Source: Candidatus Zixiibacteriota bacterium
Lineage (GTDB): Bacteria; Zixibacteria; MSB-5A5; GN15; FEB-12
Direction of reading: 5' to 3'
NCBI GenBank assembly: GCA_020344395.1
Contig: CP070824.1
Coordinates: forward strand, 1,288,679 to 1,323,770
DNA length: 35,092 bases
Shown here: piece by piece, positions 1 to 35,092 of the stretch
Position numbering within the stretch: position 1 is the stretch's first letter
How the letters are laid out: the number at the start of each line of letters is the position of its first letter
Notes under the pieces: generated by a model
What the model saw: the letters and a program-made list of their open reading frames with translations, nothing else
Database searches by the model: none
Told to the model about the DNA's origin: nothing
Made by a program: the position numbers and the translations under genes

Positions 1-499
1 TCTTCTCCGACGGCGCCTGGGCGGCGATCTCCCTCAGCAGGACATGAATATGTCCCGACTTGGAGCGCGGCGGAATATAACGCCGGATGCGCTCGTCAAA
101 CGTCACCAGCCCGACGGCATCGCGCTGACGAAGCATCATGTACGAGAGCGCCCCCGACAGCAGGCCGGCATAATCGAGCTTGGTCACGCGCTCACCCGAA
201 CGGTAAGCCATCGAGGCGGAGCAATCGAGAAGCAGGTATGCTTTGAGGTTGGTCTCTTCTTCATATTGTTTGATGTAATGCCGGTCGGTTTTGGCATACA
301 CTTTCCAGTCGATATCACGAATGTTGTCGCCGGGCATGTACTGGCGATGTTCGGCGAACTCCACCGAAAAGCCGTGATAGGGCGACTTGTGCAGACCGGC
401 GATGAACCCCTCGACAACCATGCGGGCGCGCAACTCCATCCCCTTGAGCCTGGAGACGGTATCCGGTTGAAGATATTTGCGGTAGCTGGTATCAATCAT
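1..499 (-). CDS. DUF58 domain protein, N-terminal part (runs off the left edge)
   Basis: An open frame reads from an ATG at 499 leftwards to the window edge without a stop, giving about 166 residues of the N-terminal half. It begins MIDTSYRKYLQPD and contains the hallmark DUF58 segment: a basic helix, then 'EFAEHRQYMPGDNIRDIDWK' near residues 50-70, then 'LLLDCSASMAY', which resembles the start of a von Willebrand A fold with a MIDAS-like DxSxS. DUF58 proteins are typically encoded beside MoxR AAA+ ATPases and are thought to act with them in assembling or activating envelope or extracellular complexes. Here the gene is the third of a moxR - methyltransferase - DUF58 operon, 30 nt after the methyltransferase stop. 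The C-terminus is outside the window. The family call is firm; the biochemical role is not known. Confidence 0.85.
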   Translation of the reverse strand, partial: MIDTSYRKYLQPDTVSRLKGMELRARMVVEGFIAGLHKSPYHGFSVEFAEHRQYMPGDNIRDIDWKVYAKTDRHYIKQYEEETNLKAYLLLDCSASMAYRSGERVTKLDYAGLLSGALSYMMLRQRDAVGLVTFDERIRRYIPPRSKSGHIHVLLREIAAQAPSEK

Positions 500-529
500 C
501 AGTTAATCCGCTGGGCGTTGTGTAATTCG

Positions 530-1534
530 CTACCTCTCGGCTGCGTCGACTTTCTCCGGGATTCTTTCGTCTTCTTCCGATGGACTGACGTCATCCTCCC
601 GGCTTATCCTTGAACCGAAACGCAGTTTGCGCGGGTCGATCTTTTTGTCCAGGCGGAGCGGGTCGCAGAACAAGTACGGCAGCGATTCATGCAGGTCGGT
701 CGGAAGTTCGGTGTTATCTTCGGCAAAGATGAGTTCGTCAGACTCAGGGTGTTCGTCTGTGGAGTTGACTTTTTCGACGATGGTTTCTTTGAAATCTCGA
801 TTTATCTCATAGCCGATCGAATTTCTGCTCAGGTTCCGTGCCGCCAGCGAGGCGGTGCCACTGCCGATGAACGGATCGAGCACTGTCTCGCCCGCGAAGC
901 TGAACATTTTGATGAGTCGTCGCGGCAGTTCTTCGGGAAACATAGCCAGGTGGTCATCCTGCTTTTCGCCCGGGAAGTTCCAGTGACCGTTGAAATACAG
1001 ATTCCACTCGTCGTTGGAGAGGACGGAGGCCTTCTTGGCACGCTGGTCGACGGTTGGGGCTTTGCCGTGTTTCTTGAAAAGTAAAATATGCTCGTAATCG
1101 ATCTTCACGATGCCGTTGCGCGGGTACGGGTACGAACCCATCACGGACGCACCTCCGGTGGTGTGGCAGGTGGTTACTTTCTGCCACACGATAGAACCCA
1201 TGAAATCAAACCCGATTGTCTCGCAGAACCTGATGATCTCAGTCCTTATCGGGATGACTTTGTACCGTCCGTAATAGACCGACCTTGCAAACTGGTCGCC
1301 GATGTTGATGCACAGGCGGCACCCGGCGTGCAGAACGCGACGGCATTCCATCCAGACCAGGTTCAGGTTGTTGATGTAGTCTTCGTAGGTATCATCAAAA
1401 CCGATCTGATCCGCCGAACCGTAATCCTTCAACTGCCAGTACGGCGGTGATGTTACAATGAGGTGGATGCTGGCGTCATCGATCAGTGACATGCGGCGGG
1501 CGTCGCCGAAGATTACTCTGTGTGTCGTGTTCAT
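530..1534 (-). CDS. Beta-class DNA methyltransferase (N4-cytosine/N6-adenine type)
   Basis: A 334-residue protein with catalytic motif IV TSPPYW at residues 28-33 and the SAM-binding motif I DPFIGSGTA at 220-228. This motif order (catalytic before SAM-binding) defines the beta group of amino-methyltransferases. The SPPY form is seen in N4-cytosine enzymes and some N6-adenine enzymes, so the modified base cannot be decided from sequence. The central region (about 40-200) would hold the target-recognition element. The C-terminal ~80 residues are acidic and charged, without a recognisable domain. Its ATG directly abuts the moxR TAG stop (TAG|ATG), so the two are probably translationally coupled. 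No restriction endonuclease or specificity subunit is adjacent, so it appears to be a solitary methyltransferase. Its position inside a moxR-DUF58 pair is unusual. Confidence 0.88.
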   Translation of the reverse strand: MNTTHRVIFGDARRMSLIDDASIHLIVTSPPYWQLKDYGSADQIGFDDTYEDYINNLNLVWMECRRVLHAGCRLCINIGDQFARSVYYGRYKVIPIRTEIIRFCETIGFDFMGSIVWQKVTTCHTTGGASVMGSYPYPRNGIVKIDYEHILLFKKHGKAPTVDQRAKKASVLSNDEWNLYFNGHWNFPGEKQDDHLAMFPEELPRRLIKMFSFAGETVLDPFIGSGTASLAARNLSRNSIGYEINRDFKETIVEKVNSTDEHPESDELIFAEDNTELPTDLHESLPYLFCDPLRLDKKIDPRKLRFGSRISREDDVSPSEEDERIPEKVDAAER

Positions 1535-2542
1535 CTAGCTTTCTGTTTTGACCATTTCCAGGACGCGCTTGATCACTTCGAGCGAATCCACACCGTCCGC
1601 TTCAGCGTTGAACGAGGTCACAATCCGGTGACGCAACACCGGGTAGGCGGCGAAACGAATATCCTCCGGTCCCGGTGTGGGGCGACCGTCGATGATGGCT
1701 CGCGCCTTGGCGGCAAGAATCAAATACTGTGAGGCGCGCGGACCGGCACCCCAGTTCACCCAGTTCTTAACGAAGTCGGGCGCGTTCGCTTCATTCGGGC
1801 GTGTGGTGCGGACAAGCCTGACGGCATAGTCCACAAGGTGATCCGAGACCGGTACCCGCCGCACCAACTGTTGGAAGCCAACGATCTGCTCCGGAGTCAA
1901 CACTTCGGTCAACTCATATGATGGCACGGTGGTGGTTGTCTTGACGATCTCGTGCTCTTCGTCCGAAGCGGGGTAATCAACGATGACGTTAAACATGAAT
2001 CGATCCAGCTGTGCCTCGGGAAGAGGATAAGTGCCTTCCTGTTCGATCGGGTTTTGTGTGGCCAGCACGAAGAAAGGTTCGTCGAGCTTATATGTTTCCC
2101 CGGCTGCAGTCACCTCGTGTTCCTGCATAGCCTGCAGCAAAGCAGCCTGCGTCTTGGGTGGCGTGCGGTTGATCTCGTCGGCGAGAATTATGTTGGCAAA
2201 GACCGGACCTCTGACGAATCTGAACCCACGCTTGCCGGTGGCGTGATCCTCTTCGATGATCTCGGTGCCGGTGATGTCTGAAGGCATCAGGTCGGGCGTG
2301 AACTGGATGCGATTGAACTTCAGGTCAACCACCCGGGCCAGAGTTGAAATCAGAAGCGTCTTGGCCAGGCCGGGTACGCCCACCAGCAGACAATGGCCGG
2401 ATGACAGCAGCGAAATCAGGAGTTGTTCGATCACCCTGTCCTGACCGATGATGACTTTTGCGATTTCTGCCTTGATTTCGCCGTACGCCTTGTGAAGCTC
2501 TTCCACCGCAGCGGTGTCAGTCTTTGTATCGATTGATGACAT
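1535..2542 (-). CDS. MoxR-family AAA+ ATPase
   Basis: A 335-residue AAA+ protein with Walker A GVPGLAKT (about 55-62), Walker B and following residues ILADEINR (about 119-126), and a sensor 1 region containing 'FVLATQNPIEQEGTYPLPEA'. These are the signature stretches of the MoxR (AAA_3) family, and the length is normal. MoxR proteins work as chaperone-like ATPases with DUF58 and von Willebrand A partners, and a DUF58 gene lies two genes downstream. The ATG at 2542 is chosen because GGAGG lies 6 nt upstream; a TTG one codon earlier is also open. It is probably the first gene of its operon, with a perfect TATAAT hexamer about 95 nt upstream on this strand. Confidence 0.93.
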   Translation of the reverse strand: MSSIDTKTDTAAVEELHKAYGEIKAEIAKVIIGQDRVIEQLLISLLSSGHCLLVGVPGLAKTLLISTLARVVDLKFNRIQFTPDLMPSDITGTEIIEEDHATGKRGFRFVRGPVFANIILADEINRTPPKTQAALLQAMQEHEVTAAGETYKLDEPFFVLATQNPIEQEGTYPLPEAQLDRFMFNVIVDYPASDEEHEIVKTTTTVPSYELTEVLTPEQIVGFQQLVRRVPVSDHLVDYAVRLVRTTRPNEANAPDFVKNWVNWGAGPRASQYLILAAKARAIIDGRPTPGPEDIRFAAYPVLRHRIVTSFNAEADGVDSLEVIKRVLEMVKTES

Positions 2543-2545
2543 CAA

Positions 2546-2993
2546 ATTCCTCCGTGGGCCAATTCAGCAGTAAGCTAAGCGGGAGTCTATTGCCTGTTTC
2601 TACCACACTTCGATCTGAAAGTTGCAAGCTATCCTGTTGATTATAAGGGAATTAACTGCCGTCCGCCATATTCTTTTCGAGCCGGTTTGCCGGAACCAGT
2701 CAGTGCCAATCGAGAGACGACCGGCCTTCATGAAGCCCGGGAGACGATACCTGGACGGTGCGATAAGTTAAGAGATTGAAAACAAATCACTTACAACCGA
2801 CCGGCCTGAGGTACTACTTGACACCAATAGCTTAAGTTATTATCTAACAATTGCTTACAAACCGTCCCATGTTGTGGATAAGCCAGTTTACCTTCGGACT
2901 GCCATTATTTACTAATCTGTTGACATATGGTTATTTAGGCCATTGTCCACATTCGGGGTGGCTTGTCCACAGACTACAAAAAAGTGTGGATTA
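2546..2993. other. oriC: Intergenic region with DnaA-box cluster, candidate replication origin
   Basis: No gene is visible in these 448 bp between moxR and the bactofilin gene. Four DnaA-box-like 9-mers fall in the last 121 bp: TGTGGATAA at 2873-2881 (perfect TTATCCACA on the minus strand), TTGTCCACA at 2943-2951, the identical TTGTCCACA at 2963-2971 (20 bp repeat spacing), and TGTGGATTA at 2985-2993 (one mismatch, minus strand). An A+T-rich stretch at about 2907-2938 lies between the first and second boxes and could serve as the unwinding element. A 10-mer CGACCGGCCT also occurs twice (2718-2727 and 2798-2807). parAB and two parS sites lie within 6 kb, as expected near an origin. It could instead be a DnaA-titrating or DnaA-regulated site. 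dnaA itself is not in the window. Confidence 0.6.
2640..2668 (-). promoter_or_regulatory. Possible promoter of the moxR operon
   Basis: On the minus strand a perfect -10 hexamer TATAAT occupies 2645-2640. At 17-nt spacing the -35 would be TGGCGG (2668-2663), which is poor, so the promoter may be weak, activator-dependent, or not real. It would give a leader of about 90 nt before the moxR ATG. Confidence 0.3.
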
Positions 2994-3419
2994 CTAGAAG
3001 TCCTCAGGCTCCTCTGCCGCCACAATCTCTTTTTCCTGCTCGGGCTCCGAGAGGAACCCCAGGTCCGGTTTGTCGTCCTTCATGCTGCAGGCTCCGCAGA
3101 AAACCGCTCCCTGTTCGATCACAAGGGACTTCGTCTTGATGTCGCCGTTCATTTCACACTTAGCCTGAAGCTCGATCTTGTCACTGGTGTCGACGTTTCC
3201 ATCCATGCGGCCGGCAATCACCGCTGTCTTCGCCTGTATGTCGGCTTCGACATGACCGGTCGCTCCAACCGTGACGCAGTCCGAGCTAATGACCTTTCCC
3301 TTGACTGTACCGTCCACGCGCAGGGCACCCTTTATGTCAAGCGTGCCGGTGATGATCGTGTCTTTTCCGATAATGGTGTTCATATGGCGATCAACCTCAT
3401 CGTTGTTTGTTTTCTTCAT
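2994..3419 (-). CDS. Bactofilin (polymer-forming cytoskeletal protein)
   Basis: A 141-residue protein with the DUF583/bactofilin core at about residues 13-115: 'NTIIGKDTIITGTLDIKGAL' is the family's typical opening, followed by regular short beta-rungs (VDGTVKGKV, VGATGHVEADI, GRMDGNV). Bactofilins form a right-handed beta-helix and polymerise without nucleotide into filaments that scaffold cell-wall enzymes and, in Myxococcus, the ParABS machinery. Short disordered tails flank the core; the C-tail is acidic with several Cys. The gene overlaps the upstream M23 peptidase by 23 nt if the ATG at 3419 (GGAAAG upstream) is used; an internal ATG at 3383 would remove the overlap. It is the last gene of the rpmH-to-bactofilin operon, and its stop abuts the DnaA-box cluster. 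Confidence 0.92.
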   Translation of the reverse strand: MKKTNNDEVDRHMNTIIGKDTIITGTLDIKGALRVDGTVKGKVISSDCVTVGATGHVEADIQAKTAVIAGRMDGNVDTSDKIELQAKCEMNGDIKTKSLVIEQGAVFCGACSMKDDKPDLGFLSEPEQEKEIVAAEEPEDF

Positions 3420-4185
3420 ATATACTTTCCAGCGGATTTAGGGGTTTATCGTTAACTCTGATTTCGTAGTGTACATGTGGTGCCGTCGACTGTCCCGAAT
3501 TACCCGACAGGGCAATGCGACTTCCAACCGCAATCTGCTGACCTGTGTGCACCAGCACCTGATCATTGTGTCCGAAAATCGTCGTCATGCTATCGTTGTG
3601 ACGCAGAACCACAAGATGCCCGTACACCGAGTCAAAACCGGTGAACTCGACCACTCCCGAGCCGGTGGCCAGGACGGGCGTTCCGATGGCGCACGCTATG
3701 TCGATTCCAGGATGATACTGATCATCTTCCCGCAGCACAAATTCCTGCGTGATGAAACCCTGCACCGGCAGGCCTTCGGGAGTTGTCCAATCCGTCGTAT
3801 GTGACCGCGAAAGAACAGCGTTATCCACGTAGTCAAGCTGTGCAAACAGTGTTGAGTCGCTTGGAAATTCAGGGAACTCGTAATCTATGCCGGCCATGGT
3901 GGCCAGCCGGCTGACTACATCCCTCGCCTGATTCAGGTTATCTTCCAGCAGGGCAACCTTGTATCGATACCGGAGCAGTGATTCGTTTTCTTTTTGCAGG
4001 ATCTCAGTGCGTGCCGCTCGAGACAGGATTGTCCCATAGAACGAGAAGAAAAGGATTATACCGATTAGAATCGCGGCCAGAGTTATGACGATAGTTTTCA
4101 GCAGCCAGCGTCGGATACGAAAGCCGAACTTCGCCTCCGTGCCTTCCGGCACCAGCATAATGGTCAGGTACTTGCTCTCAGCCAT
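3397..4185 (-). CDS. Membrane-anchored M23 (LytM-type) peptidase
   Basis: A 262-residue protein with a short cytoplasmic N-tail (MAESKYLTIMLVPEG), one transmembrane segment at about 28-50, a coiled coil (about 60-95), and a C-terminal M23 domain. Zinc and catalytic residues are intact: HPGID with H158 and D162, and HVH with H237 and H239, so an active peptidoglycan endopeptidase is expected in the periplasm. The ATG at 4185 is preferred: it lies 7 nt after the parB stop and matches the usual start of this family. A longer frame upstream would overlap parB by over 100 nt. M23-bactofilin pairs are common, and the peptidase is thought to be positioned by the bactofilin scaffold. The unusual part is that the pair sits in the parAB operon. 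Confidence 0.92.
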   Translation of the reverse strand: MAESKYLTIMLVPEGTEAKFGFRIRRWLLKTIVITLAAILIGIILFFSFYGTILSRAARTEILQKENESLLRYRYKVALLEDNLNQARDVVSRLATMAGIDYEFPEFPSDSTLFAQLDYVDNAVLSRSHTTDWTTPEGLPVQGFITQEFVLREDDQYHPGIDIACAIGTPVLATGSGVVEFTGFDSVYGHLVVLRHNDSMTTIFGHNDQVLVHTGQQIAVGSRIALSGNSGQSTAPHVHYEIRVNDKPLNPLESIYEENKQR

Positions 4186-4192
4186 AACCAGA

Positions 4193-5038
4193 TCACTGTA
4201 TCTTACGGAACAACTCCCATAATCGACCCAGATCATCTTCGCCATAGTACTCGATTTCAATGCGTCCTCGCTTCGGTCCCGGAGCAATTCTGACGGCCGT
4301 ACCAAGAATCTGCTTCAGCGAGTTCTCGATCTCGACGATAGCCGGAGGGTTGCGACGCACAGCACGCCGTCCTCTCTTCCTGCGCCGGACCTGCTCCTCG
4401 ACCGTTCGCACGCTGAGCGAATCGCCCACGATCTTCTCGGCCAGCGCCAGCATGCTCTCCTCGCTATCAAGGGCCAGGATGGCGCGTGCGTGTCCTTCGC
4501 TGAGAAGTCCGGAACGAATCATGTCCTGGATCCTGGCCGGCAATGAAAGCAGTCGAAGCTGATTCGCCACTGCGGCACGGCTGCGGCCAACCCGGACAGC
4601 CAGCTCGTTCTGAGTCAGTGCACAGTCGTCTATCAAGCGGCGGAAGGCCTGGGCGGTCTCGATCGGATTAAGATCCTGCCGGTGAATATTCTCAACCAGG
4701 GCCAGTTCAAGCATGCCGGAATCACTGATGTCATCAAGTATCAGCACGGGCACTTCCTTAAGATCGGCCAGCCGGGCCGCCCGGTAGCGACGCTCTCCGG
4801 CGATGATCGTGTACCCGGTACTGTTTTTCTTCACCAGCAACGGCTGGAGGACCCCATTTTGTTTAAACGATTCGGCCAGACTGGCCAGCTCCTCGGCGTC
4901 AAACTCATGCCGCGGCTGCATCGGATTGGGCGCCAGTTCATCGAGGGACACCAAGCGGTAGTTTGCCTTTCCCATGTCGTCGGATCCTTCGCCGGGGATG
5001 AGCGCCCCCAAGCCCTTGCCAAGTACAACTCTGCTCAT
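4193..5038 (-). CDS. parB: Chromosome-partitioning protein ParB
   Basis: A 281-residue ParB/Spo0J protein. The N-terminal '[10 protein letters not shown]' is the typical ParA-stimulating motif. The CTP-binding domain carries GERRYRAA at 81-88 and [12 protein letters not shown] at 116-127. A helix-turn-helix at about 142-163 ([20 protein letters not shown]) is the parS-reading part, and the C-terminal ~60 residues form the dimer clamp. ParB loads on parS and slides as a CTP-gated clamp to form the partition complex. Its ATG overlaps the parA stop (ATGA), with GGAGG about 10 nt upstream. Two parS-type palindromes lie 1.3 and 3.4 kb upstream in the same operon, which supports a chromosomal partition system. 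Confidence 0.96.
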
Positions 5039-5793
5039 GATGCCATTACCTCCTTGGTTAGGGACATATAATTAACCGCTCCGGACGAGAGTATATCGTA
5101 AAGGATAATCGGCTTGCCGAAGGACGGTGCTTCTGAAAGCCTGACGTTCCGTGGGATGACAGTACTGTACACACGCTTATCAAAATGCTTTCTCACTTCA
5201 TCGGACACCTGCTTCGAAAGATTGAGCCGGCTGTCGTACATAGTCAGCAGCACGCCCTCAACCTTCAATCCCGGATTGAGATGCGTCTGCACCAGGTTGA
5301 TGGTATTCATCAGTTGTCCCAGCCCCTCCAGAGCGTAGTACTCACATTGAATAGGTATGATAACAGAATCAGCAGCTGTCAGCGTATTGATGGTCAACAA
5401 TCCGAGCGACGGCGGACAGTCAATGATAATGTACCCGTAGTCGTCCACAATAGGAGCCAGCCGCGACTTGAGTTGCGTTTCTCTCGACAGCATACTGACC
5501 AGTTCCACCTCGGCGCCAACCAGTGATATCGATGACGGGAGGATATAGAGATACTGCAGGTCGGTAGATGTCACCGCCTCGCCGATGGAGCGTTGATTAA
5601 TAAGGATATCATAGATCGATGTCTCTATGATTGTCTTATCCAGACCGACACCGCTGGTGGAATTTGCCTGGGGATCCATATCCACAAGCAAGGTTTTTTG
5701 CTCGGCGGCGGCCAGGCACGAACTCAGATTAACCGCCGTGGTGGTCTTGCCCACTCCACCCTTCTGGTTGGCGATCGCTATTATCTTACCCAA
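5035..5793 (-). CDS. parA: Chromosome-partitioning ATPase ParA (Soj)
   Basis: A 252-residue ParA/MinD-type ATPase with the deviant Walker A KGGVGKTT at residues 11-18, Walker A' region [10 protein letters not shown] (about 35-44), and Walker [11 protein letters not shown]. It is a short chromosomal-type ParA without the N-terminal HTH seen in plasmid relatives. ATP-dimers bind nucleoid DNA and are released by ParB, moving origins apart. The start is a TTG at 5793, chosen because AGGAG lies about 6 nt upstream and [13 protein letters not shown] is the family's normal N-terminus. It overlaps parB by 4 nt and follows rsmG after an 84-nt gap. Confidence 0.97.
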
Positions 5794-5877
5794 ACAACTC
5801 TCCTTCCGACTTCCGGGTTGCTTTGGCCAATGTTATCCAAGCTGTTTAATGGGATCAACAACAAACTTATAGAATGA

Positions 5878-6483
5878 TCATGCTTTCTTGAAGACAGTAA
5901 CCACCCCGGGTGACTCGTTGCCGGCCAAGGAGTAAGAGTATGACGTGGCATTTCGACTGGAGATATCGAAAGAGGGTCTGCTGAAACAGACAAAGAGACC
6001 TTGAGGGGCCAGCAGGCTGAGGCTTCTGTCCAATAGCCGTGGCGTCAGCTTTACCAAGCGCATCGTAATCAGATCGAATCCAGCTGACAGGGAGGTGGTT
6101 TCGTAGGGCTCTTTGAGTATCCTGGCATCCAGACCGAGAGCCATGAGGATCCGTCTCAGGGCAGCGGCCTTTTTGCCGGTTCTCTCTACCAGAGTGGTTT
6201 TCCCCTGAATGACCCCAGAGAGCAGAATGGGCACTGACGGGATTCCTCCTCCCGAACCTATATCCAGGTATTCTGAAACCTCAACATCCAGCAGAGTCAG
6301 CGGGACCAGCGACTCGGCCGTCAGACGCTCAAGCTCTGACACCGATGTTTCACGTGAAACAAGGTTGATCTTACGGTTTTCTTTCAGCAGTAAATCATAG
6401 TAAAGCCCCCGTCTACTGTCAGGATCAAAGCGGGAGAAGATCTCGTCCGGCTTCAATTCGAGTGTCCTCATCTCAGTATTCAA
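5878..6483 (-). CDS. rsmG: 16S rRNA (guanine-527 N7)-methyltransferase
   Basis: About 201 residues. The RsmG signature region 'LLLKENRKINLVSRET' spans 31-46, and the SAM-binding loop DIGSGGGIP is at 74-82, followed by 'VERTGKKAAALRRI'. The enzyme methylates N7 of G527 in 16S rRNA. The frame opens with a TTG at 6483 whose TTGA overlaps the mnmG stop; an ATG at 6471 is an alternative start. Neither has a strong Shine-Dalgarno sequence, which fits translational coupling. The order mnmG-rsmG-parA-parB is the widely conserved origin-proximal one. A perfect parS palindrome lies inside the coding sequence at 6346-6361. Confidence 0.94.
   Translation of the reverse strand: MNTEMRTLELKPDEIFSRFDPDSRRGLYYDLLLKENRKINLVSRETSVSELERLTAESLVPLTLLDVEVSEYLDIGSGGGIPSVPILLSGVIQGKTTLVERTGKKAAALRRILMALGLDARILKEPYETTSLSAGFDLITMRLVKLTPRLLDRSLSLLAPQGLFVCFSRPSFDISSRNATSYSYSLAGNESPGVVTVFKKA
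6346..6361. promoter_or_regulatory. parS: parS centromere site (perfect match)
   Basis: The 16-bp palindrome TGTTTCACGTGAAACA is identical to the bacterial chromosomal parS consensus. It lies within the 5' part of rsmG, about 0.55 kb from parA. It is the expected loading site of the neighbouring ParB. Confidence 0.95.
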
Positions 6484-8351
6484 GCCGGCGAATCCCTGAA
6501 TCGTTTCAGATGCACAGCCAGCACTGCCAGATCGCCGGGCGTGACACCTTCGATCCGACTGGCCTGTCCCAGTGATGATGGTGTAAAGCGCAGCAGTTTC
6601 TCTCTCGCCTCGTTTTTCAGTCCATTCATGTTTTGCCAGTCAAAACCATCGGGGATAACCTCCGACTCCTGTCGTTTGAATTTCTCTATCTCCCTCTGTT
6701 GCTTGGCAATATACCCTTCGTAACGGATCTGAATAGCAGCTCGCCGGAGAGCATCCGATGCCGGGCGCCGGGGCTTTCCACCCTTTTTCATGATCAGGAG
6801 AAGCTCCTCAAGCCCAACTCCCGGCTGTTTGAGCAGATGACTCAACGAGACACTTGTCTGTTTCTTGAATCTTGATTCGAATGGACCCAGCTCAGCCACT
6901 CTGACAGTGGTGTTTCGGAGAAACCGAACCTCCTGCTCGGTCTGCGCGCACAGCTTCTCGAAAGCTACTGCCTCCTGATCATCAATCAGCCCGTACTGCC
7001 GCGCATATCGAGTCAACCTATCCAGGGCATTGTCTTCTCGCAGGGCCAGACGGTACTCGGCCCGCGAGGTAAACATCCGGTAAGGTTCTGTAGTAGAACG
7101 CGTTACGAGATCGTCAATCATAACGCCCAGATATGCCTCGGAGCGGTCCAAAACCAGCGGCTCAGCATCATTAATATGGTTCACCGCGTTGATCCCGGCC
7201 ATTATCCCCTGGGCTCCTGCCTCCTCATATCCGGATGTGCCATTAATCTGGCCAGCAAAGAAGAGCCCTGCAACCCGCCTTGTCTCAAGGGAGGGTCGCA
7301 CCTGGTATGCCGGGCAATAGTCATACTCTACGGCATAGCCCGGCCTGGTGATAACGGCATTTTCAAGTCCGATTACGGTCCTAATGGCCTGGCGCTGAAT
7401 GGACTCAGGCAGGGCGGTGGAAAAGCCGTTTGGATAGATCTCCGATGTTCCCATACCCTCGGGCTCCAGAAAAATCAGATGCCTGTCCTTTTCTGCGAAC
7501 CGATAGAACTTGTCCTCGATTGAAGGGCAATACCTTGGGCCGGTTGACTTTATCTGACCGGAAAAAATCGGGGACTCGGCCAAGTTGGCTGTCACAAGCC
7601 GCTTGGTATCATCTGTCGTATAGGTCATATGACAGACGACTTGTCTGAGCTCGCGTGGAGAGGAACGATACGAAAACCAGGGTGGAGGCTCCTCGCCCGG
7701 CTGAGGCTCGCATCTGGACCAGTCGATGGTGTCGCCATCAAGCCTGGGCGGGGTTCCGGTCTTCAGCCTGCCCACCTCAAAGCCGAGATTACGCAGCGAG
7801 TTAGAGAGTTTGCAGGCTGCCGGCTCACCCAGCCGACCTGCCGGCGTCTGTTCAGGGCCGATATGAATCAAGCCACCTAAGAAAGTGCCAGTTGCCACTA
7901 TAACCGCTTTAGACAGAATAACCTCGCCGCTCTCAGTCCTGATACCGCGGACCTTTCCATGATCGACGAGTACCTCGCCCGCCACACCCTCTATTATCTG
8001 CAAGCCACGCTGTCGACGGCAGAAATCCACGACAGATTTTGTGTAGGCGAGGCGATCCGCCTGGGCTCGCGTCGACCACACGGCCGGGCCGCGAGAAAGA
8101 TTCAGCCGCCTGAACTGCACGCCGGTGGCGTCAATAGCCATTCCCATCAGACCCCCAAGAGCATCTATCTCCTTAACCAGTTGTGACTTGCCCGACCCGC
8201 CAATGGCGGGATTGCATGACATCAGAGCGAGCTTGTCCGGGTCCATCGTCACGATCGCCACCGTCGCACCCATCCTGGTCGCTGCCAGCGCCGCTTCGAC
8301 TCCTGCGTGCCCTCCGCCGATTACTACTACATCAAAATCTGTCGATACCAT
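6480..8351 (-). CDS. mnmG: tRNA uridine 5-carboxymethylaminomethyl modification enzyme MnmG (GidA)
   Basis: A 623-residue FAD protein of the usual length. The N-terminal dinucleotide fold shows VVVIGGGHAGVEAA (8-21), then 'SCNPAIGGSGKSQLVKEID', the family's diagnostic loop with a conserved Cys. 'FFAGQINGTSGYEEAGAQG' marks the FAD-contacting C-terminal half, and the C-terminal helical domain follows. MnmG works with MnmE to install cmnm5 or nm5 groups at U34 of certain tRNAs. The start is an ATG at 8351, and the stop overlaps the rsmG start by 4 nt. The upstream gap to mnmE is 127 bp and holds a parS-like palindrome. Confidence 0.97.
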   Translation of the reverse strand: MVSTDFDVVVIGGGHAGVEAALAATRMGATVAIVTMDPDKLALMSCNPAIGGSGKSQLVKEIDALGGLMGMAIDATGVQFRRLNLSRGPAVWSTRAQADRLAYTKSVVDFCRRQRGLQIIEGVAGEVLVDHGKVRGIRTESGEVILSKAVIVATGTFLGGLIHIGPEQTPAGRLGEPAACKLSNSLRNLGFEVGRLKTGTPPRLDGDTIDWSRCEPQPGEEPPPWFSYRSSPRELRQVVCHMTYTTDDTKRLVTANLAESPIFSGQIKSTGPRYCPSIEDKFYRFAEKDRHLIFLEPEGMGTSEIYPNGFSTALPESIQRQAIRTVIGLENAVITRPGYAVEYDYCPAYQVRPSLETRRVAGLFFAGQINGTSGYEEAGAQGIMAGINAVNHINDAEPLVLDRSEAYLGVMIDDLVTRSTTEPYRMFTSRAEYRLALREDNALDRLTRYARQYGLIDDQEAVAFEKLCAQTEQEVRFLRNTTVRVAELGPFESRFKKQTSVSLSHLLKQPGVGLEELLLIMKKGGKPRRPASDALRRAAIQIRYEGYIAKQQREIEKFKRQESEVIPDGFDWQNMNGLKNEAREKLLRFTPSSLGQASRIEGVTPGDLAVLAVHLKRFRDSPA

Positions 8352-8401
8352 TACTGATCATCCGGATGTACGCTTCACAAACGCTGAAGATAATGTACTG
8401 T

Positions 8402-8417
8402 GGTTTCACGTGAAACC
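8402..8417. promoter_or_regulatory. parS: Second parS-type site (two outer mismatches)
   Basis: GGTTTCACGTGAAACC is a perfect 16-bp palindrome with the 14-bp parS core GTTTCACGTGAAAC intact; only the outermost base of each arm differs from consensus. It lies in the mnmE-mnmG intergenic gap. ParB would probably still bind it, perhaps more weakly than the site at 6346. Confidence 0.85.
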
Positions 8418-8478
8418 TAATTCAAAGGTATAGGTCAGCCGTCAAGCCGGAGATTGCGCACCGGGCGGTTATACCACT

Positions 8479-9834
8479 CTATTTGCCTATACAGAATTTC
8501 GAGAATATCCGACCCAGCAGTTCTTCGGTGTAGATCCGGCCAGTGATCTCGTCCAAGGCTGACGTGGCCTGCCTGAGATCAAACACCACCAGTTCGGGTG
8601 ATTCACCTGCAACCAGGTTCTTTCGGGCCCGTCTCAGATCCCGGAGGGCCTGTCCAAGTTTCCCTTTGTGCCTGGCCGATGTTACTACCAACCCAGAGGT
8701 CATGTCAGGCATATGCGATTCTATGGCCTCAACCAGTTTAGTTTTCAGGCGAGTAATACCCCTTCCGGATTTACATGATGTAATGACGGTTGAAGAGCTT
8801 ACGGTCGAATCTATTTTCCGTACCAGATCTTTCTTTGTCTGCTGTATTAGGTCGATCTTGTTTAGTAGCAACAATATAGGTATTTTCGGCAGCTCTGTCA
8901 GGTCATGCCTCAGTAATGACGGCCACGTCTTTCTCGAAAGATCGACCATCCATATTATAAGGTTGGCTTCGGATATCATTTCCTCGGCTCGCGCCTGACC
9001 AGCCTTCTCAATACTCCCGCCAAGCTGGCGGAGTCCGGCGGTGTCTATCAGGTTTACCGGGAAGCCTGACAGTTCGATCCATTCAGACAGATAATCCCTG
9101 GTAGTCCCGGCTGTTCCGGTTACGATGGCCCGCTCCTGGCGCAAAAGCAGATTGAAAAGAGATGATTTGCCTGCATTGGGCCGGCCCCCGATTACCACCC
9201 GAAACCCCTCATTAATAATGCGCCCTCCGTCGTAACTCTGCTCCAGCCTGGCGATTTTTTGTTCGATGCTCGTGATTCTGGCCAGGCTGGCGGCGTTGTC
9301 CGATTCCCCGTCTTCCTCCAGGAAATCGATTCCGGCCTCGATGTCGGCGATCACGGTCACAAGATCATCCCTGATCGTTTCAATATGCTCCGAATATGCT
9401 CCGAAGAGGTGCTCCCTACCAGCTTTCAGCGACGCTTCGGTGCTGGCCGAGATTACCTGGGCCACCGCCTCGGCTCTGGTCAGATCGATTCGTCCATGCA
9501 GGAAGGCCAGCTTGGTGAATTCACCCGGCTCGGCAGGGCGGGCACCGGAGCCGACCAGTTCGCCGAGAATGCGTCGGACAATCTGCTGCCCGCCATGGCA
9601 GAAGATCTCGACCTGATCAAGGCCGGTATAGGAGTGCTTTTCCGGCATGTAGACAGCAAGCACTTCATCGAGCTGCTCCCCGTCGGCACCGGTGAAGACG
9701 CCGTATCTCATCAGAAAGGGACGGAACTTCTCGGAAGGTTTTGCGGGTTTAAAATGCAGCTTAAGGAGTTCCAGGCTTCGCTTGCCGGCCAGTCGGAGAG
9801 CCGCCACTCCGCCCTCACCCGGCGGCGTAATCAC
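8479..9834 (-). CDS. mnmE: tRNA modification GTPase MnmE (N-terminus affected by a homopolymer)
   Basis: The continuous frame from GTG at 9834 gives 451 residues. It has the tetrahydrofolate-binding N-domain (GRIDLTRAEAVAQ near 114-126), G1 GRPNAGKS at 217-224, G3 DTAG, G4 NKID, and the C-terminal catalytic CIGK. MnmE pairs with MnmG in U34 tRNA modification. The conserved N-terminal sequence SDTIAAVITPPGEGG is encoded in frame upstream of this GTG, but no ATG, GTG or TTG opens that frame before the stop that lies in it upstream. A good GTG at 9890, overlapping the yidC stop, is one frame off, separated by a run of ten A. One added A (or two fewer) would restore a complete protein, so the true gene probably spans 8479-9890. 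Confidence 0.93.
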   Translation of the reverse strand: MITPPGEGGVAALRLAGKRSLELLKLHFKPAKPSEKFRPFLMRYGVFTGADGEQLDEVLAVYMPEKHSYTGLDQVEIFCHGGQQIVRRILGELVGSGARPAEPGEFTKLAFLHGRIDLTRAEAVAQVISASTEASLKAGREHLFGAYSEHIETIRDDLVTVIADIEAGIDFLEEDGESDNAASLARITSIEQKIARLEQSYDGGRIINEGFRVVIGGRPNAGKSSLFNLLLRQERAIVTGTAGTTRDYLSEWIELSGFPVNLIDTAGLRQLGGSIEKAGQARAEEMISEANLIIWMVDLSRKTWPSLLRHDLTELPKIPILLLLNKIDLIQQTKKDLVRKIDSTVSSSTVITSCKSGRGITRLKTKLVEAIESHMPDMTSGLVVTSARHKGKLGQALRDLRRARKNLVAGESPELVVFDLRQATSALDEITGRIYTEELLGRIFSKFCIGK

Positions 9835-9865
9835 TGCTGCTATGGTGTCGGACTCAGAAGAGACG

Positions 9866-9875
9866 TTTTTTTTTT
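9866..9875. repeat. A10/T10 homopolymer at the mnmE 5' end
   Basis: Ten consecutive T on the plus strand (A on the coding strand) lie between the plausible GTG start at 9890 and the first conserved MnmE residues. The run is the point where the reading frame fails. It may be an assembly error, phase-variable tract, or transcriptional slippage site. Confidence 0.9.
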
Positions 9876-9886
9876 CGAGGGTGAGG

Positions 9887-11602
9887 TCACGCTGTTTTCA
9901 CCTGCTTATTCTTGCCGCGGCGAAACACCAGGTAATCAAGCATGGAGAAAGCTGAGAAGCAGGTCCAGTAGAGCACCAGTCCGGCTGAGTAACTATAGAA
10001 TATGAAGCCCATGAAGAGCGGCATTATGTACAGGAGCGCTTTATTCTGCTGTGAAGCGCCCATGGTGAGTTTCTGAGATATAAACTGCATCACGACCATC
10101 AGGACAACGAGAATCATATATGGATCAGTCAGGCCTGTCGCTCCTTTGGACAGATCGTCAATGAACCACACAAACGGTGCGTCGCGCAGCAGGATGGTCG
10201 AGGAAAATACCCGGAACAGCGCTATCAGAAGCGGCATCTGGGGAAGGATCGGCAGACACCCGGAAAGCGGATTCACCCCATGCTTCTTGTAGAGCTTCAT
10301 CATCTCCTGGTTGAGCGCCTGCGGATTCTTTTTGTGCTTCTCCTTGAGCTTCTCGATTCGGGGCTGAAGCTCCTTCATGGCGTTCATCGACTTGAACGAC
10401 TTGAGGGAGAGCGGCAGCGTGACGACCTTTATCAGGAACGCGAAAAGGATAATTACAAGACCGTAGTTGGGAATTCCTGCATAGAGAATAGGCAGAAGCC
10501 AGATTATAAAATATGCAAACGGCTTTATCAGGATGCCCACCACTGGCGTGGTTCCAATGTCGAGCATGTCCTGCAGAGCAACGTCGTATTCGGCCAGCAG
10601 GAGATAATCAAGAGGCCCTACGACCACCCGAAAGCGATCATCAACATCACGACCATGCTCCAGATGCATTCTCAAGCCGGCGGTAATATCGCGCCTCTCG
10701 ACAGTGCCGGCAGGTGTGCTGATCTCTGTTTTCCGGCCCTGGGCCCGCACCGCTTCGGCCTGTTTCTCCTGAGGGATCATCACCGCGGTGAAATACTTTG
10801 ATCTTACCCCGGCCCAGGTTGCATCACCCTCTTCTACCTGATTAAGAGTGCCGTTGTCGAAGTCATCCAGCGTAACTCTTGACCCGGCCTGCATTGCCAC
10901 GGCCTGCATTGCGTCGTAGTCGGTGCCGGGATCCGGTTCAGTGACCCCAAGCGGGGTGTTCCAATCCAGAGTATAGAAGCGTTCGAAACCGAATGTACCG
11001 ATACCGTTCACTCGCAGTCTGAAATCAAAGTGGTATGTGTCCGGATAAAAGACAAACGTCCTGATGATCTCTCCGCCGTCGGGAGAGCGGTAGGTGTAAT
11101 TGAGCTCCAGGTATGAACTGGTTACATCATACGTCCCCGGAACGCGGTCAGCCTGATAGCGCAGGGGGGAGGTAGAAAAACGGTCATCGGCAAACTTTGC
11201 CTCCGGAGTTGCGGCCACTGCATCGGGCAACATCTCAATCGGTCGCCCGTCACGATAGGTGTACTCGTTGAGGATCATGGAGACCGGTCCACCGCCCAGA
11301 CTGACCAGTGTGACCGCATACTTTCCGGTTCTGACAACGATCGTATCAACCGGCAGCGTGTCCGACAACATAACCGCGGCAGGTTCCACCGCGGGTTCGG
11401 TGGCAGGCGGCGGCTCGGAAATCCTCTGGCTGTCTGCGGGCAGAGTCTCTGTAGGAGGAGCGGCGGTGTAAACAGTATCTACAGTAGTACCGGGTTCCGG
11501 CTGGGCCGGTGCCTGGACAATCCCGAAGAACTCCAGAATCTGCCAATAGAAGAGTATGGCGACCAGCAGCAGGATGATAATGGGGAGAGTTTTCTTATCC
11601 AA
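9887..11602 (-). CDS. yidC: Membrane protein insertase YidC
   Basis: A 571-residue protein of the long diderm type. It has an N-terminal transmembrane anchor (about 7-27), a Pro/Thr-rich linker, a large periplasmic beta domain (about 75-330), and the conserved insertase core from about 350 to the end. Typical core stretches are 'SLKSFKSMNAMKELQP', 'KLYKKHGVNPLSGCLPILPQ' and the final hydrophobic hairpins before a basic tail (RRGKNKQVKTA). YidC inserts and folds inner-membrane proteins, alone or with SecYEG. The start is a TTG at 11602 with GAGG about 9 nt upstream. It follows yidD after 52 nt, and its stop overlaps the likely mnmE start. Confidence 0.97.
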   Translation of the reverse strand: MDKKTLPIIILLLVAILFYWQILEFFGIVQAPAQPEPGTTVDTVYTAAPPTETLPADSQRISEPPPATEPAVEPAAVMLSDTLPVDTIVVRTGKYAVTLVSLGGGPVSMILNEYTYRDGRPIEMLPDAVAATPEAKFADDRFSTSPLRYQADRVPGTYDVTSSYLELNYTYRSPDGGEIIRTFVFYPDTYHFDFRLRVNGIGTFGFERFYTLDWNTPLGVTEPDPGTDYDAMQAVAMQAGSRVTLDDFDNGTLNQVEEGDATWAGVRSKYFTAVMIPQEKQAEAVRAQGRKTEISTPAGTVERRDITAGLRMHLEHGRDVDDRFRVVVGPLDYLLLAEYDVALQDMLDIGTTPVVGILIKPFAYFIIWLLPILYAGIPNYGLVIILFAFLIKVVTLPLSLKSFKSMNAMKELQPRIEKLKEKHKKNPQALNQEMMKLYKKHGVNPLSGCLPILPQMPLLIALFRVFSSTILLRDAPFVWFIDDLSKGATGLTDPYMILVVLMVVMQFISQKLTMGASQQNKALLYIMPLFMGFIFYSYSAGLVLYWTCFSAFSMLDYLVFRRGKNKQVKTA

Positions 11603-11654
11603 ACCTTGGGTCCTCGTCGCTTCCTATGCTATACGTCCCGTGGCCAACGAATAT

Positions 11655-11918
11655 TCACTTGACCGGATCGTAACCTCCTTCGTGCCACGGATGGCACCGG
11701 AGCACGCGCTTGAGTGCCATGATGCTCCCTCCGATGGCGCCATGTTTCCTCAGTGCTTCCTCTGCATACCGGGAACACGTCGGTTCGTAACGGCAATCGT
11801 TGCCGAAGACAGGGGAGAGGGTGTACCTGTACAGGTGAATCAGAAAAATCAGTGGAAAAACGGTAATCTTCCTGATACTAACTCTGAGCGCTAAGCTTTT
11901 CAAATACTCCTGTAACAT
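11655..11918 (-). CDS. yidD: Membrane protein insertion efficiency factor YidD
   Basis: An 87-residue protein matching YidD: an amphipathic N-terminal helix (FPLIFLIHLYRYTLSP), the conserved CRYEPTCSRYAEEAL segment with two Cys, and 'RVLRCHPWHEGGYDPV' at the C-terminus. It assists YidC or Sec insertion at the inner membrane face. The ATG at 11918 overlaps rnpA by 41 nt; a TTG at 11903, preceded by AGGAG, would shorten the overlap and give the more usual length. The order rnpA-yidD-yidC is canonical. Confidence 0.93.
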   Translation of the reverse strand: MLQEYLKSLALRVSIRKITVFPLIFLIHLYRYTLSPVFGNDCRYEPTCSRYAEEALRKHGAIGGSIMALKRVLRCHPWHEGGYDPVK

Positions 11919-12258
11919 CCGATCTGATCTGTTCGAGGGTCAGTGGCGCCGTTGAGGCTACCGGCAGGATCAGCATCTTCCCCTGGCACCGCAACGCACT
12001 TCTGGATAATCGAATAGCCTCTCTGAAGATCCGCTTGACCCGATTACGCTGCACGGCCGAGCCGGCTCTTTTGGAGAGCAGAATGGCATAGCGGAACTCG
12101 GTGTTTTCCCTCCACACCAGGGTAAAATAATTCCCCGCAAAGCGATGGCCTTTCTTGAGGAGCTCGGAAATCTCGGCCCGGCTCTTCAGGCTCAGGCTTC
12201 GGGGGAGCCTATCGTTTCCCTGCAATCTTGACAGACAGCCGCTTTCTGCCCTTGGCAC
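11878..12258 (-). CDS. rnpA: Ribonuclease P protein component
   Basis: Up to 126 residues, with the RnpA signature [14 protein letters not shown] at about 69-82 and a basic surface. The protein binds the catalytic RNase P RNA and helps 5' maturation of tRNA precursors. The longest frame begins at ATG 12258, inside rpmH (50-nt overlap in another frame). Family members usually begin close to '[13 protein letters not shown]', so a TTG at 12225 is an alternative, but even that overlaps rpmH by 17 nt. The rpmH-rnpA overlap resembles the out-of-frame overlaps described in some other bacteria. Confidence 0.94.
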
Positions 12259-12361
12259 GACGGCGGGCCAAAATCTTCCTGCCGCCCTTGGTGGCCATCC
12301 GCTTACGAAAACCGTGATCGTTTACTCTTTTGCGGTTTGACGGCTGATACGTTCTTTTCAT
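12209..12361 (-). CDS. rpmH: Large ribosomal subunit protein bL34
   Basis: A 50-residue highly basic protein, [18 protein letters not shown]..., ending with SVKIAGKR and TAG at 12211-12209. The sequence is unmistakably bL34, including '[23 protein letters not shown]'. An AAGGTG Shine-Dalgarno sits 8 nt upstream of the ATG. It is the first gene of the long minus-strand operon and is preceded by a good sigma-70-type promoter. Confidence 0.97.
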
Positions 12362-12392
12362 ACTTACAACACCTTCCGGAAATCAGCCAGAG

Positions 12393-12420
12393 AATATACG
12401 GAAATAGAGATATTCGTCAA
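12393..12420 (-). promoter_or_regulatory. Promoter of the rpmH operon
   Basis: On the minus strand TTGACG (12420-12415) and TATATT (12398-12393) are separated by 16 nt. The leader to the rpmH ATG is about 25-30 nt. This is the best housekeeping promoter seen in the left half of the window. Confidence 0.7.
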
Positions 12421-12533
12421 GGTATTTATCGGTCGGAAGGGCGGTCGCAGGGGAGAGCAGCCCGCGGCTTCGGCCAACATCACGACCTGAAGTTTTCAGT
12501 TTACGACTGCCTGCCTCTGTCATACTATCAGAT

Positions 12534-13466
12534 ATGGGCCGACTTCTGGAAAACATCTCGAACTTGCTGGAATATTTTGGTATTCGGTCCGGGAGCTACT
12601 ACCATTCTGAGCCAGCAATAGCTTACAATTCAAGCGACCCGATGCCCTACTACCTGGATCAAACCAGGAGGGCCGTATTCGAAGGGCCCAGCACAGAAGA
12701 CGGCTTGCCTCTTTACCGCCATCCGGAGGGACTGGAGGTACTGCCGGTCATGATTACTGCCTGGGGACTGGGGCACATTGATGTCTACCGCCGCACCGGA
12801 AGCAACGAATCCCTGGATTTGATCAGATCGTGTGCTTCGTGGCTGGTTAAGCACCAGCAGGACAACGGCGCCTGGCTCAACGGGCTGCCTGCGGCCAAGT
12901 TCGGCTTGACCACGCCACACGTCTCAGCCATGACGCAGGGCCTGGCCATATCATTCCTGCTGCGTGCCGGCCGAATCCTGGGTGAGCCGAAGCACACGAC
13001 TGTTTCGGTCAAGGCCCTGGGGCCTTTTGCGCGGAGCATTCAGGATGACGGGGTTACTTCTCGCAACCCGGAGGGTCCGTTCTACGAAGAGTACCCGGGC
13101 GTCCCAACCCGGCATGTTCTGAATGGTTTCATATTCGCGATGTTGGGATTGCATGATCTGGTACGATTTGAAGATGTCAGGCAGGCGGCAGAACTTTTTG
13201 CTGAAGGTCTCACGACCCTGAAATCCTGGCTGCCCCGTTTCGACCTCGGCTACTGGTCGCTTTATCACATACCGGAATCTCCCAGGAATCCGGCCACCAT
13301 ACCGTATCACCGGCTGCATGTCAGTCAGTTGAAGATTCTGCATGCCATAACGGGAGATGAGATCTTTGCTGAATATCACGAAAGGTGGAACGGCTACCTG
13401 GAAAGCCGCTTCAATGCGCTGCGCACCCTTCCGGCAAAGCTGAACTGGATCTTACGTGCCCGTTAG
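12534..13466 (+). CDS. D-glucuronyl C5-epimerase C-terminal domain protein
   Basis: A 310-residue protein made almost entirely of an (alpha/alpha)-barrel-like domain of the C5-epim_C family. Recognisable blocks are 'WLVKHQQDNGAWLNG' (about 103-117), 'HVSAMTQGLAISFLLRA' (129-145), EEYPG at 185-189 and 'HVLNGFIFAMLGLHDL' (194-209). In heparan and alginate-like pathways these enzymes epimerise D-glucuronate to L-iduronate within a polymer. No signal peptide is visible, so this one may be cytoplasmic, like some bacterial members. It is transcribed divergently from rpmH and convergently with a glycosyltransferase 26 bp downstream. No clear Shine-Dalgarno precedes the ATG. The substrate is not known. 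Confidence 0.8.
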   Translation: MGRLLENISNLLEYFGIRSGSYYHSEPAIAYNSSDPMPYYLDQTRRAVFEGPSTEDGLPLYRHPEGLEVLPVMITAWGLGHIDVYRRTGSNESLDLIRSCASWLVKHQQDNGAWLNGLPAAKFGLTTPHVSAMTQGLAISFLLRAGRILGEPKHTTVSVKALGPFARSIQDDGVTSRNPEGPFYEEYPGVPTRHVLNGFIFAMLGLHDLVRFEDVRQAAELFAEGLTTLKSWLPRFDLGYWSLYHIPESPRNPATIPYHRLHVSQLKILHAITGDEIFAEYHERWNGYLESRFNALRTLPAKLNWILRAR

Positions 13467-13491
13467 AACGATTTCGTGACCGTGTCAGTTG

Positions 13492-14574
13492 TCATCGTTT
13501 TTCCAATATCGAAATGACAGCCGGCTTCAACTGTTCATCCAGGGCTTGTGTGAAATCATCCCATGTGGGCAGCATAAGGGCACGCTTACGAGCGGCGTCG
13601 CCGAGGCGCGAGCAGAGGCTTTCATCCTCATACAATCGGATGACAGCTCTGGCGATGGCCGCTTCGTCTGCCGGGGGCACAGCCAGACCATTCGCACCAT
13701 CCTCGAGCAGTTCCGGGATCCCGCCCACCGAGCTGGCCACCGAGGGAAGCCCATAACCGAACGCTTCAGCCAGTGACATGCCATATCCTTCGGCCAGCGA
13801 CGGCATAACAAAAGCCGAAGCATGGCGATAGAGCCCGGACAGCGTCTCCCGGTCACAGAAGCCGTGGAAGATAATTCTGTCGCCGAGACCTTCTCGGGAT
13901 ATCAGTTTCTTGACCTGATCAGCGTAGTACGGTTCCTGGTGCCTGCCTCCGGCCACATCCAACAGGATATTTCGGTCGCGCAGCAGGCTCATTGCTTTGA
14001 CGGCGTAGATCAGGCCCTTCACCCGCGAGCACTCGCCGACGTACAGCAGTCGAAAATGTCTCGCCGGCGTTTCCGTCCGGGCCGGCGCGGTCTCAGGCGG
14101 GATCATTTCGGTTCCCGGTCGCGCGACTGCGACGGCGGCGTCGGGTCGTACCCGTTCCGTGGCAAGCGAGGCTGTGAACTCAGAGTTGCAGATCACAATG
14201 TTGGCGAATCGAAACAGAAACTTCTCGAAATGCCTAGTGAGAAGCCTCCGGGCCGCAGACCGACTGAAGCACGAAGGCGGTACCGACTGGACAATCAGGG
14301 CAAGCGAGCCGCCGTGCTTCAGGTGCAACCTTGCTGCAAAGTAGTTTCTGGTGGCCGATGAAATGTCAGTGATCAGAAGCCGTGGCCTCGATTGTCTCAC
14401 GGAACGAAGGCAATACTGCGCGCGTTTCCATGCATTGTTGAGGTCATCCGGCAGGCGTGGTAATGACTCCGGCGTCACGTGCTCGAAGCGTGACAGGAGA
14501 TAAGAATGAAATCTGGCAACATACGCCTCGCCTCCGCGTCTGCAGTCTCGACCGAACTCAAGCAACTGTATCAA
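13492..14574 (-). CDS. Glycosyltransferase family 4 (GT-B fold)
   Basis: A 360-residue GT-B enzyme. The N-terminal acceptor domain covers about 1-165. The donor-binding domain covers about 173-340, with 'LLYVGECSRVKGL' at its entry and the retaining GT4 E-x7-E pattern in AEGYGMSLAEAFGYGLPSVA (E262 and E270). It should transfer a sugar from a nucleotide donor to a lipid-linked or polymer acceptor on the cytoplasmic face. The start is a TTG at 14574 with GAGGTGA just upstream, 8 nt after the MurJ-like stop, so the two are co-transcribed. With the flippase and the C5-epimerase it points to a surface polysaccharide. Confidence 0.9.
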   Translation of the reverse strand: MIQLLEFGRDCRRGGEAYVARFHSYLLSRFEHVTPESLPRLPDDLNNAWKRAQYCLRSVRQSRPRLLITDISSATRNYFAARLHLKHGGSLALIVQSVPPSCFSRSAARRLLTRHFEKFLFRFANIVICNSEFTASLATERVRPDAAVAVARPGTEMIPPETAPARTETPARHFRLLYVGECSRVKGLIYAVKAMSLLRDRNILLDVAGGRHQEPYYADQVKKLISREGLGDRIIFHGFCDRETLSGLYRHASAFVMPSLAEGYGMSLAEAFGYGLPSVASSVGGIPELLEDGANGLAVPPADEAAIARAVIRLYEDESLCSRLGDAARKRALMLPTWDDFTQALDEQLKPAVISILEKR

Positions 14575-14582
14575 GGGTCACC

Positions 14583-16142
14583 TCAGTTATCCGGCGTCAG
14601 TCTTTTCCGGAGCGTGCGCCAGATATCGGCCGGTTCCGTCAGACGTGACAGATGGGCTATTATTACGTAAAGAACCAATCCGGGTAGTCCGATGCACAGG
14701 AGACGGCCCACGCGGGACAGGAAAGTATAGCTCTCCGGCTCGGGCCACAACCTGCACAGGCCCAACCACGCTACGACGGCAAGGGCAAGCGGCAGTATCG
14801 TTCTTGAGACAAAGAGCCCTAAAGGGCGGCCGAGTTTCAGATTTGCAGATCGGCTCAGGTGAAAAGTCATGAATGCGAAACCAAACACCCAGGCAAGAGT
14901 AGAAGCCAGGGCCAGACCATTGTGTCCCATAAGCGAAACCAGGAGAAGACTGGTCATTACCTTGACCGCCAGCATCGCAAGCAAGATCGAACCCAGTTGA
15001 GACAGCGCCCGGTGGGCATAATATATTCGCATCTGGTAAATATACACGGAATACAGAGCTATACCCAGTGCATACCATCGGACGGGACCGGCTGTAAGTT
15101 CTGTTGAGGCAGTGTCGAATATCCCTCGTTCAAACGCTAATTTGACGATATCCTGCGAGAAGACGACCATCCCGGCCGCTACAAACAACATGACAAAGAG
15201 GATAGCGCGCACCGAGCGTGTGTAGAGTTGCCCCAGCTTATCCACCTCGGCGGATTCAGCAAGGTCGCTGATCCAGGGGAAGGAAGCATGCGAAAAGGCG
15301 ACAACAACAATCCCGGTGGGCAGCATGCACAAGAAGGTTGCATAGCGAAGGGCTGCAATCTGGCCCTCGCCGAGGAAACGGGTGGCAAGGTAACGATCCA
15401 CGGCCGGGTAGATAAAAGATATTAGCTCGATTGCGGCTACCGTGGCGGCCAGGCCAAGCAGGGGAATAACCGACCGGCTATTCGTTTTCGGACCGGCAGG
15501 GGTTATAATCCTCAGGCTCATGTAGCCGTTCAGCAGAAGCAGCGTTGCCGAACCGGCCAGCCAGCCGATAGCCAGAGCTTCAATCTCCAGGCGACCGCAC
15601 AGCATCAGAACGCTTGCCAGCACTACCAGATTCATGATGATCGGAGCTATCGCTGGCACCACAAAGTGCTTGCGAGCGTGCAGCCAGCCGCGGAAGTATG
15701 CTTCCAGCCCGCGGAACAGAACCACCCAGGAGAGAATCCCGAAGAGGCGCTCACCGAGAAAGCGCTGTGATTCCGGCTGGTCCGGGGCTAAAAGCGACAG
15801 AAGAGAACCGCGAAAGACAAAAATCGCAAGCGACAGCAGACCGAATCCAACTGAGAAAAACAGCAGCCCTCGTCTGAATGTCGCGGCCTCATTACTCTCA
15901 GTGCCGCGGATATTGGCCAGCCACGGAATGATCGCGGTTGGAAGAGCCGCGAATATGACAAAGCTGAGCAGTTCGGGTATGGTAAAGGCCAGAACGAAGG
16001 TGTCGAAAGTGGCCGAGGTCCCAAAATAGCCCGCGATAGTTGCTTCCCGTGCGAAGCCGACAAATCGCCCCAGCAAATTAGCGGAAATCGTCACCACCGA
16101 GGCACCCACCAGTGACTGTTTCAGTAAACGCGACGCCAACAT
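14583..16142 (-). CDS. MurJ/MviN-type lipid-linked oligosaccharide flippase
   Basis: A 519-residue polytopic membrane protein with about 14 hydrophobic segments. 'SANLLGRFVGFAREATIAGYFG' at the start and 'FRGWLHARKHFVVPAIAPIIMN' near 150-172 are MurJ-superfamily hallmarks. MurJ flips lipid II; relatives flip other undecaprenyl-linked sugars. Because it is coupled to a glycosyltransferase, export of an exopolysaccharide or O-antigen-like unit is as likely as peptidoglycan synthesis. No strong Shine-Dalgarno is visible before the ATG at 16142. The upstream NUDIX gene ends 8 nt earlier, so it may be in the same transcript. Confidence 0.87.
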   Translation of the reverse strand: MLASRLLKQSLVGASVVTISANLLGRFVGFAREATIAGYFGTSATFDTFVLAFTIPELLSFVIFAALPTAIIPWLANIRGTESNEAATFRRGLLFFSVGFGLLSLAIFVFRGSLLSLLAPDQPESQRFLGERLFGILSWVVLFRGLEAYFRGWLHARKHFVVPAIAPIIMNLVVLASVLMLCGRLEIEALAIGWLAGSATLLLLNGYMSLRIITPAGPKTNSRSVIPLLGLAATVAAIELISFIYPAVDRYLATRFLGEGQIAALRYATFLCMLPTGIVVVAFSHASFPWISDLAESAEVDKLGQLYTRSVRAILFVMLFVAAGMVVFSQDIVKLAFERGIFDTASTELTAGPVRWYALGIALYSVYIYQMRIYYAHRALSQLGSILLAMLAVKVMTSLLLVSLMGHNGLALASTLAWVFGFAFMTFHLSRSANLKLGRPLGLFVSRTILPLALAVVAWLGLCRLWPEPESYTFLSRVGRLLCIGLPGLVLYVIIAHLSRLTEPADIWRTLRKRLTPDN

Positions 16143-16150
16143 AACGCGAT

Positions 16151-16702
16151 CTATATCAGTTCTGCAACCGTTTCGTGAAGAGCCGCTCGGTAATGAAGTC
16201 CGCCGATGTCCGACCTTCGCATGATCTTCCCGAAGGTCTCGAACTCGCTGAGAGAGGCCAGTTTCACCTCGGCAATTTCCTCGTGGTCGGTGTACTCGAA
16301 GTCACCGTTGAGATAATCGGCAGTGAACACAAAGGAGCGCCAGTAGATACTGCCTGTAACACATCGAAAATCAACTTCGGTGCGCAAAATGAAGCGGTCC
16401 AGTTGGATCTCAACCCCCGCCTCTTCATTGACCTCGCGCCTGATTCCCTCATGGAAATCCTCACCGGGCTTCAGCCCACCCGAAGGCGCCCGGTACAGAC
16501 CGGCCGGGTAGAACGGCTTGGCAATCACAACATAGCTGTCACCCTTGCGGATATACAGGGTTACATCATGGTTCCGACCGTGCGTTTGAGACGCGTGGAT
16601 ACGGTTGTACTCCTTCTCGGTGATGTCGATGGTGAAGCTTGCTCTGGATGGTACCCCGTACCGCCGTTCCATCTGCCGGATCATCTTCTCAGTGACATAC
16701 AT
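16151..16702 (-). CDS. NUDIX hydrolase
   Basis: A 183-residue protein with a complete Nudix box, GGLKPGED...REVNEEAGV, at about residues 75-97, within an alpha/beta/alpha sandwich. Such enzymes hydrolyse nucleoside diphosphates linked to another moiety; the substrate cannot be told from sequence. The N-terminal ~45 residues are an extension before the Nudix domain. The ATG at 16702 lies 2 nt beyond the stop of the upstream M24 peptidase; a TTG at 16708 overlapping that stop is the alternative. Tight spacing implies co-transcription with the peptidase. Confidence 0.9.
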   Translation of the reverse strand: MYVTEKMIRQMERRYGVPSRASFTIDITEKEYNRIHASQTHGRNHDVTLYIRKGDSYVVIAKPFYPAGLYRAPSGGLKPGEDFHEGIRREVNEEAGVEIQLDRFILRTEVDFRCVTGSIYWRSFVFTADYLNGDFEYTDHEEIAEVKLASLSEFETFGKIMRRSDIGGLHYRAALHETVAELI

Positions 16703-16704
16703 CG

Positions 16705-17877
16705 TCAAAACAGCGCGGCGATTTCGTTTTGCACGGGCTGTGTTGTGACCTCACACCCATCCGGGACAATCAGAGCATTTATTTCTGTTCGGAGTCCGAA
16801 ATCATCCGTGTAAATGCCGGGCTCTATCGAGAACAAGTGTCCGACCTGCAGTTCCCGATCATCTTCAGTTTCAAGATTATCGATGTTTGGTCCGGTGCCA
16901 TGTTCCGTCGTTGTGATCGAATGGCCGGTACGGTGCACGAAGTAGTCGCCGTAGCCTGCCGATCTGATGACCTCGCGGCAGACATCATCGACCTCATATC
17001 CGCACACCCGGCGCTTTCCAATGTGGTTGTCGAGGTAGTCCACAGCGGCGTCCCGTGCTCGCGTTAGCACCTTATGGATTTCCACGAATCGCGTGGGTAT
17101 ATCCGAACTTGATCCGGCGAAGGCCATCCATGTAATGTCTGCGTAGATCGATGATTCATCCGTGGTCTGTGCCCAGAGATCAACCAGAATCAGGTCACCT
17201 CTCTTGATCTCGGCACAATTGTCGGCCGTCGGTTCATAGTGAGGATCGCCCGCGTGCGGGCCCACCGCGCAGATCGGCCCGGTGCCGGCCTTGAGGCCGA
17301 ACTTGTCAAAGTCACTGCGGATTTGAGTGGCTACATCGTACTCGGTGATCCTTTTACCGGAAATCAGAGCCTGCGCGATAGCATCAAAGGCCGATGTCTT
17401 GCATTCCACCACCCGGGCGGCGGCAGTCCGGTGCGTCTCTATCTGCCGGGGAGTAAGAATGGCCTGGAACGATGCTACCAGATCGGCCGAGGAGACGATC
17501 TCGATGCCACTGCTCCGTACCAACTCAATGGTGCCTGCATCCACGAGCCCTATGTAAGGGAGGCGACCTTTCGGCGAGTATTCCATGGCAACTTTCTTCT
17601 TGTCGGCCAGCAGAGAATCCAGTGAAGCCTCAAGCTGTCGGTAACCAGCGTAGGCCTCAATCGTGCCCGGCAGGCCTTTGAATTTTTCCTTTTCAACCGA
17701 ATTGACCATGGCCACCGGCTCTCCCTGTGTCGGAATAAAATAGAACGCCCGCCTTGTGAGCATACCTTTGATCTGTAGCATGTTCACCGCAATGTCATTG
17801 CGTCCATGGAAGTCCGCCATCAGCCAGCCATCCAGTCCACGATCCTCTAAGTATGCTTGAATTGCGCCAATATCCAT
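16705..17877 (-). CDS. M24 family metallopeptidase (Xaa-Pro aminopeptidase-like)
   Basis: A 390-residue pita-bread-fold peptidase with an N-terminal creatinase-like domain (about 1-135) and a C-terminal catalytic domain. All five metal ligands are in place: D233 (LVDLWA), D247 (YADITW), H319 (TGHSIT), E352 (SIEPGIY) and E365 (RTEINAL). It should remove N-terminal residues from peptides, commonly those preceding proline, in the cytoplasm. The ATG at 17877 is chosen because GGAGG lies 5 nt upstream; a longer frame from TTG at 17907 would begin upstream of the predicted transcription start. Confidence 0.92.
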   Translation of the reverse strand: MDIGAIQAYLEDRGLDGWLMADFHGRNDIAVNMLQIKGMLTRRAFYFIPTQGEPVAMVNSVEKEKFKGLPGTIEAYAGYRQLEASLDSLLADKKKVAMEYSPKGRLPYIGLVDAGTIELVRSSGIEIVSSADLVASFQAILTPRQIETHRTAAARVVECKTSAFDAIAQALISGKRITEYDVATQIRSDFDKFGLKAGTGPICAVGPHAGDPHYEPTADNCAEIKRGDLILVDLWAQTTDESSIYADITWMAFAGSSSDIPTRFVEIHKVLTRARDAAVDYLDNHIGKRRVCGYEVDDVCREVIRSAGYGDYFVHRTGHSITTTEHGTGPNIDNLETEDDRELQVGHLFSIEPGIYTDDFGLRTEINALIVPDGCEVTTQPVQNEIAALF

Positions 17878-17895
17878 AAGAACCTCCGGTGCTGC

Positions 17896-17924
17896 TATAT
17901 AATACAATGATCAAGCAACCTCAA
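17896..17924 (-). promoter_or_regulatory. Putative promoter of the M24-NUDIX operon
   Basis: Minus-strand TTGAGG (17924-17919), a 17-nt spacer and TATATA (17901-17896). The implied start near 17889 gives a very short leader that contains the GGAGG ribosome site of the M24 gene. Confidence 0.5.
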
Positions 17925-17973
17925 CCGAATCGCCGCTTGACACTACTGTTGCCGCACGGTAGTTTCAGGCTGA

Positions 17974-18528
17974 ATGGGTTGGCGGTTAGTGATAACAGGG
18001 GCTCCAGGTTCAGGGAAAACAGAGTGCCTGGAGCGACTGCAAAACTTGCCCCAATTCGCTGACTTTGTTTTCCTGGAAGAACTGGCGCGTCGAATGCTGA
18101 GAGCGAACCCGACGTATCGCGACAACTGGGCCGATTTCCACGTCGATTTGTACAATCAGCAGGTGGCACGGGAGGAAGAACTGTCCGACCGGTCATTTAT
18201 CTCGGACCGGGGTACTGTGGACACTCTTGCCTTTCACCCGGAGACTCTGAACCTCGTCAATACCGATCTTGAAGCCGAATATCGACGGTACGATACCGTC
18301 ATGCAACTCGGCACTACCGCCTCGCTTGGACCGCAATACTATATCAGGGATGAGATCAGAAGGGAACCAATAGAAGAGGCGCTCGTAATTGAAGAAGCCC
18401 TGAGAAAAGCCTGGATTTCCCATCCCGGTTACATGTTCGTCGCAGCGGATCGGGACTTTGAGGCGAAATACGTTGCCCTGCTGCATGGTCTGCAGAAGGT
18501 GCTTGGAGATAGAATTGACTGGACATGA
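17974..18528 (+). CDS. P-loop ATPase of the AAA_28 family
   Basis: A 184-residue compact NTPase with Walker A GAPGSGKT at residues 9-16 and an aspartate-containing SFISDRGTVDTLAF (about 74-87) in the Walker B position. The pattern (FLEELARRML after the P-loop, then DRG) matches the AAA_28 / NadR-kinase-like group, small NTPases or kinases of mostly unknown substrate. There are no fused domains. It is transcribed divergently from the M24 gene; no convincing ribosome site precedes the ATG. Function beyond nucleotide binding is not predicted. Confidence 0.75.
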   Translation: MGWRLVITGAPGSGKTECLERLQNLPQFADFVFLEELARRMLRANPTYRDNWADFHVDLYNQQVAREEELSDRSFISDRGTVDTLAFHPETLNLVNTDLEAEYRRYDTVMQLGTTASLGPQYYIRDEIRREPIEEALVIEEALRKAWISHPGYMFVAADRDFEAKYVALLHGLQKVLGDRIDWT

Positions 18529-18582
18529 TAGCAAGGTTTTCGTCCTTATTAAAGGTACTCTAGAACTCTTTGGAGGGTGTCA

Positions 18583-20820
18583 ATGAGACGCTGTTTCACT
18601 ATCGGAATAATACTCTGTCTTGCGCTTGCAGCAGCAACGGGTACGGCCAGAGCCGAATCAGACTTCTACAAGGAATTCAAGGCCTACTACAACAGCCTTC
18701 TTTCCGACCTGTCTCGGAGGCCGCCTGCCGAAGTGGCCGAAATCAGCGATTTTGTTTACCAGAAGGATCTGGTCACGTTCGAATTCCGATCGGGCAAGAT
18801 ATATTTCTTGCGGAAAGTCCTGGGCCGGCCCACCACGGCCATTTTCCTCGGGAACGGCCATGCCTCCATGACCGTCCCGGTGCATGTGGAGCGCCATTCT
18901 CTGTTTTGCTGTTCAAGTGACAGCGTGGTTGCCGAGGATTTTGAAGTTTGCTTTATCAGAATGTCCGACGATTTCGACTTGAAACTGCGGGAGAAGTATG
19001 AGTTCGAAGAGACCTCGCTGGCCTGGCGTGATTTCAACAAGGCGCAACAAGGCGAGTTCTTCTTCAAGCCGGTACTGATGCATTATCGAGATAATCTGTT
19101 CCAGCTCCTGCGCTCGGCTTACGAGCGCGACGAAGACGGTTACTTCTGGGCTGATTTTAACCGGTACGTATTCTCCTATGATCCGAACAGAGCTGAAGAA
19201 GTCGAAATGGCGTTCGAGTACGAAGGGGGCGATCAGGTAGCCACCGCTGGTGCGGTGCTTCAACGTATGGATCGCGATATCACCGAAGACAGCCAGGTAT
19301 CGGACATTCAGTACCTGACTTCTGTCATCGATAGAACAGCTGAATTTCGCATGAAAGGCCTTGACGGTAAGACGATTGATGAAGCCCGATGCAAAATCAG
19401 ACTGCTTCTTAACCAGGATTCGGCCCGTTTCGTGTCGTTGTTTCTGCACTACAACCTTGACGTTGATTCAATCTATTTTGGTGGTCAATCCGTCGATTTC
19501 CACAGACGCCGAGACTTCAGGTTCATCGGCGTCATACTACCTGAATACGCGCGGCGTGGTGATACCCTTGACCTCGACGTGTGGTACCATGGGCGGGATT
19601 ACGGAACCAGCCTGCCGTTTGTGGCCGACCCGGCAGCGACACCGATTAAGCTGACTTTCGATATACCCAGTGGGTTTAATTACCTGATGCCGGCCAAAGG
19701 AGAGGAGGTTGATGTCGGCGGCGGCAGAATCCGATTTGAAGTCGAGCCTCAGCAACCGTACGCTAATTTCGTATTTCAGCCCATGTCCGGCGGTTTCGAT
19801 ACTATTCAGGTTATCAGCGAGATGGGTCTGCCGCTCAATTTCATCAAGTCGAGTGCCATCGATAAAAAACACTTCACGGATTTTGTCCCGGATGAAATAT
19901 ATCAGGATGCTTCTGCGGGAGCCTTCAATTATCTGACCGGGCTTCTGGGCCCACCCCTGGCAACCTTCGAGATATATATCTACCCTGACAGCCTGCTGAC
20001 TATGCCGGGGCTGATAGAAATCCCGCAGGTACACCAACTGATCGACGGCACAGGCGGCATCCACATGCTGGCGGGGAAGGAAGTAGCGCGTCAGTGGTTC
20101 GGAGCTCTGGTGCAACCCGCCTCCGATCGAGAGTTATGGATAATCGATGCTATGCCGGACTATCTCAGCCTGATGTACGTAAATGACGCCCTGGGAAAGA
20201 ACATATTCTTCGGCGAACTGGCCAGCCGTCGAAACTATGTCTACACCGTCGTAGAAAATGACGATGACGAGCCCCTGAGCCTCGGCAAAAGAGTAGCCTC
20301 GACCCTCCGCACGGCCAAGGGGGTCTGGGTGATTCACATGTTGAGAAATCTGATGACAGATCTTGAGGCATTGAATAATCCTGAGTCCAGAGTCAATCCG
20401 GACCGTAACTTCCTGAGGTTTATCCGCACGCTGTCCACGACGATCAACAATCAGTCGTTTACCAACACTGATTTCATTGAACTCGCCGAGAGGTTTTGTG
20501 GCGAGCCGCTTGACTGGTTCTTCCATCACTGGCTATACCGCTCGGACTTCCCCGAGTACAGGGTGGACTATAATATCGAACGGCGTGATGACGGATTCCA
20601 TATTGGTGCTAACGTTGAAATGGAGGGTATGGGGGAAGATTTCACCATGCCGGTAATTATGCGAGTAGAGGGACGGGACGGTCAATCAACATACCATCGG
20701 CGTCTTCTCAGTGGCCGCGCAAGTCAGTTCGAGCTGGGTCCCTTTGCGGTGGAACCGAAGGAAATGCAGTTCAATGAACTCTGGTCGGTTCTGTCGAAGG
20801 ACAGGGTGGACAAGAAGTAG
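18583..20820 (+). CDS. Secreted M1-peptidase-like protein with a degenerate zinc site
   Basis: A 745-residue protein with a clear Sec signal peptide (cleavage near ARAESD, residue ~25), so it acts outside the inner membrane. The second half resembles M1 gluzincins: KEVARQWFG at 499-507 aligns with the family's HELAHQWFG, and 'ERFCGEPLDWFFHHWLYRSDFP' aligns with the C-terminal helical segment. Both zinc histidines are replaced (H to K499 and R503), and the third ligand Glu is Asp (D522), so it is probably a non-catalytic homologue. The N-terminal ~300 residues show no domain I can name. The ATG at 18583 has GGAGG 6 nt upstream. The 54-nt gap from the ATPase gene leaves operon membership open. 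Confidence 0.75.
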   Translation: MRRCFTIGIILCLALAAATGTARAESDFYKEFKAYYNSLLSDLSRRPPAEVAEISDFVYQKDLVTFEFRSGKIYFLRKVLGRPTTAIFLGNGHASMTVPVHVERHSLFCCSSDSVVAEDFEVCFIRMSDDFDLKLREKYEFEETSLAWRDFNKAQQGEFFFKPVLMHYRDNLFQLLRSAYERDEDGYFWADFNRYVFSYDPNRAEEVEMAFEYEGGDQVATAGAVLQRMDRDITEDSQVSDIQYLTSVIDRTAEFRMKGLDGKTIDEARCKIRLLLNQDSARFVSLFLHYNLDVDSIYFGGQSVDFHRRRDFRFIGVILPEYARRGDTLDLDVWYHGRDYGTSLPFVADPAATPIKLTFDIPSGFNYLMPAKGEEVDVGGGRIRFEVEPQQPYANFVFQPMSGGFDTIQVISEMGLPLNFIKSSAIDKKHFTDFVPDEIYQDASAGAFNYLTGLLGPPLATFEIYIYPDSLLTMPGLIEIPQVHQLIDGTGGIHMLAGKEVARQWFGALVQPASDRELWIIDAMPDYLSLMYVNDALGKNIFFGELASRRNYVYTVVENDDDEPLSLGKRVASTLRTAKGVWVIHMLRNLMTDLEALNNPESRVNPDRNFLRFIRTLSTTINNQSFTNTDFIELAERFCGEPLDWFFHHWLYRSDFPEYRVDYNIERRDDGFHIGANVEMEGMGEDFTMPVIMRVEGRDGQSTYHRRLLSGRASQFELGPFAVEPKEMQFNELWSVLSKDRVDKK

Positions 20821-20850
20821 CCGGCGGAACTGGAATATCCGGGGACAGCC

Positions 20851-22077
20851 CTAGTCACGCACCAGCCGATCGGCCAGCAGGTGCAGAAACAGCCCCACGT
20901 CGGTGACAACGCCTATCGATTGATGCGAGCCGCGATTCCTGAGTTTGGTGATGACGGCCGGGTTGATGTCCACACATATGGTCATCACCTCGGCCGGTAT
21001 CATATTACCCACCGCAATCGAGTGCAACATCGACGACAGCATCAGGACAATATCGGTTCCCTGCAGGATCCTGGCGTGTTGGTCCTGCGCCTCGTTCATG
21101 TCCGTGACTGTTTCCGGTAATGGTCCATCATCACGGAGCGACCCGGCCAGACAATAGGGTATTCCGGAAGTAATCACAGAGTGCATGATCCCGGAATCCA
21201 ATTTACCCTCATCGACGAGACCGGCCACGGACCCTGCTCGCCAGATTTCATTAATCGCCCTGAGATGATTTCGATGCCCCATTTCGACAAGGCTGCCGAT
21301 GGAAAGATCCACGCCGAGCGATGTTCCGTACAATTCATGCTCAATATCGTGGACAGCCACCGCGTTGCCACCGAGAAAAGCATGAATATGGCCTGCTCCG
21401 ATAAGCGCAGCCAGATCGGCGGAACCTCCGGTGTGAACGACCACCGGCCCGCACACACAAACCACGCGCTTCCGCCCGCTCCCGATCAACTCCGCTACTC
21501 GCTCAACCACCAGCCGGACTTTTCGCTCTGACGACACTTCATCAGCCATGAATGAAAACCCGGTGCGGTCTCGTTCGACAAAGTCGGGCTGAACCCTGAT
21601 CCCTGACAGACCACAGACAACAGCATCGTCTTTCTTCACATCACGGAATTTCATTGTCTCGGCTGAGGCCATGGATTTGCCAGGGCTGCTGCCAACAACC
21701 ACCACTCCGTCCATGCGGAGCCTCTTCACCTCCAGCCAGTGACCGCCGACCCTTACACTGGTCCGATGATTGGTCGTGCTGTAGAAATCAGGAGGCACCA
21801 CCCCATCGGCGGGCGCCGGTTTGAGCACGACCTCGTTGTCAGCGTCTATTGAGCAACCCAGCGATGACAGTTTCAGCAGAATGGTATTCATGCTGACCGG
21901 ATCATCGCACATCACCGATAGCGAAGCCTTTGAAAACTCGTCATTATTCCGGCCGATCTGGAAGTCCGTCACCTCGAAGGTTCCGCCATCGGAGATGATC
22001 ACATCGAAGATCTGACTCATCAGTCCGGAGTCAATCAGATGGCCTTCCGTTCTTATATTTTTCACAATGGCCGCCAT
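20851..22077 (-). CDS. TIGR00300-family protein, archaeal-type ornithine cyclodeaminase
   Basis: A 408-residue protein matching the LOR/SDH-like TIGR00300 family across its length. Family blocks include 'FYSTTNHRTSVRVGG' (near 98-112), 'VVHTGGSADLAALI', 'AVAVHDIEHELYGTSLGVDL', 'MGHRNHLRAINEIWRAGS', 'AGSLRDDGPLPE' and 'CVDINPAVITKLRNRGS'. Archaeal relatives convert ornithine to proline and ammonia, and in cyanobacteria the same domain is the C-terminal half of the arginine-degrading ArgZ/AgrE enzyme. Here it stands alone without the guanidine-removing domain. It is convergent with the M1-like gene and divergent from hflX. Ornithine cyclodeaminase activity is an inference from homologues. Confidence 0.82.
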   Translation of the reverse strand: MAAIVKNIRTEGHLIDSGLMSQIFDVIISDGGTFEVTDFQIGRNNDEFSKASLSVMCDDPVSMNTILLKLSSLGCSIDADNEVVLKPAPADGVVPPDFYSTTNHRTSVRVGGHWLEVKRLRMDGVVVVGSSPGKSMASAETMKFRDVKKDDAVVCGLSGIRVQPDFVERDRTGFSFMADEVSSERKVRLVVERVAELIGSGRKRVVCVCGPVVVHTGGSADLAALIGAGHIHAFLGGNAVAVHDIEHELYGTSLGVDLSIGSLVEMGHRNHLRAINEIWRAGSVAGLVDEGKLDSGIMHSVITSGIPYCLAGSLRDDGPLPETVTDMNEAQDQHARILQGTDIVLMLSSMLHSIAVGNMIPAEVMTICVDINPAVITKLRNRGSHQSIGVVTDVGLFLHLLADRLVRD

Positions 22078-22179
22078 ACAGTGTTATATCGGCACCGTTC
22101 TCAGCGTGCTTATCCGGTGAGTGCGCCGCGGCCCTGCGGTTCTCTTCAGGTTCACAGGGCAGGCTTCCGATTATGACCT

Positions 22180-23322
22180 GTGGAATTCTCTGAAAAATCA
22201 GTTATCTTAGGGGGAATGGCGATTGAGTACAGTAGAGACAACAACGAAACGGCCATCCTGATCGGCCTGGCCCGTGATTCGCGCCAGCGCGGAGAGGTCG
22301 CAGAATCACTGGAGGAACTTGCCGCCCTGACCTATACCGCCGGGGGAACCGTGGTCGGACGTCGGATTCAGACCAAACCCAGGCCGGATCCAGCCTTCTA
22401 TGTTGGTCGCGGTCTGGTCAGTGAGTTGAAGGGCCGGATAGTTGAATACGGCGCCAACTGTGTTGTGTTCGATGACATGTTGTCTCCGGCACAACAGAGG
22501 AATCTCGAGACCGAGTTGGAAGTCAAGGTCATCGATCGTCCCATACTCATCCTTGACATATTCGCTATCCGCGCTCGCACGGCTGGCGCACGGCTTCAGG
22601 TGGAACTGGCTCAGCTTGAGTATACCCTGCCCCGGCTCACCGGCGCCTGGGTACACTTTTCCCGCCAATACGGCGGCATTGGTTCCAAAGGCCCCGGCGA
22701 GACTCAGCTTGAAATAGACCGGAGGCGCGTACGGCAGAAGATCTCGCACCTCAAGTCAAGAATCGAAAAATTGGATGTCCAGCGAGCTACGCAACGCAAA
22801 CAACGTCAGAAGCTTTTCAAGATCGCCCTGGTAGGTTACACCAATGCCGGCAAATCGACCTTGTTTAATGTCCTGACCAGGGCAAATGTCCGCACCGCCG
22901 ATAAACTGTTCACCACCCTCGATTCGACAACTCGAGTCATGTCTACCGGGTATCCTGTGAGGGTAATCTTCTCGGACACGGTCGGCTTCATCAAGAAGCT
23001 GCCCCACCAGTTGGTGGAGTCTTTCAAATCGACCCTGGAGGAAGTCAGTCTGGCCAATCTGCTTCTCCACGTAGTTGACTGCTCAGACAGCCGCCTCACA
23101 GAGCGAATTGACCAGACCAGGCAGGTTCTGAGCGAAATCGGTGCTGAAGATGTACCTTACTTGCTGGTATACAATAAGATAGATCTCTGTCCCGATTTTG
23201 TACCGCCTTCCTCCGAGGGTTACCGTCAGTTCCTTATTTCTGCCCAGGACCAGACCGGCATCACCGAGTTAAAGGCCGAGATGGTGGCGACTTCGGGCAG
23301 CCTCCTGCCCCCGAACATCTAG
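22180..23322 (+). CDS. hflX: GTPase HflX
   Basis: Up to 380 residues. The N-terminal HflX domain is recognisable by 'DPAFYVGRGLVSELK' and 'VIDRPILILDIFAIRARTAGARLQVELAQ'. The glycine-rich linker (GGIGSKGPGETQLEIDRR) and coiled coil precede a TrmE-type G domain: G1 GYTNAGKS at 219-226, G3 DTVGF at 266-270 and G4 NKID near 332. HflX binds the 50S subunit and splits stalled 70S ribosomes, notably under stress. The start is unsure: GTG 22180 lacks a ribosome site, and ATG 22216 has its G-run immediately adjacent. The C-terminal domain is short. Confidence 0.94.
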   Translation: MEFSEKSVILGGMAIEYSRDNNETAILIGLARDSRQRGEVAESLEELAALTYTAGGTVVGRRIQTKPRPDPAFYVGRGLVSELKGRIVEYGANCVVFDDMLSPAQQRNLETELEVKVIDRPILILDIFAIRARTAGARLQVELAQLEYTLPRLTGAWVHFSRQYGGIGSKGPGETQLEIDRRRVRQKISHLKSRIEKLDVQRATQRKQRQKLFKIALVGYTNAGKSTLFNVLTRANVRTADKLFTTLDSTTRVMSTGYPVRVIFSDTVGFIKKLPHQLVESFKSTLEEVSLANLLLHVVDCSDSRLTERIDQTRQVLSEIGAEDVPYLLVYNKIDLCPDFVPPSSEGYRQFLISAQDQTGITELKAEMVATSGSLLPPNI

Positions 23323-23367
23323 TATAGTTTTAGCCGCCGGGAGCCGATAAAGCGCCTAGAGGAACGT

Positions 23368-23724
23368 ATGGCCAAAAAGATTCTCATCGTGGACGACAAC
23401 CCGAATATGTCCTCGCTACTATCGGAGATGCTTGAGGTCTTTGATTATCAGTCAGTTCGGGCGGCCGGTGGACAGGAAGCCCTCAGCGAGTTGGAGCGAG
23501 GCGGGTTTTCGATGGTTATCACCGACATGCGCATGCCGGAGATGACCGGCATGGAGCTTGTCCAGGAAGTCAAGAACCGGTATCCCAAAACCCCGGTGGT
23601 GCTGATATCAGGCTACAGTCTCGGACATCTGGAGTCCAACGATGGCCAGTTCAACCCGGATGGATTCCTCGGCAAACCGCTGATGATGTCTGATATTGAA
23701 AAGCTGCTTAATACTCTCCTCTGA
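23368..23724 (+). CDS. Single-domain response regulator (receiver only)
   Basis: A 118-residue CheY-like receiver with acidic pocket D9/D10, phospho-acceptor D53 (VITDMRMPEMTG), S81 in the Thr/Ser switch position and K103 (LGKP). There is no output domain. GAGGAAC precedes the ATG at 23368. It lies 45 nt after hflX, so co-transcription is possible, but no histidine kinase is nearby and the partner is unknown. Confidence 0.92.
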   Translation: MAKKILIVDDNPNMSSLLSEMLEVFDYQSVRAAGGQEALSELERGGFSMVITDMRMPEMTGMELVQEVKNRYPKTPVVLISGYSLGHLESNDGQFNPDGFLGKPLMMSDIEKLLNTLL

Positions 23725-23956
23725 TCGTCCGACCATATTCTGTTCTCTGATCCCGAGACAACTCGATAGCACTCTTGAGGTTCGATCCTGCTTTCTCGCA
23801 GAGCCGGTAAAGGACTGGCTGGCATAGTGCCAGGCAGCAACATTTCACGCCCTCATCCGGTCGGTTAATCGGGATTATCTGAAGGATAACCGTCGGTTCG
23901 GTCTGAGTGTTCTCGATCGTCCCGGTTGGAGCCACAGGTATGATATTGAGCACCAT
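23708..23956 (-). CDS. Small hypothetical protein, Cys-rich (uncertain gene)
   Basis: An 82-residue frame on the minus strand fills most of the gap between the response regulator and the permease, overlapping the former by 17 nt. A hydrophobic N-terminal half (MVLNIIPVAPTG) is followed by GVKCCCLALCQPVLYRLCE, with five Cys in 15 residues, and a charged tail. Codon choice looks protein-like by eye (many G/C third positions), and no competing frame on the plus strand is convincing. No ribosome site is seen, and I do not recognise a family. It may be a real small gene or chance. Confidence 0.35.
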   Translation of the reverse strand: MVLNIIPVAPTGTIENTQTEPTVILQIIPINRPDEGVKCCCLALCQPVLYRLCEKAGSNLKSAIELSRDQRTEYGRTIRGEY

Positions 23957-23961
23957 ATCTA

Positions 23962-23978
23962 ATGAATCTCTAATTCAT
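23962..23978. repeat. Short perfect inverted repeat
   Basis: ATGAAT - CTCTA - ATTCAT, six-base arms with a five-base centre, lies just upstream of the small minus-strand frame and about 65 bp before the permease start. It could be an operator, but one copy of this size may be chance. Confidence 0.25.
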
Positions 23979-24042
23979 CACTCCAGGTCGCACGGGGTCT
24001 TCTGTGCACGCCCGTTGCTGAGGTCAAACGAAGGAGTTGACT

Positions 24043-26424
24043 GTGCTTAAAAGTTATTTGCGCGTCGCCCTAAGGAATCTCTATAAGAATAAACTCTATT
24101 CTGTCATCAACATAGTCGGACTGGGCGTGGCTATGGCCATGTGTGTGGCGGGATACATCAACTACCAATTCGGCCACAGCTACAATAATTTCCAAGAGAA
24201 CTTGGATGACATCTACATGGTCAGCGGCTACCAGATTTCGGACAACGAACGGCAGGATTGGTCTTTTATCCCCCTGCCAATGGGATCGGCCGTGGCAGAG
24301 GATGTTCCCGGGATTGAAAGGCTCACCAGAATGTCGGGCGGAGGAGCCACGGTGAGATACGAAGACGCCGTATTCAGTGAGAACTACCATCTGGCCGAGC
24401 CGGCCTTCTTCGAGATGTTCACCTTTCCGGTAACTGCAGGAGCTGCCGATCCTCTGCGAACGAGCACCGGCATTGTCATCACCGAGCGAATCGCACAGAA
24501 ATACTTCGGCAGGGAGGATCCCATCGGCAGGACACTCACCTTCAACCCTGACGGTGGGCGACAATTCGACTTTACTGTGGAGAGTGTGGTGGCCAACCCG
24601 CCGATGAATTCAAGCCTGCAATTCCGTTTCATCCTGCCCCTAGCATGGATCGAAGAACTCAGGAGCCTGGGCCTCAACAACTGGGAGCACTGGGCCAGGG
24701 CTACGTTCGTACAGGTCAGCGAGAACACTTCACCGACCGGCATCGAAGGCCAATTGCAGTCTTATGTTCAGAGTACTAATGCGGCCAACGAAAATTTCCA
24801 GATGGATGGATTTTCTCTGATACCAATGCGGCAACTGGCATCTGTCTCTCGTGAGCTGCGAGGACAGTTTTTCCCCAGCATGCACCCGACGGCAATGCTG
24901 GCTCCTTCAATAACAGCCCTGCTCGTCCTGCTGCTGGCCTGCTTCAATTTCATCAATACAGCCGTGGCCTATGCTTCCCGGAGGCTGAAGGAGATCGGCA
25001 TTCGGAAAGTAGTCGGAGGAGCCAGAAGTCAGCTGATCAAGCAGTTCCTTGGAGAGAACCTGGTGTTGTGTTTCCTTGCCCTGGTGGTGGCGGCGTTTCT
25101 TGCGGAGGTTTTCGTCCCTGCCTACGACAGCCTGTGGCCGGAAATTTCGCTGAGCATGGATTATTCTGAGAATCTCGGCCTGGTTGGTTTTCTGGTGGGA
25201 CTCTTACTCTTCACAGGTCTCGCAGCCGGCGCTTACCCGGCCTTCTATGTCAGTCGATTCCACCCGGTAGATATCCTCAAGGGACAGCAAAAACTGAGCG
25301 GCACCAGTCCATTGATCCGGGTCCTGCTTACTTTTCAACTGGCTCTTTCGATAACCGCTGTAATTGCGGCGGTGATTCTGACACGGAATGCAGATTACAT
25401 CAGCGATCTGGACCTCGGGTTTGACAGACACAACGTCTTTGTCGCCCCGGTCAACGGCGAAACAGAGTACACCGCCCTCAGGGCTGCATTGGAGGGACAA
25501 CCCGGTGTCAGAGCGATTGGCGGTTCAAACTCCCTGATGGGCAGAATGTGGTCGGCCGCCGATATTGAATCCGGAGAGATTAAAGAACGACTGAGACTAT
25601 TCCAAATCGGTGAGGATTTCGTCGAGACGTTTGGTCTCCAGATAACACAAGGCCGATCATTCGACCCTCAACTGGCCTCCGATTTCGACGAGGCTGTTAT
25701 CGTGAACCAGACGCTGGTTTCGGAATTCGGCTGGACCGATCCGGTGGGGAAGCACATCAAGTTCATCACTTCCGACACCGAGCAGGTGGAATGTCGCGTT
25801 ATCGGCGTGGTCAACGATTTCTACCCGAACGGAGTCTGGACAAGAGTTAGGCCGACCACAATGCGCCTGGCCCGACCGGATGATTACTACTTTCTCATCG
25901 CAAGATACGACAATGATAACCGGACCGCGTTTGCATCCTCAATTGAAGACACCTGGAAACGACTCTTTCCACATCGTCCGTATAACGGTTTCTGGCACTC
26001 AGAGACTCTTGAGGAGGAAGCCCAGGTAAATAACAGCATCAGGCTGGTTTTTCTGTATATCGCCGTGATGGTGGTCATAATCTCGGCCATGGGGCTGTTT
26101 GCCATCGTGTCTTTGAATATCACCAGGCGTACGAAGGAGATTGGCATCCGCAAAATACTGGGGGCCTCAGTCCGTGGCATCAGTTTCCTGGTGGTCAGGG
26201 AATTCGTCCTGCTGATCCTTATTGGAATCGTTTTGGCCAGTGGCCTGACCTATTTCCTGGTGGACTCGCTCATGGCCAGCATTTTCGAGTACTACTGTGA
26301 TTTCGGGATTGCCCCCTTTGTCTTCGGAGGGTTGCTGGTTCTGGTGGTGGCTTTGGTGACGGCAAGCTATCAGGTGTATTCTGCCGCCACGGCGAACCCG
26401 GTCGAGGCTCTTCGGTACGAATGA
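24043..26424 (+). CDS. ABC transporter permease, MacB/FtsX type
   Basis: A 793-residue membrane protein with two FtsX modules. The opening LKSYLRVALRNLYKNKLYSVINIVGL is typical of this family, with a first transmembrane segment at about 20-42, a periplasmic MacB-like domain to ~280, then 'RRLKEIGIRKVVGGARSQLIKQFLGEN' before a helix bundle (~290-420). A second periplasmic domain follows, then 'TRRTKEIGIRKILGASVRGISFLVV' with the last three helices. Such permeases usually couple cytoplasmic ATP hydrolysis to mechanical work on envelope substrates. No ATP-binding subunit is adjacent, so it must borrow one. The GTG at 24043 is chosen because AAGGAG lies 6 nt upstream. Confidence 0.88.
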   Translation: MLKSYLRVALRNLYKNKLYSVINIVGLGVAMAMCVAGYINYQFGHSYNNFQENLDDIYMVSGYQISDNERQDWSFIPLPMGSAVAEDVPGIERLTRMSGGGATVRYEDAVFSENYHLAEPAFFEMFTFPVTAGAADPLRTSTGIVITERIAQKYFGREDPIGRTLTFNPDGGRQFDFTVESVVANPPMNSSLQFRFILPLAWIEELRSLGLNNWEHWARATFVQVSENTSPTGIEGQLQSYVQSTNAANENFQMDGFSLIPMRQLASVSRELRGQFFPSMHPTAMLAPSITALLVLLLACFNFINTAVAYASRRLKEIGIRKVVGGARSQLIKQFLGENLVLCFLALVVAAFLAEVFVPAYDSLWPEISLSMDYSENLGLVGFLVGLLLFTGLAAGAYPAFYVSRFHPVDILKGQQKLSGTSPLIRVLLTFQLALSITAVIAAVILTRNADYISDLDLGFDRHNVFVAPVNGETEYTALRAALEGQPGVRAIGGSNSLMGRMWSAADIESGEIKERLRLFQIGEDFVETFGLQITQGRSFDPQLASDFDEAVIVNQTLVSEFGWTDPVGKHIKFITSDTEQVECRVIGVVNDFYPNGVWTRVRPTTMRLARPDDYYFLIARYDNDNRTAFASSIEDTWKRLFPHRPYNGFWHSETLEEEAQVNNSIRLVFLYIAVMVVIISAMGLFAIVSLNITRRTKEIGIRKILGASVRGISFLVVREFVLLILIGIVLASGLTYFLVDSLMASIFEYYCDFGIAPFVFGGLLVLVVALVTASYQVYSAATANPVEALRYE

Positions 26425-26488
26425 CAGCCTCGCCGTTCGATCCCTGGCTGAGCTGACAATGTGTCGTGATATATCAGCGTGTTTTCTC

Positions 26489-26517
26489 TTGCAATACTGG
26501 AGCTAGTTGACTATACT
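26489..26517 (+). promoter_or_regulatory. Putative promoter of the M43 protease gene
   Basis: TTGCAA (26489-26494), a 17-nt spacer, and TATACT (26512-26517), located 55 nt before the protease ATG. This is a good sigma-70-like match. Confidence 0.6.
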
Positions 26518-26572
26518 TAAAATAGGTCTGACCATACGGAGGGGGGATGGAAGCGCCTTTTCGGAGGATCGT

Positions 26573-28435
26573 ATGCTTCTGCCCGACACCGACAGGGGAC
26601 ACTTCAAGAGTACTGCGCCAGTTCTCATCTTATTTGCCGCTCTTCTATCAATATCCGGCTTCGCTGCCGATTCGACCGATGTCAATTCCCGCTATCCGGA
26701 CTGGTGCCGGACTCAGGAGATTTACGAGTCGTTTGAGTCAGGCTCAGGTACGCCCGTACCGGAAGAGGATTGCCCTACCCAGGGAGCCTGCGATGACCCT
26801 TTTATGCGTGACTCGTGGGCTGCGACGGACTCGTCATCGATAAGTTATGTCCGCATGGTCATTCATGTCGTGCGAACAAGTGACGGTAGCATGGCCGCCA
26901 GCACCGATGAGATGGTTCACGACTACATGGATACGGTCAACCAATTCTTCTGGCCGTCACTTATACAGTTTGACTATATCATAAACCATATCGATTCCAC
27001 GGAGCTGTATATAGTTGAGGATGTTGTTGAACTATACTATCTAAGGTACCACAATTCATTTCCTCCACGCCAGTACCTGAACGTATGGATTGTTAATGCC
27101 CCCACCATGTCCTACGCAGTGTCGACGGCACCATGGGGGCGATTGTTCTTTCACCCCGCCGGTGGTATTTACATAGAAGGGGGGTTCTGGCGTCGGGAAG
27201 GGGCTAGGGTTTTGACTCATGAGGCCGGACACTCATTGGGGCTTTTACACACCTTTGCCGGATCTTACACTTGTGGTCCATGCCACGAAGCACCTGGTGC
27301 GGCCAACCGCGATTCTGTCCCTGATTTTTGCTCTGACACGCCGGCAACCCCGCTTGAATCAGCTTGCCAGAACGCTCACGGCGCCGACAGTTGCACCGGT
27401 CTGGATTGGGGCTATACCATGCCTGAAAACATAATGGCCTATACCCCGCTTGAATGCTACGAGTCATTTACGCCGCAGCAAATGGCCAGGATGCGGTGCT
27501 GGCTACATGATTTCACGCGAGACTGGATAGATGTTGTCGACTTCTCTGTAAATCGAACATTCGGCTCTGCGCCATTCACCGTTACATTTGAAAGCATAGC
27601 GCGAAAGCCGGTCAGTCTGTGGACCTGGGACTTTGGCGACGGAACTTATTCCAACGAAGCCCAGCCCATTCACACCTATGAATCCGCAGGCGTCTTCACC
27701 GTTACGGCCACAGTTGAGACGCCTGAGGGGCCATTTGACACCACTTACACTGACCTAATTCGGGTTTTTGCGGACACCATTGCAGCAGCAAACCTGTCGA
27801 GTGAGCCGGGACAACGACCGAAGCTGGATCTTTATGTTCGAAACGATCTTCCGTTGAGCGAAGTAATTATACCGTTTTCCTATGACGGGCCACTGGCTTT
27901 GACGTTGGATTCAATTTCCAGGGCCGGCCTGCGGACCGAGTCTCTGGACCTGACCATTCTACATGCCAACACCTCCTCCCGCTGCCTTACGGTAAGGCTC
28001 AGATGTCTGGATACGACTGACTCGGCATGCCTGCAACCTGACACCGGCGCGTTGCTGTCTGCATACTTCTGTGTCCCTGCCTGGATCGACTCGGGCTGGA
28101 ACAGCATCAGAATCGCCGATTACCAGGACTACGCTCTCACGTTCGTTTCCCCCGATACGACTTATGTGCCGGCGGTAGTTGATGGCTCAATCAACGTCGA
28201 ATACGATTGCTGTCAGGGCTGGGTAGGCAATGTTGACGGAGACCCGCTGGAGCTTGTGGATATCGGCGATCTGACTCGGTTGATCGACTATCTTTTTGTA
28301 AGCTTTGAGCCGCTGGACTGTCCGAAAGAGGCTGACTGCAATCAAGACGGCAGCAGCACGATCGACATCGGGGATGTGACCCATTTGATAGAGTACCTCT
28401 TTCTTAAGTCGGCATCCCTTGCCTGGTGCAACTGA
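26573..28435 (+). CDS. Secreted M43 (pappalysin-type) metalloprotease with PKD and dockerin-like domains
   Basis: A 620-residue exported protein. The signal peptide ends near GFAADS (~33). The protease domain shows the extended zinc motif HEAGHSLGLLH at about 216-226 (H216, E217, H220, H226) and a Met-turn NIMAY near 286-290, with paired Cys typical of M43B. A PKD domain (~320-398) contains WTWDFGDGTYSNEAQPIHTY. After an Ig-like or cohesin-like region (~400-540), a tail of ~77 residues has two EF-hand-like repeats (NVDGD...VDIGDLTRLIDYLF and DCNQDG...IDIGDVTHLIEYLF), resembling a type I dockerin. The ATG at 26573 has GGAGG 5 nt upstream. The tail probably anchors or sorts the protein at the cell surface; its partner is unknown. 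Confidence 0.88.
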   Translation: MLLPDTDRGHFKSTAPVLILFAALLSISGFAADSTDVNSRYPDWCRTQEIYESFESGSGTPVPEEDCPTQGACDDPFMRDSWAATDSSSISYVRMVIHVVRTSDGSMAASTDEMVHDYMDTVNQFFWPSLIQFDYIINHIDSTELYIVEDVVELYYLRYHNSFPPRQYLNVWIVNAPTMSYAVSTAPWGRLFFHPAGGIYIEGGFWRREGARVLTHEAGHSLGLLHTFAGSYTCGPCHEAPGAANRDSVPDFCSDTPATPLESACQNAHGADSCTGLDWGYTMPENIMAYTPLECYESFTPQQMARMRCWLHDFTRDWIDVVDFSVNRTFGSAPFTVTFESIARKPVSLWTWDFGDGTYSNEAQPIHTYESAGVFTVTATVETPEGPFDTTYTDLIRVFADTIAAANLSSEPGQRPKLDLYVRNDLPLSEVIIPFSYDGPLALTLDSISRAGLRTESLDLTILHANTSSRCLTVRLRCLDTTDSACLQPDTGALLSAYFCVPAWIDSGWNSIRIADYQDYALTFVSPDTTYVPAVVDGSINVEYDCCQGWVGNVDGDPLELVDIGDLTRLIDYLFVSFEPLDCPKEADCNQDGSSTIDIGDVTHLIEYLFLKSASLAWCN

Positions 28436-28551
28436 ATACATGCTTCAGGCCGCATACAGACAGAGCCCCAGTCATGAACAGAAGGGGGTATAGGTCATGC
28501 TGGCTGTAGTGACGGCGGCCAGACCAGACAAACTCTACCCATATAGACCCT

Positions 28552-28580
28552 TTGAATGTGGGCCGATCCTGTTATATTAG
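28552..28580 (+). promoter_or_regulatory. Putative promoter before the first fibre gene
   Basis: TTGAAT (28552-28557) is followed by overlapping -10 options: TATATT at 28573-28578 (15-nt spacer) or TATTAG at 28575-28580 (17-nt spacer). The fibre gene ATG lies 67-70 nt further on. Moderate match only. Confidence 0.4.
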
Positions 28581-28646
28581 GTAAGACAGGACTGCTTTGA
28601 TCATTACTTCACATCGCAGAGACCATATCACTTAGGAGAAACTGCC

Positions 28647-31223
28647 ATGAGCGCAAACCATCCCAGACAGACTCTTTGGGCTTCAATTATGTTGACGGCA
28701 CTGACCGTGCTGTTGGCCGGTGCGGCGGCTGCCGAAGTGCCGCAAGTCATTAACTATCAAGGGAGATTGCTCGATGATTTGGGTTATCTGGTAGCCGACG
28801 GCGACTACCAGATAACCTTCAACATCTGGAATTATTATAGCGGTGGTGCGCTTCTGTGGTCATCCGGTGCCCAGATTGTGCCGGTCGAGGATGGGCTCTT
28901 CAGCTACGAACTAGGTTCGGCCGTGCCTCTGCCGCACGCCTTGTTCACCGATACCGTCCGCTGGCTGGGTATTTCGGTGAGCGGTGATCCGGAGATTGAA
29001 CCCCGCACCAGACTTATCACTGTTCCGTACGCCTACCAGGCGCTACGCGCCGACACGGCTGCGTATGCCGAATCGGGCGCGGGAGGCGGTGGGGATATTA
29101 CCGCCGTATATGCCGGTGATGGCCTCACCGGTGGCGGTGAGACGGGCGACGTGACGCTGGGTGTCGAGTTTGCCGGCAGTGGTGCTGCAACGACAGTCTC
29201 GCGCAGCGATCATGAGCATGACGCGGCTTATGTTAATGAGAGTCAGACGAATTCCGTGACCAGTACGATGATTACCGACGGAACAATAGAATTCGGTGAC
29301 ATCGCCCAGAACGGAGCGACTACTGATCAGGTTATGAAATGGAACGGCAGCGCCTGGGCCGCCGCCGATGATGAGACTGGTGGCGGCGATGGCATCATAG
29401 CCGACTCCATCGGGGATTCCCTGGCCAATTACTTCGATACGGCAAAGGTCGTTGACACGATCCAAGGCGTTCTTACCACAGGTGGCTATCTGACCGGCAA
29501 CCAGACAATCACTCTGTCGGGTGATGTGACCGGCTTCGGTGCCACCGCCATCGCGACGACGATTGCTGACGGAGCGGTCCAGGAATCCGACCTGGATATC
29601 ACCAACACCGGGTCCACCGGTCAGGTCCTTACGAAAGCGGCCGGAGACCAGTTCACCTGGGCTGACGACCAGACGGGGACCGGTGGGAGTTCCTTCTGGT
29701 CGGTCACCGACTCGGTGCTCTACACCAACGACTATTGGGGTATGGCCAGAGGCGGGGCCGGCAACATCTTGTACGGCGACAGCACTCACACCATGGTGAA
29801 CCTAGGTATTGCCTGCACCACAGGCACGAGCGGAGAGACGTATCACTCGATCACCATCGGTGGCGGTCGGGCAAACCTGGCCGCCGACAGGTACGCTACC
29901 GTCAGCGGAGGAGGATTTAACAAAGCCGAAGGAAGGTACAGCACTGTCGGTGGAGGCGTCAGCAACAAGGCCAGCGGTGACTGGAGCGTGGTGAGTGGTG
30001 GATCGAACAGCGAAGCCCAGGCAACCTACAGTTTCGTGGGCGGAGGCTTTTCCGATACGGCCAGCGGCTCAACAAGTGCGGTTGTGGGCGGATCCAGGAA
30101 CACCGCGGCAGGCATGTATAGTCTAGTCGGTGCCGGTCGAGAGAACAGTGCGACTGGTGCCTATAGTACAGTTGGCGCCGGGATTTATGATACTGCCCGC
30201 GGCCACTATGCTTCAGTGTTTTCAGGTTTCCACAACATTGCCGGCGATGAAGTGGACGATACGGCCACGTTCGTCGGTGGCGGCTACGAGAACGCTGCGC
30301 TGGGAAAATACTGCACTGTGTCGGGAGGCTACGGAGACACGGCTTACTATTGGTACAGTACCGTCTGCGGCGGTGAACGGAACATGGCCCATAGCTACCA
30401 CTCATCGGTAGGAGGCGGGGAAGGGAACCGAGCCATGGGGACCTGGTCTACCATTGCTGGCGGAGATCGGAACCACACCGGCATGTTTTACTCCGTGGTT
30501 GCTGGGGGAACAGAAAACAATGCTGACGCGAACGCAGCATCAATTCTGGGGGGTGTGAAGAATATGGCCGATGCCACCCAGAGCGTCATTCTTGGTGGCG
30601 AAAACGATACGATTGAGCCAACCGGTTCGTATTCAGTCGTCTACGGACGCAACGTTTACTGTGACCAGCCTTACCGCGTCATCTTCTTCCGTGGGGAGAC
30701 ACACGGTCGATTAGGACTGAACCGCGACGACAACGATGGCATCGACTATCCTGTACATGTTGGCGTTTCTTTAGGTGGCAACGGAGGCGGTGCTTACCTT
30801 TCGGCCGGTGGCGCCTGGACCAATGGTTCCAGCCGGGAGTTCAAAGAGAATTTCAAGCCGATGAACGGTCAGGATGTGCTGGGCCGCATAGACAGACTCC
30901 CGATGGGGGCCTGGGAGTACAAAGGCACAGGAGAGAGACATATCTGGCCGTGCGCGGAGGATTTCCATGAGCAGTTTGATGTCGGTACAATCACAAAGGA
31001 AGGCATCCGCGACGTGAAATACCTTGCGGCAGGAGATGTGGCCGGTGTAGCTTTAATCGGTGTGCAGGAGTTGTACCGCATGACACAGGCACTGGAAGCC
31101 AAGACTCAGGAGATCGACGAACTAAGAAGTGAGATTGCGCAACTGCGCGGTATGGTGGAATCGGCCCTGGCCTCACAGGGGAAAGCTACCCCCGGCAGCG
31201 GCCAACTCGCAAGCAGGCGTTAG
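28647..31223 (+). CDS. Secreted fibre-like protein 1: shared N-domain, YadA-head-like repeats, S74 chaperone tail
   Basis: 858 residues, ATG with AGGAG 8 nt upstream. A signal peptide (to ~29) is followed by an N-terminal domain (30-136; INYQGRL... PRTRLITVPYAYQALRAD) shared with two downstream proteins. Residues ~145-345 resemble tail-fibre shaft segments (GDGLTGGGETGDVTL, SRSDHEHDAAY). About 16 copies of a 15-residue repeat (GG-x-N-x-A-x-G-x-YS-x-V pattern) cover ~406-667 and suggest a left-handed beta-roll as in YadA or haemagglutinin heads. The tail (728-858) starts SSREFKENFKPM, matches the S74 intramolecular chaperone seen in phage fibres, and ends in a coiled coil. A trimeric surface fibre is the likely product; the ligand is unknown. 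Confidence 0.82.
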   Translation: MSANHPRQTLWASIMLTALTVLLAGAAAAEVPQVINYQGRLLDDLGYLVADGDYQITFNIWNYYSGGALLWSSGAQIVPVEDGLFSYELGSAVPLPHALFTDTVRWLGISVSGDPEIEPRTRLITVPYAYQALRADTAAYAESGAGGGGDITAVYAGDGLTGGGETGDVTLGVEFAGSGAATTVSRSDHEHDAAYVNESQTNSVTSTMITDGTIEFGDIAQNGATTDQVMKWNGSAWAAADDETGGGDGIIADSIGDSLANYFDTAKVVDTIQGVLTTGGYLTGNQTITLSGDVTGFGATAIATTIADGAVQESDLDITNTGSTGQVLTKAAGDQFTWADDQTGTGGSSFWSVTDSVLYTNDYWGMARGGAGNILYGDSTHTMVNLGIACTTGTSGETYHSITIGGGRANLAADRYATVSGGGFNKAEGRYSTVGGGVSNKASGDWSVVSGGSNSEAQATYSFVGGGFSDTASGSTSAVVGGSRNTAAGMYSLVGAGRENSATGAYSTVGAGIYDTARGHYASVFSGFHNIAGDEVDDTATFVGGGYENAALGKYCTVSGGYGDTAYYWYSTVCGGERNMAHSYHSSVGGGEGNRAMGTWSTIAGGDRNHTGMFYSVVAGGTENNADANAASILGGVKNMADATQSVILGGENDTIEPTGSYSVVYGRNVYCDQPYRVIFFRGETHGRLGLNRDDNDGIDYPVHVGVSLGGNGGGAYLSAGGAWTNGSSREFKENFKPMNGQDVLGRIDRLPMGAWEYKGTGERHIWPCAEDFHEQFDVGTITKEGIRDVKYLAAGDVAGVALIGVQELYRMTQALEAKTQEIDELRSEIAQLRGMVESALASQGKATPGSGQLASRR
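29862..30646 (+). repeat. Array of ~16 degenerate 45-bp (15-residue) repeats
   Basis: Within fibre gene 1, units such as GFNKAEGRYSTVGGG, VSNKASGDWSVVSGG and SRNTAAGMYSLVGAG follow one another at 15-residue steps with few interruptions (one longer unit, FHNIAGDEVDDTATFVGGG). The DNA is well diverged, so the array is old and selected at protein level. Confidence 0.85.
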
Positions 31224-31247
31224 TATGATCGCATATATAGGAGAGAG

Positions 31248-31547
31248 ATGATGCAGACTTATATCCTGATGACCAAGCTCTCGACCGAGACAGGCAGTCA
31301 GGTCAAGGAGCGCGCCCAGTTGGGCAAGGCCTGGATGAAACAGGTCAAGGAAAAATGCCCCGAGGTGAATTTTATCGCCCACTATGCCCTTCTGGGAGCT
31401 TTCGACTTCCTGAGTATTTATGAGGCTCCAAACGCCGATGTGGCTGCAAAAGTGTCTATGATCAGCCTGGCCAACGGCGCCTTCCAGGCTGAGAGCTGGA
31501 CCGCGATTGAGTACAAGCGGTTTATCGAATTGAGCGAAGAGTTGTAG
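31248..31547 (+). CDS. GYD domain protein
   Basis: A 99-residue protein matching the GYD family of small ferredoxin-fold proteins: 'TYILMTKLSTETG' at the start, 'YALLGAFDFLSIYEAPNAD' in the middle (the family's GxYD-like block), and a C-terminal strand/helix. Such proteins form dimeric alpha/beta barrels; function is not established. GGAGAG lies just upstream of a double ATG (31248 and 31251). It sits 24 nt after fibre gene 1 and so could be co-transcribed, though nothing ties it functionally to the fibres. Confidence 0.85.
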   Translation: MMQTYILMTKLSTETGSQVKERAQLGKAWMKQVKEKCPEVNFIAHYALLGAFDFLSIYEAPNADVAAKVSMISLANGAFQAESWTAIEYKRFIELSEEL

Positions 31548-31671
31548 GCCGAATAGCCGGCTCATAACAGGAAGCAGCATTAGTTGCAGCGGGAACCTCC
31601 TGAGTCTGCGGCAATACCTTACTCTTGTTGTCCTGTTTCGTATGGATTACGGACAAGGCCGTATAAGCTCC

Positions 31672-31699
31672 TTGGAAAACGCGTATAAAGGGCTATATT
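31672..31699 (+). promoter_or_regulatory. Putative promoter of fibre gene 2
   Basis: TTGGAA (31672-31677), a 16-nt spacer and TATATT (31694-31699), 72 nt before the ATG at 31772. No other feature was seen in the 224-bp gap. Confidence 0.5.
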
Positions 31700-31771
31700 G
31701 GGGCGAGATCACGCACACTCGCTGTTACTTCGCACATGAGAATTACACACATCAATTCAAGAGGTATTACC

Positions 31772-33757
31772 ATGCGCGGAATCCGACCCTGCCGTATTCC
31801 GGCCGCCCTGCTGGGTGCAGCCGCCATACTTATGTTCGTTGTGGCCCATGCGGCCGCACAGGACACACTTCTGATAAACTATCAGGGGTATCTGACTGAC
31901 ATTTCCGGCGATCCCGTTAACGGCAACGTCATAATGACCTTTTCCATCTACGACGCCGGAGGGGTGTCACAATGGACCGAGACCCACGGTTCCGTGGAGG
32001 TGGCCAGCGGCCTGTTCGGTGTAGTGCTCGGCTCGGAAAGCGCACTGCCGGCCACGGTGTTTGATGGCTCCCTGCGATACCTGGGGATTCAGGTCGGCAC
32101 AGATGTGGAGATGAGCCCCCGCACGCTGATGACTTCGGCGCCGGGAGCGGCTGTTGCCCGGCGGATGGCCGGTGACCTTCACACTGCGCCGGGGCTGCTG
32201 GTCTTAAAAGACGCCAGCGGAGACTCGTCGATTGTGTTAAGCGCCGACGCCGCAGCGAATGCCATGAAAATCACCTGGGGCAGTCCGCCGAATGACCAGT
32301 TTCCCGCCTTCGAGGTGGTATCCGATGCGGCAGCGGAGAAAGTTACAATGGGGCTCGCCGCACCGCCGGATGACATTACGCCGGGGATAGAGCTTGCCGT
32401 TGATGCCCTGACCAACACGGGGTCTTTCCGGATCGGTGCACCGCCGGATGACAGTCATCCCTCCTTCGAGGTGGTGTCCGATGCGGCCACTGAGAAGGTA
32501 ACAATGGGGCTGAGTTTTCCACCGGATCCTTACACGCCGGGTATAGAGCTTGCCGTTGACGCCCTGACCAACACAGGGTCTTTCCGGATCGCCTCACCGC
32601 CGGATGACACATATCCCTCCTTCGAGGTGGTATGCGATGCGGCGGCGGAGAAAGTCACAATGGGGCTAGGTGCTCCGCCGGATGACCAAACGCCGGGTAT
32701 AGAGCTTGCCGTTGATGCCCTGACAAACACGGGGTCTTTCCGGATCGCCTCACCGCCGGATGACAACTATCCCGCCATTCAGTTGAGTTCCGACGACACG
32801 GAAGCGCTGCTGGCAATGCAAGGGCTTGATGCGAACTCATTGATGGAGGTCGGCGTCAACAGCAGCGCCCACCTGATGATGATGGACAGGCCAGGCACTG
32901 TGGACAGCTCGATGCTAACGATGCGGGTAGATTCCGGACAGGGCTCTCGCATTGAGTTAGAATATGGTGAATCGGCGGCTCAGTGTACCGGCTCTATCAT
33001 TGCCGGGAGCCAGGACGGAGCGGTTCTCACGGCCATGTACTGTCTGGCCAGTGACGGTGCCGGTGTCAGTCAGCGCACTGCAAAATGGGATTCGTGGGCG
33101 AAACCCGACCAGAGTGCCGGATCTGACTACTGGATGCAGCTACCTGTGGAATCCGGTGAGTCATCCTTCTACTCAGGGCTGGCTGCCGGGCTGGGAAAGT
33201 CTGAAATGTCGTGTGTCGGTATTTCGCCACGTGGCGACAGCACCGCGGTGGTGGTCACAGTCAACGATACAATGGCCGAGGTGTCGCTTTTTGAGGGTAC
33301 TACTTCCGATCCACCTGATATCGTGCTGAGAACCACCAACGCCGACGACGGCCGGGTCGGAATCAACACCGACAGCCCGAGTGAAGCCTTGTACGTTGTA
33401 GGTAACATCGTGGCGACAGGCACCATCACAGAACTCTCTGACGGACGACTCAAGGAAAACGTCACTCCGGTGACAGATGCTTTAGATAAGATCAGCAAAC
33501 TTCGGGGAGTAAACTTCGAGTGGCACTCCGATGAGAGTGACGAGATGCGACTGCCCAAAGGCAGACAGATCGGTGTAATTGCACAGGAAGTAGAGAGGGT
33601 GCTTCCGGAAGTCGTCAACACGCCTGACGACGGTTACAAATCAGTTGACTATGGTAAGCTGACGGCTGTCTTAATCGAAGCCGTCAAGGAACAGCAGCAG
33701 ACAATAGATGAACTAAAAGCTCAGCTTGAAGAGTTGAGCGCCGAAGTAAGGAAATAA
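31772..33757 (+). CDS. Secreted fibre-like protein 2: shared N-domain, PPDD tandem repeats, S74 chaperone tail
   Basis: 661 residues; the ATG at 31772 has AGAGG about 7 nt upstream. The signal peptide ends near AHAAAQD (~29). The N-domain (30-135; LLINYQGYLTD... DVEMSPRTLMTSAP) is homologous to those of the two neighbouring fibre proteins. Residues ~153-345 hold tandem 26-residue units that each end in a PPDD..P motif, arranged as near-identical 52-residue pairs. After a beta-rich region, the C-terminal ~107 residues (LSDGRLKENVTPV... GVIAQEVERVLPEVV... VDYGKLTAVLIEAVKE) are a classic S74 peptidase/chaperone domain ending in a coiled coil. In phage fibres this domain trimerises the fibre and then cleaves itself off at a Ser. 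Confidence 0.85.
   Translation: MRGIRPCRIPAALLGAAAILMFVVAHAAAQDTLLINYQGYLTDISGDPVNGNVIMTFSIYDAGGVSQWTETHGSVEVASGLFGVVLGSESALPATVFDGSLRYLGIQVGTDVEMSPRTLMTSAPGAAVARRMAGDLHTAPGLLVLKDASGDSSIVLSADAAANAMKITWGSPPNDQFPAFEVVSDAAAEKVTMGLAAPPDDITPGIELAVDALTNTGSFRIGAPPDDSHPSFEVVSDAATEKVTMGLSFPPDPYTPGIELAVDALTNTGSFRIASPPDDTYPSFEVVCDAAAEKVTMGLGAPPDDQTPGIELAVDALTNTGSFRIASPPDDNYPAIQLSSDDTEALLAMQGLDANSLMEVGVNSSAHLMMMDRPGTVDSSMLTMRVDSGQGSRIELEYGESAAQCTGSIIAGSQDGAVLTAMYCLASDGAGVSQRTAKWDSWAKPDQSAGSDYWMQLPVESGESSFYSGLAAGLGKSEMSCVGISPRGDSTAVVVTVNDTMAEVSLFEGTTSDPPDIVLRTTNADDGRVGINTDSPSEALYVVGNIVATGTITELSDGRLKENVTPVTDALDKISKLRGVNFEWHSDESDEMRLPKGRQIGVIAQEVERVLPEVVNTPDDGYKSVDYGKLTAVLIEAVKEQQQTIDELKAQLEELSAEVRK
32309..32776 (+). 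repeat. Three tandem 156-bp repeats (2 x 26 residues each)
   Basis: The units start at 32309, 32465 and 32621, exactly 156 bp apart, and encode FEVVSDAA(A/T)EKVTMGL...TPG followed by IELAVDALTNTGSFRI...P. Large stretches are almost identical in DNA, including synonymous sites, which points to recent duplication or gene conversion. The second halves are the best conserved. Half-units flank the array on both sides. Confidence 0.95.
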
Positions 33758-33793
33758 GAAGACAACTTATTGGTTCAGGCAGGAGGAAGTTTC

Positions 33794-34828
33794 ATGCAGC
33801 GTGTTGGAATTCTCTTTGTTGCGCTCGCAGTTGTGTTGTTTGCATCAGCCGCCGTGGCCGACGTGCCACAGACAATCAACTACCAGGGGAGGCTGACCGA
33901 CCCGTCAGGCGATCCGGTGCCGGATGGTGAGTATGAATTGTCGTTCAGAATCTACAATGTTGCGGAGGGTGGTCTGCCGGTGTGGGGGCCGGAATCACCC
34001 AAACCGATAACGGTCACTGACGGGCTTTTCACCTGGCCGCTCGGATGGTTGCTGAGTTTCCCGGCCGGATTCTTTGACGACACCTCCCGCTGGCTGGGTA
34101 TCACGGTCGAGTCCGATCCGGAAATCGAACCACGGACGCAACTTAACTCGGTGCCGTACGCATACCATGCGCTCCGGGCGGATAACGTCGGCCCCTGGTC
34201 TACGGTCGACAGCAGCGTCTACCGCGCCAACGGGTGTGTCGGCATAGGCACGGCCACACCGCGGGCCATGCTCGATGTGGCCGGTCCCCTGCGCGTGCTG
34301 CGCAATGACGATTTCTCGTGGCCGAGTGACGGCGAGGGGATGGAGATATTCTATGACCCGGTGGAGAGGGTCGGTGTCATTGAGGTCTTCGACCGTCCGC
34401 TCGGGTACCGCAAAATGAACTTCCGGCACAGCTATGTCGGCTTTCACGTGGACAATCCTCAGTACCGCGTGGACGTAGCCGGTGATGTTCATGCCTCGAG
34501 TTTTCCGACATCATCGGATGTCAGGTTCAAGAAGAACATCAGGAAACTGGATAACGTGCTGGAGAAGCTGGACCAGATCCGGGGAGTTTCGTTTGATTGG
34601 AACGCAAAGTACGAAGAACTCGGCCGTTCAACGGGTCACCGCGAGATAGGCGTGATCGCTCAGGAGGTCGAGAAGGCTTTCCCGGAACTCGTGTCCACAT
34701 GGGCCGATGAGGATTACCGGGCGGTCGACTACGGCCGCATGACGGCCGTACTGATCGAGGCGATCAAAGAGTTGAAGGCGGAGAACGAGTCGCTGAAACA
34801 GCGGATCGAGAAGCTGGAAAAGCAATAG
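33794..34828 (+). CDS. Secreted fibre-like protein 3: shared N-domain, short middle, S74 chaperone tail
   Basis: 344 residues; the ATG at 33794 has AGGAGG upstream, 36 nt after fibre gene 2. A signal peptide (to ~22) is followed by the shared N-domain (23-130; INYQGRLTDPSGDPVPDGEY... EIEPRTQLNSVPYAYHALRAD), which is closest to that of fibre protein 1. A short segment (~140-235) includes NGCVGIGTATPRAMLDV, a motif typical of S74 proteins. The C-terminal ~106 residues (SSDVRFKKNIRKL... EIGVIAQEVEKAFPELV... VDYGRMTAVLIEAIKEL) form the S74 domain plus coiled coil and closely resemble protein 2. It is a minimal version of the architecture and may be the base or a short fibre. Confidence 0.86.
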   Translation: MQRVGILFVALAVVLFASAAVADVPQTINYQGRLTDPSGDPVPDGEYELSFRIYNVAEGGLPVWGPESPKPITVTDGLFTWPLGWLLSFPAGFFDDTSRWLGITVESDPEIEPRTQLNSVPYAYHALRADNVGPWSTVDSSVYRANGCVGIGTATPRAMLDVAGPLRVLRNDDFSWPSDGEGMEIFYDPVERVGVIEVFDRPLGYRKMNFRHSYVGFHVDNPQYRVDVAGDVHASSFPTSSDVRFKKNIRKLDNVLEKLDQIRGVSFDWNAKYEELGRSTGHREIGVIAQEVEKAFPELVSTWADEDYRAVDYGRMTAVLIEAIKELKAENESLKQRIEKLEKQ

Positions 34829-34900
34829 CAGCCAGCGCCGGCGAGCAGGCTGCAGCTTTAGGTTAAGAGCATACGGATGATGCGTATCATGTCCGTATGC
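34828..34900 (+). terminator. Two hairpins after the last fibre gene, possible transcription end
   Basis: GCAGCC/GGCTGC (34828-34833 with 34848-34853) overlaps the stop codon. A stronger stem GCATACGGA/TCCGTATGC (34869-34877 with 34892-34900) has an internal TGAT/ATCA pair. Neither is followed directly by a U-run, so intrinsic termination is uncertain. Confidence 0.35.
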
Positions 34901-35072
34901 GAACATGGGCTGTCTCAAAACCGGACACTTTTGTGGCCTGCCGTTTCTGTTATTTCTTTTAATTACAACAAGTTAGACGGCCCGGCACACCCGTTGCGGA
35001 GATTTGGTGCATGATAGGTTACGTGGTACTCTGCGCAGGTGTAAATCACTACGAGAAACCGGGGAGACAGCC

Positions 35073-35092
35073 GTGTTCAAGCATTATCTGAA
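35073..35092 (+). CDS. Start of a second probable MacB/FtsX-type permease (partial)
   Basis: A GTG at 35073 with GGGGAG about 7 nt upstream begins VFKHYL, then the window ends. The initial residues and GTG start resemble the permease at 24043 (VLKSYLRVALRN) and the family's usual MxKxYLxxALRN opening. Only six complete codons are visible, so this is a guess from a short match. Confidence 0.35.

Follow-up and report, generated by a model that had tools for sequence, protein, structure and literature searches.

Surface fibers that combine a common exported base with exchangeable tips have already been described as the mosaic adhesive trimer (MAT) superfamily of Bdellovibrio bacteriovorus (Caulton et al. 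2024, PMC10769870). As presented in the main text of that study, 13 of 21 Bdellovibrio MATs carry an S74 tip and the others carry different tips, the SDxxxK motif was shown to be catalytic in Bd3182, a Bdellovibrio homologue binds glycans, and the surface partner of the N-domain is posed as an open question.

We analyzed a window of 35,092 nucleotides (the whole stretch of DNA under study, from contig CP070824.1 of Candidatus Zixiibacteriota bacterium), in which an earlier note had read three consecutive genes as encoding exported, self-chaperoned fibers. These proteins are indeed encoded by the cell, begin with signal peptides, and end in S74 domains, but the note had not recognized their design as the one known from the Bdellovibrio MATs. 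We consider it likely that the three genes encode S74-tipped members of a MAT-like surface-fiber family, cleaved and trimeric, with the N-domain (ND) as base and with exchangeable tips. Trimerization, self-cleavage, surface location, and adhesion would follow here by analogy with the Bdellovibrio MATs and phage S74 proteins.

Architecture of the three fiber genes

The open reading frames at 28647–31223, 31736–33757, and 33770–34828 are present as the earlier note described them, all on the plus strand. Each encodes a signal peptide, a homologous ND of ~110 residues, a middle that differs from gene to gene, and a C-terminal S74 domain with a coiled coil. The genes are not strictly consecutive, as a plus-strand gene for a small GYD-domain protein outside the fiber family (31251–31547; PF08734, E = 8.5e-19) separates genes 1 and 2. 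Gene 1 (28647–31223) encodes 858 residues. The start of gene 2 was set at 31772 instead of the listed 31736 because the ribosome-binding site AAGAGGT precedes it (31772–33757, 661 residues from the likely start), and that of gene 3 was set at a likely ATG at 33794 because AGGAGG precedes it (33794–34828, 344 residues). Genes 2 and 3 are spaced by 36 nt and probably form one operon. By sequence inspection, each protein has one hydrophobic stretch, its signal peptide, and none has a cysteine at the lipobox position or a second transmembrane stretch; no known C-terminal sorting signal was found in the three proteins.

In the MATs, as that paper portrays them, the signal peptide directly precedes a conserved β-rich N-domain of ~130 residues, and the same arrangement is found in all three window genes (ND at 28731–29060, 31856–32167, and 33857–34186 in genes 1, 2, and 3, respectively). 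The NDs match at E = 1e-16 to 1e-36 across the three, with identities of 48% for genes 1 and 3 and 43% for genes 2 and 3, and a clade profile detects those of genes 1 and 2 at E = 3e-41 and 9e-36, respectively. The MAT N-domain model NF053851 (Bdello_MAT_N) matches genes 1, 2, and 3 at E = 6.8e-6 (26.0 bits), 2.6e-6 (27.3 bits), and 9.5e-9 (35.2 bits), and 12 of 13 family members tested at E = 4e-4 to 6e-10. Matches within the family score 20–39 bits, and most span just the first half of the model. They fall short of its curated 60-bit cutoff, which was exceeded in none of the 61 relatives and by none of the three window genes. The ND is therefore a superfamily-level homologue rather than a member of the Bdellovibrio subfamily model and, as judged from sequence, is a distant homologue of the MAT N-domain. 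In a monomer model, the ND of gene 3 is confidently all-β (pLDDT about 90–98), with no significant fold match in the PDB (best E = 0.02, β-sandwich look-alikes only); the MAT study likewise gives no PDB fold match for its N-domain (PMC10769870).

The middles differ. In gene 1, about 16 copies of a 15-residue GG-N repeat (xVxGGxxNxAxGxYS; 29850–30630) were modeled as a regular β-solenoid with a pLDDT of about 80–94. The YadA-head likeness suggested in the earlier note fits this short-period β-roll, and the trimeric autotransporters YadA and EibD offer a similar trimeric surface-fiber logic. However, no YadA-type family was found in gene 1 by Pfam or NCBIfam, the EibD fold match reached a probability of only 0.07, and the window proteins have an S74 domain where YadA and EibD have the C-terminal YadA anchor barrel. 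Gene 2 has 52-residue repeats with a 26-residue half-period and PPDD turns (32186–32880; 57% self-identity at lag 52). Gene 3 has a short linker, and its region between ND and S74 was predicted with low confidence.

The S74 domains of gene 2 (33410–33751) and gene 3 (34487–34825, with a helix running to the C-terminus) match PF13884 at 65.2 bits (E = 6e-18) and 69.5 bits (E = 3e-19), against a gathering cutoff of 22 bits. The divergent S74/ICA domain of gene 1 (30801–31142, with a long helix after the catalytic residues) scored 19.6 bits in a whole-protein Pfam scan, 24.3 bits, over the cutoff, in another search, and E = 1e-24 with a profile built from the clade. It is degenerate, reading IWPCAEDF in place of the IGPMAQDF of most relatives of its class. 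Sequence matches of the gene 3 domain include PDB entries 6f45 (E = 3e-8) and 7dc3, the MYRF ICA domain (E = 3e-7), and the gene 1 model matches the MYRF ICA with a Foldseek probability of 1.00 (E = 0.14). MYRF shares the S74-type ICA fold but, unlike the window proteins, is a eukaryotic membrane-bound transcription factor. Phage S74 fibers and endosialidases (the K1F endosialidase, the T5 L-shaped fiber, and 6f45, the distal subunit of a long tail fiber) share the C-terminal chaperone/protease, the Ser-x4-Lys pair, and the coiled coil, whereas the window genes are cell-encoded, specify a Sec signal peptide, and have a bacterial N-domain in place of the virion-attachment domain.

A Ser nucleophile followed five residues on by Lys is present in all three window genes: Ser728 (codon 30828–30830) and Lys733 in gene 1, Ser556 (33437–33439) and Lys561 in gene 2, and Ser241 (34514–34516) and Lys246 in gene 3. 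Of the 65 S74 domains of the clade, 64 retain this S/T-x4-K dyad. The motif SDxRxK fits gene 2 (SDGRLK) and gene 3 (SDVRFK), which thereby also carry the SDxxxK of the MATs, but gene 1 reads SSREFKEN, deviating from SDxxxK at the second position only. A capping-loop-like motif, VGINTDSPSEAL, lies directly upstream of the gene 2 S74 domain; gene 3 also has one, and gene 1 does not. Motifs of this kind occur in 29 of 53 ND+S74 ORFs against 0.12 expected, where the MAT consensus (VG..G/N...P...L type), as printed in that paper, was read as one residue symbol short.

A mosaic family across the order and beyond

In the source genome, about 17 ND sites stand against only 4 S74 tips. S74 is thus one of many tips, and it is the ND that defines the family. 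Gaps of 100 N interrupt four ND genes. The ND was found in 59 of the 61 genomes of the order and in all 37 good MAGs. The pairing of ND with S74 that the earlier note had proposed to look for in related genomes was borne out, with 58 of the 62 S74 ORFs in the order that have an uncut 5' end also carrying an ND. Its picture of interchangeable modules holds as well. The tips of 151 ND proteins form 39 clusters, some of which weakly resemble H-type lectin and phage fiber C-terminal domains, and parsimony on the ND tree requires 26 changes between S74 and other tips, at least 3 of them forced by starred branches. Gene 2 and its own paralogue (G000:1410014-1411729) have the ND and repeats in common and then diverge into S74 and a different tip.

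The window family therefore has the mosaic base with exchangeable tips among paralogues that the MAT paper describes, and it resembles the MATs, as characterized there, in the order of signal peptide, β-rich N-domain, variable shaft, and S74 or other tip, in the SDxxxK motif, apparently in the capping-loop-like motif of genes 2 and 3, and in its many paralogues and tip swapping. It differs in that its ND is only distantly homologous and scores under the curated cutoff, its host shows no evidence of predation, some of its S74 domains are of the SSREFKEN class, and its tip repertoire is not that of the Bdellovibrio MATs. The ND also occurs in many phyla and in ANME-1 and other archaea; a plasmid search gave no match. 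The family is far wider than described, and the fiber design of a predatory bacterium is now seen in almost all genomes of one Zixibacteria order. Given this spread, which includes methane-oxidizing archaea, MAT-type recognition is probably not a specialty of predation.

Proposed fiber assembly and competing explanations

If the window genes encode MAT-like surface fibers, each chain would be exported via its Sec signal peptide, and three chains would trimerize with the aid of the C-terminal S74/ICA chaperone and coiled coil. The chaperone would then cleave itself from the fiber in front of Ser728, Ser556, and Ser241, freeing about 131, 106, and 104 residues, respectively, and exposing a β-helical tip as the binding end. 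The ND, the base shared by all fibers, would remain at the cell surface, the middle would set length and presentation, and swapping of tips between paralogues would create a repertoire of binding specificities. We would guess that the targets are glycans, particles, or neighboring cells rather than prey.

The same architecture could instead build structural fibers, such as a sheath, a matrix, or a cell–cell spacer, with tip diversity reflecting assembly partners. The long regular solenoid shaft of gene 1 would suit such a role, and nearby secreted proteins, often with dockerin repeats or type IX sorting domains, suggest a multiprotein surface assembly. We regard this as unlikely, as the 39 tip clusters, with their weak lectin and phage fiber likeness, fit recognition better, and the glycan binding reported for the Bdellovibrio homologue (PMC10769870) points the same way. 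It is quite improbable that the proteins are secreted enzymes or unattached fibers, with S74 maturing a depolymerase-like trimer that the cell excretes and does not keep on its surface. Phage S74 domains do mature endosialidases and tailspikes, and the three proteins lack a lipobox, a transmembrane anchor, and a known C-terminal sorting signal. However, Pfam and NCBIfam show no catalytic domain other than S74 in any of them, and the presence of a conserved ND in almost every genome of the order speaks for a shared role in retention.

Finally, an origin as phage tail fibers, from a prophage remnant, tailocin, or extracellular contractile injection system, is extremely unlikely: S74 domains match many phage tail-fiber families, occur among the control genomes only in E. 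coli, which has phage genes, and ND proteins sit in a phage morphogenesis operon on IMG/VR contigs, but the window proteins have signal peptides, their neighbors are housekeeping genes (mnmE, mnmG, rsmG, parAB, yidC, murJ), the window holds no phage structural genes and the source genome no portal or sheath genes, the ND has no significant match among 50,697 phage genomes, ND plus S74 is spread across the whole order, and the phage-borne ND proteins are distant and lack S74. The earlier note had reached the same view from the lack of phage structural genes nearby. The morphogenesis operon does not lie in a known relative of the source bacterium. In cellular genomes such as these, proteins annotated as tail fibers are often cellular.

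A PamT-like neighbor in relatives

Relatives often encode a secreted PamT-like protein next to their ND genes; of 80 loci, 44 have the partner on the strand of the ND gene and none has it on the opposite strand. Across the genomes of the order, an ND gene lies no more than 4 kb from at least 70 of the 108 partner copies, 68 of which share its strand. The N-terminal module of the partner (W-x-V ... GG ... T-V-G-Q ... G-Y-W) resembles that of the CPR-type pilus protein PamT, matching NF058579 at E values down to 5.5e-7, although below its 240-bit cutoff. The C-termini differ, with dockerin repeats or a type IX sorting domain. No conserved partner gene lies beside the three window genes; the source genome has a single copy, at 686 kb, and about 21 kb separate it from the closest ND gene. 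In the phage contigs, an ORF upstream of the ND (IDSGGG...) aligns in the correct register in a profile comparison, but its hhalign probability as a PamT-like partner is 6.5%, and we treat it as a lead only.

We found no mention of such a neighbor in the main text of the MAT paper, and nothing relevant on PamT or Zixibacteria adhesins in the literature consulted. The PamT-like protein may be an anchor of ND fibers, a concrete and directly testable candidate for the surface partner sought for the MAT N-domain. More tentatively, and on balance doubtfully, MAT-type fibers might constitute a pan-prokaryotic two-gene system in which a small secreted PamT-like protein docks the ND of a fiber to the cell surface. 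The anchoring that the ND proteins lack would then come from partners equipped with dockerin or type IX sorting domains, and in the source genome the single unlinked copy would have to serve all fibers. The pair of ND and PamT-like genes occurs in both bacteria and ANME-1 archaea.

Architecture of the three fibre genes

The earlier note described three plus-strand fibre genes, and their ORFs are confirmed in the window as genes 1, 2, and 3 (28647-31223, 31772-33757, and 33794-34828), with starts at 28647, 31772, and 33794 set by ribosome-binding sites and no 100-N assembly gap in the window. Calling them consecutive is slightly wrong, because a GYD-domain gene (31251-31547) separates genes 1 and 2. 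Gene 3 begins only 36 nt past gene 2, so these two probably form one operon. The shared architecture holds: behind a hydrophobic signal peptide that lacks a cysteine at the lipobox position, each protein has an N-domain of ~110 residues, then a middle of its own, and at the C-terminus an S74 chaperone/protease domain. N-domain identity is 48% between genes 1 and 3 and 43% between genes 2 and 3, and the C-termini of genes 2 and 3 are 40% identical. The middle of gene 1 consists of about 16 repeats of 15 residues, predicted to form a regular beta-solenoid, and that of gene 2 of 52-residue repeats; in gene 3 the shaft is almost absent.

The S74 sequence of gene 3 matches a phage long tail fibre (PDB 6f45) and MyRF ICA (7dc3), and the gene 1 model aligns with MyRF ICA in Foldseek (probability 1.00, target TM about 0.47), but with E 0.14. 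The S/T-x4-K dyad is conserved in 64 of 65 S74 domains. Genes 2 and 3 carry a capping-loop-like motif, which occurs in 29 of 53 ORFs combining N-domain and S74 (expected, 0.12). One S74 ORF without an N-domain, at searched locus L038:1300-1908 (minus), has Cys at the nucleophile position (CDPCYKEN).

Kinship with mosaic adhesive trimers and variation of tips

The N-domains of genes 1, 2, and 3 match Bdello_MAT_N, the NCBIfam model for Bdellovibrio mosaic adhesive trimers (MATs), at 26.0, 27.3, and 35.2 bits (E 6.8e-6 to 9.5e-9), under its curated 60-bit cutoff; by profile comparison, the domain is a distant relative. Nine of ten further family members tested also match the model. Caulton et al. 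(PMC10769870) define MATs as proteins whose signal peptide leads into a conserved beta-rich domain, with a trimeric shaft and tips that vary; 13 of 21 Bdellovibrio MATs end in S74 with an SDxxxK motif, and self-cleavage was demonstrated at S782 of Bd3182. The sequence architecture of genes 1-3 agrees with that account in every feature testable here. Because the architecture matches but the cutoff is not reached, we file them, on sequence, as homologous members of the MAT superfamily outside the Bdellovibrio subfamily. The N-domain model (pLDDT about 90-98) has no significant PDB match, and Caulton et al. likewise report none for the Bdellovibrio domain.

In a survey of relatives, which the earlier note had called for, 62 S74 ORFs have a 5' end not truncated by the edge of a contig or locus, and the N-domain is present in 58 of these; of the other four, at least one begins at an assembly gap. 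Within the order, the N-domain is present in 59 of 61 genomes, including 37 of 37 good MAGs, and S74 in 39 of 61. The window's own genome, 85% complete, holds about 17 N-domain sites, several in tandem clusters, versus four S74 domains. It is scaffolded with 100-N gaps that interrupt four N-domain genes (L052:4979-5078, L053:5548-5647, L054:12335-12434, and L056:12933-13032) and so give false chimeric ORFs.

The 151 complete N-domain proteins fall into 39 tip clusters; 57 carry S74, a share inflated because S74 was in part the query that brought in the relatives. When S74/other labels are mapped on the N-domain tree, 26 changes are needed versus 44 for shuffled labels; the sequences are too short to settle many forks, and no more than 3 changes are forced by starred branches. 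Mosaicism is direct in one pair: gene 2 and a paralogue at 1,410,014-1,411,729 have the N-domain and PPDD repeats in common and end in S74 versus a different tip.

Two tandem N-domain genes at L055 are preceded by a nearly identical in-frame stretch (RDPSNGLYYGQISHPRYSADN...; L055:5587-5690 and L055:9120-9222), which suggests a recent duplication including the promoter region. Some N-domain proteins from Omnitrophota, 238 aa long, are predicted to finish in a transmembrane helix in place of a tip (L135:458-1171, L141:2063-2776, and L134:2325-3038).

Among bacteria, a genome scan placed the N-domain in Zixibacteria, Eisenbacteria, KSB1, Latescibacterota, Nitrospirota, Omnitrophota, Elusimicrobia, Deltaproteobacteria, Gammaproteobacteria, Saccharibacteria, and Uhrbacteria. 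Archaeal matches fall in ANME-1/Methanophagales and Methanosarcinales (L105, L107-L109, L114, L118, L120, L124, and L125); the scan matches are mostly MAGs, with binning errors possible for the archaeal N-domains.

Chromosomal setting and viral homologues

We reject a phage origin for genes 1-3. The remaining window holds chromosomal genes (mnmE, mnmG, rsmG, parAB, yidC, murJ, and similar), followed by an FtsX/MacB permease gene; the 3.44-Mb genome yielded no gene for a portal (PF04860) or a contractile sheath (PF04984); and, searched against 50,697 phage records, the N-domain gave only chance-level matches (E about 2 at best), and against plasmids none. Upstream of the fibre genes lies a secreted M43 metalloprotease with PKD and dockerin-like C-terminal repeats (26507-28435). 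A peptidase-like secreted protein with dockerin-like C-terminal repeats is encoded downstream of fibre genes at L061:4250-6811 (minus).

Nine IMG/VR contigs (L146-L154) encode the N-domain, all without S74. In L154 (IMGVR_UViG_3300042402_007908) the gene (7944-9236) lies in a phage, with the capsid gene on one side and the tape-measure gene on the other; terminase, portal, and head protease are also among its surroundings. The other eight have phage head genes in common with L154; the minimum is the major capsid protein, of which L146 has just a 20-residue end piece. These N-domain proteins have a signal peptide, and a small secreted IDSGGG protein always precedes them.

A PamT-like neighbour in relatives

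Clustering of neighbours revealed a small secreted protein recurrent beside N-domain genes, whose 47-residue module (SGG...TVGQ...GYW) matches the N-terminal portion of CPR_pilus_PamT (NF058579; best E 5.5e-7). Its gene lies near an N-domain gene in 44 of 80 named loci, always on the same strand and mostly directly downstream, in both bacteria and archaea (L070:2597-3292, L084:5665-6324, L091:3877-4353, L114:5940-6851, and about 40 more loci). A position-independent search of the order found 108 copies, at least 70 of them no more than 4 kb from an N-domain gene (68 in the same orientation), where we estimate about 2 by chance from N-domain density. The single copy in the window's own genome (contig C1:686416-686556) is unlinked to any N-domain gene. 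We propose that the PamT-like protein may be a docking partner of N-domain proteins. At its C-terminus are dockerin repeats or else, in some phyla, a type IX sorting domain.
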